64,000 bases of DNA, from positions 1,077,501-1,141,500 of the forward strand of contig NZ_CP076443.1 in NCBI RefSeq assembly GCF_018866345.1. Direction: 5' to 3'. This DNA is from Gemella sp. zg-570 (lineage in GTDB: Bacteria; Bacillota; Bacilli; Staphylococcales; Gemellaceae). The notes under the pieces are model-generated. The model searched no databases and was not told the origin of the DNA. It saw only the letters and a program-made list of their open reading frames with translations. A program made the position numbers and the translations under genes. Shown here one piece after another: positions 1-64,000 of this stretch; position 1 is the stretch's first letter; each line of letters starts with the position of its first letter.

Positions 1-569
1 ATTTGTTTTGCAAAACCTTTAAATGCAACACAACAAATTATTGTTACAGCTAAAGTAGATAAGGCTACTAAAAAATTTTCTAAACTATATTCTTTTACGC
101 CATTTACAGTTTTATTCATAGCCATATCTACTGCGGTTGGTGATAAACCAAGACCTATTACCACTATTATAGGTCCTACAACAACTGGTGGTAATAATTT
201 TAGTAACCAATTAACCCCAAATTTAGCAATAAATAAAGCCACAAAACCATAAACTAAACTGGCTAAAAAGGCTCCGAGCATTGCCGTTTGAACATTGTGA
301 GAAGTAGATAAAACTATAATAGGTGTAATAAATGCAAATGAAGACCCCAAATAAGCAGGTATCTTACCTCTCGTAATAATAATATAAGTTAATGTTCCTA
401 TACCTGATGTTGCCAATGCCACACTAGCGGGTAGACCAGTTAAAATTGGTACTAAAACAGTAGCTCCAAACATGGCAAATAAATGTTGTAAACTCAACGT
501 TATCCATAAGGCTAACTTTGGTTTTTCATTTACATCTAAGATAGGTTTTAATCTTCCATTGTTAGTCAT
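1..569 (-). CDS. uraA: Uracil permease (NCS2 family), 3' end cut by window edge
   Basis: Reading the minus strand from the ATG at 569 gives about 189 residues beginning MTNNGRLKPILDVNEKP, with no stop before base 1, so the C-terminal half lies outside the window. The segments LWITLSLQHLFAMFGATVLV, GRGKIPAYLGSSFAF-like and PPVVVGPIIVVIGLGL are the N-terminal transmembrane signature of the nucleobase-cation symporter 2 family, closest in style to UraA/PyrP uracil permeases. It would import uracil by proton symport for pyrimidine salvage. A strong ribosome site (AAAGGAG) lies about 7 bases before the ATG. The gene has its own promoter (602-629) just beyond the tuf terminator. I see no room for a PyrR attenuator in the short leader. 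Xanthine or another nucleobase as substrate cannot be excluded from half a protein. Confidence 0.88.
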   Translation of the reverse strand, partial: MTNNGRLKPILDVNEKPKLALWITLSLQHLFAMFGATVLVPILTGLPASVALATSGIGTLTYIIITRGKIPAYLGSSFAFITPIIVLSTSHNVQTAMLGAFLASLVYGFVALFIAKFGVNWLLKLLPPVVVGPIIVVIGLGLSPTAVDMAMNKTVNGVKEYSLENFLVALSTLAVTIICCVAFKGFAKQ

Positions 570-601
570 TAAAATTCTCCTTTAAATTTAATCTAATAAC
601 A

Positions 602-629
602 ATTATATATTAAATTAAAAATTTTTCAA
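602..629 (-). promoter_or_regulatory. Promoter of the uracil permease gene
   Basis: On the minus strand TTGAAA (624-629) and TATAAT (602-607) are separated by 16 bases, about 30 bases before the start codon. Seen directly; use of the promoter is inferred. Confidence 0.6.
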
Positions 630-654
630 TAAGAAATTTATTATTAAATACAAA

Positions 655-684
655 ACAAAAGGACTATATTACTAGTCCTTTTGT
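655..684 (-). terminator. Terminator of the str operon (after tuf)
   Basis: An 11-bp stem (ACAAAAGGACT paired with AGTCCTTTTGT) directly follows the tuf stop codon and is followed on the minus strand by a T-rich stretch. It separates the str operon from the uracil permease gene. Confidence 0.85.
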
Positions 685-695
685 AAATATTTTAA

Positions 696-1886
696 TTATT
701 TAGTAATTTCAGTAACAACACCTGACCCTACTGTACGTCCACCTTCACGAATTGAGAAACGAGTTCCTGTTTCGATAGCTATTGGAGAAATAAGTTCTAC
801 GTTGATTGCTACATTATCACCAGGCATTACCATTTCTGTACCTTCTGGTAAAGTAACAACACCTGTTACGTCAGTTGTACGGAAATAGAATTGAGGGCGA
901 TAGTTTGTGAAGAATGGAGTGTGACGTCCACCTTCTTCTTTTGATAATACATATACATCAGCTACGAATTGAGTATGTGGAGTAATTGTTTTAGGAGCTG
1001 CTAAAACTTGTCCACGTTCGATATCTTCACGAGCAACACCACGTAATAATGCACCGATGTTATCTCCTGCTTCAGCATAATCTAATAATTTACGGAACAT
1101 TTCAACTCCTGTTACAGTTGTTGAAGATGGTTCTTCAGTTAATCCAACGATTTCTACTACATCTCCAACTTTAACTTGTCCACGTTCAACACGTCCAGTA
1201 GCAACTGTTCCACGTCCAGTGATTGAGAATACATCTTCTACTGGCATCATGAATGGTTTAGCATTGTCACGTTCTGGAGTTGGGATATATTCGTCAACAA
1301 CGTTCATTAATTCAACTACTTTATCTTCCCAAGCTTCTTCACCTTCAAGAGCTTTAAGAGCTGAACCATGAATTACTGGTACATCATCTCCGTCAAATCC
1401 GTATTCAGAAAGTAATTCACGAACTTCCATTTCTACTAATTCTAATAATTCTTCGTCATCTACCATGTCACATTTGTTTAAGAATACAACAATTTTAGGC
1501 ACTCCAACATTACGAGATAATAAGATGTGTTCACGAGTTTGAGCCATTGGTCCATCAGTAGCAGCAATAACTAAGATTGCTCCGTCCATTTGAGCAGCAC
1601 CAGTAATCATGTTTTTAACATAGTCAGCGTGTCCTGGACAGTCAACGTGTGCATAGTGACGAGATTCTGTTTCGTACTCGATGTGAGAAGTATTAATTGT
1701 AATACCACGTTCTCTTTCTTCTGGAGCGTTATCGATAGCATCGTATGATTTAGCCTCTCCTTTACCAGAACGTTTTGCTAAAACTGTAGCTATTGCAGCA
1801 GTTAAAGTAGTTTTTCCGTGGTCAACGTGACCAATTGTACCGATATTAGCATGAGTTTTACTACGGTCAAATTTTTCTTTTGCCAT
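696..1886 (-). CDS. tuf: Elongation factor Tu
   Basis: The protein has 396 residues, the normal EF-Tu length. It is the GTPase that delivers aminoacyl-tRNA to the ribosomal A site. The G1 motif GHVDHGKT, the G3 motif DCPGH and the G4 motif NKCD are all present, followed by the two beta-barrel domains ending in VVTEITK. It is the last gene of the str operon, 120 bases after fusA. The gap holds a ribosome site (AAGGAG) and a possible internal promoter, so tuf may also be transcribed separately. Asn in SRNVGVP is usual for Bacilli and not a resistance change. Confidence 0.99.
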
Positions 1887-1954
1887 TTTTTAATTTTCTC
1901 CTTGAAATAAATATATTTTTTACAAGTTACATAGAGTACATCTATGATAACTAT

Positions 1955-1983
1955 ATTTTATAATTTTAATGATTAAATTGCAA
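1955..1983 (-). promoter_or_regulatory. Possible internal promoter for tuf
   Basis: In the fusA-tuf gap the minus strand has TTGCAA (1978-1983) and TAAAAT (1955-1960) at 17-base spacing. It is followed by a short inverted repeat (CATAGA / CTATG near 1930-1946). The match is moderate, so this is tentative. Confidence 0.4.
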
Positions 1984-2006
1984 CTATAAAAGTATAACTT
2001 TTTTAA

Positions 2007-4082
2007 TTATCCTTTATTTTTTTTGATAATTTCTTCAGAAATTGATTTTGGTACTTCTTCATAGTGATCAAATACCATTGAGTAAGTTCCACGACCTTGA
2101 GTTGCTGAACGTAATGATGTTGCATAACCAAACATTTCTGAAAGTGGTACTTCAGCTGATACAACTTGTGCATTACCACGAGCTTCCATTCCACCTACAC
2201 GTCCACGACGAGAAGTTATATCACCCATAATATCTCCTAGATATTCTTCAGGCATAACTACTTCTACTTTCATAATAGGTTCTAAAATTACAGGATTACA
2301 TTTTTTAGCTGCTTCTCTAAGAGCTAGTGATGCCGCAACTTTAAATGCCATTTCAGATGAATCGACATCATGGTATGAACCATCAAATAATTTAGCTTTA
2401 ACGTCAATTAATTCGTAACCTGCCAAGACACCATTTGCCATAGAATCTTTAAGTCCTGCTTCTACCGCTGGAACATATTCACGAGGAACTACCCCACCGA
2501 CAATAGCATTTTCAAATTCAAATCCAGCTCCTGGCTCATTTGGTGTAAATTCAATCCAAACATCTCCGTATTGTCCACGACCACCTGATTGACGAGTGAA
2601 CTTACCTTGAACTTGTGCAGAAGTTTTGAATGTTTCACGGTAAGATACCATTGGAGCCCCAACTGTACATTCAACTTTAAATTCTCTACGCATGCGGTCA
2701 ACGATAATATCTAAGTGTAATTCTCCCATACCAGCGATGATAACTTGTCCAGTTTCTTCGTCTGTTCCAGCACGGAATGTTGGGTCTTCTTCCTGTAATT
2801 TTTGTAGAGCTGTCGTCATCTTATCTTGGTCAGCTTTTGATTTAGGTTCAACTGATAATTGAATAACTGGCTCTGGGAATTCCATAGATTCCAAAATTAC
2901 TTCATGTTTTTCATCACATAGAGTGTCTCCTGTTGTAGTATCTTTAAGACCTACAGCAGCTGCAATATCTCCTGCATAAACTTCTGAAATTTCATTACGA
3001 GAGTTTGCGTGCATTTGAAGAATACGTCCTACACGTTCACGTTTACCTTTTGTTGAGTTTTTAACATAAGAACCAGAAGAAAGAACTCCTGAATAAACAC
3101 GGAAGAAAGTAAGTTTTCCTACGTATGGGTCAGTCATAACTTTAAATGCAAGAGCTGAAAATGGTTCTTCATCAGAAGAATGTCTTTCTACCTCTTCATC
3201 TGTATCTGGGTTTATACCTTTAATTGCTGGAACATCTAGTGGAGATGGTAGGTATTCTACAACTGCATCAAGCATTGCTTGAACACCCTTATCTTTAAAT
3301 GCTGAACCACATACTACTGGGAAAAATTCTACTTTACAAGTAGCACGACGGATTGCTAATTTTATCTCTTCAATAGAAAGTTCTTCTTCTCCAAGATATT
3401 TTTCCATCAATTCTTCATCAGTTTCAGCAACTGCTTCTATTAATTTTTCACGATATTCTTCAGCTTTTTCTTGATATTCTGCTGGAATTTCTGCAACACG
3501 AATTACCTCCCCTTTTTGTCCTTCGTTATATATTGCTTTCATTTCTAGCAAGTCAATTACTGCTTCAAAATTTTCTTCAGACCCGATAGGAATTTGAATT
3601 GGGTGTGCATTCGCTTGAAGACGGTCATGTATTGTCCCTACTGAGTAAAAGAAGTCCGCTCCTGTTTTATCCATTTTATTGACAAAAACAATACGTGGAA
3701 CTCCGTAAGTTGTAGCTTGACGCCACACTGTTTCTGTTTGTGGCTCAACACCTGATTGTGCGTCAAGTACTGCTACTGCACCATCAAGAACACGTAGTGA
3801 ACGCTCTACTTCAACAGTAAAGTCTACGTGTCCAGGAGTGTCTATAATATTAATACGGTTATTATTCCATTCAGCAGTTGTTGCAGCTGAAGTAATAGTT
3901 ATCCCACGCTCTTGTTCTTGTTCCATCCAGTCCATTTGAGAAGCACCTTCATGAGTTTCTCCTATTTTATGGATTTTCCCAGTATAAAATAGAACACGTT
4001 CAGTAGTAGTAGTTTTCCCCGCATCAATGTGAGCCATGATACCGATATTACGAGTATCTTTTAAAGAAAACGCTCTAGCCAT
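2007..4082 (-). CDS. fusA: Elongation factor G
   Basis: The 691-residue protein is full length for EF-G, the GTPase that drives ribosomal translocation and, with RRF, ribosome recycling. Visible motifs are G1 AHIDAGKT, G2 region [12 protein letters not shown]3 DTPGHVDF and G4 NKMD, followed by domains II to V ending with a region containing [19 protein letters not shown]. It lies between rpsG (89 bases upstream) and tuf, the usual str operon order. Other ORFs of 60-70 codons inside it on either strand are shadows. Nothing unusual was seen. Confidence 0.99.
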
Positions 4083-4171
4083 GAGTCATTTTTCTCCTTT
4101 CATATAATTAAGTTATTTAATAAAAAGTTAAATATCAAGCTATTTTATAACCTGATATATTAACATTCAAA

Positions 4172-4666
<495 letters not shown>

Positions 4667-4685
4667 TCAAATTTTATTTAAGTTA

Positions 4686-5105
4686 TTATTTTTTCTCTTT
4701 TGGTCTTTTAGCTCCGTATAGAGAACGTCCTTGCATACGGTTATTAACTCCAGCAGTATCTAAAGCACCACGAATTATATGGTAACGTACCCCTGGTAAG
4801 TCTTTAACACGACCTCCACGAATTAAAACAACACTGTGTTCTTGTAGGTTGTGTCCGATACCTGGAATATATGCTGTAACTTCTATTTGATTTGATAAAC
4901 GTACACGGGCATATTTACGTAAAGCTGAGTTAGGTTTTTTCGGTGTCATAGTCCCAACACGAGTACAAACTCCTCTTTTTTGCGGAGAAGAAATGTTAGT
5001 TTCTTTCTTTCTTTGAGAATTGTAACCTTTATTAAGTGCTGGTGAATCTGATTTTACAACTTTTGATTTACGAGGCTTACGAACTAATTGATTGATAGTA
5101 GGCAT
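4686..5105 (-). CDS. rpsL: 30S ribosomal protein S12
   Basis: The 139-residue protein begins [13 protein letters not shown] and carries [11 protein letters not shown] and [13 protein letters not shown]. The two lysines that mutate in streptomycin resistance (in KKPNS and RVKDL) are wild type. S12 sits in the decoding centre and monitors codon-anticodon fit. It is the first gene of the str operon, behind a strong promoter and a roughly 120-base leader, with ribosome site AAAGGAGG before the ATG. The insertion of a few residues near the N terminus ([16 protein letters not shown] region) is usual for Bacilli. Confidence 0.98.
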
Positions 5106-5229
5106 TCCTAGAATTCCTCCTTTCTTGAATTATAATATTTTCTTGTCCCACACATCCAGGTGGTTCATTTTAAAAATAAAAAATTAAAGCTTCAAAAAGC
5201 TATAGGAGCATAAAACACTCACAGAGAAA

Positions 5230-5258
5230 ATAATACCACATATACAAATTGGTGTCAA
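5230..5258 (-). promoter_or_regulatory. Promoter of the str operon
   Basis: A consensus TTGACA (5253-5258) and TATTAT (5230-5235) lie 17 bases apart on the minus strand, upstream of rpsL. The intervening leader contains a small hairpin (AGCTT TTTG AAGCT, near 5188-5203) followed by T-rich sequence. That could attenuate transcription, but it is too short to be sure. Confidence 0.85.
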
Positions 5259-5288
5259 CACTTTTTTTGAAAAATAATTTTTATAAAA

Positions 5289-5326
5289 TAAATATTCATA
5301 TATTAAATTTAATATATGAATATTTA
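5289..5326 (-). terminator. Long perfect palindrome after asd, likely terminator
   Basis: A perfect 38-base palindrome (19-bp stem, entirely A/T except one G:C pair per arm) begins a few bases after the asd stop codon. It is followed on the minus strand by T-rich sequence. It would end the lysine operon before the str operon promoter. Confidence 0.65.
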
Positions 5327-5330
5327 AACT

Positions 5331-6407
5331 CTAATCTAAGTAACCTAATTTTTTAATTAATTCTGCTGTTTGTAATGATCCTCCAGCTGCTCCTCTCATA
5401 GTATTATGAGATAAAGCTACAAATTTATAATCAAATAGTGTATCTTCTCTTAGTCTACCCACAGAAATTTGCATACCTTTTTCATTATCTCTATCTAAAA
5501 CAGGTTGAGGGCGATTATCTTCTTCATAATATTTTATAAATGTTTCAGGTGATAAAGGTAAGTTATAGCTGCTAATTTCTGATTTGAAATTTTTTATTTT
5601 ATTTTTTATTACTTCTAAACCTGGATTTTCATTAAGATTAAATGATACGCAGGCTAAGTGTCCATCTAAAACTGGAACTCTTATACATTGAGCAGATAAT
5701 TTCATTGAATTATCCAATTCTATTTTTCCGTCTTCAATTTTCCCAAAAATTTTTAGAGGTTCTATTTCACTCTTCTCTTCTTCTCCACTTATAAATGGAA
5801 TAATATTTTCAACCATTTCAGGCCATTCTGCAAAAGTTTTTCCGCTACCAGATATTGCTTGATAAGTACAAATAGATGCTTCCTTAATTCCAAATTCTTT
5901 TAAAGCATGAAAAACAGGAACATAACTTTGTATTGAACAATTAGGTTTTACAACAATAAAACCTTTATTAGTTCCTAATCTTTTTCTTTGGTATGGAATT
6001 ATTTTTAAATGTTCTGCATTAATTTCTGGAATTATCATCGGAACATCATTTTTCATTCTGTTAGCTGAATTATTTGAAACAACAATAACTTCTTTTTTAG
6101 CATAATCTTCTTCTAATTTAATTAAAGATTGTTTATCTAAATTAATTGCACAAAAAACCATATCAACATCTTTTGCAACATTATCTATATCAAAAACATC
6201 ATATAAAATAAAATCCTTAGCATAATCAGGAAGATTTTGTTCTAATTTCCATCTGTCAGCCATTAATTCTGAATATAATTTACCAGCTGATTTTGATGAT
6301 GCTGCTAGTTTTACTACTTCAAAATATGGGTGATTTTCTAGTAAACTTATAAGCCTTTGACCTACCATACCAGTTGCACCCAAAACTGCTACTTTTGATT
6401 TTTTCAT
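5331..6407 (-). CDS. asd: Aspartate-semialdehyde dehydrogenase, archaeal/fungal-type
   Basis: This 358-residue enzyme reduces aspartyl phosphate to aspartate semialdehyde with NADPH, the branch point to lysine, threonine and methionine. The N-terminal nucleotide-binding loop is VLGATGMVGQ (residues 8-17). The catalytic cysteine is in KPNCS (Cys157), and the C-terminal part carries SHNTMRGAAGGS. The length and sequence style (ADRWKLEQNLP, LGTNKGFIVVKPNC) match the archaeal/fungal form of the family rather than the classical bacterial Asd. It is the last gene of the lysine operon, 22 bases after alr. The aspartokinase that should precede it in the pathway is not in the window. Confidence 0.95.
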   Translation of the reverse strand: MKKSKVAVLGATGMVGQRLISLLENHPYFEVVKLAASSKSAGKLYSELMADRWKLEQNLPDYAKDFILYDVFDIDNVAKDVDMVFCAINLDKQSLIKLEEDYAKKEVIVVSNNSANRMKNDVPMIIPEINAEHLKIIPYQRKRLGTNKGFIVVKPNCSIQSYVPVFHALKEFGIKEASICTYQAISGSGKTFAEWPEMVENIIPFISGEEEKSEIEPLKIFGKIEDGKIELDNSMKLSAQCIRVPVLDGHLACVSFNLNENPGLEVIKNKIKNFKSEISSYNLPLSPETFIKYYEEDNRPQPVLDRDNEKGMQISVGRLREDTLFDYKFVALSHNTMRGAAGGSLQTAELIKKLGYLD

Positions 6408-6429
6408 AATTATTTCATTCCTTTCAATA

Positions 6430-7500
6430 TTAATATATTTTTTTTAGATTTAAACTATTGTAATTCAAAACTGCCATTTGTTCAGAATTAGAATTGCAAA
6501 ATTTATTATAATTGTAGATAGGTAATTTTTGACTGTAAATTATCACTTCATCACCTATATTTATATTTTCATCTATATCAACTACAATATGGCTCATCAT
6601 AGTTGATAATATTTTGTATTCTTTATTTTTTATCAAACATGTTTTTCCTGTTAGTCTTGCTCTTAGTATTCCATCGCCATAACCAATGTCTACTACTGCT
6701 ACTTGTTTTTCTTTATCAGCTATGTAGGAATTAGAATAGCCTATACATTCTCCTTTTTTTAAAGTAACCATATTTATTACATTAGCTTTTACGGAAAATG
6801 CTTGGTAGGGTGTGTAGGATATTTTACTAGGATTATTTTTTACATTATATGGATATGAACCGTAAATCATTATGCCTGGACGTATGTGTGTAACTTCTTC
6901 AAAAGAACCATCTCTTAAAAAAGATGCACTATTTTGTAAATGAACTACCTCAAATTTATATATTTTTTTTGCAAAATTATAAACTTCTAAAACTAATTTT
7001 TTTTCTTCTTCATATAAACCGTCAAATTCATCTGCAAATGCAAAATGCGACCAAAATCCTTTTAATTTTAACTTATTTTCTTTACAAAAATTTATTATAT
7101 CTATAACTTCTTTTAGATTTTTCGCACCAGCTCTCCTCATAGAGCCTGAAAATTCTAATTGTAGATTTATATTTTTTAATTTTTTTAAATTTGTTTTTAA
7201 ATAGTTTATATTGGGAATATTTGCTTCAATATTATATTTTTCTAAAATATCAAAATCGTAATTTGCATTAAATAGAAATATGTTGACTTCTTCACCCAAT
7301 ATTTCACGAATTTTTATTGCTTCTTTTATGTTGGTTGTAGCAAAATAATTAACGTCAATTTTATACAGAGTTTTTACTACATCTTCAAGCCCCATATTGT
7401 AGGCATTATTTTTTACAACTGCTATTATTTTTTTTTCATTATTTTTCAGTTGCTCTACATTTTTTATTATATTTTGATAATTTATTTCCAGTAATGCCAT
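6430..7500 (-). CDS. alr: Alanine racemase of the lysine operon
   Basis: This is a fold-type III PLP enzyme of 356 residues that interconverts L- and D-alanine. The PLP lysine is Lys30 in AVVKNNAYNMG. The second catalytic tyrosine lies in the GYSNSY segment, followed by DIGYGDGI, which matches the usual family pattern. It is slightly short and divergent (NNAYNMG for the usual NAYGHG). The gene is 12 bases downstream of dapL in the lysine/DAP operon, a position also used by the second racemase gene (alr2) of staphylococcal dap operons. Whether it is the cell's only alanine racemase, or acts on another amino acid, cannot be told from this window. Confidence 0.85.
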   Translation of the reverse strand: MALLEINYQNIIKNVEQLKNNEKKIIAVVKNNAYNMGLEDVVKTLYKIDVNYFATTNIKEAIKIREILGEEVNIFLFNANYDFDILEKYNIEANIPNINYLKTNLKKLKNINLQLEFSGSMRRAGAKNLKEVIDIINFCKENKLKLKGFWSHFAFADEFDGLYEEEKKLVLEVYNFAKKIYKFEVVHLQNSASFLRDGSFEEVTHIRPGIMIYGSYPYNVKNNPSKISYTPYQAFSVKANVINMVTLKKGECIGYSNSYIADKEKQVAVVDIGYGDGILRARLTGKTCLIKNKEYKILSTMMSHIVVDIDENINIGDEVIIYSQKLPIYNYNKFCNSNSEQMAVLNYNSLNLKKIY

Positions 7501-7512
7501 AAATTCCTCTTT

Positions 7513-8682
7513 TTATTTATTATAGTATTTTAATATCCCCATGTAATACTTAACTCCAGTTTCTAAAATATTTTCGTCAAAGTTAAATGTCGGTGTGTGT
7601 AATCCCGATACATAAGATTTTTCTTCATTTCTTATTCCTAAAAAACTATAATTAATGGTTGATATTTTAGTAAATGCAGAAAAATCTTCTCCGTACAGAT
7701 AGGCTTCAGGTAATTCTTTATATTCTATATTTTCTGCTTTACAAACTTTTTTTATTATTTCGTATTCTTCTTTATTATTAAATACAGCGTCATAGCCTTC
7801 ACCAAAATCTACACTTATTTTTGTATTTGTGATTTTTTCTAATCCCTCTGCTATGGATAATATATTTTCTTTGATAGTATTATAATTACTAGTCTTGTAT
7901 GTTCTGATTGTTCCTTCTAAATTAGCTGATTGTGCAACTATATTTAAGGCATTTCCGCCCCACATTTTTCCAACATGAATTATATTAGTATCTCTTGCTT
8001 TTAAGTTTAATGTGTTGAGTTTTAATAATTCTTGGTAAAATATACTGGCTACATTTAGTGCGTCAATACCTGTGTATTTCAAACCGACATGGGCTGATTT
8101 TCCTTTTATATCAACCCTAAATTCAGTGGCACTAGCCATAATTTCTTTTTCTTTAGAAATTATAATATTTTCTGGATAATCAGGATTTAGATGTAAAGCA
8201 TAGCTTGCAAGAATATTATATTTTGAAAAATAATCTTTGTAGTCTGTAACTAATAAACCAGCTCCACCTATTGTTTCTTCTGCTGGTTGAAAAACAAACA
8301 TAGTATTAAATCTCACCTTATTATTTTCATAATAATTTTTCGTTTCTAATACAGCTCCTATTAGCATGGCAGTATGACCATCATGACCACAGGCGTGCAT
8401 TATTCCATCATTTTTCGACCTAAATTCAATTTTATTTTCTTCATGAATTGGTAAAGCGTCTATGTCAGCCCTGAAAATTATAGTATCTTCTTTCTTATTT
8501 TCTTCATTACTTTTAAATGATACTATTAATCCAGTAGCCAAAACTTCTTTATATTCTATGGAATTTTTTAATAAAATATTTTTTATATATTCTTTAGTTT
8601 CAAATTCTTCCATTGATAATTCTGGATTAGCGTGCAAATCTCTTCGCCATTTTTTTAACATTTCTAATGTTACTATATTCAT
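7513..8682 (-). CDS. dapL: N-acetyldiaminopimelate deacetylase (M20 family)
   Basis: The 389-residue M20-type amidohydrolase removes the acetyl group from N-acetyl-LL-diaminopimelate in the acetylase variant of lysine synthesis. Metal-site motifs are visible: RADIDALPI, MHACGHDGHTAML and the glutamate pair in FQPAEETIGGAG. A late histidine in SGLHTPTF completes the site. Position between dapH and alr in the operon supports DapL over a hippurate or indole-acetyl-amino-acid hydrolase, which share the fold. Confidence 0.9.
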   Translation of the reverse strand: MNIVTLEMLKKWRRDLHANPELSMEEFETKEYIKNILLKNSIEYKEVLATGLIVSFKSNEENKKEDTIIFRADIDALPIHEENKIEFRSKNDGIMHACGHDGHTAMLIGAVLETKNYYENNKVRFNTMFVFQPAEETIGGAGLLVTDYKDYFSKYNILASYALHLNPDYPENIIISKEKEIMASATEFRVDIKGKSAHVGLKYTGIDALNVASIFYQELLKLNTLNLKARDTNIIHVGKMWGGNALNIVAQSANLEGTIRTYKTSNYNTIKENILSIAEGLEKITNTKISVDFGEGYDAVFNNKEEYEIIKKVCKAENIEYKELPEAYLYGEDFSAFTKISTINYSFLGIRNEEKSYVSGLHTPTFNFDENILETGVKYYMGILKYYNK

Positions 8683-8695
8683 GTTGCCACCTATT

Positions 8696-9400
8696 TTACA
8701 AGTTTCTTAGTTCTGCAATTATATCTATCTTCTCGTTAGCAACTTGCGACCTTGATTTTATTACTTTTGCTGGAACGCCTGCTACAACATCACCTGCTTT
8801 TACGTCTTTAGTAACTATACTTCCAGCCGCTACAACAGCATTATCTCCTACTTGTACCCCTTCTAATACTACTGCATTAGCACCTATCAAAACATTATTA
8901 CCAATTCTTACAGGAGTTGCATTAGCAGGTTCGATTACTCCAGATAAAACTGCACCTGCTCCTATATGAGAATTTTCTCCGACTTCAGCACGTCCACCAA
9001 GAACTGCATTCATATCAATCATAGTATTTTTACCGATTTTAGCACCAATATTTATGACTGCACCCATCATAATTACTGCATTATCTCCTATTTCTGCATG
9101 TTCTCTAATTGAAACACCTGGTTCAATTCTGGCATTAACCTTAGTTAAATCTTTCATAGGAATTGCACTATTTCTAGTCTCATTTTCTACTCTAAAATTT
9201 AATATCTTATCCTTATTTTCTTTATAGTATTCTTGCCAATCTTTTAAATCAACAAAGATAACCTTAGATTTACAAGAGCCGTAAACTTCCAAAGTTGCTG
9301 GAAAATCTATTTCCTTTTCCTTAAAATTAACATAGACCTTAACTGGAGTTTTTTTAACTGAGTTTGCTATGTAATTTATAATTTCTTCTGTTGTTTTCAT
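8696..9400 (-). CDS. dapH: Tetrahydrodipicolinate N-acetyltransferase
   Basis: The 234-residue protein has an N-terminal alpha/beta part followed from about residue 90 by a left-handed beta-helix of hexapeptide repeats (for example [20 protein letters not shown] and [18 protein letters not shown]). It transfers acetyl from acetyl-CoA to tetrahydrodipicolinate. The length and the [15 protein letters not shown] block fit the DapH (acetyl) rather than DapD (succinyl) form, and this agrees with the adjacent deacetylase. It sits 21 bases after dapB. Confidence 0.93.
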
Positions 9401-9421
9401 TATTATTTCTCCTTAACTAAA

Positions 9422-10168
9422 TTATTTTAAATTTAATACATCTTTCATAGAATATATTCCTGTTTTTTTATTTTTTAACCAAAAAGCTGCTTTAATAGAA
9501 CCCTTAGCAAACATTTTTTTACTAAGTGCTGTATGTTTTATCTCTATAATTTCATCTTCTCCTGCAAAAATAATTTCGTGTTCTCCTACTATCGTTCCTC
9601 CACGAACTGCATGGATACCAATTTCTTTTTCTTTCCTTTTACTTTCTCCCTCACGACCATAAACTCTGCTAAATGACGATACATTATTTATGGAATCTAC
9701 TATCATTTTTGCAGTGCCACTTGGTGCATCAACTTTTTTATTATGATGTTTTTCTATAACTTCTATATCATAACCATAAAGCATTTTACTGGCTTGATTG
9801 ACAAGTTCTAAAACTACATTAACTCCCAAACTATAATTACCACTGTAAACAAGGGCAACGTCTTGAGATAATTTATTTATTAAAAATAATTCTTCCTCAT
9901 CATGACCAGTAGTAGCTATTACTACATTAGTTTTTGATTTAGCTGCGTAAGTTACTAAATTTTTTGTTAAACTGTGATGGGAAAAATCTATTATGACATC
10001 TGCTTTTTCTTTAATATCATCAAAACTTTCATATTCTGAAAAATTTTCTGTATTTGTTTTATTTTTACTAACTCCTGCAACTATTTCTATATCATCTTCA
10101 CATTCTTTAATGAAATCTACCAAAACTTTTCCCATAGTTCCACTATAACCACTTATAATAATTTTCAT
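9422..10168 (-). CDS. dapB: 4-hydroxy-tetrahydrodipicolinate reductase
   Basis: The 248-residue NAD(P)H-dependent enzyme reduces the DapA product to tetrahydrodipicolinate. The N-terminal Rossmann loop is GYSGTMGK, and the family block EKHHNKKVDAPSGTA contains the catalytic His and Lys. A second conserved stretch, HAVRGGTIVGEHE, follows. The start ATG lies 8 bases after the dapA stop, with a weak ribosome site, which suggests translational coupling. Confidence 0.96.
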   Translation of the reverse strand: MKIIISGYSGTMGKVLVDFIKECEDDIEIVAGVSKNKTNTENFSEYESFDDIKEKADVIIDFSHHSLTKNLVTYAAKSKTNVVIATTGHDEEELFLINKLSQDVALVYSGNYSLGVNVVLELVNQASKMLYGYDIEVIEKHHNKKVDAPSGTAKMIVDSINNVSSFSRVYGREGESKRKEKEIGIHAVRGGTIVGEHEIIFAGEDEIIEIKHTALSKKMFAKGSIKAAFWLKNKKTGIYSMKDVLNLK

Positions 10169-10176
10169 CTTGACAC

Positions 10177-11052
10177 CTACTTCAATCTTTCCATTTCAGT
10201 TTTTAATAAATCAGCTAAAGTATCAGAAATATTTGTCATAGGAAGTCTGTAATTACAAGTTCCATAACCAAGATATTCTACACATTTTTTTACTGGCATT
10301 GGATTTGGTTCTGAGAATAATAAATTCACAAATTTATTGTATTTTAATTGGAGCTGCATAGAATTTTTTATATCTCCTGACAGAGCTAAATTACACATAT
10401 CATGAGTTGCTTTTGGATAAATATTTGCTAAAACTGAAATACAACCCTTACCACCAGCTAGTATTATCGGCACATTTATATCGTCATTGCCACTATAAAT
10501 ATCTATATTATCACCACATAAATTTAAAACTTCTAATGTATGAGAAATATTACCTACGGCATCTTTATATGCAACTATATTTTTATGTTTTGATAAGTGA
10601 GAAATTGTTTCAGCGGTCATTATCTGACCCGTTCTTCCTGGAACTCCATAAAGAATAATTGGAATATTAACACTGTTAGCTATATATTCAAAATGTTCTA
10701 TCAAACCTTTTTGACTTGTTTTGTTGTAATAAGGAGTAACTACTAATAAAGCATCAACTCCTAATTTTTCTGCCTCTATACTAAGTTCAGCGGCATGCTT
10801 AGTATTGTTAGAACCTGTACCAGCTATAAGAGGTACTCTTTTTTTCACTTTATCTACTGCAAATTTTATAATAGCTATTTGCTCATCGTCTGTCATTGTA
10901 GCACTTTCTCCAGTTGTTCCTGCTACGATAATTGCATCTGTTCCTTCTTTAATTTGAAATTCTAACAATTCTTCAAAAGTTGCATAATCAATACTTCCAT
11001 TTTCTAAAAAAGGTGTAACTATGGCTACTCCACTTCCTCTATATATACTCAT
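10177..11052 (-). CDS. dapA: 4-hydroxy-tetrahydrodipicolinate synthase
   Basis: The 291-residue TIM-barrel aldolase condenses pyruvate with aspartate semialdehyde. GTTGES (residues 45-50) holds the Thr pair of the active site. Tyr135 in LYGVPGR is the proton relay, and Lys163 in AYKDAVGN forms the Schiff base with pyruvate. Family length is 290-295, so it is intact. It is the second gene of the operon, 11 bases after lysA, with a good ribosome site (TAGGAGG). Confidence 0.97.
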   Translation of the reverse strand: MSIYRGSGVAIVTPFLENGSIDYATFEELLEFQIKEGTDAIIVAGTTGESATMTDDEQIAIIKFAVDKVKKRVPLIAGTGSNNTKHAAELSIEAEKLGVDALLVVTPYYNKTSQKGLIEHFEYIANSVNIPIILYGVPGRTGQIMTAETISHLSKHKNIVAYKDAVGNISHTLEVLNLCGDNIDIYSGNDDINVPIILAGGKGCISVLANIYPKATHDMCNLALSGDIKNSMQLQLKYNKFVNLLFSEPNPMPVKKCVEYLGYGTCNYRLPMTNISDTLADLLKTEMERLK

Positions 11053-11063
11053 AAAACTACCTC

Positions 11064-12356
11064 CTAAATATCATTTTTAATTAAATCTTCTAAACTTTCA
11101 CCCTTAACTACCAATCTATGCTTGCCATTTTTAACAAATACAACTGGTAACTTTGTAATTCTATTGTAATTACTTGCCATGCTATAATTATACGCTCCCG
11201 TAGAAGATACTAATAATAAATCATCTTTTTCTGCCTTTGGCAACTTGATTTCATTAATTAAAATATCGCCAGATTCACAATATTTACCTGCTACTGTATA
11301 AAGATTACCGCACTTGTCATTAACCTTATTTGCTAAACAGCATTCATATTTTGCTTTGTATAAGGCGTATCTCGGATTATCTCCCATACCACCATCAACA
11401 AAAATATATTCTTTACCTGAATAAGTTTTTTTTGTTCCACCGACAGTATAAAGTGTACTACCTGCATTACATATTAAACTTCTCCCTGGTTCTATTATTA
11501 CACTTTCTAACTTCAAACCAAAAATTTCTTGTTGTTCTTCAATAACAAGTATATATTCTTGTAAAAATTTCGCTAAAGAAAATGGATTATCTTCCTTAGA
11601 ATAATATACACCAAATCCTCCACCAAGATTTAAAACACTTATAAATATATTAAGTTTATCTTCAACAGATTTTGAAAATTCAAATACTGTTTTTACCGCA
11701 TCAAAAAAAGAATTTTTTTCAAAAATTTGAGAACCTATATGAGAATGAAATCCTTTAAAATTTAAGTTGCTTTGGTTGGCTATATCTCTTATCAGAGAAT
11801 ATATTTTATCATCATAAATTGAATAACCAAACTTAGAATCGTCTTTAGCAGTTTTAATGTACTCGTGTGTATGTGCGTCTATCCCTGTATTTATTCTAAG
11901 TAATACATCTATTTTTTTATTATATTTTTTAGCCAAGTCATTTATTATTTCATGCTCGTAGTCATTATCTATAATTATATTTTCTACTCCATTCTCGACT
12001 GCAAATTCTAATTCTCTGTAAGTTTTATTATTGCCATGAAAGTATAATTTACTCATATCAAAACTGGCATTCTTTGCTGTAAATATTTCTCCTATTGAAA
12101 CAACATCTAAACCTAGTCCAAGTTTTGATACTATCCTATATATTTCCAAGCAAGAAAATGCTTTTGAAGCGTATAAAATTTTTGTATTAAATTTTGAACT
12201 TGAAAAATTTTTTAAAAATATCTCACAGGTATTTTCTATAAAATTTTCATCATATACGTATAGTGGACTTCCATAATTTTTTTTTAATTCTGTAACACTA
12301 ACATCACTTACGTGTAATTCATTATTTTTTACCGTCATTCCATTAAATAATTTCAT
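11064..12356 (-). CDS. lysA: Diaminopimelate decarboxylase
   Basis: The 430-residue fold-type III PLP enzyme converts meso-diaminopimelate to L-lysine, the last pathway step. The PLP lysine is Lys65 in YASKAF. HSHIGSQ, LNLGGGFGVYY and EPGRSL are the phosphate- and substrate-binding blocks, and CESGDIL carries the C-terminal active-site cysteine. It is the first gene after the lysine riboswitch, an unusual placing since in staphylococci lysA closes the dap operon. Its presence means DAP made here can be drained to lysine, which suits a lysine-type cell wall, although that is an inference. Confidence 0.97.
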   Translation of the reverse strand: MKLFNGMTVKNNELHVSDVSVTELKKNYGSPLYVYDENFIENTCEIFLKNFSSSKFNTKILYASKAFSCLEIYRIVSKLGLGLDVVSIGEIFTAKNASFDMSKLYFHGNNKTYRELEFAVENGVENIIIDNDYEHEIINDLAKKYNKKIDVLLRINTGIDAHTHEYIKTAKDDSKFGYSIYDDKIYSLIRDIANQSNLNFKGFHSHIGSQIFEKNSFFDAVKTVFEFSKSVEDKLNIFISVLNLGGGFGVYYSKEDNPFSLAKFLQEYILVIEEQQEIFGLKLESVIIEPGRSLICNAGSTLYTVGGTKKTYSGKEYIFVDGGMGDNPRYALYKAKYECCLANKVNDKCGNLYTVAGKYCESGDILINEIKLPKAEKDDLLLVSSTGAYNYSMASNYNRITKLPVVFVKNGKHRLVVKGESLEDLIKNDI

Positions 12357-12384
12357 TTTTTCTTCCTCTTTATTTCTTAAAATA

Positions 12385-12580
12385 ATAAAAAGCTAGAAGA
12401 ACAAAAGGTTCTTATAGCTTTTTTAAAAAATATTCTATTTCCTTTTGCCCTATTATAAAAAGCTCACCAAGAAAGAGAATGGGCATTCTCATCTGACAGT
12501 GCTACATTTATTCAATAGTAGCCCCAGCAAATATTGCTTCGGCGATGCTACCTTTTAAATTAGTCATCGCGGCCTCTTTT
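12385..12580 (-). ncRNA. Lysine riboswitch (L box) controlling the lysA-asd operon
   Basis: The minus strand between the promoter and lysA contains the L-box signature in order: AGAGGCCGCGATGACTAA near 12578, CATCGCCGAAGCAATA with TATTTGCTGGGGC near 12553-12523, then ATTGAATAAATGTAGCACTGTCA near 12520-12495. It ends in a terminator hairpin (12387-12424). These blocks match the conserved core of the known lysC leader of Bacillus subtilis. High lysine should favour the terminator and shut off the whole operon. Confidence 0.93.
12387..12424 (-). terminator. Riboswitch-controlled terminator before lysA
   Basis: AAAAAGCTA...AAGAAC pairs with GTTCTT...TAGCTTTTTT and is followed by a T-rich run on the minus strand, about 30 bases before the lysA start. 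It is the expression platform of the lysine riboswitch. Confidence 0.85.
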
Positions 12581-12608
12581 TATAACAATATATATTAAAT
12601 TTTATACA

Positions 12609-12638
12609 ATAATAGCATAGAACAAGTAATAATGTCAA
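12609..12638 (-). promoter_or_regulatory. Promoter of the lysine operon
   Basis: TTGACA (12633-12638) and TATTAT (12609-12614) with 18-base spacing on the minus strand, about 30 bases before the riboswitch. Confidence 0.75.
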
Positions 12639-12652
12639 GAATTATTTTATAC

Positions 12653-13381
12653 TTATAATTTTATAAATATATCTTTAATTCCATCTGATAAATAAATTTT
12701 ATTATTTTTATCGATTATCAAACATTCAAAATCTTTCATAGAATTAATTATATGTAATGCTTTTTCTATTGAATAGGAAAATAATATTGTTGTCCATATT
12801 TCACAATCCAAAGATTTATTGGCAATCACACTTACACTTGCAATTTCATTTTTTATGGGGTAACCAGTCAAACTATCAAAAATATAATGATATTTTTCTC
12901 CATTAAAATTTAATACTCTTTCATAAATTCCAGAAGTTACAACTGACTTATCTTTAATAGGAATTACTCCTAGTAAATTACCCCTGTTTTCTTTAGAGTT
13001 TTGAATGCCAACTAAGCAGAAACCATGATTATTTTTATAAGAAGTACCTAAAGTTAAAACATTACCACCTAAATCTATTATTCCTGATTTTACTCCTTTA
13101 GCCAGTAAATAATCTTTTATCTTATCAGCAAAATATCCCTTGGCTAAAGCTCCCAAATCTATCTCCATATTTTTTTTACTTAAATAAATGCTACACTCAT
13201 CTTCATTTAAAATTATATTTTCTAGGTCTATTAAAGATAGCACGTTTTTTATTTCAATGTCAGTCGGTTTTCTAGCTTCATCAAATCCTATTTTCCATAA
13301 TTTAACTAACTTTCCTATGGCTATATTCAAAAAACGATTTGATGATATACTATATTTTTCCCTATACTTATTAATTAAAAA
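12653..13381 (-). pseudogene. apbE: FAD:protein FMN transferase remnant, 5'-truncated
   Basis: The reading frame encodes the C-terminal three quarters of an ApbE-family flavin transferase, which attaches FMN to a threonine of target proteins. Visible blocks are LNIAIGKLVKLWKIGF, DLGALAKGYFAD, DLGGNVLTLG and YHYIFDSLTGYP. The frame is open only back to a TAA at 13382-13384. Residues encoded there (INKYREKYSISSNRF) still look homologous, but the usual N-terminal 70-80 residues with the MGT-type start are absent, and trxB ends only about 20 bases upstream. No ATG or GTG precedes the conserved region. A TTG at 13328-13330 is available but has no ribosome site. I call it a decayed gene cut at its 5' end by a deletion; a short functional product is less likely. 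Confidence 0.7.
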
Positions 13382-13402
13382 TTAGTTTTTTACACACTAC
13401 TT

Positions 13403-14320
13403 TTATGATAATTCTATATATTTATATGCACTTTGGGCTGCTACTGCTCCATCACTAGCAGCAGTAACTACCTGTCTTATTTCTTTTTGTCTTACATCAC
13501 CAGCAACGAAAATTCCAGGAATTGATGTTGCTAAGTGTTCATCTGTTGGAATGTATCCGTAAGAATCTAATATTCCTAAACTTTCAAAATCTTTTGTTTG
13601 AGGCATCATACCTACATATATAAAAATTCCGTCAGCATCAAGACTTGTTATCTCTCCACTTTTAACATTTTTAATATCTATGGAATTCACTTTTCTTTCT
13701 CCTTTTATGGCAAGTGCTATACTATCCCAACAAAATTCTATATTTTCTTTTTTAAAAGCTCTATCTTGCAATATTTTTTGGGCACGTAATTCATCTCTTC
13801 TATGCACAACCGTAACTTTATTTACTAAATTTGCTAGATATAAAGCTTCTTCAATAGCAGAATCCCCACCGCCAATAACTACAACATTTTTATTTCTAAA
13901 AAATGCTCCGTCACAAACTGCACAGTAAGAAACACCCTTACTAGAAAATTCTTTTTCTCCTGGTATTCCAAGTAATCTTGCTTCTGTACCTGTTGCAATA
14001 ATTACAGTTTTAGACTTATATTCTTTTTCTCCAGCTATTAGTATTTTAATATCATTTTCAAGTCTAATATTTGTTATTTCTCCAAATGTAAACTCTGTTC
14101 CGAATTTTTTAGAATGTTCAAACATTTTTTCTGAAAGTTCAGGTCCTGTAATTTCTTCGTAGCCTGTATAATTTTCAATTTCAGCTGTAGAAAGCATTTG
14201 TCCCCCAGGATATTTTTTTTCAATCATTAAAACTGAAAGGTTGGCTCTACTTGCATATATAGAAGCAGTCATCCCAGCTGGTCCTGCACCAATAATTATT
14301 AAATCATATATTTTTTCCAT
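13403..14320 (-). CDS. trxB: Thioredoxin reductase
   Basis: This FAD/NADPH enzyme of 305 residues keeps thioredoxin reduced. Motifs in order are GAGPAGMTAS (FAD), the redox pair in CAVCDG, GGGDSAIEEA (NADPH) and GIFVAGDVR near the C terminus. I place the start at the ATG at 14318-14320 because TGGAGAAG lies just upstream; a longer frame would need a TTG inside that site. It follows lgt after 16 bases, as the trxB of staphylococci sits close to hprK-lgt. Confidence 0.96.
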   Translation of the reverse strand: MEKIYDLIIIGAGPAGMTASIYASRANLSVLMIEKKYPGGQMLSTAEIENYTGYEEITGPELSEKMFEHSKKFGTEFTFGEITNIRLENDIKILIAGEKEYKSKTVIIATGTEARLLGIPGEKEFSSKGVSYCAVCDGAFFRNKNVVVIGGGDSAIEEALYLANLVNKVTVVHRRDELRAQKILQDRAFKKENIEFCWDSIALAIKGERKVNSIDIKNVKSGEITSLDADGIFIYVGMMPQTKDFESLGILDSYGYIPTDEHLATSIPGIFVAGDVRQKEIRQVVTAASDGAVAAQSAYKYIELS

Positions 14321-14336
14321 TATCTTCTCCAAAAAT

Positions 14337-15140
14337 TTAACTATTAATATATAATAATTTATCTTGTTTATTTATTAGTCTGTTATAGATAAAATACGTA
14401 ATTCCTAAAATTATAAAGATTATAGAAACTATTTGAGACACTCTAAATAAACCTATATAAAGAGAATCTGTTCTCATACCTTCTACTATAAATCTTTCTA
14501 CCCCATATAAAATCATATACAATGAAAATACTTCACCTGAATATAATTTTTTTCTAATACTAAATAAAATTATAAATGAAATAAAGCACCACAAACTTTC
14601 ATATAAAAATGTTGGCTGTCTGTAATTACCATTTATATACATATTATTTATTATAAATTCAGGTATGTGTAGATTTTGTAAAAATTCTTTGTTTACAATT
14701 TCTCCGTATGCTTCATGGTTGAAAAAATTTCCCCATCTTCCAAACATTTGCCCTATAAGTAAGCTAGGAGCTATAATGTCCAACAACTTTATTAGTTTTA
14801 AATTATTTCTCTTAGAAAAATATATTAAAACTAAAAGTCCTCCAATAAGACCTCCATATATGGCTATACCACCGTCCCATATAGCTACTATTTCTGATTT
14901 ATTTTGAGAGTAATAATCCCATCTAAATATTACATAATAAGCTCTAGCAAATATAAATGCTACTGGGATAGCAATTAGTAATAAGTCTAACATTTTATCT
15001 TTTATTACCCCTAGCTTCCTAGCTTCTATTTCTGCCACATAATAAGCGACAAATATAGTAAGAGAAATTATTATTCCATACCAATAAACTGGGTGCCCAA
15101 ACAATTCAAAAGCTATTGGATTTAAAAAAATATTCAACAT
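14337..15140 (-). CDS. lgt: Prolipoprotein diacylglyceryl transferase
   Basis: The 267-residue polytopic membrane enzyme transfers diacylglycerol from phosphatidylglycerol to the lipobox cysteine of prelipoproteins. The family signature is seen as GRWGNFFNHEAYG with the essential His and Arg, and ERFIVEGMRTD near the C terminus. About seven hydrophobic segments are visible. It starts only 3 bases after the hprK stop; hprK-lgt is a conserved Bacilli pair. Confidence 0.96.
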   Translation of the reverse strand: MLNIFLNPIAFELFGHPVYWYGIIISLTIFVAYYVAEIEARKLGVIKDKMLDLLLIAIPVAFIFARAYYVIFRWDYYSQNKSEIVAIWDGGIAIYGGLIGGLLVLIYFSKRNNLKLIKLLDIIAPSLLIGQMFGRWGNFFNHEAYGEIVNKEFLQNLHIPEFIINNMYINGNYRQPTFLYESLWCFISFIILFSIRKKLYSGEVFSLYMILYGVERFIVEGMRTDSLYIGLFRVSQIVSIIFIILGITYFIYNRLINKQDKLLYINS

Positions 15141-15143
15141 AAC

Positions 15144-16076
15144 TTAATCTCCTTTTTTATTTTTAATTTCATCTTTTAAACGATTTGCAAACTCTTGAGA
15201 TGTATTTATACCCATTTTATTTAATCTAAAATTCATAGCTGCAGATTCTATTATAATTGCAACGTTTCTTCCTGGGCTAACTGGAATAACTTTTTTTTCT
15301 ACCTTAGTATTATGAATTAATCTATATTCATTGTATAAACCCAATCTATCATAATTTTTAGACTTGTCCCAAGATTCTAAATGAATATTTAAGTTTACGA
15401 CTTTATCTTCTCTAACAGCTCCAGTTCCAAACAAAGTCATAACATTTATAATTCCTAACCCTCTTATTTCTAATAAGTTTTTTATTATAGGAGAACCGCA
15501 TCTTCCAATTAAAAATCCATTATCTAATTCTTTTATATCTACCCTATCATCAGCAATAAGTCTATGCCCTCTTTTTATTAATTCTAAAGCAATTTCACTC
15601 TTGCCGATACCACTTTCACCAGTTATGAGAACTCCTATACCATATACTTCTATAAATACGCCATGCACAGAAATTTCAGGAGCAAATTCTCTACTTAGAA
15701 TATAGGTCAACTTAGCTATAATCCTTGTTGTAGGCATATCACTTCTTAATATTGGAGTTCCATATCTAATAGCTGCTTCTAATAAGGCTTCTGGCACATC
15801 TAAACTTCTTGAAATTATTATACATGGAGTTTTTCGTGTACAAAGCATTCTCATTCTAGCTTTTTTTTCTTTTTCACTCAAAAGATTAAAAAACGATAAT
15901 TCTGTTTCTCCTAAAACTTGAACTCTAGTAGGATTGTAATATGAAAAATATCCAGCTAGCTCCAGAGAAGGTCTTGATATATCAGCAGATTCTATTTCTC
16001 TGTCAAGACAAGTTTCACCAGTAATAACTTCTAAATTTAATTTTTCTATTATATCTTTTGTTACAACTCTTCCCAT
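15144..16076 (-). CDS. hprK: HPr kinase/phosphorylase
   Basis: The 310-residue bifunctional enzyme phosphorylates and dephosphorylates Ser46 of HPr, the master switch of carbon catabolite repression in low-GC Gram-positives. Walker A is GESGIGKS (residues 153-160), preceded by the catalytic-loop His138 (SVHGVF). The family signature LLEIRGLGIINV follows. Length is normal. Neighbours lgt downstream and a YvlD-like gene upstream match the Bacillus arrangement. Confidence 0.97.
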   Translation of the reverse strand: MGRVVTKDIIEKLNLEVITGETCLDREIESADISRPSLELAGYFSYYNPTRVQVLGETELSFFNLLSEKEKKARMRMLCTRKTPCIIISRSLDVPEALLEAAIRYGTPILRSDMPTTRIIAKLTYILSREFAPEISVHGVFIEVYGIGVLITGESGIGKSEIALELIKRGHRLIADDRVDIKELDNGFLIGRCGSPIIKNLLEIRGLGIINVMTLFGTGAVREDKVVNLNIHLESWDKSKNYDRLGLYNEYRLIHNTKVEKKVIPVSPGRNVAIIIESAAMNFRLNKMGINTSQEFANRLKDEIKNKKGD

Positions 16077-16083
16077 AAATCTC

Positions 16084-16476
16084 CTACTTAATTCTCTTTA
16101 TTATTATTTTTCTATCCCTACTATTTATAAATAAATTGAATATTGATATAAATATTGCTAATCCCAGTGCTGAACCAAAAGAACTAATTATAAAATGTGG
16201 ATTTAGAACATTTGAAACTAACAAAATAATAATTGCATTTATTATAACTATAAAAAATCCAAAAGTCATAATTATTGGTACAATACTCATAAATAAAAAT
16301 ACAGGTCTAATAAATTTATAAAACAAAGTTATTAAACTAGCACCGTATAAAGCGTATATCGGACTTTCTATATATAAACTTTGTTTGAAGAATCCAGCAA
16401 AAGCCAAGACTATAAGAAAATTTATTAACATACTTTTTAATATAGATAATAAAGATGGTATTTGATATTTATTCAT
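16084..16476 (-). CDS. YvlD-like four-helix membrane protein (phage holin family IV name only)
   Basis: This 130-residue protein is almost wholly four hydrophobic segments, with a short basic tail (NSRDRKIIIKRIK). Proteins of this type carry a phage-holin family label (4TMS), but in Bacillus the homologue YvlD is encoded immediately before hprK-lgt, exactly as here. It is therefore a chromosomal membrane protein and not evidence of a prophage. Function is unknown. It starts 11 bases after ppaC and ends 7 bases before hprK. Confidence 0.75.
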   Translation of the reverse strand: MNKYQIPSLLSILKSMLINFLIVLAFAGFFKQSLYIESPIYALYGASLITLFYKFIRPVFLFMSIVPIIMTFGFFIVIINAIIILLVSNVLNPHFIISSFGSALGLAIFISIFNLFINSRDRKIIIKRIK

Positions 16477-16487
16477 ATTTCTCCATT

Positions 16488-17414
16488 CTATTTATTGAAC
16501 TCTTCTGTGATTGGTGGAACAACTTGTTTTTTTCTTGATACAACACCTTTTAAGGTCATTAAATTATTTTCTAAACTTTTTCCAAATGCTGAAGCAACTT
16601 TTTCTTTTTTATCTCCTAAAACTAAAACTTCAGAATCAGAAGTTAAAATGTTAGTAACAACAAAAACGAAGGCTGACAAGCTTTTATTAGAAATTTCTTG
16701 ATAAATTGTTTCTTCCAATTCTTTTTGTCTGTCTGTAACTTCTTTAGTGTCTATTGTATTTATTTGTGCAATAACCAATTTATCATTATTCAAAATAAAT
16801 TCTTTAGCATCTACATCTATTAATTCTTTTATAGTTTTATCTTTAGTGTTTGCTCCTGCTTTTAACATTGCAAGCCCATATTCTTCTAAATTAATTCCTG
16901 CTATTTTAGCTAAATCTTCAGCGGCTATCTTGTCTCTAAGTGTACAAGTTGGTGATTTAAATAATAAAGAATCTGAAATAATAGCAGATAGCATTAAACC
17001 TGCCATTGTCTTATTAATATCTATACCTTGTTCTTCATATATTTTTTTTAGTATTGTTGCTGTACATCCTAATGGCTCTGCCCTGAAATATAGGGGAACT
17101 GCCGTTTCAAAATTTGCAATTTTATGGTGGTCAATAACTTCTTTAATAACTGCTTTTTCTATCCCAACAACTGACTGTTGCATCTCATTATGGTCTACCA
17201 AAATAACTTTTTGACCTTCAGTTACTTCTGTAACTATTCTTGGTACATCTACTCTAAAATATTCTAAGGAATATCTTGTTTCATCATTTATTTCACCTAA
17301 TACAACAGCTTCTGTATCCATACCTTGTAATCTTTTTAAATTATTATATACTATTGCTGAACATACTGTGTCAGTATCAGGATTTTTGTGTCCGAATATT
17401 AAAACTTCACTCAT
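16488..17414 (-). CDS. ppaC: Manganese-dependent inorganic pyrophosphatase
   Basis: The 308-residue family II pyrophosphatase of the DHH superfamily hydrolyses the pyrophosphate made by biosynthesis. Metal-binding motifs are FGHKNPDTD (residues 7-15), VDHNE and IDHHK. The C-terminal DHHA2-type domain ends with SRKKQVVPP, which contains the substrate-binding RKKQ residues. Length and layout are normal for Bacilli. It sits between msrA (27 bases upstream) and the YvlD-like gene. Confidence 0.97.
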   Translation of the reverse strand: MSEVLIFGHKNPDTDTVCSAIVYNNLKRLQGMDTEAVVLGEINDETRYSLEYFRVDVPRIVTEVTEGQKVILVDHNEMQQSVVGIEKAVIKEVIDHHKIANFETAVPLYFRAEPLGCTATILKKIYEEQGIDINKTMAGLMLSAIISDSLLFKSPTCTLRDKIAAEDLAKIAGINLEEYGLAMLKAGANTKDKTIKELIDVDAKEFILNNDKLVIAQINTIDTKEVTDRQKELEETIYQEISNKSLSAFVFVVTNILTSDSEVLVLGDKKEKVASAFGKSLENNLMTLKGVVSRKKQVVPPITEEFNK

Positions 17415-17441
17415 AAGTAAACTCCTTTAATTTTGATTTTA

Positions 17442-17930
17442 TTATAAACTTTTTTTTGCTAAACTTAGATCTATATGACAATATCCGTTAGGGTTTTTGT
17501 CTAAATATTTTTGATGATATTCTTCTGCGTCTATATAGTTAGCAACTTCTTCTACTTCTACAGCAATTTTTTCTGAAAAATTATTTTGCAGTTCTGCTAT
17601 ATATTTTTCAGCTTCATTTTTAGTTTCTTCGTCAATATAATAAATACCTGTTCGGTATTGTCTACCTACATCTGGACCTTGCTTGTTGATACTTACAGGG
17701 TCAATTATTCTAAAATAATGTCTTAAAATATCATTTAGACTTATAAGTTCATTGTCATATTCTAAATAAATTACTTCAGCGTGGTCAGTTTTTTTAATTT
17801 TTTTGTAATTTGTTACTTGAGTTTTACCGTTACTGTAACCAACTCGTGTTTTTACAACACCTTTTAATTGTTGAAAGTAACCTTCTACACCCCAAAAACA
17901 ACCACCTGCTAAATAAATATTTTTTATCAT
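17442..17930 (-). CDS. msrA: Peptide methionine sulfoxide reductase A
   Basis: The 162-residue single-domain MsrA reduces the S-epimer of methionine sulfoxide in proteins, using thioredoxin. The catalytic motif GCFWGVEGYF holds Cys11. PDVGRQYRTGIYY and AEEYHQKYL are further family blocks. No MsrB domain is fused. Co-location with trxB in one minus-strand run supports a shared redox-repair role. Confidence 0.96.
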   Translation of the reverse strand: MIKNIYLAGGCFWGVEGYFQQLKGVVKTRVGYSNGKTQVTNYKKIKKTDHAEVIYLEYDNELISLNDILRHYFRIIDPVSINKQGPDVGRQYRTGIYYIDEETKNEAEKYIAELQNNFSEKIAVEVEEVANYIDAEEYHQKYLDKNPNGYCHIDLSLAKKSL

Positions 17931-17940
17931 AAAATTCTCC

Positions 17941-18846
17941 TTACTTTATATTAATATGTGTTTCTTCAAATTTTCTTTCTTCTATTCTGTAATTATATAA
18001 AATAGCATTAATTTCTGCTCCTATTATTAGTATATAACCTGTAAAATACAGCCAAATTATGAACAACATGATAGCACCTATTGAGCCGTATGTTTTTATG
18101 TAATTTGAAAAATGGTCAATGTAGTATCCAAATAATTTACTTATAACAATCCAAGATAAAGAAGAAAATAAAGCTCCGTTGACAGCAATTTTAAAGGGTA
18201 TTTTTATATTTGTTGCTAACATATATAAAACAGTGAAAATAAAAAATGTTAGCAATAAGGGAATTAAGTAGGTTATATAATTCCACAAATTGTAAAATCC
18301 TTCATCAAAACTTAGTTTGTGAAATAATAACCATGTAATTTGTCTACCGAAAACCAATAGTAGTAACATAATAAACATTGCTATCATTAATATTACTGTG
18401 AAAAATACGCTAATAAATTTGACTGTAAGCCACATACGTTCTTCCTTAACCCTAAAAGCTATATTAAAAGCATACATAAGACCATAAATCCCATTGGAAG
18501 CCGACCAAAGAGAAAATAAAATACCTAAGGTCAAGATAGTATCATTTTTATTATTCAATACTTCACTAATCATTCCAAAAATATATTCTCCCAAAACACC
18601 AGGTGCTATTGCTTCTATTTTATTCAATAAATAATCTTGATTGATATTAAAATATGGTGTTAATGCTAGTGCCACTAAAAACATAGGTAACAATGATAAA
18701 ATAAAATAGTAGCTAAGATTAGCAGATATTAAAGAAATTTCATCGTGCATAATTCTATAATATAATTCTTTTGCAAATTTTTTTAATGTTAATTTATTTT
18801 TTGGTTCTTCTTCAGCAAAAGAATAATTTTTATCTGGTATCAGCAT
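17941..18846 (-). CDS. YihY/BrkB-family inner membrane protein
   Basis: This protein of about 301 residues has six hydrophobic segments and the family block SANLSYYFILSLLPMFL near the N terminus, with GSIGAIMLFIIWLYFTGYIL near the C terminus. The family was once named ribonuclease BN, but it is now viewed as a membrane protein of unknown function. I choose the ATG at 18844-18846, one base after the TAG of the upstream small gene (TAGTATG). That layout implies re-initiation; a longer frame starts at a TTG inside that gene. Confidence 0.85.
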   Translation of the reverse strand: MLIPDKNYSFAEEEPKNKLTLKKFAKELYYRIMHDEISLISANLSYYFILSLLPMFLVALALTPYFNINQDYLLNKIEAIAPGVLGEYIFGMISEVLNNKNDTILTLGILFSLWSASNGIYGLMYAFNIAFRVKEERMWLTVKFISVFFTVILMIAMFIMLLLLVFGRQITWLLFHKLSFDEGFYNLWNYITYLIPLLLTFFIFTVLYMLATNIKIPFKIAVNGALFSSLSWIVISKLFGYYIDHFSNYIKTYGSIGAIMLFIIWLYFTGYILIIGAEINAILYNYRIEERKFEETHINIK

Positions 18847-18847
18847 A

Positions 18848-19096
18848 CTACAATAAAACTTCAACTACTTTTTTTGCTAGAGGATAATATTTTACAAGAT
18901 TAGAAATTTTTAATTTTTTATTTTTCTTTTTATATTTTTTACTATCCACTACAACAAAGTTTTTGTCTTCTAAATATTTTGAATATCTATTTATTTTTTC
19001 TAGTTCATTTGATGAATATTTTTCTTTTTTCTTTCCTGCTAATGAATAAACTGCAACCCCAATTAAAGCAAGATTTACCAAGTGTTTTTTATTCAT
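18848..19096 (-). CDS. Small protein of unknown function with an N-terminal membrane segment
   Basis: The 82-residue product starts MNKKHLVNLALIGVAVYSLAG, a short hydrophobic anchor, followed by a highly lysine-rich body (KKEKYSSNELEKINRYSKYL, KKYKKKNKKLK). It has a good ribosome site (TAGGAGG). Its stop codon nearly touches the start of the YihY-family gene, so the two are probably translated together. I do not recognise a family. Confidence 0.65.
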   Translation of the reverse strand: MNKKHLVNLALIGVAVYSLAGKKKEKYSSNELEKINRYSKYLEDKNFVVVDSKKYKKKNKKLKISNLVKYYPLAKKVVEVLL

Positions 19097-19203
19097 AATT
19101 TCCTCCTAGTTTTTATTTAATAATAGTTTTAAAATTATAGACTATTTCAATAAATTATACCATTATATGACCTATGTTTCAAATTTATTTAATTTTTATA
19201 AAA

Positions 19204-19229
19204 AAACCAATGCAATAATGCATTGGTTT
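19204..19229 (-). terminator. Terminator of rpsT
   Basis: An 11-bp perfect stem (AAACCAATGCA / TGCATTGGTTT) with a 4-base loop is followed by a T run on the minus strand, directly after the rpsT stop. Confidence 0.9.
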
Positions 19230-19233
19230 AAAA

Positions 19234-19476
19234 TTATTTGCTTAAGCTTGATTTATATCTAGCTGCTGCATTTTTATGAATAAGGTTAGTTTTAGCAGCT
19301 TTATCAATTTTTTTGAAAGCTAGGTTTACTAATTCTGCAGAATTATCAGCACCATCAGCTTTTGCTAATTTAGCTTTTTTTATTGCTGTACGCATTTCAG
19401 ATTTTTTTGATGAATTAGAAGCGTTAATTTTTGTATCTTTTCTTACACTCTTAACTGATGATTGAATATTTGGCAC
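19234..19476 (-). CDS. rpsT: 30S ribosomal protein S20
   Basis: This small, lysine- and alanine-rich protein (80 residues) binds 16S rRNA. The start is chosen at the GTG at 19474-19476 so the protein begins MPNIQSSVKSVRKD as in the family. The ribosome site GGAGGTGA lies 5 bases upstream and overlaps an earlier in-frame GTG, which is therefore not the start. Transcribed alone, with its own promoter, structured leader and terminator. Confidence 0.96.
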   Translation of the reverse strand: MPNIQSSVKSVRKDTKINASNSSKKSEMRTAIKKAKLAKADGADNSAELVNLAFKKIDKAAKTNLIHKNAAARYKSSLSK

Positions 19477-19528
19477 TATCTTCACCTCCCACTACAATTT
19501 TATATTACTAAGAAATATTAATTAATAT

Positions 19529-19550
19529 TCTTAATTACGAATAATTAAGA
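19529..19550 (-). promoter_or_regulatory. UUCG-capped hairpin in the rpsT leader
   Basis: On the minus strand TCTTAATTA-TTCG-TAATTAAGA forms a perfect 9-bp stem with a UUCG loop in the 5' untranslated region of rpsT. It is followed directly by a second AT palindrome (AATATTAATTAATATT). A role in autogenous control by S20 is possible but not shown. Confidence 0.5.
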
Positions 19551-19572
19551 TGTTGTTAAGTACAACTATCTA

Positions 19573-19601
19573 ATTATAGCAAATAATATTTTATATTTCA
19601 A
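19573..19601 (-). promoter_or_regulatory. Promoter of rpsT
   Basis: TTGAAA (19596-19601) and TATAAT (19573-19578) lie 17 bases apart on the minus strand, giving a leader of roughly 90 bases. Confidence 0.75.
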
Positions 19602-19630
19602 TAATTTTTTTAGAATTAATATTTACATTT

Positions 19631-20614
19631 TTAAGATAATTTTTCTATGAGTTTATTTATAAGCAAATCTAAAACAAGATATTTATCCATATAAGAATAT
19701 TTTAATTGTTTATCATATTCTTTACATATTATGATAGTTTCCATTAAATTATCAAGACTATATTTATAAACCGCTTCTACTGCAAGTTCCACCCTATAAG
19801 GATGTATTTTTAATTTTGCTGCTATATCTTTTTGAGCAAAATTTTCCTGTAATAACATTTTTACCTTATAATAAACTCTAAGTTGGGAGGCTATCAAAGA
19901 TAAAAGTAGTATCGGTTCTTCTCCTTTAAGTTTCAAAGAATTAAAAACATTTCTTAGTTCTATATAATTTTTTTTGAATAGTTCATTAGTTAATGCAAAT
20001 ACGTCATACTCCCTACTTCTAATTACTATATTTTCAATATCTTCTTTCCTTACCTCTTTTTTATCAAAACAATAGAGTTCTAATTTTTCTAATTCTTTTT
20101 TTACTCCTGCAAAATCCATTTTACTAAAGACAACTAAAAAATTAGCATCGTGTTTTGAGATATTAATTTTTTTAGATTTTAAGTAAGTAATTATATAGTT
20201 TTCTAATTCTTTTTCCTTAAAATCTTTAAATTCTTTTATTTCACCTATTTCTTTTATTTTTTTTACTACATTTTTTCTACTATCTATTTTATCTAGGACA
20301 GTAAAGATTAATAATATTTCTTCATTAAAATTATTCAAATAAGAAGAAAGTGCTTCTAGGTCATGTTCAAATTTTATTTTTTTTGCTTTGGTCTGTAAAA
20401 AAATACTATTTTCTGCCACTATAACTTTTTTATTTGAAAAAAATCCACTACTTTGGCATTCATATAACAGGTCTGAAATATTAGTTGTTTCCATATTAAA
20501 TTTCAAATATGTAAAATTATCAATAGCTTTGCCTAAAAATTTTTCTGCCAAATTATTTTGAAAATCTAGCAATGCCTCCTTATTTTCTCCATATAATATA
20601 TATATATTTTTCAT
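19631..20614 (-). CDS. holA: DNA polymerase III subunit delta
   Basis: The 327-residue protein is the delta subunit of the clamp loader, which opens the sliding clamp. It begins with ILYGENKEALLDF and has the family pattern VVAENS, an AAA+ like N-terminal half without a working Walker A, and the C-terminal block KLKIHPYRVELAVEAV. Position after comEC and before rpsT is the usual Bacilli order. DnaX, the partner subunit, is encoded at 42.2-43.9 kb. Confidence 0.93.
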   Translation of the reverse strand: MKNIYILYGENKEALLDFQNNLAEKFLGKAIDNFTYLKFNMETTNISDLLYECQSSGFFSNKKVIVAENSIFLQTKAKKIKFEHDLEALSSYLNNFNEEILLIFTVLDKIDSRKNVVKKIKEIGEIKEFKDFKEKELENYIITYLKSKKINISKHDANFLVVFSKMDFAGVKKELEKLELYCFDKKEVRKEDIENIVIRSREYDVFALTNELFKKNYIELRNVFNSLKLKGEEPILLLSLIASQLRVYYKVKMLLQENFAQKDIAAKLKIHPYRVELAVEAVYKYSLDNLMETIIICKEYDKQLKYSYMDKYLVLDLLINKLIEKLS

Positions 20615-20630
20615 TAATTTTATTCCTTGT

Positions 20631-22544
20631 TTACATTATTTTAAAATTAAAATTTTCATCAAAATTTTCTAAAATTAATCCGTCTATATTATAAACCTTA
20701 TTATTTTTTAAAATTTCTACTTTAATATCCAAAAAAATTGCCAGGTCTATTATTTCTTTTACGCTTTCTTTATCTTCTATTTGCTGGGTAACTAATAATT
20801 TTTTAATAAGTTTTTTAGCTAGAAGATTTTTAGCAAAACCTATATCTGCTTTTTTATCCTTGCTTAGTATTAGAAAATCTACACTATAAATAGCTTCATA
20901 ATTAAATAATAAATTATATTCGTTCATTATATCATAATCTTCTCTTTTTTTTCTAAAATCGCTGTAAAAATTTCGCTGATTAGCCGAGCTATTTATAAGA
21001 AAAGAAATATTATTATTTTTTATAAAGGCTACATCTCTATTGGCTATTTTTAAATTTTCTATTCTATTGAAATTATTAAATTTAGGAATTAATAATAAAA
21101 AGCAAATTAATATAGTTGTTAATAAAATAAATGTTTTATACTTATATTTATTTAAGTATATCAATATTAATATGACAAATATCAAAATTATATAAGCAGT
21201 GTAATTATTTATATGTCCTACTTTAATAATAAATAATAATTTAGTAAAAACTTCTTCTAACTTATCATTAATATAAAAAACTATATTTAATAAGGGAACA
21301 CATAATCCATTAAATAAATCTAAAGAAATTAATGATATTAAATAGCTAATTATAACTAAAGGAAATACTATTAGGGTGAAATATGGAACGAATAACAAAT
21401 TACTAAAAATTGAAATATATGAAAATACATAAAAATTATATATTAAAATAGGTAAACTTGCTAAACCAGATACAAGACTTATCTTAAATATTTTACCTAT
21501 ATTACTCTTAGAATTATTTATAAAATCACTTGACATTATCAAACAAAAAGTAATAAAAAATGAAAATTGAAAACCTAAATTATATAAATAAAGCGGATTA
21601 TATAAGAGCATTATTACAAAACTTAATAATAAAGAATTAATGCTAGACATATTTTTCTTAATACATAGCATATAAATAAGAAGCATACAAACTGCCCTTA
21701 TAACTGACGGACTTGCTCCAGCTAAGATAATATATATGGGTAAAAATATAAAAATTATTTTATTTATTGCTTGTTCTGATAGTCCTAGTCTTCTAAATAT
21801 AAAGTATATTAGCCAAACTACTAATGCAATATGTAAACCAGATATAGCCAGTAAATGATTAATACCCAAGTTAGAAAAATTATTTTTTTCTTCTCTTGAT
21901 AAATTACTTTTTTCTCCAAAAATTAAGGCTTCAAAATAACCTTGTTTGTCAAATTTAATATTTTCTTCTATATTTTTAATCGCCTTATTTCTCAATAATT
22001 TTATGTTTTTATATATACCATCAACTTTTTCATCTATATTTAATATTTCTTCTATCTGTATATTTTTAAAAATTCCTTGTTTTTCACAATAGGTCTTATA
22101 GTCAAATGAATAGAAATTATTTTTTTCTTTTATATCTGAAATGCTAGCCTTTGTTTGTAAAAGTCCTCCCTTAAAATTATGCCTAAAATAATTTTTTTCT
22201 TTTTCACTTTTTATTTTATAATTTATATTTACAACTTCTCCATTTACAGAACCTATTGTTTTTAAATGGTCTCCATTAATATAAATATTATCTACAATTT
22301 CTATTTTTATATCTACATTTTCTGAATTTTGTAAGATTGAAACATTATTTGAAATAATAAAATTTGTTCTAATAAAAAAAACTAAAAAAACTAATATTAA
22401 TTTTATAGTTTCTTTAGTAGTTATTTCTTTTTTATTTAAAAATATTAAAAAACAAAGTAAGGCTAGTACTAATAATGATGTAATTTTATTAATATTTAAT
22501 AAGATAGATGCTAATGCTACTAAAGCCAGTAAAAAATTTTTCAT
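20631..22544 (-). CDS. comEC: ComEC/Rec2-type DNA uptake channel with degenerate C-terminal domain
   Basis: The 637-residue polytopic protein would form the membrane channel that takes single-stranded DNA into the cytoplasm during transformation. The N-terminal OB-like region is followed by the Competence domain: FGEKSNLSREEKNNFSNLGI, HLLAISGLHIALV and GASPSVIRAVCMLLIYML are diagnostic. The C-terminal part is about where the metallo-beta-lactamase-like domain of ComEC should be, but the HxHxDH metal motif is replaced (LILSKDKKADIG, about 558-569) and the protein is short compared with the 750-780 residues of Bacillus and Streptococcus. Third gene of the comE operon. Confidence 0.92.
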   Translation of the reverse strand: MKNFLLALVALASILLNINKITSLLVLALLCFLIFLNKKEITTKETIKLILVFLVFFIRTNFIISNNVSILQNSENVDIKIEIVDNIYINGDHLKTIGSVNGEVVNINYKIKSEKEKNYFRHNFKGGLLQTKASISDIKEKNNFYSFDYKTYCEKQGIFKNIQIEEILNIDEKVDGIYKNIKLLRNKAIKNIEENIKFDKQGYFEALIFGEKSNLSREEKNNFSNLGINHLLAISGLHIALVVWLIYFIFRRLGLSEQAINKIIFIFLPIYIILAGASPSVIRAVCMLLIYMLCIKKNMSSINSLLLSFVIMLLYNPLYLYNLGFQFSFFITFCLIMSSDFINNSKSNIGKIFKISLVSGLASLPILIYNFYVFSYISIFSNLLFVPYFTLIVFPLVIISYLISLISLDLFNGLCVPLLNIVFYINDKLEEVFTKLLFIIKVGHINNYTAYIILIFVILILIYLNKYKYKTFILLTTILICFLLLIPKFNNFNRIENLKIANRDVAFIKNNNISFLINSSANQRNFYSDFRKKREDYDIMNEYNLLFNYEAIYSVDFLILSKDKKADIGFAKNLLAKKLIKKLLVTQQIEDKESVKEIIDLAIFLDIKVEILKNNKVYNIDGLILENFDENFNFKIM

Positions 22545-22550
22545 TTGCTT

Positions 22551-23015
22551 TTACTCTTTCAACATTCTCTCAACAACTAATTTTGGATTGTATTCAATCT
22601 TACGAACTTTTATTTTAGATTTTTCTAGCAATTCTTTGGCATATTCATTATTTCTGTAATCATTAGCATAACAAATTTCTTTTATTCCAGCTTGAATAAT
22701 TGCTTTTGTGCAATTTAAACATGGAAAATGAGTAACGTATATAGTCCCAAACTCTGTTGACACTCCGAATTTAGCACATTGTAAAATAGCATTAATTTCT
22801 GCATGAATGGTACGCACACAATGTCCTTCTACAACTTTACAGCCAGTGTCTATACAATGTTCATCTCCTTTAATCGAACCGTTGTATCCACCTGCAACAA
22901 TTCTTTTATCTCTGACTATAGTTGCACCTACACTTAATCTGCTACAAGTAGACCTAAGCGATAATAAATGACTTTGTGCCATAAAATATTCGTCCCAACT
23001 AATTCTATCTTCCAT
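22551..23015 (-). CDS. comEB: ComEB, dCMP deaminase-like protein
   Basis: The 154-residue zinc deaminase has the motifs TIHAEINAIL and PCLNCTKAI, the ligand set of deoxycytidylate deaminases. It lies between comEA and comEC (6 and 11 base gaps), as in Bacillus, where ComEB is not needed for transformation itself but its gene is conserved in the operon. It likely supplies dUMP from dCMP. Confidence 0.93.
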   Translation of the reverse strand: MEDRISWDEYFMAQSHLLSLRSTCSRLSVGATIVRDKRIVAGGYNGSIKGDEHCIDTGCKVVEGHCVRTIHAEINAILQCAKFGVSTEFGTIYVTHFPCLNCTKAIIQAGIKEICYANDYRNNEYAKELLEKSKIKVRKIEYNPKLVVERMLKE

Positions 23016-23026
23016 AATATTTCTCC

Positions 23027-23644
23027 TTAAACATCAATTTCATCTTTTATATTTTCAAAAGTTCCCTTTCCTATCCCTTTTACTTTCGTTATATCTTCTT
23101 TTTTATTAAATATTCCCTTGTTTTTTCTGTATTCAATTATTGCTTTTGCCTTAGTTTCTCCTATGCCACTTATTTTCATAAGTTCTTCTTTACTAGCCCT
23201 ATTTATATTTATAATTTTTTTGTTACTGTCGCTAGAATTTTGCTGAGCTTCTTCCCCTTGTTTTGGTATTAAAATTAGCATTTGGTCATGAACTTTTTGA
23301 CTAAGATTTACAGAACTTATATCAGCATCTGAAGTTAGTCCTCCAGCCATATCAATTACTTCTTTTATACGAGTATTATTTTCGCATTCATAAAGACCTG
23401 GCTTATTAACTTGTCCTTTGATATCTACAAAAATTTTTTCCTGTTTTATTTCTTCTTTTTTTAAATCTTCCTTATTTCCTACTACATATTCGCTAATATT
23501 TTTATTGGTATCTATACTTTTGCTATTATTAAAAAATAAGAAAAATATGATTACAGAAAAAATTACACTTGTAAATAAGGCTAGGAAAATTTCTTTTATA
23601 TTTTCTTTAATAAAAACTATTATTTCTTCTTTATTATATTTCAT
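23027..23644 (-). CDS. comEA: ComEA, membrane-anchored DNA receptor
   Basis: This protein of about 205 residues has one N-terminal transmembrane segment (IFLALFTSVIFSVIIFFLFF). A SLBB-like region follows (VDIKGQVNKPGLYE). Last come two helix-hairpin-helix motifs (ININRASKEELMKISGIGET and KKEDITKVKGIGKGTFENI) that bind double-stranded DNA outside the membrane. The start is taken at the ATG 23642-23644 because AGGTGA precedes it and overlaps the upstream GTG alternative. First gene of the comE operon. Confidence 0.95.
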   Translation of the reverse strand: MKYNKEEIIVFIKENIKEIFLALFTSVIFSVIIFFLFFNNSKSIDTNKNISEYVVGNKEDLKKEEIKQEKIFVDIKGQVNKPGLYECENNTRIKEVIDMAGGLTSDADISSVNLSQKVHDQMLILIPKQGEEAQQNSSDSNKKIININRASKEELMKISGIGETKAKAIIEYRKNKGIFNKKEDITKVKGIGKGTFENIKDEIDV

Positions 23645-23670
23645 ATTTATCACCTACTATTTCTAAAATA

Positions 23671-23699
23671 ATTATAATATAATAGAATTTTACTGTCAA
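23671..23699 (-). promoter_or_regulatory. Consensus sigma-A type promoter of the comE operon
   Basis: TTGACA (23694-23699) and TATAAT (23671-23676) at exactly 17-base spacing on the minus strand, 27 bases from the comEA start. No streptococcal-type cin box (TACGAATA) was seen upstream. Confidence 0.8.
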
Positions 23700-23738
23700 A
23701 ATATTTCGGCTTAATAAAGACAATAAAATTTATAAAAA

Positions 23739-23767
23739 TTGAGTGTTCATTACTTTTATGTTACAAT
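23739..23767 (+). promoter_or_regulatory. Promoter of the cysteine desulfurase-mnmA pair
   Basis: TTGAGT (23739-23744) and TACAAT (23762-23767) with 17-base spacing, plus an extended TG before the -10. Confidence 0.65.
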
Positions 23768-23797
23768 GTAATGAAAATAATAAACGAGGTGGTATGC

Positions 23798-26047
<2,250 letters not shown>

Positions 26048-26156
26048 TTTATTTTTAATTATTTTTAATAATTAATTTTAAAAATAATTAAAAGTTCAAA
26101 AACTTTTTCTAACTATCTTAAATTTTTATTTGCTATAAATTATTTAAAATAAAATT

Positions 26157-27185
26157 TTAATATTGATTATTTTTTATATCCTCTAAATTAAGAGTTGATT
26201 TTGCATTGAGTAATAAGGGATTTGCAAAAATATTATTTTTGTAATAATAGTAACCTACTGCCCCCATCATAGCCGCATTATCGCTACAATATTCCATACT
26301 AGGTATTAAAATTTCTATTACAAAATTACTAGCTAAATTTTTCATACTTTCTCTTAAATCACTATTTCCTGCTACACCGCCAGCAAGTATTAATTGCCTT
26401 ATATTAAAATTTTTAATAGCTTTTTTGGTTTTACTTTCTAAGATATCAATCACTGCTGTTTGAAAACTTTTAGCTAAGTCTTCTTTAATTATATTTTCTC
26501 CCCTTTGTTTTGCATTATGAATAATATTTATTACTGCCGATTTCATACCAGAAAAACTAAAATTATAGTCATCACTATCAATCATTGCTCTAGGTAAATT
26601 ATAAGTATCTTTTCCTAATTTTGATAATTTGTCTACTTTAGGTCCACCCGGATATTCTAATTCTAGCTGGCGAGCAACCTTATCGTAGGCTTCTCCTACT
26701 GCATCATCTTGTGTATTACCTATAATTTCAAATTCTAATTCATCTTTTAGTAAGACTAATTCTGTATGCCCCCCACTGACTACTAAAGCAAGAGAAGGAT
26801 AAATAATATTATTTTCTATGTTATTGACATAAATATGCCCTGCTATGTGATGAGCGGCTATAAGTGGTTTGTCTAAAGTATAACTTAAAGTTTTTGCTAC
26901 ATTAACTCCTACTAAAAGTGAACCTATTAATCCTGGACCTTGAGTTACACAAATAGCATCTATTTTATCAAGACTTATTTTCGCATCTTCTAAACTTTGG
27001 CTAATAACTTGTATTATTACTTCTATATGTTGCCTACTAGCTATTTCTGGAACTACACCACCATATTGTTTATGCGTGCTTATTTGACTACTAACAATAT
27101 TTGATAAAACTTCTCTGCCATTTCTTACAACAGCGACACTGGTTTCATCACAACTAGTTTCAATCGCTAAAATATTAATATCCAT
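26157..27185 (-). CDS. tsaD: tRNA N6-adenosine threonylcarbamoyltransferase
   Basis: The 342-residue ASKHA-fold enzyme transfers the threonylcarbamoyl group to A37 of ANN-decoding tRNAs. The start at ATG 27183-27185 gives MDINILAIETSCDETS. The metal-binding motif HHIAGH, the nucleotide loop SGGHTEL and the C-terminal CSDNAAMMG are present. It overlaps rimI by 11 bases, so it is translationally coupled. Confidence 0.97.
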   Translation of the reverse strand: MDINILAIETSCDETSVAVVRNGREVLSNIVSSQISTHKQYGGVVPEIASRQHIEVIIQVISQSLEDAKISLDKIDAICVTQGPGLIGSLLVGVNVAKTLSYTLDKPLIAAHHIAGHIYVNNIENNIIYPSLALVVSGGHTELVLLKDELEFEIIGNTQDDAVGEAYDKVARQLELEYPGGPKVDKLSKLGKDTYNLPRAMIDSDDYNFSFSGMKSAVINIIHNAKQRGENIIKEDLAKSFQTAVIDILESKTKKAIKNFNIRQLILAGGVAGNSDLRESMKNLASNFVIEILIPSMEYCSDNAAMMGAVGYYYYKNNIFANPLLLNAKSTLNLEDIKNNQY

Positions 27186-27624
27186 TTCCAAATTCCCTTA
27201 TCATTATATAAGCATTTTCTCTATTATTTTGATAATAATTTTCTCGCCTTCCGATAATATCAAATCCTGCCCTCGTATAAACTTTTATCGCCTTAGCATT
27301 ACTTTCTCTAACTTCTATTGTTGCTTTTTTAGCATTTTTAGTTGCATATAATTGCATGATATAAATTAAAAATAATTGCCCTAATTTTTTATCTTGATGT
27401 GGTTTGTCTATGACTATTTTGTTTATTTGATATTCATCTACAGCATACCAGCCACCACAAAATCCTAAAATTTCATCATCATTAAAAAGTCCGTAATATT
27501 CAGAATTTTCATGTTCTAATTCTTTTTTAAACATTTCTCTTGACCAAGGGTCATCAAAATTTTGACTATCAATTTCTAAAAGTCTATCTAAATTTTCTAC
27601 GCCTACTTTATTTATTTTTATCAT
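27175..27624 (-). CDS. rimI: RimI-family N-acetyltransferase
   Basis: The 149-residue GNAT protein has the acetyl-CoA loop seen as HQDKKLGQLFL (a variant of the usual QxxGxG/A) and the family end block VRESNAKAIKVYTRAGFDIIGRR. RimI acetylates the N terminus of ribosomal protein S18 in E. coli. In Bacilli it is regularly encoded between tsaB and tsaD, as here, with overlaps on both sides. Its substrate in this organism is not shown by the sequence. Confidence 0.9.
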   Translation of the reverse strand: MIKINKVGVENLDRLLEIDSQNFDDPWSREMFKKELEHENSEYYGLFNDDEILGFCGGWYAVDEYQINKIVIDKPHQDKKLGQLFLIYIMQLYATKNAKKATIEVRESNAKAIKVYTRAGFDIIGRRENYYQNNRENAYIMIREFGNGY

Positions 27625-28270
27625 TAATTAAATTCCTTTCTGCCTCTGTTAGTCGTAAATAACTTGGTAAGGCATTATAATAATCTGTCGCTAGTACATA
27701 ATCTTTTACATAAATATAATTTTTAGCAAGTGTATGCTTATCTTTTAAAATATAATCTACATTCAGTTTAGAATAATCAAACTTATTTACATCACTACCA
27801 ACAAAAATAATTTCCCTATTTAAGTTATTTACAAAATCAAATATAAACTCAATAGAATAGTAATTTTCTTCTAAAATTTCTTTGCCATCTAAATATGCTA
27901 CCGCATAAACGTTACCTCTTCTACCATCAATTAAAGGCACAACAACTTTGTTGTAACTTTCATTTACTACACTTTGTAATCTTAGTGTAGATAAGGTTTT
28001 TATTGGTATGTTAAGGGCAAAAGATAAACTTTTAGCAACAGATAAAACAACTCTTAGAGCTGTGTAAGAACCCGGACCTCTTGTTGCTATTATTTCTGTT
28101 AAATCATTTTTTGTAAAACCTGATTTTTTTATCACATTATCTATTTCTAATAAAATAATTTCAGATAAGTTTCTTTTGCATTCAATATTATATTCAGAAA
28201 TCAAAGTATCATTCCTAAAACAAGCAATAGATAGATGACCATTAGAAGCATCTAATATTAAGCTAACCAT
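27608..28270 (-). CDS. tsaB: t6A synthesis protein TsaB
   Basis: This 220-residue ASKHA-fold protein is the non-catalytic scaffold of the TsaD-TsaB-TsaE complex. It begins LILDASNGHLSIA and carries ATRGPGSYTALR, the TsaB counterpart of a TsaD block. It overlaps tsaE by 13 bases and rimI by 17 bases, which points to tightly coupled translation. Confidence 0.94.
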   Translation of the reverse strand: MVSLILDASNGHLSIACFRNDTLISEYNIECKRNLSEIILLEIDNVIKKSGFTKNDLTEIIATRGPGSYTALRVVLSVAKSLSFALNIPIKTLSTLRLQSVVNESYNKVVVPLIDGRRGNVYAVAYLDGKEILEENYYSIEFIFDFVNNLNREIIFVGSDVNKFDYSKLNVDYILKDKHTLAKNYIYVKDYVLATDYYNALPSYLRLTEAERNLINDKNK

Positions 28271-28719
28271 TGTTCAATTAAATTCCTTTCTAATTTTTCA
28301 TAATACTCACCCTTAGAAAAAATTGTAACTTCTCTTAGGTCATTATTAAATTGAATTTTTATACTCAGTCTTTCCCTAGGTAAAAAATCTTCTATAAATT
28401 CTGCCCATTCAATAACACAAATATTATTTTCATAAAAAATTTCTTCAAAACCTAAATCTTCTTCACTATTTTCTAATCTATAAGCATCTATATGATAAAA
28501 ATTAATTTTATCGGTAGTATATTCTTTAAGAATATTGAATGTTGGAGAATTAACTGTATCTTTTATCCCCAGATGTTTTGCAAAATATTTTGTAAAAGTT
28601 GTTTTCCCGGTAGCCAAATCTCCACTAAGTGTTAGCAATAATTTTTCATCAGTTTCTTTTGCCAAAATTCTTGCAAGTTTTTCTGTATCTTCCATATTTT
28701 TTAAAATTATCTTAGTCAT
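28258..28719 (-). CDS. tsaE: t6A synthesis ATPase TsaE
   Basis: The 153-residue P-loop ATPase binds between TsaB and TsaD and resets the complex after each cycle. Walker A is GDLATGKTTFTK, and NSPTFNILKEY plus EWAEFIEDFLP are family blocks. The start is set at ATG 28717-28719 because AAAGGTGA just upstream is the ribosome site. First gene of the tsaE-tsaB-rimI-tsaD operon. Confidence 0.95.
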   Translation of the reverse strand: MTKIILKNMEDTEKLARILAKETDEKLLLTLSGDLATGKTTFTKYFAKHLGIKDTVNSPTFNILKEYTTDKINFYHIDAYRLENSEEDLGFEEIFYENNICVIEWAEFIEDFLPRERLSIKIQFNNDLREVTIFSKGEYYEKLERNLIEQWLA

Positions 28720-28755
28720 ATAATTCACCTTTTTATATACTCTACTAGCTATAAT

Positions 28756-28784
28756 ATTATATACTAGTCCCAGCTTTTTTTCAA
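28756..28784 (-). promoter_or_regulatory. Promoter of the tsaE operon
   Basis: TTGAAA (28779-28784) and TATAAT (28756-28761) with 17-base spacing on the minus strand. Confidence 0.7.
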
Positions 28785-28866
28785 TGTTGCATACAAGACT
28801 ACTACTTATAGAAAAATAACTAATTTTATGTTATCATATTTTAGAAATAAAATTTAGGAGTTTGAA

Positions 28867-29421
28867 ATGAATAAAAAATTATACGCTATATTATCACTTA
28901 TTTTTACGATAGCTTTAGTTTTCACTTTTTATATTTTTAAAAATCCAGATGTAGTTAATATTGACAAAGTAAAGCCAGGAAACATAAATGGAATAAATGT
29001 AAAGGGAGATACTACAAGATATGAGGTTAAATTTATTAAAAAAGTAGACGGCGATACTATAAAAGTTAAGTTTAATGGACAAGATTTGACAGTAAGATAC
29101 TTAAATATAGATACACCCGAAACAGTTAAAAAAAATACTCCTGTCCAAGAATATGGTCCAGAAGCAAGTGAATATAACGGAAAAATTTTAGCAAATGCAA
29201 AAAAAGTAGAACTAGAATTTGATGTCAAACAAAAATTAGATAAATATGGTAGAGCCTTAGCCTATGTTTATGCAGACGGTAAACTTGTGCAAGAAGAATT
29301 GTTAAAAGAAGGATTGGCAGAAATAAAATATGTTTATGAACCTGACACTAGATATCTTGATATTTTGAAAAAAGCACAAAATCAAGCCAAGAGTAATAAA
29401 AAAAATCTTTGGAGCAAATAA
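28867..29421 (+). CDS. nuc: Thermonuclease (staphylococcal nuclease family), membrane-anchored or secreted
   Basis: The 184-residue protein has an N-terminal hydrophobic segment (LYAILSLIFTIALVFTFYIF, about residues 5-24) that could be a signal peptide or anchor. The SNase domain follows from about residue 50. Catalytic blocks are visible: VDGDTIKV, RYLNIDTPETV with the active-site Arg and Asp, EYGPEASEY with the Glu, and DKYGRALAYVYADG with the second Arg. It degrades DNA and RNA outside the cell with calcium. The ribosome site TTAGGAG precedes the ATG. It is likely transcribed divergently from tsaE. Confidence 0.95.
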   Translation: MNKKLYAILSLIFTIALVFTFYIFKNPDVVNIDKVKPGNINGINVKGDTTRYEVKFIKKVDGDTIKVKFNGQDLTVRYLNIDTPETVKKNTPVQEYGPEASEYNGKILANAKKVELEFDVKQKLDKYGRALAYVYADGKLVQEELLKEGLAEIKYVYEPDTRYLDILKKAQNQAKSNKKNLWSK

Positions 29422-29507
29422 AAATTCTACAAGCAATTTAAAAAATATTTGTCATATTTTCTTTTTAATTATATAATAAATTTAATAAGCTAGAAAGGAG
29501 TAATATT

Positions 29508-29696
29508 GTGAAATTTTTAATTTCTTTATTCTGGGGATTTATATTCGCATTTATAGCTATATTTATAGTTTCATCTATCCTTGGTAGCAACGGAGTAAGT
29601 CAAGGTTTAACTATACAAAACTGTGCTATACTTGCTCTTGTTTTTGCAATAGGAGCTGCTGGTTTAGATAGTTTAATAAAGGTGAATAAAAAATAA
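29508..29696 (+). CDS. Small two-helix membrane protein of unknown function
   Basis: The 62-residue protein starts at GTG 29508 with a strong ribosome site (AAAGGAG). It has two hydrophobic segments (LISLFWGFIFAFIAIFIVSS and NCAILALVFAIGAAGLDSLI) joined by a polar turn. No family was recognised. It stands 86 bases after nuc and 55 bases before the Nudix gene. Confidence 0.6.
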   Translation: MKFLISLFWGFIFAFIAIFIVSSILGSNGVSQGLTIQNCAILALVFAIGAAGLDSLIKVNKK

Positions 29697-29751
29697 TATT
29701 AAATTAGAGCTGTGAAAACAGTTCTTTATTTTTATCTAAGGAGAATTTAAA

Positions 29752-30228
29752 ATGAAAAATACTTTAGGGGCTATGTGCTATATAGATAATGGCGATGAAT
29801 TTTTAATGCTGACAAGAAATAAAAAAGAAAATGATGTTCATGAGGGGTTAACCATAAGTGTAGGTGGTAAAATAGAAAATGGCGAAAGTCCAGAAGAATG
29901 TATTATTCGTGAAGTAAAAGAAGAAACAAATTTAGATATAACAAATCCGACACTAAGAGGAATAATAACTTTTCCTGATTTTGAACAAGGTGTTAATTGG
30001 TATACCTATGTCTTTACAGCAGAAAAATATTCTGGTCAAATGACAAAAAATTGTGATGAGGGAGATTTGATTTGGATAAAAAAAGAAGATATAAAAAATA
30101 GAAAAATTAATACTTGGGAAGGAGATTATATTTTTTTAGACTGGTTGATAGATAAAAAATCTTTCTTTTCAGCAAAGTTTGTATATAAAAACAAAAAATT
30201 AATTGAACACAGTGTGAATTTTTATTAG
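29752..30228 (+). CDS. Nudix hydrolase (MutT/YtkD-like)
   Basis: The 158-residue protein contains a complete Nudix box, beginning GGKIENGE and ending REVKEETNL (residues about 42-65), the diphosphate-cleaving metal site. The layout is like small Bacilli enzymes annotated as 8-oxo-dGTP diphosphatases. The true substrate cannot be read from sequence. It is followed 10 bases later by the thioesterase gene. Confidence 0.85.
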   Translation: MKNTLGAMCYIDNGDEFLMLTRNKKENDVHEGLTISVGGKIENGESPEECIIREVKEETNLDITNPTLRGIITFPDFEQGVNWYTYVFTAEKYSGQMTKNCDEGDLIWIKKEDIKNRKINTWEGDYIFLDWLIDKKSFFSAKFVYKNKKLIEHSVNFY

Positions 30229-30238
30229 GAGTAAAATT

Positions 30239-30622
30239 ATGAACATAAATGAAAAATTAACAAAAGAATTTATAGTAGATATAAGTCATAGTGCCAAAAA
30301 TATTGGAAGTGGAGATTTAGATGTTCTCTCTACTCCTATGTTAGTCGCCTACATAGAAGAAACTTGCAAGGACTTATTAAATAAATATTTAGAAAAAGAT
30401 TTGGGTTCTGTCGGTAGTAATATTAATATAAATCACCTAGCACCATCAAAAATTTCTTCAACAATTATAGTAGAAGCTACTATTAAAGAAATAAAAAAAG
30501 AAAAAATAATAACTTTCTTCGCTTTAGCTTACGAAAAAATAAATGATGACAAGAAAAAAATAGCGGACTGTTCTCACACTAGGGTTATAATAAATAATAA
30601 AAAATTCCTAGAAAAATTATAA
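30239..30622 (+). CDS. Hotdog-fold thioesterase, FlK-like family
   Basis: The 127-residue protein has the small hotdog pattern of the fluoroacetyl-CoA thioesterase-like family. A Thr/Met pair is in STPMLVAYIEETC with the catalytic Glu, the block INHLAPSKISS carries the His, and SHTRVIINNKKF is near the end. Members hydrolyse acyl-CoA esters. The true substrate is unknown, and there is no reason to think it is fluoroacetyl-CoA here. It is probably cotranscribed with the Nudix gene. Confidence 0.75.
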   Translation: MNINEKLTKEFIVDISHSAKNIGSGDLDVLSTPMLVAYIEETCKDLLNKYLEKDLGSVGSNININHLAPSKISSTIIVEATIKEIKKEKIITFFALAYEKINDDKKKIADCSHTRVIINNKKFLEKL

Positions 30623-30920
30623 AATTTATTTAATTACATATAATTTCCGAAAAAATAATATAAAAAATTTTTTATGACAAAAATTCTAAAACTCTTAAAA
30701 AATAATGCCGCAAATATTTTTTAACTAATACAAGGAACGTAAATAAAATTATCTATTTCTTCCTACTTTTTTCTAGTCAGTTTTTTAGTGATGAGTTTTA
30801 CGCATATAAAACTTGCTTGCTAATTATTTTTTATTTTGTTGACTTTTTTCTTATAGGCTTGCATTTTTTAATTCTTAGAAGTCTAACAAAAATTTTTCAA
30901 TAATATTTGCATATATTTAC
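30623..30920. other. Intergenic stretch with no recognised gene
   Basis: About 300 AT-rich bases between the thioesterase stop and the shared terminator. I see one short inverted repeat (GTTTTA cgcata TAAAAC, 30794-30811) and no open frame, tRNA or known riboswitch pattern. Confidence 0.5.
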
Positions 30921-30956
30921 AAAAAGTTGGGAATGAAATTTCATTCCCAACTTTTT
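30921..30956. terminator. Bidirectional terminator between the thioesterase and S9 peptidase genes
   Basis: A perfect 36-base palindrome (18-bp stem with the core AGTTGGGAATGAAA) is flanked by A and T runs on either side, so it can end both converging transcripts. It reaches the S9 peptidase stop codon. Confidence 0.9.
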
Positions 30957-32899
30957 TAATTTTCTTCAAACCAATCTTGAATAGCTTTTAATCTTGCAAT
31001 TCTTAAATTAGGCAGTCCCTCTCTTGAAAGTCCATGACTTGACTGCGGAAAAATTATTAATTTTGTTTTAATATTATTTCTTTTTAAAGCTATATACATT
31101 TGTTCTGCTTGTTCCTTAGGACAGCGTAAATCATCATCTCCATGCAATAACAACAGAGGAGTTTTGACATTTTTTGCATAAGCTAGTGGCGACATAGCCC
31201 ACAATTTTTCCATATTATTTAAGTTTCTTTCTAGTTGATATTCAACAAAAAATGCTCCTATATCACTTGTTCCATAAAAACTTATCCAGTTCGATATGCT
31301 ACGTTGTGCTACTGCCGCTTTAAAAATATTACTATGACCTACTATCCAGTTAGTCATAAACCCTCCGTAACTTCCTCCAGCAAGATACACTCTACTTCTA
31401 TCAATGCTTGAATACTTTTCTAAAACATATTCTAAACCTGTCATTAAATCTTTAAAATCATTATTACCATAATCACCCAAGATTGCTGAAACAAATTTTT
31501 GTCCGTAACTTCCTCCACCTCTAGGATTTAACATAATAACACCATAACCCTTTGATGCTAAAACCTGCATTTCATGAAAAAAACTTTCGCCGTAACATAC
31601 TTGCGGTCCTCCATGAACATAAAGAATTGCAGGATTATTTTCTTTTACAGCAAGAGGATTTACATACCAACCTTGAATATATAAATCGTCATGAGCTTTA
31701 AACCAAAATCTGTCAATTTTTGCAAGTTTAGTTCCTTTTAAAAATTTTTCGTTAGGATTATAAATATCTGTAAATTCTTCCCTTGCAATATCAAATAAGG
31801 CTAAACCACTCGGATAATTTAAAGTAGAATAAGTAATAGCTATTTTGTTATCACAAAAACTACTTCCTGTGATATGAATTTCTTTATTTAATATATTTTT
31901 TATCTGACCATTTACGTTAGCTGTGTATAAAAGTATTTTTCCTTTTTCTGTTGATGAAAAAATAAATTCATCATCATTAAGCCACTCAAAATTAACGCCA
32001 CTTATACTTTGTTGAAAATCAGCTACTATGAGATCTCCTATTTCAATATCCAATTTTTCTGTAATGTTTGTTAATTTTTTAGTTTCTAAATCGTAAACGA
32101 CTAAATTATTTTGTGTTACAAATTTATAAGAAAAATCGTTCAATATAAAAAGAATTTTATTTTCTTTGGGATTAGTATTAACAAAATAAAAATTATCTTC
32201 TGTATCAAATAATTTACTTTCTTTTTTTGTATTAAAATCATATTTTAATATTAAATTTCCGTACTGCCATTCATCAAAAATATTTTTTGACATCGACATA
32301 AGGGCAAAAGTATCGCATTTTGAAATGTAGTTTATAGTAAAATTTTCATTTTTTTCTATTAATACTTCATCTTCAGACTTACCTAATTCTAATTTTTTAA
32401 ACTGATATTTCAAATTACTAGCTAATAGACCTACTCCGTCTGCCTTATACATTACCTTGTCTATTACATTTTCTTTTGGAAAATTATTTTTATCTTCTGA
32501 CTTATTTTCTTTTTCTTCTTGTTTTGAAGAAGTGTGATAGTAAACTTTGTCTTCTTTGAATATATAATTACTTATTCCTTCTTTTTCAAAAGTTAATTGT
32601 TTTGCCATTCCACCTGACAAACTCATTGAAAATAGTTGATTTTTTTTATCTTTAGTATTATTTGATAAAAATAAAATTTTATCCTTATTGGGCGACAATT
32701 CTAAGTTAGTGTAAACACTTCCCCCATTACCCCATTCTGTAATTGCTTTAGTATTAATATCTATTCTAAATAATTTTGTTTCGTAAGTATTTGTTGCTTC
32801 TTTTGTAGTTGTTTGAGTATAAAAAATATATTTATCTAGCAAGACAGGATTTCCTACATTATTTAAATCAAATAAACTTTCATTCTTTATAAAATTCAT
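30956..32899 (-). CDS. S9 family peptidase (acylaminoacyl-peptidase/DPP-like)
   Basis: The protein of about 647 residues has an N-terminal beta-propeller-like half (repeated YTQTTT, ITEWGNGGS, ILFLSNN segments) and a C-terminal alpha/beta hydrolase domain. The nucleophile is the Ser in GGSYGGFMTNW. The Asp is in LHGDDDLRCP, and the His in SSHGLSREG. It likely trims short or acylated peptides in the cytoplasm; no signal peptide is visible. The start is set at ATG 32897-32899 after AAAGGAG. It has its own promoter and terminator, so it is a single-gene unit. Confidence 0.92.
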   Translation of the reverse strand: MNFIKNESLFDLNNVGNPVLLDKYIFYTQTTTKEATNTYETKLFRIDINTKAITEWGNGGSVYTNLELSPNKDKILFLSNNTKDKKNQLFSMSLSGGMAKQLTFEKEGISNYIFKEDKVYYHTSSKQEEKENKSEDKNNFPKENVIDKVMYKADGVGLLASNLKYQFKKLELGKSEDEVLIEKNENFTINYISKCDTFALMSMSKNIFDEWQYGNLILKYDFNTKKESKLFDTEDNFYFVNTNPKENKILFILNDFSYKFVTQNNLVVYDLETKKLTNITEKLDIEIGDLIVADFQQSISGVNFEWLNDDEFIFSSTEKGKILLYTANVNGQIKNILNKEIHITGSSFCDNKIAITYSTLNYPSGLALFDIAREEFTDIYNPNEKFLKGTKLAKIDRFWFKAHDDLYIQGWYVNPLAVKENNPAILYVHGGPQVCYGESFFHEMQVLASKGYGVIMLNPRGGGSYGQKFVSAILGDYGNNDFKDLMTGLEYVLEKYSSIDRSRVYLAGGSYGGFMTNWIVGHSNIFKAAVAQRSISNWISFYGTSDIGAFFVEYQLERNLNNMEKLWAMSPLAYAKNVKTPLLLLHGDDDLRCPKEQAEQMYIALKRNNIKTKLIIFPQSSHGLSREGLPNLRIARLKAIQDWFEEN

Positions 32900-32931
32900 C
32901 ACAAAACTCCTTTAAGTTAAACATTTCTTTA

Positions 32932-32960
32932 ATTATAAACTTATCGTTATGCTTTTTCAA
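32932..32960 (-). promoter_or_regulatory. Promoter of the S9 peptidase gene
   Basis: TTGAAA (32955-32960) and TATAAT (32932-32937) with 17-base spacing on the minus strand. Confidence 0.75.
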
Positions 32961-32992
32961 GGTTTTGTTGAAAATTTATTAAGCATTTATTT

Positions 32993-33028
32993 AAAAAACA
33001 GTGCCGACTAAATTTGACACTGTTTTTT
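32993..33028 (-). terminator. Terminator after the PatA-type aminotransferase gene
   Basis: AAAAAACAGTG pairs with CACTGTTTTTT around a 14-base loop, just after the aminotransferase stop, with a T run on the minus strand. Confidence 0.75.
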
Positions 33029-33033
33029 TATAT

Positions 33034-34206
33034 TTATAGTACTTGACTAATTCTTTTAACTGCTTCTTTTAAATTTTCAATACTAGTAGCATAACTAATT
33101 CTGACATATTCGTCATACGATTCTCCAAATGCTGTTCCTGGAATAAGCCCAACTCTAGCTTCCTTGACCAAAAATTTACAAAATTCCATAGTTTTCATGG
33201 TTCTATATTTTTTAGGTATCCTTGCAAAAACATAGAAAGCTCCGTCAATACCTGAAATTTTAAATCCTAATTTTTCTAGTTCTGGAACTAAATATTTTTG
33301 ACGCTCGGTATAAGTCTTTATCATTTTTTCTGTATATTCTTTTGATTCTTTATCCTTAAGAGCAACAACTGCTGCATCTTGAATAAAAGTCGGAATACCA
33401 GAAACTGTAAACAGATGATAAACTACAATTTTTTGAATTGCTTTTTGTGGAGCGACAATAAAACCTACTCGCCAACCAGTCATTGCGTGTGATTTTGATA
33501 AACCAGTTATTAAAATTGTTTGTTCAGGTATAATTTCTGTTAATGAAGTGTGCTTATAGTTATAGCTAATATCAGCATAAATCTCATCACTTATAATAAA
33601 AATATCATATTTTCTAAAAGTATTTGCTAATTCTAATAATTCTTCTTTAGTATAAGAAACTCCAGACGGATTATTAGGATAATTTAAAACTATTGCTTTT
33701 ACATTTTCGTATTTTTTATAATTTTCTTCAAATAATTCCGGTGTTAATTTAAAATCAGTTTCTAATGTATCAATATAACCTACATTACAGTTATTCAAGT
33801 ATGAGCAACCATCATAAAATGTAAAGTAAGGTGTTGTTACTAAAACTGTATCTCCAGGATTAGTTAAGGCAGAAATAGTATGCTCTATCGCAGCAGAAGC
33901 TCCAACAGTGATTATAACTTCGTCAGCTGTATAATCAACATTATATTTCTCTTTCATCATTTCTGCTACAGCTTGTCTAAGTTCTAAAACTCCAGCGTTC
34001 AAAGAATAATGTGTTCTGTTGTTGTCCAAAGATGTTTGAATTGCTTTTTTTATAACATCTGCTGTATCAAAATCTGGTTCACCTAAAGTTAATTTTATAA
34101 CGCCTTCTCTCTGTGAAGCATAAGCATCAAATTCTCTAAGTGGAGAACTTTTTATAATATCTAAGGCTTTACTAAAAGTATTTTCTAAACTTTTTTTTAA
34201 TTTCAT
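33034..34206 (-). CDS. patA: Aminotransferase class I/II, PatA/DapX-like
   Basis: The 390-residue PLP enzyme has the PLP lysine Lys238 in GLSKSHAMTGWRVGF, the NYPNNPSG block and SDEIYADISY. Close agreement of THYSLNAGVLELRQAV and GLSKSHAMTGWR with Bacillus PatA suggests N-acetyl-LL-diaminopimelate aminotransferase. That activity fills the step between DapH and DapL that has no gene in the lysine operon. A general aromatic or aspartate aminotransferase is the main alternative. It is transcribed alone, with ribosome site TAGGAGG. Confidence 0.78.
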   Translation of the reverse strand: MKLKKSLENTFSKALDIIKSSPLREFDAYASQREGVIKLTLGEPDFDTADVIKKAIQTSLDNNRTHYSLNAGVLELRQAVAEMMKEKYNVDYTADEVIITVGASAAIEHTISALTNPGDTVLVTTPYFTFYDGCSYLNNCNVGYIDTLETDFKLTPELFEENYKKYENVKAIVLNYPNNPSGVSYTKEELLELANTFRKYDIFIISDEIYADISYNYKHTSLTEIIPEQTILITGLSKSHAMTGWRVGFIVAPQKAIQKIVVYHLFTVSGIPTFIQDAAVVALKDKESKEYTEKMIKTYTERQKYLVPELEKLGFKISGIDGAFYVFARIPKKYRTMKTMEFCKFLVKEARVGLIPGTAFGESYDEYVRISYATSIENLKEAVKRISQVL

Positions 34207-34351
34207 AATATTTACCTCCTAAAAATTTAGTAATAATAGAATTAAATTAAAACTATAGGAACAATTTTAACATATATAAATTAGAAATCAAGTAAATTTT
34301 TGAAATATAAATTTATAATATTAATTTTTCTGAAAAAACATCTTAAAAATC

Positions 34352-34380
34352 TTGCAATATTTTTCTTAAAATATTATAAT
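34352..34380 (+). promoter_or_regulatory. Promoter of ilvE
   Basis: TTGCAA (34352-34357) and TATAAT (34375-34380) with 17-base spacing, 34 bases before the start codon. Confidence 0.7.
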
Positions 34381-34414
34381 TAATTTATCATATTTAAGAA
34401 TAAAGGAGAATTAC

Positions 34415-35497
34415 ATGAGTAAATTAGAAGTAAAAGATATAAAAATAGAATTAACAAAAAATCCTAAAGAAAAACCAGACCAAAATAGTCTTGGTTTTGG
34501 TAAATTATTTACTGACCATATGTTTGAAATGGATTGGAATGAAAATGAGGGTTGGCACAATCCTAGAATAGTAGAATTTGCAAATCTTTCATTATCTCCT
34601 GCTAATGCAACTTTGCATTATGGTCAAGCAGTTTTTGAAGGAATGAAAGCATATATAGCTAATGGAGACGCAGTATTATTTAGACCCTGGGAAAACTTTA
34701 AACGTATAAATAAATCTGCTGAACGTATGGTTTTACCAACAGTAGATGAAGAATTTGCACTAGCTGCTTTAACAGAATTATTGAAAATAGATAAAGACTG
34801 GATACCTACGGCAGAAGGTACTTCATTATATGTTAGACCATTTATGTTCGGTACTGACGAATTTTTAGGAGTAAAACCTAACTCAAATGTTAAATTTATG
34901 ATTATACTTTCACCATCAGGAGCCTACTTTAAAGGGGGCTTAGAGCCAAATAAAATTTTTGTTGAAGATGAATATGTTAGAGCAGTACGTGGTGGAACTG
35001 GATTTGCCAAAGCTGCTGGTAATTATGCAGGTTCATTTTTAGGGCAAAACAAGGCCGCAAAATTAGGTTATGCACAAACATTGTGGCTTGATGGAGTAGA
35101 ACAAAAATATGTAGAAGAAGTTGGAGCTATGAATATCTTTTTCAAAATAGACGGTAAGTACGTAACACCAGAATTAAACGGTTCTATTCTCCCAGGTATT
35201 ACAAGAGATTCAATAATCCAATTATTAAAATCTAATGGTGAAAATGTTGAAGAAAGAAAAATTTCTATTGATGAACTATATGATGCTGCTGATAATGGAA
35301 AACTAGAAGAAGTATTTGGTTCAGGAACAGCTGCAGTTGTATCTCCAGTAGGGGAATTATTTGATGGCAAGAAAAAAATAGTCGTTAATAATTTTGAAAC
35401 TGGCAAAGGAACAAAAGCTATTTACAATCAATTAACAGGTATTCAACTAGGAAAAGTAGAAGACAAATTTGGTTGGATTTATAAAGTTGAAAAATAA
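34415..35497 (+). CDS. ilvE: Branched-chain amino acid aminotransferase
   Basis: The 360-residue fold-type IV PLP enzyme interconverts Leu, Ile and Val with their keto acids. Visible blocks are LHYGQAVFEGMKAY, FRPWENFKRINKSAERM, LDGVEQKYVEEVGAMN (with the PLP Lys) and LPGITRDSIIQL. Length and blocks match the long Bacilli IlvE form. No other ilv or leu gene is in the window, so it may serve catabolism, fatty-acid precursor supply or final transamination of imported keto acids. Confidence 0.96.
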   Translation: MSKLEVKDIKIELTKNPKEKPDQNSLGFGKLFTDHMFEMDWNENEGWHNPRIVEFANLSLSPANATLHYGQAVFEGMKAYIANGDAVLFRPWENFKRINKSAERMVLPTVDEEFALAALTELLKIDKDWIPTAEGTSLYVRPFMFGTDEFLGVKPNSNVKFMIILSPSGAYFKGGLEPNKIFVEDEYVRAVRGGTGFAKAAGNYAGSFLGQNKAAKLGYAQTLWLDGVEQKYVEEVGAMNIFFKIDGKYVTPELNGSILPGITRDSIIQLLKSNGENVEERKISIDELYDAADNGKLEEVFGSGTAAVVSPVGELFDGKKKIVVNNFETGKGTKAIYNQLTGIQLGKVEDKFGWIYKVEK

Positions 35498-35508
35498 TTT
35501 AAGAAAAT

Positions 35509-35537
35509 AAAAAAGTAGGATAAATTCCTACTTTTTT
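35509..35537 (+). terminator. Terminator of ilvE
   Basis: A 12-bp stem (AAAAAAGTAGGA / TCCTACTTTTTT) with a 5-base loop is followed by TTATTTTA. Confidence 0.88.
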
Positions 35538-35777
35538 TATTTTAAATATATTATCTAAATTAAAAAATTTATATTTTGTTTATTAATCTAAATATCAAAT
35601 ATTTTAAAATATACATCACTTTTTTTAATATTACCACTAAGTTATAACAAATTAAAAATTTTTATTTTCGATGTTCACACTTCTATATTTTCTTAAAAGT
35701 TTTAGTTTTAATTTTAGAAACATAAATAAACACTAAATTTTTTCTATCCTAATAATTTTAAAATATTTGAAATAAAA
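35538..35777. other. Intergenic stretch with no recognised gene
   Basis: About 240 very AT-rich bases between the ilvE and alaS terminators. No frame, tRNA or recognised RNA motif was found. Confidence 0.5.
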
Positions 35778-35814
35778 AATATTTAGTGTGTATTTTTTCT
35801 ATACACTAAATATT
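35778..35814 (-). terminator. Terminator of alaS, one of a pair of related palindromes
   Basis: A 12-bp perfect stem (AATATTTAGTGT / ACACTAAATATT) with a T-rich 13-base centre is followed on the minus strand by TTTTTTATTT. A near-copy lies after valS at 59914-59950. Confidence 0.8.
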
Positions 35815-35823
35815 AACTAGCTA

Positions 35824-38445
35824 CTATATTGATTTTTCAAGTTTAGAAAATGCTTCATTAATTTTAGAAATATCTTTAGCTCCTGCTTGTGCCATATCTG
35901 CTCTACCGCCGCCTTTACCGTCACAAACATTTGCTAGTATATTTACCAATTTTCCTGCCTGATATTTTGATGTTAAATTCTTATCTACTGCAACAACAAA
36001 GTTTACTTTATCATCATTAATTGAGGCAAATGCTATTACATAATTTTCTAGTTTATCTTTTGCATTATCAACTATTTGTTTTAAGTGATTCATATTTTCT
36101 GATTCTACAACAGTAGTTAATAATTTAACTCCATTAATTTCTTTAACTGAAGATAATAAACTATTTATTTCTGCATTAGCTATTTTTTGTTGCAAACTAT
36201 CTTTTTCTTTAGTTAATTTTTTAAAATCATTTTGCAGGCTAGCTACTTTTTCTATAACTGTTGTTTCTTTAGATTTTGTCAATCTGCAAACTTCTTCTAA
36301 AGTATTATTTTGTTCCTGCAAGTATTTGTAAACAGCTTTACCCGTAATAGCTTCTATACGACGAACTCCAGCGGCAACTCCTGATTCAGAAATTATTTTA
36401 AACATTCCAACTTCTGAAGAATTGTTTGTATGCGTTCCTCCACAAAGTTCTACTGAGTAATCTCCTATTGATACGACACGAACTATTGAACCGTATTTTT
36501 CTCCGAATAATGCTTGTGCACCTAAAGCACGAGCTTCTGCTATTGGCATTTCACTTGTTCTTATTGGCAGTGACTCCCAAATTTTTTCATTGACTACTCT
36601 TTCTACTTGAGAAATTTCTTGTGGTGTTAAAGCTGTGAAATGTGTTATATCGAAACGTAATTTTTCATCAGTAACTAAGGAACCAGCTTGTTTTATATGT
36701 TTACCTACTAATTGTCTTAATACTTCATTTAATAAGTGGGTAGCTGTATGATTTTTCTCAATATCAAATCTATAAGTTACATCTATAGATAAATCATATT
36801 CATTATTTAATAATAACTGACCCTCAATAATTTTAAGGAAATGGATATGGCGTTTATCTGGTAATTTTTTAACATCAATAACTTTTGCTTTAAAATTATT
36901 ACCAACAATACTTCCCCTATCTGCTACTTGCCCACCACTTTCTGCATAAAAAGGTGTTTTATCAAAAATAACTTTTACTACATCTTTATCACTATAATAA
37001 TTTAATATATTTTCTTCACTATCTATTATAGCTATTACTTTTGACTTAGAAACCTGGTTGCTATATCCAACAAATTCACTCTCACCTTGTATTTTAGAAT
37101 ATAAGTCTGACTGAACTTGCATAGATGAATCATCTTGACGCGAACTGCGAGCACGTTCTTTTTGTTTTTCCATTTCTTCTTCAAATCCTGCTATATCAAC
37201 AGTAAGTCCGTATTCTTCTGCATATTCTTCAGTCAATTCAATAGGAAACCCAAATGTATCATATAGTTTAAAGACCTTTGCTCCTGGAATAACTTTGCTT
37301 GTATTTTGAACTTCTGCTACTATAGATTTTAAAATTGCTTCTCCTTCTTGCAGAGTTTCATGGAATCTTTCTTCTTCTTTTAATATTACATCTTGAACAA
37401 AATCAACAGATTTAGAAACTTCTGGATAATAATCAATCATAATTTCTGCAACAATTGGTGTCAGTTTGTACATAAATGCAGAGTTTAAATCTAAATATTT
37501 AGAATATCTTATAGCTCTACGAATTAAACGGCGTAAAATGTAACCACGTCCTTCATTAGATGGCATAGCACCATCTGAAATTGCAAATACTGCTGTTCTG
37601 ATATGGTCAGCAATAACCTTAAAAGCTACATCTTGATTTTCATTACTTCTATAAGTTTTTCCAGAAATTTCTTCTATTTTACGAATAATAGGTATGAATA
37701 AATCAGTATCAAAATTTGTTGGCACATCTTGAATAACAGATGTAATACGTTCAAGTCCCATACCCGTATCTATATTTTTTGTAGGCAGCTCTGTATAAGT
37801 TCCATCAGGATTATGATTATATTGACTGAATACTACATTCCAAACTTCAAGATAGCGTTCATTCTCTCCACCAGGATACATTTCACAAGCTGGTGCAGTA
37901 TTGTCTGTGTCCTCTCCCCTGTCGTAAAATATTTCTGTATTAGGTCCTGAAGGACCTTCTCCTATATCCCAAAAATTTCCTTCTATACGGATAATTCTTT
38001 CTTTTTCTAGACCTACTAAATCATGCCATATTCTATAAGCATCTTTATCTTCTGGATGAACAGTTACATACATTTTTTCTTTTTCTAAACCTAACCATTT
38101 TTCAGAAGTTAAAAATTCCCAAGCCCACAAAACAGCTTCTTCTTTAAAATAATCTCCGATAGAAAAATTACCTAACATTTCAAAAAATGTGTGATGACGA
38201 GCTGTTTTTCCTACATTTTCAATATCATTTGTACGAATTGATTTTTGTGAATTTGTAATTCTAGGTTTATCAGGAATTTCTCTACCGTCAAAATATTTTT
38301 TTAATGCGGCTACTCCAGAATTAATCCATAGTAAAGATGGGTCGTTATTTGGAACTAGTGATGCTCCGGGCTCAACCATGTGTTCTTTTTCTTCAAAAAA
38401 ATCCAAAAACATTTTTCTAATTTGTGATGATGATAATTTTTTCAT
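35824..38445 (-). CDS. alaS: Alanyl-tRNA synthetase
   Basis: The 873-residue class II synthetase is normal length. Motif-like blocks of the catalytic domain are DPSLLWINSGVAALK, RHHTFFEMLGNFSIGDYF and TGMGLERI. The editing domain carries the zinc motif HTATHLL with CGGTHTNNSSEVG. The C-Ala region ends with GKGGGRADMAQAG. It charges tRNA-Ala and hydrolyses Ser- and Gly-tRNA-Ala. It is controlled by the T-box in its leader. Confidence 0.98.
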   Translation of the reverse strand: MKKLSSSQIRKMFLDFFEEKEHMVEPGASLVPNNDPSLLWINSGVAALKKYFDGREIPDKPRITNSQKSIRTNDIENVGKTARHHTFFEMLGNFSIGDYFKEEAVLWAWEFLTSEKWLGLEKEKMYVTVHPEDKDAYRIWHDLVGLEKERIIRIEGNFWDIGEGPSGPNTEIFYDRGEDTDNTAPACEMYPGGENERYLEVWNVVFSQYNHNPDGTYTELPTKNIDTGMGLERITSVIQDVPTNFDTDLFIPIIRKIEEISGKTYRSNENQDVAFKVIADHIRTAVFAISDGAMPSNEGRGYILRRLIRRAIRYSKYLDLNSAFMYKLTPIVAEIMIDYYPEVSKSVDFVQDVILKEEERFHETLQEGEAILKSIVAEVQNTSKVIPGAKVFKLYDTFGFPIELTEEYAEEYGLTVDIAGFEEEMEKQKERARSSRQDDSSMQVQSDLYSKIQGESEFVGYSNQVSKSKVIAIIDSEENILNYYSDKDVVKVIFDKTPFYAESGGQVADRGSIVGNNFKAKVIDVKKLPDKRHIHFLKIIEGQLLLNNEYDLSIDVTYRFDIEKNHTATHLLNEVLRQLVGKHIKQAGSLVTDEKLRFDITHFTALTPQEISQVERVVNEKIWESLPIRTSEMPIAEARALGAQALFGEKYGSIVRVVSIGDYSVELCGGTHTNNSSEVGMFKIISESGVAAGVRRIEAITGKAVYKYLQEQNNTLEEVCRLTKSKETTVIEKVASLQNDFKKLTKEKDSLQQKIANAEINSLLSSVKEINGVKLLTTVVESENMNHLKQIVDNAKDKLENYVIAFASINDDKVNFVVAVDKNLTSKYQAGKLVNILANVCDGKGGGRADMAQAGAKDISKINEAFSKLEKSI

Positions 38446-38501
38446 GCTATCTCTCCTTTTTATTAAAATATTTTTTAAAATTTAAAATTTAAAAATAAAA
38501 A

Positions 38502-38534
38502 TCCTTGAACAAGAATTATCTTCTCGTTCAAGGA
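38502..38534 (-). terminator. T-box terminator before alaS
   Basis: A 9-bp stem (TCCTTGAAC / GTTCAAGGA) is followed by TTTTTATTTTT on the minus strand. It is the off state of the T-box. Confidence 0.9.
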
Positions 38535-38676
38535 CGCATATTTAACGTGGTACCACCTTTTTTCTAGCTTATAAAACCTACTCCAGTGTTGATAACGACT
38601 TTTCTGCCGACGAAATATATTCTTAGGTAGCAACTAACAAAAATATTAAGTCATTTTCAGCATCAGACTCTCTCTT
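38502..38676 (-). ncRNA. T-box leader controlling alaS
   Basis: The minus strand contains the T-box signature AAGGTGGTACCACGTT (38544-38559) followed by a terminator (38502-38534). Upstream lies a Stem I region starting AGAGAGAGTCTGATG. The bulge sequence UGGU would pair with an ACCA tRNA end, which agrees with the A discriminator of tRNA-Ala. Several GCU triplets lie in the Stem I region, but I could not assign the specifier codon with confidence. Uncharged tRNA-Ala should promote read-through into alaS. Confidence 0.92.
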
Positions 38677-38728
38677 ATTAAATATTTTACTTTACTAGTA
38701 TTCCTAAATTTCAAATTTATATGAAGTC

Positions 38729-38758
38729 ATTATAATATATTCATATTAAACTTGTCAA
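38729..38758 (-). promoter_or_regulatory. Promoter of the alaS T-box transcript
   Basis: TTGACA (38753-38758) and TATAAT (38729-38734), 18 bases apart. The -35 box directly abuts the stop codon of the S1-domain gene. Confidence 0.8.
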
Positions 38759-39127
38759 CTATTTTTTATTTTGTCTAATTTCATATTCAGCTTTTTTTTG
38801 CCAAAGCTCAAGATTATTTTTTAGAGTTTCAAAACCATACTTAAATTGAATAATATTCAAATTCTCATTATTTTTCCCTAAGATTTTTTTTCTATTCTTA
38901 TTAAAGTTTAGGGAGGCATTTATTCTACCATCTCTAAATGATAAAACTTTTACTTCAATAATTTCTCCAACTTTCAAATAATAATTTATATCTACAATAA
39001 AACTATTATCTATTTCTGATATATGAATTAAACCTTGTGTACCGTCTTTTGTTTGAATAAAGGCTCCATAATGTTTGATTGCAGTAACTTTAGCCTTTAT
39101 TATATCTCCGCTTCTATAAAATACCAT
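38759..39127 (-). CDS. S1 RNA-binding domain protein (GSP13/CvfD-like)
   Basis: The 122-residue protein consists of one S1 (OB-fold) domain: GDIIKAKVTAIKHYGAFI, GLIHISEI and GEIIEVKVLSF are the S1 strands. A basic C-terminal tail follows. This layout matches general stress protein 13 / CvfD-type regulators, which affect translation of stress genes in related bacteria. It lies 13 bases after tkt, so it is probably cotranscribed. Confidence 0.82.
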   Translation of the reverse strand: MVFYRSGDIIKAKVTAIKHYGAFIQTKDGTQGLIHISEIDNSFIVDINYYLKVGEIIEVKVLSFRDGRINASLNFNKNRKKILGKNNENLNIIQFKYGFETLKNNLELWQKKAEYEIRQNKK

Positions 39128-39140
39128 TTCACACCTATTT

Positions 39141-41114
39141 TTACAGCTCTTTAATTCTGGCTACAACTTTTTCTACTGTAAAGCCGTATTCTTCGATTAC
39201 TTTACTTGCTGGTGCCGAAGCCCCAAAAGTATCAATACCAATTACTAAACCGTCTAACCCTACATATTTATACCACAATGCTGTATTACCCATTTCAATA
39301 GCTACTCGACGACGAATAGATTTTGGTAATAATTCATTTTTATATTCTTGACTTTGTTCTTCAAATAATTCTACTGATGGCATACTTACCACACGCAGTT
39401 TCCAACCGTCTTTTTCTAACTCTTTTGCTGATTCAATAGCTAAATTAACTTCTGAACCTGTTGCAATAATAATTGTATCAAAATCTGTAGAAGTTTCATG
39501 AACTACATAAGCACCTTTTGCTACATTTTCAAAAGATGAATTTTCTAAAACAGGCAAGTTTTGACGAGTTAATACTAATGATGATGGTTTAGTATTTGAT
39601 TTTTGAGCTAGATACCAAGCCGCTTGAGTTTCAGTTGCATCTGCTGGTCTAAATACATAAGAATTTGGAATTGTTCTTAAAGATGCTAAGTGTTCTATTG
39701 GTTCATGTGTTGGACCGTCTTCTCCTACTGCTATACTATCATGTGTAAATACATAAGTTACGGGTAAATTTTGTAAAGCAGAAAGTCTTAGTGCGGCCTT
39801 TAAGTAATCAGAGAATACGAAGAATGTCCCCCCAAAAACACGCACTCCCCTATGTAGAGCTAAACCATTTAAAATTGTCGCCATACCAAATTCACGAACA
39901 CCAAATTGAATATTACGGAATAATCTATTTTCGTCATCTTGCAATCCTTCACCCTTAATAAATGTCATATTAGAATGAGAAAGATCTGCTGAACCTCCAA
40001 AAAATGTAGGTAATACATTAGCAATAGAATTTAAAGCATCTTGTGATGAATTTCTAGTTGCTTGTTGTTCTCCAACTTCTTTAAAATTAAAACTTGCTTT
40101 AGATAATTCCTCTATATCATTTCTTGATAGTGCTGCCTCTAATTCTTGAGCTAGTTCTGGATATTTAATTTTATATTCTTCATAAAGTTTAACCCAAGAT
40201 GAGTATGCAACTAATCCACGATTTATTAAAGAATTTTGGAAATCTTCATAAACTGATGACGGAATTTCAAATGGTGCATGTTGCCAACCAATTTCTTTTT
40301 TAAATAAATTAGCTTCTTCTTCTCCAATAGGAGAACCATGTACAGAGTTTGTTCCTTGTTTATTAGGTGAACCAGCACCTATAATTGTTTTTACTTCTAT
40401 TAGAGTTGGTTTGTTAGAAATTTTTGCTTGAGATATTGCTGAAGTAACTGCTGCAACATCTGAACCATCCTCTACTAATAATGTATTCCAGCCATAAGAT
40501 TCGTAACGTTTACAAACATTTTCGCTAAAAGCGTCTTTAGTTTCTCCGTCTAAACAAATATCGTTCGAGTCATAAAGAACTATTAATTTTTCTAATTTTT
40601 GTAATCCTGCAAAAGAGGCTGTTTCAGAAGCAACACCCTCCATAATATCTCCATCACCACAAATTACATAAGTATAGTGATTAAATAATTCATATCCCTC
40701 TTTATTATATTTAGCCGCTAAAAATCTTTCTGCCAAAGCCATTCCTACTGCCGTAGATATTCCTTGTCCTAAAGGTCCTGTTGTTGCATCTACTCCTCTT
40801 GTGTGTCCGAACTCTGGATGCCCCGGTGTTTTAGAATTCCATTTACGAAAATTTTTAATTTCTTCTATTGATACATCTTCATAACCTGCTAAGTGAAGTA
40901 GTGCATACTGTAACATTGAACCATGTCCAGCAGATAATATAAATCTATCCCTATTTATCCAAGATGGATTTTTTGGATTTACCTTGATATGATTATTAAA
41001 TAGTGCATAAGATAATGGAGCAGCTCCCATTACAATTCCTGGATGACCAGATTTAGCCTTATTAATAGCATCAATACCAAGAACTTTAATCGCATTTACT
41101 GATTGTTGTGACAT
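39141..41114 (-). CDS. tkt: Transketolase
   Basis: The 657-residue thiamine-diphosphate enzyme moves two-carbon units in the non-oxidative pentose phosphate pathway. Visible blocks are SGHPGIVMGAAPLSYALF, the ThDP-binding GDGDIMEGVASE region, HDSIAVGEDGPTHEPIEH and the C-terminal ATGSEVNLAIES. Length is normal. It follows recR after 43 bases, with a good ribosome site (TAGGAGG). Confidence 0.97.
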   Translation of the reverse strand: MSQQSVNAIKVLGIDAINKAKSGHPGIVMGAAPLSYALFNNHIKVNPKNPSWINRDRFILSAGHGSMLQYALLHLAGYEDVSIEEIKNFRKWNSKTPGHPEFGHTRGVDATTGPLGQGISTAVGMALAERFLAAKYNKEGYELFNHYTYVICGDGDIMEGVASETASFAGLQKLEKLIVLYDSNDICLDGETKDAFSENVCKRYESYGWNTLLVEDGSDVAAVTSAISQAKISNKPTLIEVKTIIGAGSPNKQGTNSVHGSPIGEEEANLFKKEIGWQHAPFEIPSSVYEDFQNSLINRGLVAYSSWVKLYEEYKIKYPELAQELEAALSRNDIEELSKASFNFKEVGEQQATRNSSQDALNSIANVLPTFFGGSADLSHSNMTFIKGEGLQDDENRLFRNIQFGVREFGMATILNGLALHRGVRVFGGTFFVFSDYLKAALRLSALQNLPVTYVFTHDSIAVGEDGPTHEPIEHLASLRTIPNSYVFRPADATETQAAWYLAQKSNTKPSSLVLTRQNLPVLENSSFENVAKGAYVVHETSTDFDTIIIATGSEVNLAIESAKELEKDGWKLRVVSMPSVELFEEQSQEYKNELLPKSIRRRVAIEMGNTALWYKYVGLDGLVIGIDTFGASAPASKVIEEYGFTVEKVVARIKEL

Positions 41115-41157
41115 TTACGTCCCTCCTAAAAATAATATTTATATAGTGATTTAATAT

Positions 41158-41754
41158 TTACAATTCTATTCTTCCAGATATTGCCCTAGCTAAAGTTAGC
41201 TCATCAGCATAAACAATATCACTTCCAAAAGAAATTCCCTGCGCTATTCTTGTCACTTTTATATCTGTTGTTTTTAATATTTTAACTATAAAACTAGCCG
41301 TCCCTTCCCCCTCAGGAGATGAATTAGTTGCTAGTATAACCTCTTTAATATTTTCGTTTTTAACTCTGTGTAATAGTGATTTTAAATTTATATCAGCTGG
41401 TCCTATACCATCCATAGGAGAAATTACTCCATTTAAAATATGATATAGTCCTCTATACTGCTCCATATTTTCCATAGCCATCAAATCTTGGTCGCTTTCG
41501 ACAACACATATTATACTATTATCTCTGGATTTATCAGAACAGATATCACATACTTTGTTTTCGTTTAATCTTCCACATTCTGTACACTTGCAAAGATTAT
41601 GTTTTAAATTTATTAGAGCTAATGCAAATTCTTCTATATCTTTGTCTTTCATTTTTAGTGTATGAAATGCTAATCTTATTGAAGTTTTTCTCCCTATACC
41701 AGGAAGTTTCATGTAATTATTTAACAAATCTAATATTGGTTTTGGATATTTCAT
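41158..41754 (-). CDS. recR: Recombination protein RecR
   Basis: The 198-residue protein has a helix-hairpin-helix start (LNNYMKLPGIGRKTSIRLAF). The four-cysteine zinc finger is intact (CKCTECG and CDIC). The Toprim domain has VVESDQDLMAME and NSSPEGEGTA. With RecO it loads RecA at gapped DNA. It is 2 bases after the YbaB gene, the conserved dnaX-ybaB-recR order. Confidence 0.97.
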   Translation of the reverse strand: MKYPKPILDLLNNYMKLPGIGRKTSIRLAFHTLKMKDKDIEEFALALINLKHNLCKCTECGRLNENKVCDICSDKSRDNSIICVVESDQDLMAMENMEQYRGLYHILNGVISPMDGIGPADINLKSLLHRVKNENIKEVILATNSSPEGEGTASFIVKILKTTDIKVTRIAQGISFGSDIVYADELTLARAISGRIEL

Positions 41755-41756
41755 AC

Positions 41757-42074
41757 TTAAAGTCCTGGAATATTTAAACCGTTAGTAAATTTCCCTAAAG
41801 TTTCTTCTTTTAATCTATTTGATTTTTCTAAGGCGTCATTAACTGCAGTTATAACCATATCTTGTAACATATCTACATCTCCTGGATCTACAATTTCTTC
41901 TTTTATTATTATATCTAAAATTTTACCATCTCCATTAGCTATAACTTTTACCATATCTCCTGATACAGTTCCTTCAACCATTTTATCTTTAAGCCCCTCT
42001 TGAGCATCCATCATATCTTTTTGCATTTTTTGCATTTTACGCATCATCTGTTGCATATTTCCCATACCACGCAT
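41757..42074 (-). CDS. YbaB/EbfC nucleoid-associated protein
   Basis: This protein of about 105 residues begins MRGMGNMQQMMRKMQKMQK, a methionine-rich helix, then the DNA-binding core with VEGTVSGDMVKVIANGDGKI. The start is set at ATG 42072-42074 after TAGGAGGG; a longer frame lacks a ribosome site. It binds DNA as a dimer and is regularly placed between dnaX and recR. Confidence 0.93.
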   Translation of the reverse strand: MRGMGNMQQMMRKMQKMQKDMMDAQEGLKDKMVEGTVSGDMVKVIANGDGKILDIIIKEEIVDPGDVDMLQDMVITAVNDALEKSNRLKEETLGKFTNGLNIPGL

Positions 42075-42201
42075 TTGTTTATCCCTCCTAAATTTTACCA
42101 TAATGTAATTTTAGTTAAATTTCTTTATATTGTCAATGATTTTCATTTTTTCTTTTCACAAAGAAAACATTTATTTAATAGTATTATTTCTGAAATAACA
42201 G

Positions 42202-43854
42202 CTACTTTTCAACTATAATATCTGAAAATAAATTTTCTATTTTTAATGTATTTTCTTTTTTTTCTTCGACTAGACTTTCTTCTTCTAAATTTTCTTCTTT
42301 ACTCATATTCATATTTTCTAATAAATATTCGTATTGTTCTTTTTGTAATATGTATATACTATATTCAACATCCAATAACTTAGAAAAAGAATTTTCTAAA
42401 TAGTCATTATATTTAGCATCCGAACTAACTTTAAAAATATCAAGTGAATTATTAAGAACAATTAAACCCCCATTTTTAGATGAAGATAAGAAGTCAGAAT
42501 TTTTTAAAAAATTACTTATATCACCATTAATAGTCGAACTTTCCTTAAGAATTTTTGAAAAAATATTTCTTGCATATATGGTGAATTTGTCGTTAGAATT
42601 TAAAATTAAATTTTCTATTTTTTTCCTATTAGGAATAAAGTAAGAGTCTAGTTTTTCAATTCCTTCGTCTTCAACATCGTTTTTTTCTACAACATCATCT
42701 ATATTTTTTGAATTTGTATTTATACTAGCAAGATTTATATTATTAAGTTTTTCTTCTAAGTCTTGTATTCTTTTTTCTAATAGCTCTATTTTAGAATTAT
42801 CTAACTTCTTATTTTCCATTTTTTCAGCAGGTGTTTGACACATTTTTATTATACATATCTGCATATAACTAATATATTCTGTTGAAAATCTTATATTATT
42901 TTCTGCACTCGCTAATTCTTCTATGTTTTTGTAAATTCTTTCAGTTGAAATATTTTTTAATACTTCAGCAAGTTCTTCAACCCTATATTCACAAAAATCT
43001 TTATTATTAATATTCTTATAAATTATTATATCTCTTGATACATTTATTAAGTCGCTAAGTAATAATTTTGTATCCTTGCCTAATTCTAGAAATTTAGAAT
43101 ATTCTAAAAGTGCTTGTGAGCTATTATTTTCCAATATTAATCTATAAAAATTAAGTATTTCTTCTTCCCCTACTGATGAGGTTAGGGCTAAGATATCAGA
43201 TAGTGAAATTTTTTCTAAATTATAATTAGATGCTTGCTCCAATATTCCTATTGCATCACGAAGTCCGCCCTTGGCTACCTGTGCTATTTTTATTAAGGCA
43301 TCTTTTTCTGCTCTTATATTTTCTTTTTCAGCTATATAATTTAATCTTTCTACAAGTTCAGCCTGACTTATATTTTTAAATTCAAATTTTTGACACCTTG
43401 ACAAGATAGTTGCAGGTATTTTATGTATTTCCGTAGTTGCTAAAATAAAAATTATGTGGGCAGGTGGTTCTTCTAAAGTTTTTAATAGGGCGTTAAAAGC
43501 TGAGGTAGTTAGCATATGAACTTCATCAATTATATATACTTTGTATTTGCTTTGAGTTGGTGAAAACTTAATAGCTTCTTTTAAATCACGAATTTCATCA
43601 ACCCCGTTATTACTTGCAGCGTCAATTTCTATAATATCAACACTATCGCTTAAATATTCTGCATTATTATTCACTTCATTTGCAAATATTTTTGCCAAAG
43701 AAGTTTTACCCGTTCCTCTCGAACCATAAAAAATATAAGCGTGGGCAATTTTTTTTTGAACTATGGCACTTTGCAGTACCGAAACAACATGTTTTTGACC
43801 TACTACATCAGAAAAAGTTTGTGGTCTATATTTTCTATATAATGATTTAAACAT
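42202..43854 (-). CDS. dnaX: DNA polymerase III subunit gamma/tau, lacking the cysteine zinc module
   Basis: The protein of 550 residues begins MFKSLYRKYRPQTFSDVVGQ at ATG 43852-43854, which follows GGAGG; an upstream in-frame TTG overlaps that site. AAA+ motifs are Walker A GSRGTGKT (44-51), Walker B YIIDEVHML and the sensor region ATTEIHKIPATILSRCQ. Between KIFANEVN (about residue 62) and IIEIDAASNNG, where the family has four zinc-binding cysteines, there are only about ten residues and no cysteine. The C-terminal third is poorly conserved and acidic, as expected of tau. Clamp-loader ATPase; no programmed frameshift site was found. Confidence 0.95.
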   Translation of the reverse strand: MFKSLYRKYRPQTFSDVVGQKHVVSVLQSAIVQKKIAHAYIFYGSRGTGKTSLAKIFANEVNNNAEYLSDSVDIIEIDAASNNGVDEIRDLKEAIKFSPTQSKYKVYIIDEVHMLTTSAFNALLKTLEEPPAHIIFILATTEIHKIPATILSRCQKFEFKNISQAELVERLNYIAEKENIRAEKDALIKIAQVAKGGLRDAIGILEQASNYNLEKISLSDILALTSSVGEEEILNFYRLILENNSSQALLEYSKFLELGKDTKLLLSDLINVSRDIIIYKNINNKDFCEYRVEELAEVLKNISTERIYKNIEELASAENNIRFSTEYISYMQICIIKMCQTPAEKMENKKLDNSKIELLEKRIQDLEEKLNNINLASINTNSKNIDDVVEKNDVEDEGIEKLDSYFIPNRKKIENLILNSNDKFTIYARNIFSKILKESSTINGDISNFLKNSDFLSSSKNGGLIVLNNSLDIFKVSSDAKYNDYLENSFSKLLDVEYSIYILQKEQYEYLLENMNMSKEENLEEESLVEEKKENTLKIENLFSDIIVEK

Positions 43855-43954
43855 ACATACCTCCAATTCTATATAATTATATCATAAGTAGCTAAATTTA
43901 AAAACACAATTATAACCAAGATATTTTTGTATAAGTAGTAGCCATAATATTTGT

Positions 43955-43983
43955 TTGACTATATCATTTTAAAGTTATATAAT
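43955..43983 (+). promoter_or_regulatory. Promoter of trkA-trkH
   Basis: TTGACT (43955-43960) and TATAAT (43978-43983) with 17-base spacing, about 40 bases before trkA. Confidence 0.75.
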
Positions 43984-44023
43984 TATTTTAAATTTTTTAT
44001 GTCATATTTTAAGGAGAAATTGT

Positions 44024-45400
44024 ATGAAAGCAGTTATTGTCGGTGGCGGAAAAGTTGGTAATCTACTTTGTGAAGAATTATCAGCTAGCTACAGCGAATT
44101 AACATTAATAGAAACAAATGAAAAATTAGTTCAAAAAATAATTGAACTTTATGATATTCAGGGCATAGCCGGCAACGGTGCTAACTATAATATATTAGAA
44201 GAAGCAGAAGCAGGTAAAGCCGATATGTTTATAGCTGTTACAGCAAGTGATGAAATAAATATTATTTCTTGCATTACAGCGAAACAAATGGGAGCTAAAT
44301 ATACCATTGCTAGAATTAGAAATCCTGAATATACAAAAACAAAAGAATTTTTAAAAAATTCTTTGGGAATAGACTTAATGTTAAACCCTGAATACGAAGC
44401 TGCAAAACAAATTAACTATATGCTAAAATATCCTTCTGCAAATAAAATAGAAATTTTTTATAAAGACAAGGTTAAGATGATTGAAGTTACTATTGAAGAG
44501 GGAAGTGTTCTAAATAATATCTCACTTATAGACAGTAAAAAAATTATTGATTTTCCTGCTTTAGTATGTCTTGTAGAAAGAAAAGAAGAAGTTATAGTTC
44601 CTAAGGGAGATTATATTTTTAAAGTTGGTGATAGAGTTCACATCACAGCTGATGAAAAACACTTAAAACAATTTTATAAATTACTAGGAAAAAAAGATAA
44701 TATTAACAATAAAATTTCATCATCTCTAATTATTGGTTCTGGTAAATTAACTCATTATCTTATTGATTTACTAAGAGAAGGAAATATTTATATTAAAAAT
44801 GTAGAAATTAATATGGAAAAAGCAAATAAAATCAGTGCTTGTTATCCAGATATAGATGTTATATTAGCAGATGGTAGCGATAGAGATGTCTTAATAGAAG
44901 AAGGTATAGAAACATTTGATAGCTGCATTGCTCTTACAGGACTAGACGAAGAAAATATTATTATTAGCCTTTATGCAAAAAAATTAGGAGTATCCAAAGC
45001 CATAGCCAAGATTAATAGAAATTCTCTGACGCAAATAGCTGAAGATATTGGTTTGTATTCTTACATCACACCAAAAAGAATTGTGGGAGATATTATTGCA
45101 AAACATAGTAAATCTTTACAATGTAGTAAGGATTCCCTAATAGAAAATATCTATAAAATTGCTAACAATCAAGTTGAATTAATAGAATTTAAAGTTAGTG
45201 AAAATAGCAAAATTACAAATATAGCACTAAAAGATTTGAATTTAAACAGTAATATTCTTATTGCTTTTATTATCAGAAATAATAAACTTATCTTCCCTAA
45301 CGGTTATGACATAATAGCTCCAAATGATAATATAGTAATAGTAAACTATAAACAAAATATTAAAGAACTTGATGACATTTTAATAAAAGGAGATAAGTAA
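44024..45400 (+). CDS. trkA: Trk potassium uptake regulator TrkA (two RCK domains)
   Basis: The 458-residue protein has two tandem RCK units, each with a Rossmann loop: VGGGKVGNLLCEEL at the N terminus and IIGSGKLTHYLIDLL near residue 235. Each is followed by an RCK-C region. Such double-RCK TrkA proteins bind NAD(H) or ATP and gate the TrkH channel. The one-domain KtrA/C form is excluded by length. The stop codon overlaps the trkH start region by one base. Confidence 0.93.
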   Translation: MKAVIVGGGKVGNLLCEELSASYSELTLIETNEKLVQKIIELYDIQGIAGNGANYNILEEAEAGKADMFIAVTASDEINIISCITAKQMGAKYTIARIRNPEYTKTKEFLKNSLGIDLMLNPEYEAAKQINYMLKYPSANKIEIFYKDKVKMIEVTIEEGSVLNNISLIDSKKIIDFPALVCLVERKEEVIVPKGDYIFKVGDRVHITADEKHLKQFYKLLGKKDNINNKISSSLIIGSGKLTHYLIDLLREGNIYIKNVEINMEKANKISACYPDIDVILADGSDRDVLIEEGIETFDSCIALTGLDEENIIISLYAKKLGVSKAIAKINRNSLTQIAEDIGLYSYITPKRIVGDIIAKHSKSLQCSKDSLIENIYKIANNQVELIEFKVSENSKITNIALKDLNLNSNILIAFIIRNNKLIFPNGYDIIAPNDNIVIVNYKQNIKELDDILIKGDK

Positions 45401-46866
45401 TGAATTATAGAATTATATCTTTTGTTCTTGCTAAGGTTCTTAAAATTTTATCTATATTTCTATTATTTCCAACTCTATGTAGCGTCATATATAAAGAAAA
45501 TTTTAATATTACCCTATCTTTTATTTACACAATAATTATTACAATACTTATTTCATATATATTTTTATTCCTTGCAAATCAAAAACAAATGAAAAAAAAT
45601 TTCTACACAAAGGAAGGTTTAGTTATAGTCGCTATAACTTGGATAATATATTCCTTGTTGGGTTCACTACCTTTCATTTTTTCAAATTCTATTACTAATT
45701 TTATAGACGCTTTTTTTGAAACTGTCAGTGGTTTTACTACTACTGGTTCTTCTATAATAAATGATATAGAAATATTACCTAAGAGTATATTATTTTGGAG
45801 AAGCATGACCCATTTTATTGGTGGTATGGGAGTAATAGTATTTGCTCTAGCAGTCTTACCCCACTCTCCTCATAATATACATATTATGAAAGCAGAAGTA
45901 GCAGGTCCCATGTTTGGTAAAGTAGTTTCTTCTATAAAAAATACAGCTATTTATCTATATTCAATATATATAGGCTTGTCAATAATTATGTTTATTCTAT
46001 TGATGTTCTCAGGTATCGGCATATTTGAAAGTATAAACTTAACATTTTCTACTGCTGGAACTGGAGGATTTTCTACTAAAAACTCCGGAATATCATACTA
46101 TAATAACGACTATGTTACTAGCATAATAACAATATTTATGATTATCTTTTCACTTAATCTAAATTTGATATATATAATTATAGTAAAAAAATATTTTAAA
46201 GCCTTAAAAAATGAAGAACTAAAATTATTTTTAATAATTATTTTACTAGCTACGATAGCCATATTCATTAATATATACTATACTGCAAATCTGCCTAATG
46301 AAAGACTACTAGATGTTTTATTTACAGTAAGTTCTATAATTTCAACCACAGGTTTTACTTATTTAGACTTTAGTAACTGGACAATGTTTTCACAAATAAT
46401 TATTTTATTTTTAATGATTTGTGGTGGTGCTGGTGGTACTGCAGGTGGACTTAAAATTCCAAGAATAATGTTTATGATAAAAAATACAAAGAATTACATA
46501 AAAAAATGTATTAATCCAAACAAAGTAATTTCATTAAAAATTGATAATAAAGTTATTAATGATACAAGTGAAATTTCAAATTATATTGTACTGTACATAA
46601 TTGTATTTTCTATATTTTCTATTTTATTATCTTTTCAACTAAATGATTTTGAAGAAGTTTTTTCAGCTATCTTAACTACCTTAAATAATGTTGGACCTGG
46701 ATTTAATAAATTTGGACCAATGGAAAATTTTTCTAGCATTCCATATTTTTCAAAGATAATATTATCTATGTCTATGTTACTAGGACGGTTAGAAATTATT
46801 CCATTTATAGTTTTACTATCTTCACAAACTTGGAGAAAAAAAAGAGCAAAACAAAAAAGAGTTTAA
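45400..46866 (+). CDS. trkH: Trk potassium uptake channel subunit TrkH
   Basis: The 488-residue membrane protein has about ten hydrophobic segments and four P-loop repeats, seen in SGFTTTGSSII, STAGTGGFSTKNSG, SIISTTGFTYLDF and TTLNNVGPGF. GGAGGTAGGLKIPR is the conserved loop after the third filter. It is the potassium-conducting pore for the adjacent TrkA. The stop codon lies within the terminator stem. Confidence 0.94.
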   Translation: MNYRIISFVLAKVLKILSIFLLFPTLCSVIYKENFNITLSFIYTIIITILISYIFLFLANQKQMKKNFYTKEGLVIVAITWIIYSLLGSLPFIFSNSITNFIDAFFETVSGFTTTGSSIINDIEILPKSILFWRSMTHFIGGMGVIVFALAVLPHSPHNIHIMKAEVAGPMFGKVVSSIKNTAIYLYSIYIGLSIIMFILLMFSGIGIFESINLTFSTAGTGGFSTKNSGISYYNNDYVTSIITIFMIIFSLNLNLIYIIIVKKYFKALKNEELKLFLIIILLATIAIFINIYYTANLPNERLLDVLFTVSSIISTTGFTYLDFSNWTMFSQIIILFLMICGGAGGTAGGLKIPRIMFMIKNTKNYIKKCINPNKVISLKIDNKVINDTSEISNYIVLYIIVFSIFSILLSFQLNDFEEVFSAILTTLNNVGPGFNKFGPMENFSSIPYFSKIILSMSMLLGRLEIIPFIVLLSSQTWRKKRAKQKRV

Positions 46867-46883
46867 AGGTTAAACTCTTTTTT
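46853..46883 (+). terminator. Terminator of trkH
   Basis: A 14-bp stem (AAAAAAGAGTTTAA / TTAAACTCTTTTTT) with a 3-base loop includes the trkH stop codon, followed by TTTTA. Confidence 0.88.
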
Positions 46884-46932
46884 GTTTTTATATAATATTT
46901 TTTGTATTATAAATTTTTTAGAAATATTTATA

Positions 46933-48402
46933 TTACTTTTGGGATAAGTCTACTTTATCAAGCGGTATTAATTTTGTTTTATATTTTATTTTATGATATA
47001 TGTAGAAGAATAAAAATACAGGAACTCCCATATATGTTGTAAGAATTGAACCCCAATCAACGATACCTTGAGTTATTAATTGTGTATCTTGACCAATAAT
47101 AACAACGATACATAATATTAGTGCTAAAATAGGACCAACGGGAAACCACTTAGCCCTGTATTTTAAACCTGCTAATTGTTTACCTTGTTTTATGTAAGCT
47201 CTTCTAAATCTATAATGACTTATGGCTATACCCAACCAAGCTATAAATCCAGTAAGACCACTAGCCGCAACAATATAAACATAAGCATTTGCACTTGTTA
47301 ATTGAATTAAGAAAACTAAAACAACAACTATTGTTGTTCCTAGCAATGAATTAATCGGTGTTCCTTGTTTATTTAATTTTGAAAAAATATCAAAGGCTTG
47401 TTTTTCTTTACTCATAGCATAAAGCATACGAGTAGAAGCATACATGCCAGAATTTCCTGCAGATAATATAGAAGTTAAAATTACTGCATTCATTACACTA
47501 GCTGCAAAAGCAAAACCTGCATTTTTAAAAACAATAGTGAAAGGAGATTTTGCTATTTCTTCGCTACTAGCTGCTCCTAATAAGTCTTCAGAAGTATAAG
47601 GAATTAATAAGCCTATAACTAATATTGCTAAAACATAAAAAATTAATATTCTCCAGAATACTTGTTTTACTGCTTTAGGAATAGTTTTTTCTGGATTTTC
47701 ACTTTCTCCTGCAGTAACACCTATTAATTCTGTTCCTTGGAAAGAATACCCTGCTATTAAGAATACTCCTAAGGCCGCTAACATTTTACTAGAAGTTGAT
47801 GTATCAGTCCCAACAAAAGGCGCTTCTCCTAATGTAAAGTTAGAAAAACCAACATAGCCTCCTCCCATAATTCCAAAAATTGTAAGACAACCAATAATTA
47901 AAAATATAATAACAGTAATTACTTTAATAAGGGCAAACCAATATTCACTCTCTCCATAAACTTTTACACTTAAAGAATTTAGTATAATGATAATTAATAA
48001 AAATATAATACTCCATATCCAGCTTGGTAAAATTCTCATAGGTTCCCAATAACTAACAGCTAGGGAAGATAGTTCTATATCAGCGGCAACCGTAATAACC
48101 CAGTTAAACCAATAATTCCAACCTAGTGCAAAACCTAAAGACGGGTCAACATAACGAGTTGCGTAAGTACTAAATGAACCAGTAGTTGGTAAATATGTTG
48201 CCATCTCTCCTAGAGATGTCATTAAAAAATAAACCATTAGACCTATACACAGGTAGGATAATAAAGCTCCACCAGGTCCAGCACTGCTGATGGCTTGTCC
48301 ACTAGTCATGAATAAACCACTTCCTATACAACCACCTATGGCTATCATGGTAATATGTCTTGATTTAAGACTTCTTTTAATATTTGATTCGTTTTTTGTC
48401 AT
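46933..48402 (-). CDS. lysP: Amino acid permease, probably lysine-specific
   Basis: The 489-residue APC-family transporter has twelve hydrophobic segments. It begins with SLKSRHITMIAIGGCIGSGLF and contains TGSFSTYATRYVDPSLGFALGW split over the first helices, typical of the amino acid permease subfamily that includes LysP. Substrate assignment rests mainly on the lysine riboswitch directly upstream, supported by the family. It would import lysine by proton symport. Start ATG follows TAGGAGG. Confidence 0.88.
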   Translation of the reverse strand: MTKNESNIKRSLKSRHITMIAIGGCIGSGLFMTSGQAISSAGPGGALLSYLCIGLMVYFLMTSLGEMATYLPTTGSFSTYATRYVDPSLGFALGWNYWFNWVITVAADIELSSLAVSYWEPMRILPSWIWSIIFLLIIIILNSLSVKVYGESEYWFALIKVITVIIFLIIGCLTIFGIMGGGYVGFSNFTLGEAPFVGTDTSTSSKMLAALGVFLIAGYSFQGTELIGVTAGESENPEKTIPKAVKQVFWRILIFYVLAILVIGLLIPYTSEDLLGAASSEEIAKSPFTIVFKNAGFAFAASVMNAVILTSILSAGNSGMYASTRMLYAMSKEKQAFDIFSKLNKQGTPINSLLGTTIVVVLVFLIQLTSANAYVYIVAASGLTGFIAWLGIAISHYRFRRAYIKQGKQLAGLKYRAKWFPVGPILALILCIVVIIGQDTQLITQGIVDWGSILTTYMGVPVFLFFYIYHKIKYKTKLIPLDKVDLSQK

Positions 48403-48423
48403 AAAGACCTCCTAAAAAATAAA

Positions 48424-48453
48424 ATGCACAACCAAATAGCTAGAGTTGTGCAT
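48424..48453 (-). terminator. Riboswitch-controlled terminator before lysP
   Basis: ATGCACAAC pairs with GTTGTGCAT around a 12-base loop and is followed by TTTTATTTTTT on the minus strand. It is the expression platform of the second lysine riboswitch. Confidence 0.85.
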
Positions 48454-48662
48454 AAAAACACCCCTCTAAAAGTCAGTAGCTCAACATAGCTTTAGCTATG
48501 ACAGTTCTATACCTATTAAGTATAGCCCCAACAATATCTGCGTAGTAACAAATATCATTTCGGCGAAAATTCCTTTCGGCACACCTAAACAAGTTCTACA
48601 CTCTACTTATGCCTACTAATAAAGTTCGCGACCTCCACCTCACCTTTAGTGAGGTGTTATTT
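48424..48662 (-). ncRNA. Lysine riboswitch (L box) controlling the lysine permease
   Basis: The minus strand shows GGAGGTCGCGAACTTTATTAG near 48638-48618, GGTGTGCCGAAAGG and TTTCGCCGAA near 48580, GATATTTG...CAGATATTGTTGGGGC, then ACTTAATAGGTATAGAACTGTCA near 48530-48508, followed by the terminator. The order and bases match the L-box core. A short hairpin (CACCTCAC / GTGAGGTG, 48636-48656) sits at its 5' side and may be part of or compete with the basal stem. Confidence 0.92.
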
Positions 48663-48675
48663 AATTGTTGCTTAT

Positions 48676-48704
48676 ATTATAATTTTAAATATAATACTTG
48701 TCAA
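48676..48704 (-). promoter_or_regulatory. Consensus promoter of the lysP leader
   Basis: TTGACA (48699-48704) and TATAAT (48676-48681) with 17-base spacing on the minus strand, immediately before the riboswitch. Confidence 0.85.
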
Positions 48705-48712
48705 GTTATTTA

Positions 48713-49906
48713 TTATTTATTTTTTCTCCAATAACTCACTATTCCACTAAAAGTAATTAGTATAATAAAGAAGATAAATAAATAATTTTTTAGAGAAAAA
48801 TATTTTTCTGTCTTATTGCTGATTATCTCTAATTTTTTCTCTATATTATTTAATTTTTTTGGATTTTCATTATAGAATTTTAATTCATCCTGTTTATCCT
48901 TGTCTACCTTAGATCCAACAAGTGATAAATAATATAAATATTTTAAGTCTACCAAAGAACTAATATCACTAACCTGAGTATTGTTAATTGACAAACTTGC
49001 CAAATTCTCTACTGATTTTAAATTTGAAATATCTCTTAATTCTAAATTATCATTTAAAACAATTCTTTGTAATTTTAATTTATTATCTAATGATGAAATA
49101 TCTTTTATATTATTTTTCTCAGCAGTAAATTCTTCAAGATTTGCTAAATTTTTTAAAGCTGAAATATCTGTAATATTATTTTTATCAAGATAAAGAATTT
49201 TTAAATTAGATAAATTTTTTAGGGGAGATAAATCTTTTATTTGATTATCTTCTGCATACAAAACTTCTAATTGATTGGCATTATCTAAAAAAGAAATATT
49301 ATCCAAACCCATTTTAGAAATTTTTAAAACTCTTAATGATGACAAATTAACATCCTTAGTTAATTCATTTTTTAAAATACCATTAGATGATATGTCTAAT
49401 TCTTCTAAAGAAACGTTAGGGATAAAATCTAAATTTGATATAGTATTTCTACTGATAGCAAGCTTTTTTAATTGTAATAAATTTGCTAACTTATCAGCAA
49501 CCTTAATTTTATTATTATTCAAATTTAAATCTTTTAAGTATTTTAAATTTGATATTGGTGTAATGTCTTCAATAAAATTATTTGATAAATTTAAACTAGT
49601 TAAGTTAATAGCATATTCTAAACCTTCTAAAGAAAATATATTAGCCCAAGATAAAGTCAAGCTTGTAAATTCAGTCATCATTTTTTTAGTTAAAATATTT
49701 CCCCTATAATTCTTATCAATATGGAATTTATAATGTTCCAGAAGGGCTTCTTTTAAGTTTAAATCTCTAAAGATTACCTCTTCTGTTTTATCTTCTTGAT
49801 TAGCGTTTGGAAAAGGAATGTAGTTGCCTAATGCATAGCTATTATTAGGTATAAGTAAAATAAATGCAATAGTTGATGCTAATATAATTTTTTTAATTTT
49901 ACTCAT
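48713..49906 (-). CDS. Secreted leucine-rich-repeat surface protein with C-terminal membrane anchor
   Basis: The 397-residue protein begins with a signal peptide (KKIILASTIAFILLIPNNSYA). From about residue 85 to 345 there are roughly twelve leucine-rich repeats of 21-24 residues with the bacterial pattern LTSLNLSNNFIEDITPI, as in internalins. It ends with one membrane segment (YLFIFFIILITFSGIVSYW) and basic RKNK. No LPXTG sorting motif precedes the anchor, so it appears membrane-held rather than sortase-linked. Start is ATG 49904-49906 after AAAGGA; it overlaps the upstream gene by 8 bases. Ligand unknown. Confidence 0.8.
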   Translation of the reverse strand: MSKIKKIILASTIAFILLIPNNSYALGNYIPFPNANQEDKTEEVIFRDLNLKEALLEHYKFHIDKNYRGNILTKKMMTEFTSLTLSWANIFSLEGLEYAINLTSLNLSNNFIEDITPISNLKYLKDLNLNNNKIKVADKLANLLQLKKLAISRNTISNLDFIPNVSLEELDISSNGILKNELTKDVNLSSLRVLKISKMGLDNISFLDNANQLEVLYAEDNQIKDLSPLKNLSNLKILYLDKNNITDISALKNLANLEEFTAEKNNIKDISSLDNKLKLQRIVLNDNLELRDISNLKSVENLASLSINNTQVSDISSLVDLKYLYYLSLVGSKVDKDKQDELKFYNENPKKLNNIEKKLEIISNKTEKYFSLKNYLFIFFIILITFSGIVSYWRKNK

Positions 49907-51449
49907 AGTATTTTTCCTTTCTGAATATAATATTTTTAAGATAATTTTTTGTATAAACAAAACTACAAGCCGCCAAAGGAATTAAAAATACAAAATATGG
50001 GAAAATATACCTACTCTTTGCTTCCCATATTATATGAAAAATACTACCACCAATAAAAGATATGGGAATAAATAAATATAATTCATCTCTTCTTTTAAAA
50101 ATAATTATTGAAAAAATTAAAGTGAATAGGTAAATAAATAACTGAAAAACTTTCATAAGATAAAATAATATCTTGGATAAATTACCAAAATATATTTGTT
50201 CAACAATTTTATTTTTTACCCTTAATAAAAATGTAGAATTATCTTCAATAGATTTTTGCGGAGCCGTAATAAGTAAACTCTGAAAAGTTGGATCTATAAA
50301 TTGACTTTCATATTTTCTACTATAAAAATCATAAGCATAGCTAGGATTATTTTTAAAAACTGCTAGACGTTGTTTAATAGATTTTCTTGAAATTTCAACT
50401 ATTTTACTATTATCATAATTTTCTTCTGTCATAATATCATAATTAAACCCATTAAAGAAGCCAGCTTCTCTATCACCTTCCTGCATACCCATAGCTACCC
50501 AAGTTATTTTATTTACACCCTGTGGTATATCTTTTTGTGATACTGTCTGATAGTAATTTATTATGATACTTTTAAAAGATAGCATAAAAAATATTGAATA
50601 TATAATAAACAAAAATAATTTTTTATCAATTTTTTTAATTAAATATATGGTTAAAACTGAGAAAATAGATAGTAAATTTATTAAATTATTACCGATAAAT
50701 AAAATTGCTATGTTAATACTTATTATAGCTATAATAAGATTGTACCAAAATCCTTCTTTTAGGTATTTTATAATATTATAAAAAGATAATAATGCTAAAA
50801 ACATACCAGGTAAAATACCATATAAAAATGAAACATAAAATATTAGAGGAAAACACACAGCTGATAATATCACCGTAATATAATTTATTTCTTTATTTTT
50901 AAATAGTATATCTGCAATTTTATATAACATAAATACTATATAGCTTATTGAAAAACACTGCATAATATATAAAATAAATGTAGTCATACCGAATAAAGAT
51001 AATATTATTTGAAATAAAAATACTGTTGTTATCTGATGAGAATATATGTATAAATAATTATTTCCCCTATCTAATCCTGTATAATTATCTCTGATAAAAT
51101 TTTTGGCTTGGGCAATAACATTAAAGGGGTCAAACTGCACATAATCTCTTCTTAGAATCGCAAATAATAAACTAAGAATAAACATATATATCATAACTAA
51201 TAATACTAATCTTTTTATATTAATAACTTTCTGTAAATATTTACTAAAAATTAATATAACTATACTGAACACTATTAATAAAATAATATTCACAATAGCA
51301 TTATCATTTTTATAATATAAAATTTCCTGATAGTATTTAGGAAATACTGCTGTTTTAGTAAATACTAATATAGAATTAATAGTCATAAGTAGAAAAAATA
51401 TACTTGCTACAATTTTTATCAAGATATTACTTAGTAATTCTTTTTTCAT
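49899..51449 (-). CDS. Polytopic GT-C-like glycosyltransferase or oligosaccharide membrane protein
   Basis: The 516-residue protein has about twelve to thirteen hydrophobic segments and a larger extracytoplasmic loop near residues 315-415 (VSQKDIPQGVNKITWVAM onward). An acidic residue pair follows the first helices (RRDYVQFDPF, around 105). This layout is that of lipid-phosphate-sugar-dependent GT-C enzymes (PMT/GT39-like). I do not recognise an exact family. It lies 11 bases after a polyprenyl-phosphate glycosyltransferase gene and its stop codon overlaps the LRR gene start, which suggests the three act together. Confidence 0.65.
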   Translation of the reverse strand: MKKELLSNILIKIVASIFFLLMTINSILVFTKTAVFPKYYQEILYYKNDNAIVNIILLIVFSIVILIFSKYLQKVINIKRLVLLVMIYMFILSLLFAILRRDYVQFDPFNVIAQAKNFIRDNYTGLDRGNNYLYIYSHQITTVFLFQIILSLFGMTTFILYIMQCFSISYIVFMLYKIADILFKNKEINYITVILSAVCFPLIFYVSFLYGILPGMFLALLSFYNIIKYLKEGFWYNLIIAIISINIAILFIGNNLINLLSIFSVLTIYLIKKIDKKLFLFIIYSIFFMLSFKSIIINYYQTVSQKDIPQGVNKITWVAMGMQEGDREAGFFNGFNYDIMTEENYDNSKIVEISRKSIKQRLAVFKNNPSYAYDFYSRKYESQFIDPTFQSLLITAPQKSIEDNSTFLLRVKNKIVEQIYFGNLSKILFYLMKVFQLFIYLFTLIFSIIIFKRRDELYLFIPISFIGGSIFHIIWEAKSRYIFPYFVFLIPLAACSFVYTKNYLKNIIFRKEKYYE

Positions 51450-51460
51450 CTTTCACCTAA

Positions 51461-52408
51461 CTATTTATTTAAGAATTTTTCTATAATAAAGCGTGGTCTT
51501 TCTTTAGTTTCTAGGTAGATTTTACCAATATATTCTCCTACAATACCTAAAGACATCATAATCATACCACCGATAAACCATAGAGATATCATTAAACTTG
51601 GCCAGCCCTTACTCACATCGCTAAAGACAAAACTTACTAAGCTATATACAAACACTAATATTGCAACAAAAATCATTAAAAATCCTGAAATTGTAATAAA
51701 TCTTATTAATTTTACTGACAATGAAGTAATACCTTCAAAGGCAAAAGCCAACATCTTAGACAAGGGATATTTACTTTCTCCTGCAAAACGTTCTGAACGC
51801 TCATAGGTAACTATATCTGTCTTGTACCCTATCATAGGAACAAGACCTCTTAAAAATAAATTAACTTCTTTAAATTCTGATAATCCCTCTAATGCACGTT
51901 TGCTCATTAATCTGTAATCAGCATGATTGAAAACAGTATTAGCTCCTAGTTTCCCCATAAGTTTGTAAAAAGCTTCTGCTGTAAATCTTTTGAAAAATGT
52001 ATCTGTTGTTCTGACCGAACGAACTCCGTATACAATATCACAACCAGATAAATATTTTTTCGTCATTTTATCCATAGCATCTATATCATCTTGCAAATCA
52101 GCATCCATAGAAATACAAACATCACAGCAAGATTTGACCGTCATAAGACCAGCTAACAAGGCATTTTGGTGTCCTCTATTTCTACTAAGATTTATACCAC
52201 TAAATAATTCATCTTCCTTGTGCAAGTCTTCAATAATTTGCCAAGTTTCATCAGCAGAACCGTCATTTACAAAAACTATCCGACTATCTTCTGATATTAA
52301 ATTTTCAGCAATCATATTATTAATTTTTACTTTTATTCTTTTTGATGTTTCTAATAATACATCTTCTTCATTATAGCACGGTATTACTACATATAATTTT
52401 TTTGACAT
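51461..52408 (-). CDS. Polyprenyl-phosphate glycosyltransferase, GT2 family (CsbB/GtrB/DPM1-like)
   Basis: The 315-residue protein begins with the GT-A fold start VVIPCYNEEDVLLETS and has the donor-binding SMDADLQDD motif near residue 100. Two C-terminal membrane segments are visible (about 230-260 and 270-295). Such enzymes load a sugar from a UDP-sugar onto undecaprenyl phosphate, for use on the outer face by a GT-C enzyme. The neighbouring polytopic gene is the obvious partner. Confidence 0.88.
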   Translation of the reverse strand: MSKKLYVVIPCYNEEDVLLETSKRIKVKINNMIAENLISEDSRIVFVNDGSADETWQIIEDLHKEDELFSGINLSRNRGHQNALLAGLMTVKSCCDVCISMDADLQDDIDAMDKMTKKYLSGCDIVYGVRSVRTTDTFFKRFTAEAFYKLMGKLGANTVFNHADYRLMSKRALEGLSEFKEVNLFLRGLVPMIGYKTDIVTYERSERFAGESKYPLSKMLAFAFEGITSLSVKLIRFITISGFLMIFVAILVFVYSLVSFVFSDVSKGWPSLMISLWFIGGMIMMSLGIVGEYIGKIYLETKERPRFIIEKFLNK

Positions 52409-52430
52409 ATTTATTATTAACCTCTATTCT

Positions 52431-53453
52431 TTATTTTTTACTACTAGCTTTATTTATTCTATTCAATAAAGCCTTATTTTTATCAGTTTCTTTTAATTTT
52501 AAAATATAAATTTCTTCAATATTTTCAATATCACATTCTCTTAAGATATTATACAAATTTTTATTGGCTTCTTCAATATTTTCTTCATCTTCTGCAAGAT
52601 ATTTGACCTTAAAAGGTGTATCTTTTAATAAATTTTTATATTTCTTATAAGTTATTAGTGCAAACTTATTATTTTTTAATCTAAGTTTTTCTAAAATATT
52701 TTCTAACTTTTCATCTACTATAATTAAATCTCCATTAGGAGAATAATGACGATATTTCATTCCTGGTGATGCAGGTTTTTCCATATTATTTTCCTTATTA
52801 TAAACTATATTACCCTCACCTAAAAGTTTTTCTATATCTTTTAAAGTTATACTGCCAGGTCTTGCTATTACAAAGGGAAATTTTGTACAGTCTATAACTG
52901 TACTTTCTAGTCCTATATGAGAGTCATTTCCCTTAATGATTACATCAATCTTATTATTCAAATCATTATAGACGTGTTCAAATTTTGTTGGAGATGGTTT
53001 GCCACTTATATTGGCACTAGGTGCGGCGAGTAATAATTTTGTATGTTTTAATATTTTTCTAGCAATATTATCATTTGGCATTCTTATAGCTAGAGTATCC
53101 AAACCTGCTCTGACACTTTTAGATATTAAGTTTTTATTTTTTAAGGCTAGTATCAAAGTCATGGGACCAGGCCAAAAATTATCAATTAATTTTTTTACAT
53201 AGGTGTTATTAATTTCTACTATGGGACTTACTTGAGATATTTTATAAAAATGTACTATCAAGGGATTATCACTAGGTCTGCCCTTGGAAAAATAAATTTT
53301 TTTTACTGCAGCTTCACTACTTGCATCAGCACTAAGACCATATACGGTTTCTGTCGGTATAGCTATCAATTTATTATCTAAATAGTAGGCTTGTAATTTT
53401 TTAAATATCTCTTCATCACTATTATTTCTTAAATCTATTATCTCAGTTTTCAT
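52431..53453 (-). CDS. tsaC: Threonylcarbamoyl-AMP synthase (Sua5 type)
   Basis: This protein of about 340 residues makes threonylcarbamoyl-AMP from threonine, bicarbonate and ATP for t6A. The N-terminal YrdC domain has AIPTETVYGLSADA, FSKGRPSDNPLIVH and LLAAPSANISGKPSPT. It also has the C-terminal Sua5 domain, so it is the long form. The start is ATG 53451-53453 after GGAG. It lies in a seven-gene run between ecfT and the glycosyltransferase. Its three partners are encoded at 26-29 kb. Confidence 0.95.
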   Translation of the reverse strand: MKTEIIDLRNNSDEEIFKKLQAYYLDNKLIAIPTETVYGLSADASSEAAVKKIYFSKGRPSDNPLIVHFYKISQVSPIVEINNTYVKKLIDNFWPGPMTLILALKNKNLISKSVRAGLDTLAIRMPNDNIARKILKHTKLLLAAPSANISGKPSPTKFEHVYNDLNNKIDVIIKGNDSHIGLESTVIDCTKFPFVIARPGSITLKDIEKLLGEGNIVYNKENNMEKPASPGMKYRHYSPNGDLIIVDEKLENILEKLRLKNNKFALITYKKYKNLLKDTPFKVKYLAEDEENIEEANKNLYNILRECDIENIEEIYILKLKETDKNKALLNRINKASSKK

Positions 53454-53473
53454 AAAATTCTCCATAATAAATT

Positions 53474-54262
53474 CTATATTATATATATAGTAATAGTTAT
53501 TAAAAATATTAATATATAGGCAAAAATATCATATTTTTTATATTTTAGTTGCTTGTACTTACTTCTTTTTTTATTCGGGTCATATCCTCTTACTTCAATA
53601 GCTGTTGCAAGTTCATCTGCTCTTTTTAAAGTAGCTACGAAAATAGGAACTAGGATAGGAATAAAGTTTTTTATTTTATTTATCATACCCTTAGCATTAA
53701 TATTAGCCCCTCTTGATACTTGGGCATTAATTATGCGATTTGTTTCTTCAGAAATAGTTGGAATAAATCTTAAACATATTGAAATTAGAAGGGCAAAAGA
53801 TGAAATGGGCAATCCTACTTTATTCAAAAAGTTTAAACTTTTTTCTATGGCATGTGTTATTTCATTTGATGAGCAAGTTATCGTAAAAATTACCATCCAA
53901 GCAACAACTAAAAAAAATCTTACACTTATTAGTATTATACTTATTACTGCTCCTGTGTAAATATTAAAACCCAATATAGAAATAAGTATATTCCCTTGGC
54001 TATTAAATACTAAATGAATAAGTGATGTAAATATTATCAAGATTAGAACTAATTTAAAACTTGCTAATAGATATACAAACTTAATTTTTGAATAATATTT
54101 AACAAGTAATAAAATAAAAAATAATATTGAAAATTCTATAATGCTACTAGCTAAAAAAATATTTATTAAATAAACAATCGAAAAAAATAATTTTACTCTC
54201 GGGTCTAAATTATGAATTATTGTATTCATAGGAATATATTTATTAGTAAAATAATTACTCAT
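53474..54262 (-). CDS. ecfT: ECF transporter T subunit
   Basis: The 262-residue membrane protein has about five hydrophobic segments and begins with HNLDPRVKLFFSIVYL, diagnostic for EcfT. The coupling motifs that contact the ATPases are SRGANINAKG and EVRGYDPNKK, close to the consensus Ala-Arg-Gly pair. It joins the ATPase dimer to interchangeable vitamin-binding S subunits. No S subunit is encoded here, which marks a shared (group II) module. Confidence 0.95.
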   Translation of the reverse strand: MSNYFTNKYIPMNTIIHNLDPRVKLFFSIVYLINIFLASSIIEFSILFFILLLVKYYSKIKFVYLLASFKLVLILIIFTSLIHLVFNSQGNILISILGFNIYTGAVISIILISVRFFLVVAWMVIFTITCSSNEITHAIEKSLNFLNKVGLPISSFALLISICLRFIPTISEETNRIINAQVSRGANINAKGMINKIKNFIPILVPIFVATLKRADELATAIEVRGYDPNKKRSKYKQLKYKKYDIFAYILIFLITITIYII

Positions 54263-55139
54263 TATAAGAACCCACCCTGCTGTACAAGTCTTGAATTAAA
54301 TCTTCATAATTATAGTGTATCTTAGAAAGTTTTAGTCCCCTCTCCATAATTTTTTTTTGAAATTTTATCATCTCGGGAGCTTGTAAACTATATTTATTAT
54401 TTTCTATTATCTTTATAAAATATTCTTTATCATCAATATCTTCTACAATTTTTCCACTTTCCATTATCACTATATGATTGGCATATTCTAAAACGTACTC
54501 CATATTATGAGTTACTAAAATAATAGTTATCTTTTCTTTTTTGTAAATATCTGCTATTAATTCCATGAACTCACTTTTACTTTTAAAGTCTAAACCAATA
54601 GTCGGTTCATCTAAGACTAAAACTTTTGGATTAAGAGCTAAAACTCCACATAAAGCCACCTTCCTCATTTCTCCTCCAGATAATTCAAAAGGCGACCTCT
54701 CCAGATAAGTTTCATCTAAACCTACTAATTTTATTAAATCTTTTGCTTTTGCAATAGCTTCCTTTTCTGATAAACCGTAATTTATCGGACCATATATAAT
54801 ATCTTTTAAAACACTTGTTTCAAAAAGTTGTTGTTCCGAAAATTGAAAAAGTACCGCAATATTTTTTCTAATATCAACTAGATTATTTTCTAACAATTTT
54901 CTAGCTTTTCCTTTTTTATTTTTTTCTAATATTAAATCACCTATTTTTACAAAACCACTATCTGCCAAAACAAGCCCATTAATATGTTCAATTAAAGTTG
55001 ATTTGCCACTACCAGTTTTTCCTACTATTGCTGTAAAACTATTATATTTTATTTTTAAATTTATATTTTTTAAAACTTTATTTCCATAAGGAGTTTTTGC
55101 ATTATAAGTAAAATTTACCTTGTTAAATTCAATTTGCAT
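54255..55139 (-). CDS. ecfA2: ECF transporter ATPase A2
   Basis: The 294-residue ABC ATPase has Walker A GKTGSGKST, signature LSGGEMRKVALCG and Walker B VLVLDEPTIGLD. The 1-6 insertion with PYGNKVLKNINL at the start and a C-terminal extension are typical of EcfA2. It overlaps ecfA1 by 25 bases and ecfT by 8 bases. Confidence 0.95.
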   Translation of the reverse strand: MQIEFNKVNFTYNAKTPYGNKVLKNINLKIKYNSFTAIVGKTGSGKSTLIEHINGLVLADSGFVKIGDLILEKNKKGKARKLLENNLVDIRKNIAVLFQFSEQQLFETSVLKDIIYGPINYGLSEKEAIAKAKDLIKLVGLDETYLERSPFELSGGEMRKVALCGVLALNPKVLVLDEPTIGLDFKSKSEFMELIADIYKKEKITIILVTHNMEYVLEYANHIVIMESGKIVEDIDDKEYFIKIIENNKYSLQAPEMIKFQKKIMERGLKLSKIHYNYEDLIQDLYSRVGSYNE

Positions 55140-55945
55140 AATTTACTTATAGTCACCTCCATATTATCATTCACATCAAAAATATTATTATTAATATACT
55201 TACTTAAATCTTGCTTTAATCTGTATAAAAAAGGAATTTCTAAAGAATATTTTTTTAGTAAATTAATATTTTTAAATATTTCTGCTACATTAGTTTTCTG
55301 AATTAACGCCCCATTATTCATTAGTATAACACTATCACTATATACTAATTCTTCTACATCGTGGCTTATAGATATTATCGTTATATTGTGGTTTACATTT
55401 ATTTTTTTTAGATATTTTAATATTTTTTCTCTAGCCTCTGGGTCTAACATACTACTCGCTTCATCTAAAATCAATATTTTAGGTTTTAATGCTAAGGCTG
55501 AGGCTATGGCAACACGTTGTTTTTGTCCACCAGATAAATCTTTGGGTTCTTTTTTTCTAAAATCCTTCATATCTACTACATCTAATACTTCAGAAATAAT
55601 CTTATCCATAAGCTTACTGTCAATATTTCTATTTTCCAAACCAAATGCTATATCTTCTTCAACTGTTGCTCCCACAAATTGATTATCAGGATTTTGAAAA
55701 ACTATAGCGATATTATTTCTTATATATTCTAAATTTTCTCTACTATAAATTTTATTATCCAAACAAATTTGCCCACTATTTTTTTCGTACTGAGCTGTTA
55801 TTAACTTAGCTATCGTAGATTTGCCACTCCCGTTATTTCCTAATATACTTATCCACTCACCCTTAGAAATTTCAAAAGAAATATTTTTTAATACTTCTAT
55901 ATTTGTATTTGGATATGTAAAAGATACATCTTCAAATTTTAGCAT
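55115..55945 (-). CDS. ecfA1: ECF transporter ATPase A1
   Basis: The 276-residue ABC ATPase has Walker A LGNNGSGKST, Q-loop VFQNPDNQFVGATVEED, signature LSGGQKQRVAIAS and Walker B ILILDEASSMLDP. The NPDNQFVGA block is characteristic of EcfA1. First gene of the run ecfA1-ecfA2-ecfT-tsaC-GT2-GT-C-LRR. The ribosome site is GGGAGA, and an extended -10 lies about 30 bases upstream. Confidence 0.96.
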   Translation of the reverse strand: MLKFEDVSFTYPNTNIEVLKNISFEISKGEWISILGNNGSGKSTIAKLITAQYEKNSGQICLDNKIYSRENLEYIRNNIAIVFQNPDNQFVGATVEEDIAFGLENRNIDSKLMDKIISEVLDVVDMKDFRKKEPKDLSGGQKQRVAIASALALKPKILILDEASSMLDPEAREKILKYLKKINVNHNITIISISHDVEELVYSDSVILMNNGALIQKTNVAEIFKNINLLKKYSLEIPFLYRLKQDLSKYINNNIFDVNDNMEVTISKLCKLNLTR

Positions 55946-55973
55946 TACTTTTCTCCCAAAAGATATTCCACTT

Positions 55974-55979
55974 ATTATA
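55974..55979 (-). promoter_or_regulatory. Possible extended -10 promoter of the ecfA1 operon
   Basis: TGTTATAAT on the minus strand is a good extended -10, but no clear -35 box lies at the right distance. Confidence 0.45.
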
Positions 55980-56011
55980 ACATATATAAATGTAAATGAC
56001 TAGAAATATAA

Positions 56012-56044
56012 AAACAAGTAAACTTTATAAAAGTCTACTTGTTT
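56012..56044 (-). terminator. Terminator after nptA and its small ORF
   Basis: AAACAAGTA pairs with TACTTGTTT, with further inner pairing (ACTT / AAGT) broken by one mismatch, followed by TTTTTATATT on the minus strand. Confidence 0.75.
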
Positions 56045-56048
56045 AATT

Positions 56049-56141
56049 TTATATCATTTGAATTTTATACATTCTATAAACTAATATTAAAAATAAAATT
56101 AATAATATTAATACTATAAAATAATATTTATAATTTTTCAT
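56049..56141 (-). CDS. Possible 30-residue single-helix membrane peptide
   Basis: A frame from ATG 56139-56141 to TAA 56049-56051 encodes MKNYKYYFIV, then a run of Leu, Ile and Phe, then YRMYKIQMI. It has a positively charged start, about 18 hydrophobic residues and a basic end. It begins 2 bases after the nptA stop and ends just before the terminator, so it lies inside the nptA transcript. No convincing ribosome site is visible, so translation would depend on coupling to nptA. In such AT-rich DNA a chance frame of this kind is possible. Confidence 0.4.
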   Translation of the reverse strand: MKNYKYYFIVLILLILFLILVYRMYKIQMI

Positions 56142-56143
56142 TT

Positions 56144-57775
56144 TTAAATTGAACCTGTTAGTTTTTTCTCTAATATATTTCTTAAATGTTCACAAACTCT
56201 AGTAAAGTGTGTAATTAAATCAATATAAACTACCCCAGCTGGAATATCACATTCTCCTGCTTTCATACGGTTAGTATGTCCCTTACGGGCAGATTTTTCT
56301 AATGAATAAACCTTATCACAAATTGCTAAAGCCTCACTTGCTACTATATTATTATTTTCTTCCAAACTTTTTACAGTAAGTTCAAGCATTCTTACTGATT
56401 GTTCATACATTTCTTGAACTTCTTTTTTTGCAGTATCTGAAAAATTTATATTTTTTCTGATTTGATAATTTACAGATTCAACTATATCTTTGGCATGGTC
56501 TCCTATTCTTTCTATGTCACGTGTACTATCTAGTAAATTAGAGGCTTCTGTACCTTCTTTTGGACTTAATTTTTCCCTGAATAATAGGGTTAAATAATTT
56601 GTCATTTCCTCATCAATAGAATTAATAGCTTCTTCATAAGTATTACCTTTCTCATTAAGTTTTGCATCTCTACTAAAGAAATATTTAACCGAATTTTCTA
56701 AACTTTTTCTTGATAGTAATAACATATCAACAAACTCTTTTTTTACTTGCCCTAATGCTACTGTAGGTGCACTTGTTATTAAAGTTTTTTCAAGAAGTAG
56801 AGGTTTATATTTTATAACTTCATCTTCACCAGGTATAAGTTTAGTTACCGTAGTAGCTAATAACCAAATGAAAGGAAATTGCAAAATTGTATTAAATATG
56901 TTAAAGGTACCATGAGCAAAAGCTATTGATAATTTAGGATTTAGACCTAAAGCGTTTTGTACATAATTAATAAAAGCTGTATATGGAGCTAATAAAACAA
57001 GACAAATAATAGTCCCAATAACATTAAATAGTACATGAGATGCCGCAACACGCTTTGCTGCTAAATTAGAACCAATGACTGCAAGAACTGCTGTAATTGT
57101 AGTACCAATATTATCTCCAAACAAAACAGGTAAAGCCGCGTCTAATGGTATAGAGTTATCAGCATATAAATTTTGTAATATAGCTATTGTCGTTGATGAT
57201 GATTGAATAATAATAGTTAATATAGTACCTACTAATACTCCATAAAATGCACTATCACCAATCCAGTTAAAAACATCTATAAACCATGACATTTCTTTCA
57301 TTGGCTTCATTGCACTAGACATCAATTTCAAAGCATAAAAAATCCCACCAAAACCAAATAAAATACGACCAAAACTATTAATCATTTTATTTCGTGTGAA
57401 AAATAAAAGGGCTGCTCCTAAAAAAATAATTGGTAATGAATATTTAGAAATATTAAAACCAATAATAAATGAAGTTACTGTTGTCCCAATATTAGCCCCC
57501 ATAACAATACCAATAGCCTGTTTTAATTTAAGAAGCCCTGCTGAAACCAAACTTACCGTAATTACCGTTGTTCCAGAACTTGATTGAATTAATATTGTTA
57601 CAAAAATACCTGCTAAAACTCCTCTAAATGGTGTGGATGTGTATCTGTCTAAGACATTACGTATCTTGTCTCCAGCAACTAATTGAAGTCCATCCCCCAT
57701 ATATTTAATGCTGAATAAAAATAGACCTAAACCTCCAAAGAAAGTAAATAAAATTTCTTGCCATATAGATGACAT
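56144..57775 (-). CDS. nptA: Na/Pi cotransporter family protein with PhoU-like tail
   Basis: The 543-residue protein has an N-terminal transport domain with two inverted repeats, each containing the family QSSS motif (LIQSSSGTTVITVSLVSAG and IQSSSTTIAIL) near residues 65 and 190. The C-terminal 200 residues are helical and PhoU-like (STRDIERIGDHAKDI). Such proteins import phosphate with sodium. The ribosome site is TAGGAGG. It is probably controlled at the palindrome near its start site. Confidence 0.88.
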   Translation of the reverse strand: MSSIWQEILFTFFGGLGLFLFSIKYMGDGLQLVAGDKIRNVLDRYTSTPFRGVLAGIFVTILIQSSSGTTVITVSLVSAGLLKLKQAIGIVMGANIGTTVTSFIIGFNISKYSLPIIFLGAALLFFTRNKMINSFGRILFGFGGIFYALKLMSSAMKPMKEMSWFIDVFNWIGDSAFYGVLVGTILTIIIQSSSTTIAILQNLYADNSIPLDAALPVLFGDNIGTTITAVLAVIGSNLAAKRVAASHVLFNVIGTIICLVLLAPYTAFINYVQNALGLNPKLSIAFAHGTFNIFNTILQFPFIWLLATTVTKLIPGEDEVIKYKPLLLEKTLITSAPTVALGQVKKEFVDMLLLSRKSLENSVKYFFSRDAKLNEKGNTYEEAINSIDEEMTNYLTLLFREKLSPKEGTEASNLLDSTRDIERIGDHAKDIVESVNYQIRKNINFSDTAKKEVQEMYEQSVRMLELTVKSLEENNNIVASEALAICDKVYSLEKSARKGHTNRMKAGECDIPAGVVYIDLITHFTRVCEHLRNILEKKLTGSI

Positions 57776-57801
57776 AAATTGTCCTCCTAAATTATAAATA
57801 T

Positions 57802-57822
57802 GTATTTATCATTGATAAATAC
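57802..57822 (-). promoter_or_regulatory. Operator-like palindrome at the nptA transcription start
   Basis: GTATTTATC and GATAAATAC form a perfect 9-bp inverted repeat with a 3-base centre, just downstream of the -10 box of nptA. The position fits a repressor site; it could also be an RNA hairpin in the leader. Confidence 0.5.
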
Positions 57823-57828
57823 TCTTAA

Positions 57829-57857
57829 ATTATATCAAATATAAATTTCAAAAACAA
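57829..57857 (-). promoter_or_regulatory. Promoter of nptA
   Basis: TTGTTT (57852-57857) and TATAAT (57829-57834) with 17-base spacing and an upstream TG (TGATATAAT) on the minus strand. Confidence 0.6.
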
Positions 57858-58108
57858 CCATATACAAAACTATAATTCAAAATATTTATAAAGTTTAAAA
57901 ATTTTTATTTAGAATAAATTTTTTTAATAAAATTATTTGGATAAAATTTAATTTTAAAATAATTTATTTTTAATTTTAACTTCTTCTACTAGATTTTAAA
58001 TTTTAAATATTTCTCACTGAGTGTTTTAAAAAATAATTTAAAATATAAAATTTTACTTGTATTAGCAAATTTTTATTTTTATCTAACCGTATAATTTTAC
58101 AAATAAAA
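57858..58108. other. Intergenic stretch with no recognised gene
   Basis: About 250 bases, nearly all A and T, between the nptA promoter and the tRNA terminator. No gene or recognised RNA motif was found. Confidence 0.5.
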
Positions 58109-58131
58109 AAAGACACTTTAAAAGTGTCTTT
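58109..58131 (-). terminator. Terminator of the tRNA operon
   Basis: A 10-bp stem (AAAGACACTT / AAGTGTCTTT) with a 3-base loop is followed by a T run on the minus strand. Confidence 0.9.
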
Positions 58132-58136
58132 CTATA

Positions 58137-58207
58137 AGGTGGATACCGGATTTGAACCGGTGATCAAGGTTTTGCAGACCCATGCCTTACCACTTGGCTA
58201 ATCCACC
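58137..58207 (-). tRNA. tRNA-Cys (anticodon GCA)
   Basis: On the minus strand the acceptor GGTGGAT pairs with ATCCACC. The anticodon loop reads CTGCAAA with GCA, and the T loop is GGTTCAAATCC. The discriminator is U, the identity base for cysteine. CCA is not encoded. Confidence 0.95.
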
Positions 58208-58224
58208 AGCATATAAATTCTAAA

Positions 58225-58301
58225 TGGGGCGGCTGACGGGAATCGAACCCGCGTATGTCGGAACCACAATCCGATGCGTTAACCACTTCGCCACAGCCGC
58301 C
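58225..58301 (-). tRNA. tRNA-His (anticodon GTG)
   Basis: The anticodon loop reads TTGTGGT with GTG. The acceptor GCGGCTG pairs with CAGCCGC, and an extra 5' G faces C73, the histidine identity pair. The CCA end is encoded. It lies 17 bases upstream of tRNA-Cys, so both are likely cut from one transcript. Confidence 0.95.
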
Positions 58302-58319
58302 ATGTCTTAGAACATATAT

Positions 58320-58348
58320 ATTATATATTTTTTGTTTTATCTTGTCAA
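58320..58348 (-). promoter_or_regulatory. Consensus promoter of the tRNA-His/tRNA-Cys unit
   Basis: TTGACA (58343-58348) and TATAAT (58320-58325) with 17-base spacing on the minus strand, immediately before tRNA-His. Confidence 0.85.
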
Positions 58349-58352
58349 TAGT

Positions 58353-59657
58353 TTATAATATTTTTACACCGAGTGCCTGCAAATACTCTTTTAGCGTCTT
58401 ATTTACAAGCTCTTTGTTACTTGCAGTTGCTTCTAAATCAACCCTTATTTCTATATCTTTATGGTAGCTCTGCGTTAAAACTATATTGCTTAAAACACAA
58501 ATATTAGAAACTAAGCCGCAAAATTCTACTTCCTTATATTGACTTTTAGAAATATACTTAGCCAAGTCTATACTCCCAAAACTTTCTTTTTCAAAAATTC
58601 TTTTTGCTTGATTTAAATATTGATTTATATGACCATGTACCTGATGACCCTCTGTATCTTTTTTACAATGCTCAACAGGAATATGTTTTCCTTCTCTAGT
58701 CTCAAAATAATCTTCTTTATGAGTGTCTAATGTAAATATTATATCTTGATTTTTTTCTAAATAATCTTTTATTTTATTTTCTATTACTGCTTCTATTTTT
58801 TCAGCTTCTGAAAATCCTAAACTACCGTCGACAAAATCTTTTTGGTAATCAACAACTACCAATAATTTTTCACTTGTTTTATTTTTAATATTGTATTTAA
58901 TAAATATAAATAGAGTTAAGACAAAAATTATTGCAGATGAAATTATTAAAGATTCATCAAGCATTCTAATATTTCTATAATTTATTAATATTAAAATATT
59001 TACAATAATAATTAGCAATAAAAATGTAATTATAAATTTTAATTTAGCTTTTAATTCTAAGAAAAATTCTTTTTTACCTAGTTTCTTGTACAAAATATAT
59101 ATTAATAAACCTGTTGCTACTAAAAGAACTAATATTATACCGTATCTATGCAATAAAAAGAATACATGCTTCCAACTTGGACCCAATATATAACCCATAG
59201 TTATAAAAGTAAATACCCAGAGAATACCACCAAAAGTTGAATAAATATGAAATTTTTTAGCATCAATTCTTGAAATACCAGAAAAATAACCCAGTATATG
59301 TCTAACTCCTGGCAGATAATAAGCAATAATTATTACAATATTTCCATACTTATTAAAAAATTTATTGGCTTCTGTCATTCTTGACTTGGTTAAACCGATA
59401 TAAGAACCGTACTTGTCAATAGCCTTTGTACCTAATCTTCTTCCTATTTCATAAGATAACTGCATACCTATAATAGTTCCCAAGGAGCCAGAAATTATCA
59501 TAAATAAATAATTTGCGTGTCCGTAATAACCCATAACTCCAGCTAGAACCATCATTGTTTCTCCTGGTATAGGCAGAGCAACAAATTCTAATATTAATGA
59601 AACAAATAATATTAAATAAACATGTTCTGTTAATAATCTAAATAATGTTTCTTCCAT
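58353..59657 (-). CDS. DedA-family membrane protein fused to a nicotinamidase/isochorismatase-like hydrolase
   Basis: The protein of 434 residues has an N-terminal DedA (SNARE-associated) domain (about 1-190), with LPIPGETMMVLAG and the conserved Arg in YYLPGVRHILGYFSGIS. Two further membrane helices follow (about 205-255). From about 264 there is a cysteine-hydrolase domain: VVVDYQKDF carries the catalytic Asp (270), DTH (311-313) and EHC (330) are metal-site residues, the Lys is in FEKESFGS (357), and the nucleophile is Cys387 in SNICV. DedA proteins act in lipid carrier recycling; the hydrolase type deamidates nicotinamide or cleaves isochorismate. The start is ATG 59655-59657 after GGAGAGG with long 12-base spacing. 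One unbroken frame, no frameshift. Confidence 0.88.
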   Translation of the reverse strand: MEETLFRLLTEHVYLILFVSLILEFVALPIPGETMMVLAGVMGYYGHANYLFMIISGSLGTIIGMQLSYEIGRRLGTKAIDKYGSYIGLTKSRMTEANKFFNKYGNIVIIIAYYLPGVRHILGYFSGISRIDAKKFHIYSTFGGILWVFTFITMGYILGPSWKHVFFLLHRYGIILVLLVATGLLIYILYKKLGKKEFFLELKAKLKFIITFLLLIIIVNILILINYRNIRMLDESLIISSAIIFVLTLFIFIKYNIKNKTSEKLLVVVDYQKDFVDGSLGFSEAEKIEAVIENKIKDYLEKNQDIIFTLDTHKEDYFETREGKHIPVEHCKKDTEGHQVHGHINQYLNQAKRIFEKESFGSIDLAKYISKSQYKEVEFCGLVSNICVLSNIVLTQSYHKDIEIRVDLEATASNKELVNKTLKEYLQALGVKIL

Positions 59658-59913
59658 TAATTTGTTACACCTCTCCAAAGAATTTTACTGTCTTTAAAAA
59701 TTAAAATATTAACTTATTATATAATATTTAAAATTCAAAAGCAACCTTACTTGTTTACTAAAAATAGCTAAGCAAAATTTAAAAATTAATTTTTACTTTC
59801 TAAGTTATTTTATCTAATCAATTATAAATATACTTTAAATAAAAATATTCGAGCTTTATTAAGTAAAATTAAAAAAATTTATTTTTAGAAATCAAGCTGA
59901 TAAAAAAACAAAA

Positions 59914-59950
59914 AATATTTAGCGTGAATTTTTTATCCACGCCAAATATT
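59914..59950 (-). terminator. Terminator of valS, near-copy of the alaS terminator
   Basis: AATATTTAGCGTG pairs with CACGCCAAATATT (one mismatch) around a T-rich centre, followed on the minus strand by TTTGTTTTTTTA. About 30 of 37 bases match the alaS terminator. Confidence 0.8.
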
Positions 59951-59954
59951 CTTA

Positions 59955-62594
59955 TTATAAATTATTTAAACTAAGTATTCTTTCTTTCACAGTGTTAAAC
60001 TGTTCTTGATACATAATTTGTTTTTCTTTTTCTTTATTCACCACAGCTTCTGGTGCAGATGAAACAAATTTTTCATTAGATAATTTTTTATTTACTAAAT
60101 CTAATTCTTTTTGTAATTTTTCTAGTTCTTTTTCTAAACGTTCTTTTTCTTTGTCAATATCTATTAAGTCTGCTAGAGAAACATAAATTTCTAAATTAGG
60201 GAGTATTCTACTAATATCTGTTTCTAGTATATTTATTTCTTTTTCGATAATCAATTCACTCGGTTTAGCAAATTTTTCTAAATATACACTACCACTTAGT
60301 AAAATATCTTTTATTTCCTCGTTCAAATATTTAATTTTAATAGGTATTTCTCTTGACATTGGTGCATTAACTTCACTTCGTATGTTACGAACTGCTGTTA
60401 TTAAATCTTGAATTAACTGCATATCTGCTTTTTCTTTTTCAAATATTAATTCTTCTTTTACTTCTGCAAATTGTGAAGTTACGATACTTTCTCCAGTATG
60501 TGGTATGTGCTGCCAAATTTCTTCAGTAACAAATGGCATAAATGGATGCAACATTTTTAAAGACGCATCTAAAACATAGACTAAAACAGATTTCGTAGTA
60601 TTTTTAACTTTTTCATCTTGACTATTTAATGATATTTTTGCAATTTCTATATACCAAGAACAAAATTCTTCCCAGATGAAATTATACAAGATACGTGATG
60701 CTTCTCCAAATTCATATTTTTCAAATAATCTTTCGTAATCACTTATTGTGTGTGCTAATTTAGTTAAAATATATTTATCAGCTAAAGTTTTTTCTCTACT
60801 TAAATCTATATCTTCATATTTAAAATCTTCTAAATTCATAATAACAAAACGTGAAGCATTCCAAATTTTGTTGATATAGTTCCAAGAAGCCTCTATTTTT
60901 TCAGTAGAATATCTCAAGTCTTGACCAGGTGTAGAATTTGTTGCTAAGAAATAACGCAGACTATCAGCTCCATATTTTTCAATAACTTCCATTGGGTCAA
61001 CTCCGTTGCCCAAAGATTTAGACATTTTTCGTCCTTGTTCATCACGTACCAAACCATGAATTAAAGTATCTTTAAAAGGTCTTTTACCTGTGAAATCTAA
61101 GCCTTGGAAAATCATACGAGAAACCCAGAAAAATATAATATCATAACCAGTAACTAAGCAATCAGTTGGATAGTAACGTTTAAAATCTTCAGCTTCTTCA
61201 TTAGGCCAATCAAGAGTTGAAAAAGGCCAAAGGGCAGATGAAAACCAAGTATCTAAAACATCTTCATCTTGTGTATAATTTTCTATATCTTTTGGAGAAG
61301 TTAAACCGACATAAACTTCTCCAGTTTCATTATGGTACCAAGCTGGTATTCTGTGTCCCCACCAAAGTTGACGAGATATACACCAGTCTTGAATATTTTC
61401 CATCCAGTTTGCAAAAGTTCCTTCAAAACGATTTGGATAAAAATTTACTTTTGTATTTTCATTTTTTTGATTTTCTAAAGCCTTATCTGCCAAATATTTC
61501 ATGGCAACAAACCATTGTTTCGATAGATAAGGTTCAACTACTGCTCCAGAACGTTCTGAATGACCAACAGAATGAATATGTTTTTCAATTTTAAAACATA
61601 TCCCGCTTTCTTGTAAGTCAGCTATAAGTTGCTTACGGCAACTAAATCTATCTAAGCCCGCATATTTATCTGCATGTTCATTCATTACAGCTGATTCGTC
61701 CATAACTATTATACGCTCTAAGTTATGACGATTGCCAACTTCAAAATCATTAGGGTCGTGGGCTGGTGTAATTTTTACAACACCACTTCCAAAATCCATT
61801 TCTACATATTCATCTGCTATTACTGGTATTTCTTTATTAGTAACTGGTAGTAAAACAGTTTTACCTATATATTTTTGATAACGTTCATCTTTGGGGTGAA
61901 CTGCTACTGCCGTATCTCCAAATAAAGTCTCAGGACGAGTTGTCGCTATTTCTAAATAATCTCCAGAACCATCAGCTAGAAAATATTTTAAATGGTAAAA
62001 AGCTCCTTCTACGTCCTTATAAATTACCTCTATATTTGACAAGGCAGTTCTTTGCATAGGGTCCCAGTTAATTATTCTTTCTCCTCTATATATTATTCCC
62101 CTATTGTAGTGGTCAACAAATATTTTTGTAACTGCCTTATTTAAACCTTCATCAAGAGTAAATCTTTCACGAGAATAATCAAGTCCAAGACCCAATTTCG
62201 CCCACTGCTCACGAATGTAGCTGGCATATTCTTCTTTCCACTCCCAAGCTTTTTCTAAAAATTTTTCACGTCCTAAGTCATGACGTAAAATTCCTGATTT
62301 TCTTAATTTTTCCTCAACCTTTGCTTGTGTAGAAATTCCTGCATGGTCCATACCCGGTAAGTACAAAACATCAAAACCTTTTAATCTTTTGTAACGAGTT
62401 AGCATATCTTGCAAAGTCGTATCCCAAGCATGACCTATGTGTAATTTACCTGTTACGTTGGGTGGTGGAATAACTATTGTGTATGGATTTTTTTTGCTTT
62501 TATTATTAGCCTTAAAAACTTCTTTTTCTAGCCACCAAGAATAACGATTTTTTTCTATTTCTTGGGGATTATATTTTGTTGACATCTCTGACAT
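59955..62594 (-). CDS. valS: Valyl-tRNA synthetase
   Basis: The 879-residue class I synthetase has HIGH as [10 protein letters not shown] and KMSKS as [10 protein letters not shown], with the editing (CP1) domain between. A C-terminal coiled coil is rich in [18 protein letters not shown]. Length and ends are normal for Bacilli. The start is the first ATG after AAAGGAG, 12 bases after the endonuclease gene. There is no T-box directly upstream, which is unusual for a Bacilli valS; the leader, if any, would have to lie beyond the restriction genes outside the window. Confidence 0.98.
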
Positions 62595-62606
62595 AATAAT
62601 TCTCCT

Positions 62607-63287
62607 TTATTTTAATTTCATTTTTAAAGTTTCTACTACTTCGGATATTTTGATTAATTCATCTATAAAATATTCAAAATTATCTTCCATATCATTTTTT
62701 CTTTTATTTATTATTTCTTCATAATCTATTTTTAATAATTCACATAATTCCCTACCTGTCATTATGTGTTCTTCATCGAAAACTCCCTTAAATCCTGATT
62801 TTATAACATCTTTATTTTCTTGGTTAAAACTGCATATATAATAATCTGTTGCAAAAGGTATTTTTGCTCCAAACTTCATTGAAAATTCTTCTAAATTTTC
62901 TTTTTCTGCCCTAGATTTTTTAGTATCAAAAGCATCACCATCTTTTAGTTCTATAACTTTACAAATTCTATTATTTTCTACTATAAATATCAATAAATCT
63001 GGTTCTTTATCTCTAAGTGGAGCTGAATATTTTTTAGATTTTTTAAAAACTTTTTTAGTACATAAATATACGCCATTATCTATACTAGAAATAATCGCTT
63101 GCTCTATAAAATAATCTATATCTTCTATTTTGTTAGATTTATCTACTATAATTCTTTCTAATTCAGTTCCATTGGAGATAACTGTCGCCTGTACTTTTGA
63201 TATTAATTTTCCTAATTCTTCATTTCCCAAAGTTCTAGTATAACCCGAATTACCGTCTGTTCGTCCTTTTGCATTTCTAATTTTCAT
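62607..63287 (-). CDS. Putative type II restriction endonuclease (PD-(D/E)XK)
   Basis: This protein of about 226 residues has the nuclease core PDLLIFI (about 95-101) followed by KVIELKDGDAFD, giving the Asp and Glu-x-Lys catalytic residues. GNSGYTRTLGNEELG is near the N terminus. The adjacent methyltransferase gene, overlapping by 11 bases or more, supports a restriction enzyme. The start is taken at ATG 63285-63287 after GGAG; two earlier in-frame ATG codons exist. Style recalls MboII-like enzymes, but I cannot confirm the recognition site. A DNA repair nuclease is less likely. Confidence 0.75.
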   Translation of the reverse strand: MKIRNAKGRTDGNSGYTRTLGNEELGKLISKVQATVISNGTELERIIVDKSNKIEDIDYFIEQAIISSIDNGVYLCTKKVFKKSKKYSAPLRDKEPDLLIFIVENNRICKVIELKDGDAFDTKKSRAEKENLEEFSMKFGAKIPFATDYYICSFNQENKDVIKSGFKGVFDEEHIMTGRELCELLKIDYEEIINKRKNDMEDNFEYFIDELIKISEVVETLKMKLK

Positions 63288-63984
63288 TTGTTTCATCTCC
63301 ATAAATTATATCACAACCTAAAAAATTTCTATTAGTATCCTTACAAGCAGTAAAAACAGAATATCCACCAGCTGCAAAATCTCCTACAATATCATTTTCT
63401 TCCGTTGTTGCAAGTATTAAATTTTTTTGTAATTCTATTGGTTTAGAGTGAGCATGACTTTTTATTATTTTTTCTTCCCATACATCTGGTATATTATGTA
63501 ATTTCCAAGTTGATTTAGCTTTTTTAGGTTCTTTTTGGATAACAATTAAATATTCACTTCTTCTTCTTGAGCGATATCCCATACCTATTTTTTTCTTATC
63601 CCAAGTTATCATATCTACTGTATGTAATTTCTTAACATTTAAAAACCATTTTTTTATTCCTTCGACTAAATGAAATTTATCAACCCATAAAAATAAATAA
63701 CCGTTAGGTAGTAAGACTCTATCTATATTTATTATAAATTTTTCAATTATATCATCAGTCATCTGAGGTAATTCAGAACGAACTTTCCCTCTACTAACAC
63801 CTTCATTTCCATAAGACATTTTATCTAAAATCCCCCTGTACTGAGGGTCAAAAAAAATTATTTTTAAAGTTTCATCTTCTACTAATTCTAACAAATCTAA
63901 TCCATTCATTTTATTTTTTTTATTTAAAAATTTTTCCTTATTGAATGATTTAATTTTTTCTACATCATCAAAAATTTCATTCAT
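63277..63984 (-). CDS. DNA adenine/cytosine-N4 methyltransferase of a type II system
   Basis: The 235-residue enzyme has motif IV as DPQY (in IIFFDPQYRGILDKMSYG) near residue 46, and the AdoMet-binding motif I late as DFAAGGYSVFTA near 200. This gives the beta order IV before I. The family usually reads DPPY or DPFxGSG at these sites, so both motifs are variants. HSKPIELQKNLI precedes motif I as usual. It methylates the host site to protect it from the neighbouring nuclease. The ATG overlaps a possible upstream stop (ATGAATGA), so another gene of the system may lie beyond the window edge. Confidence 0.85.
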   Translation of the reverse strand: MNEIFDDVEKIKSFNKEKFLNKKNKMNGLDLLELVEDETLKIIFFDPQYRGILDKMSYGNEGVSRGKVRSELPQMTDDIIEKFIINIDRVLLPNGYLFLWVDKFHLVEGIKKWFLNVKKLHTVDMITWDKKKIGMGYRSRRRSEYLIVIQKEPKKAKSTWKLHNIPDVWEEKIIKSHAHSKPIELQKNLILATTEENDIVGDFAAGGYSVFTACKDTNRNFLGCDIIYGDETNEN

Positions 63985-64000
63985 AAAAATACATTTCCCC

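Follow-up and report, generated by a model that had tools for sequence, protein, structure and literature searches.

Gemella probably carries its nicotinamidase (PncA) on the cytoplasmic face of the membrane, where the enzyme would be tethered by fusion to a DedA-family protein. According to this explanation, nicotinamide would be deamidated to nicotinate by the cysteine hydrolase at the C-terminus, and PncB, NadD, and NadE would then make NAD from the product. The DedA domain most likely still works as a lipid transporter or flippase-like protein and would thus be more than an anchor, and two fast-evolving helices in the linker would form a hairpin spacer that brings the chain back to the cytoplasm.

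Structure of the fusion gene

The gene was found in the window, i.e., the whole stretch of 64,000 nucleotides analyzed here, from a Gemella genome that consists of a single contig of 1.56 Mb. A single open reading frame (58353..59657, minus strand) runs from an ATG at 59657 to a stop at 58353 and encodes 434 amino acids. The first-pass annotation, which gave no strand, had read this region as one uninterrupted frame joining two domains and had named a stop between them as grounds for abandoning that reading; the frame is indeed continuous, lies on the minus strand, and has no internal stops in the window genome. A TTG at 59678 is a possible alternative start. The ATG is favored because the TTG overlaps the ribosome-binding sequence GGAGAGG, which was read directly at 59670..59676 (minus strand), 5' of the ATG.

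The DedA/VTT domain core (residues 30-156; 59190..59570, minus strand) contains Glu33, Tyr113, Arg119, His120, and Trp147 and matched Pfam PF09335 (VTT_dom) with 69.5 bits against a gathering cut-off of 33.9. It is followed by a linker (residues 197-262; 58872..59069, minus strand) that was delimited by hydropathy and the Gemella alignment and comprises a Lys-rich loop, two extra hydrophobic helices, and a basic stretch at the end. The remaining residues 263-434 (58356..58871, minus strand) were assigned to an isochorismatase-fold cysteine hydrolase, the predicted nicotinamidase, according to Pfam, conservation, and fold; the match to Isochorismatase (PF00857) covers residues 265-426 with 63.8 bits against a gathering cut-off of 27. 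Elsewhere in the window, a DNA methyltransferase-like frame and an adjoining 231-aa frame, which judged by eye may be its restriction partner, were seen at 62607-63984 on the minus strand.

Constraint on the two halves and membrane topology

Within Gemella, mean pairwise identity was 0.78 in the DedA core (residues 1-160), 0.68 in the hydrolase, and 0.34 in the linker, where only the hydrophobic pattern is retained. As the most conserved part of the fusion, the DedA half is not a decayed anchor, and, being under stronger constraint than the hydrolase, it most likely still functions.

The two additional helices reported between the domains in the first reading proved real. Hydropathy placed hydrophobic segments at centers 207-224 and 241-248 with a short loop between them, helices were predicted at 195-226 and 230-257, and Lys-rich stretches precede the first and follow the second. 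UptA is reported to be N-out (PMC11474028), and this orientation, combined with the positive-inside rule applied to the linker charges, would place the hydrolase in the cytoplasm. The prediction of fold and topology that had been proposed as a check gave a nicotinamidase fold and a charge pattern that suggests a cytoplasmic location of the hydrolase, as NAD salvage requires. Separately, the idea that the linker helices are remnants of PAP2 helices from a DedA-PAP2 ancestor was examined by profile comparison and found unsupported (probability 0.2%).

The divergence of the linker also bears on whether the two halves act together. We consider the chances evenly balanced that their joining is incidental, a refinement in which the DedA part only localizes PncA, each half does its usual work, and selection retains two uncoupled activities because both are needed and now come from one gene. 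The linker identity of 0.34 is consistent with this refinement, as are the Bacilli DedA relatives that carry PAP2 or no partner and the members of the same PncA family that are fused elsewhere to GNAT and Arr domains. On the other hand, the fusion persists in nearly all Gemellaceae despite changing gene neighbors, which hints at a benefit of the joining.

The hydrolase half resembles nicotinamidases

Returning to the tethered nicotinamidase, the residues on which the first-pass annotation had based its assignment (Asp270, Lys357, Cys387, and a metal site) are all present and conserved in an alignment of 40 relatives. Asp270, Cys387, and the metal-site residues Asp311, His313, and His330 are the same in all of them, and Lys357 reaches a conservation of at least 90%, so that the Asp/Lys/Cys triad and the Asp-His-His metal site expected of a PncA are complete. 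When aligned to a Pyrococcus nicotinamidase, the triad and metal residues fall on its known catalytic and metal-binding positions. AlphaFold2 gave a model of this half with high confidence (pLDDT of 83-97 in each block of ten residues from position 261 on), and its best nine fold matches in the PDB were all nicotinamidases (Z 23.0-24.4, rmsd 1.6-1.9, 164-170 residues), although sequence identity to solved nicotinamidases is 24-27%. The PncA proteins of B. subtilis (6a8l/5zn8), S. mutans (3s2s), S. pneumoniae (3o90-3o94), and P. horikoshii (1ilw) share the fold over 164-170 residues, together with the triad and the metal site of Asp-x-His plus His. Whereas these PncA proteins are stand-alone enzymes of about 180-210 residues, the Gemella hydrolase forms the C-terminal part of a membrane protein.

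No curated model names the hydrolase a nicotinamidase, since its score against the NCBIfam nicotinamidase model PRK11609 (19.2 bits) is far below the cut-off of 174; a homolog adjacent to pncB (L036) is also far from that cut-off, with 16.9 bits. Clostridia commonly have stand-alone homologs (37-49% identity), and pncB was directly downstream on the same strand in 28 of 73 such loci, which are not fully independent because many, or most, belong to Oscillospiraceae. The hydrolase tree gave no supported sister group for the Gemella sequences.

Two further fusions of this hydrolase family were observed. In Pseudoflavonifractor sp. 524-17, a GNAT acetyltransferase is fused N-terminally to the same hydrolase, and pncB comes after this gene (L044:5458-6513). 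In a genome of Bacillota, a PncA-family hydrolase is fused to an Arr rifampin ADP-ribosyltransferase (L138:1175-2140). Arr-type ADP-ribosyltransferases free nicotinamide from NAD, and the latter fusion thus joins an NAD-consuming type of enzyme to a hydrolase predicted to recycle nicotinamide.

NAD pathway genes would leave one step for the fusion

The fusion is the only PF00857 protein in the window genome. PncB, NadD, and NadE are present there, with pncB and nadE adjoining each other; across the genus, pncB occurs in all six genomes and nadD exceeds the cut-off in five of the six. NadA was not found in the window genome, nor was NadV, the sole PF04095 match being the PncB equivalog, and PnuC was not found in the genus. 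For its NAD, Gemella seems to rely on a supply of nicotinamide or nicotinate. Given the triad, the fold, the homologs next to pncB, the presence of PncB, NadD, and NadE, and the absence of NadA, PnuC, and a second PF00857 protein, the most straightforward interpretation has the fusion carrying out the nicotinamidase step, and the hydrolase is best explained as the only PncA of this organism, a predicted activity that agrees with the pathway partners expected of this enzyme. NAD salvage, one of two roles suggested in the first-pass annotation, is in this way backed as a prediction by genome content, homolog neighborhood, and fold; the other, processing of a lipid-linked product, gained no support.

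The isochorismatase superfamily is broad, and the hydrolase might instead act on another amide, such as an N-carbamoyl compound, biuret, or a lipid-linked amide. Structures of non-nicotinamidases from the superfamily match it at Z 20-22, and a stand-alone relative weakly matches a biuret amidohydrolase model (21.9 bits against a cut-off of 370). Nevertheless, we regard such a substrate as unlikely: nicotinamidases fill all nine top fold places, homologs adjoin pncB, and a genome with PncB, NadD, and NadE, and lacking NadA, would otherwise be left with no nicotinamidase.

By eye, no palindrome shared between the upstream regions of the fusion gene and pncB was seen that could serve as a common operator. 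Upstream of pncB, a 208-aa open reading frame (L097:151-774) has only a partial match to the voltage-gated chloride channel family and is possibly a fragment cut by the end of the locus or a decayed gene.

The DedA half belongs to a clade with Tyr in place of a UptA arginine

The first-pass annotation had spoken of a DedA transporter. Homology to DedA proteins stands; the transporter part is qualified by scores below the UptA equivalog cut-offs (93 against 250 bits for NF052604, and 81.7 against 300 bits for NF052605) and by the absence of one of two essential arginines. In B. subtilis UptA, a transporter of undecaprenyl phosphate (Und-P), Glu32, Arg112, Arg118, His119, and Trp146 have been tested, and Arg112 contributes to lipid-phosphate binding (PMC11474028). 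By position, Glu32, Arg118, His119, and Trp146 correspond to Glu33, Arg119, His120, and Trp147 of the fusion. The acidic residue of the first re-entrant helix (UptA Glu32, YghB Glu39) is thus kept as an invariant Glu33, whereas at the second re-entrant helix the fusion has Tyr113 and Arg119 in place of the two arginines (Arg112 and Arg118) of UptA, a protein without a fused enzyme. Homologs nearer to UptA (L142, L143, and L145) read CRFVPLLR or CRFVPLIR at this helix.

Beyond Gemella, this half is most similar to DedA-PAP2 fusions and solo DedAs from Bacilli, with up to 47% identity, and the DedA tree placed the Gemella group among them, with a backbone branching order that lacks resolution. 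Glu33, Tyr113, Arg119, His120, and Trp147 do not vary among the Gemella proteins and their DedA-PAP2 relatives. Many Bacilli have DedA-PAP2 fusions (L100-L119) in which a Tyr of the DedA part takes the place of UptA's first essential arginine, a feature of the clade. Because it is common to PAP2-fused and solo relatives, Tyr113 marks this DedA clade and not the fusion.

This placement weighs on a further reading, in which the DedA half imports or channels nicotinamide or nicotinate to the enzyme and so couples uptake to deamidation. The joining of a membrane protein to the first salvage enzyme, the absence of PnuC from the genus, and the replacement by Tyr113 of an arginine involved in binding the lipid phosphate in UptA (PMC11474028) would all fit vitamin import. 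Against it, the tyrosine also occurs in DedA-PAP2 fusions and in solo DedAs without PncA, so it is not linked to the fusion, and the lipid-site residues Glu33, Arg119, His120, and Trp147 are retained. We hold vitamin import to be very improbable, and we know of no DedA protein that carries a vitamin.

One other DedA protein is encoded in the window genome (L088), and PopT/DUF368 flippases were not found in the genus. Given that L088 keeps both arginines and the genus is without PopT/DUF368, this protein is a stronger candidate than the fused DedA for ordinary Und-P recycling.

The fusion is inherited across Gemellaceae

The fusion is genuine and has been passed on within Gemellaceae. The two-domain protein occurs in 14 of 15 Gemellaceae genomes with 58-70% identity to the window protein, and the genome without it is 72% complete. 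The frame is intact in 13 genomes (12 besides the window genome), including isolates and single-contig genomes. The remaining case is a Gemella MAG (66% complete; L002, the same locus as L083) whose linker has an in-frame TAG past the DedA domain, which may be an error or a genuine split. In this MAG, near 6134-6150, the frame was seen to restart at a TTG past the TAG, retaining the last helix and the hydrolase. In our genome collection, the protein was found in seven Gemella loci, and its closest relatives there are all from Gemella.

Beyond the family, no full-length match was obtained among 135 non-Gemellaceae genomes of the order, nor did one appear among the listed matches to the 397 further genomes of a class-wide sample; the phylum sample, queried with the hydrolase half, likewise gave none. 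Another protein considered as a further fusion (G004:C11, 398 aa) was rejected, as it is a different DedA-like protein. Asked whether the domain pair is confined to one genus, as the first reading had proposed to check, we therefore answer that it is nearly so: it spans two GTDB genera, both within Gemellaceae.

The genes upstream of the fusion vary by species (valS, gatB, acpP, secDF, and rsmG). The neighborhood hence offers no conserved clue to function; since these upstream genes are unrelated between species, the fusion gene has evidently been kept as one unit wherever it is located. An assembly or frameshift artefact, for which the internal TAG in the linker of one MAG would speak, can be set aside with near certainty, given the 13 intact genomes, and recurrence at such identity in so many genomes excludes a sequencing artefact.

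An apparently new partner among DedA fusions

Among COG0586 DedAs in approximately 6,000 genomes, 93% consist of the DedA domain only, and fusions to rhodanese and PAP2 are known, with another DedA subfamily fused to a pyridine nucleotide-disulfide oxidoreductase; the passages of this survey that were consulted make no mention of PF00857 (PMC10127716). P. aeruginosa PA4011 is also a DedA-PAP2 fusion (PMC12893004). The Bacilli DedA-PAP2 fusions (for example, L100, L104, L109, and L111) resemble the Gemella protein in having an N-terminal DedA, at most 47% identical to that of Gemella, and a C-terminal enzyme; their partner is a membrane PAP2 phosphatase, whereas the Gemella partner is a soluble hydrolase. 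Literature searches for DedA with isochorismatase and for Gemella with nicotinamidase, with subscription journals mostly outside their reach, returned nothing relevant. The first reading had named a widespread and already characterized fusion as grounds for refutation; the arrangement is neither widespread nor described in the literature searched, and the PF00857 hydrolase appears to be a new DedA fusion partner, found in one family only.

Implications for NAD salvage in Gemella

The only recognizable nicotinamidase of Gemella is predicted to be membrane-bound. There is a small chance that the DedA and nicotinamidase halves are coupled, for example with DedA sensing the state of the membrane or transporting a small molecule, which would put NAD salvage and the recycling of envelope lipids under joint control. 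If so, NAD salvage would be linked to envelope lipid traffic, two processes between which we know of no contact. Even if uncoupled, the hydrolase would extend the few partners reported so far in DedA fusions (PAP2, rhodanese, and pyridine nucleotide-disulfide oxidoreductase; PMC10127716) by a new one, and the fusion provides a natural test of the function of this DedA clade.
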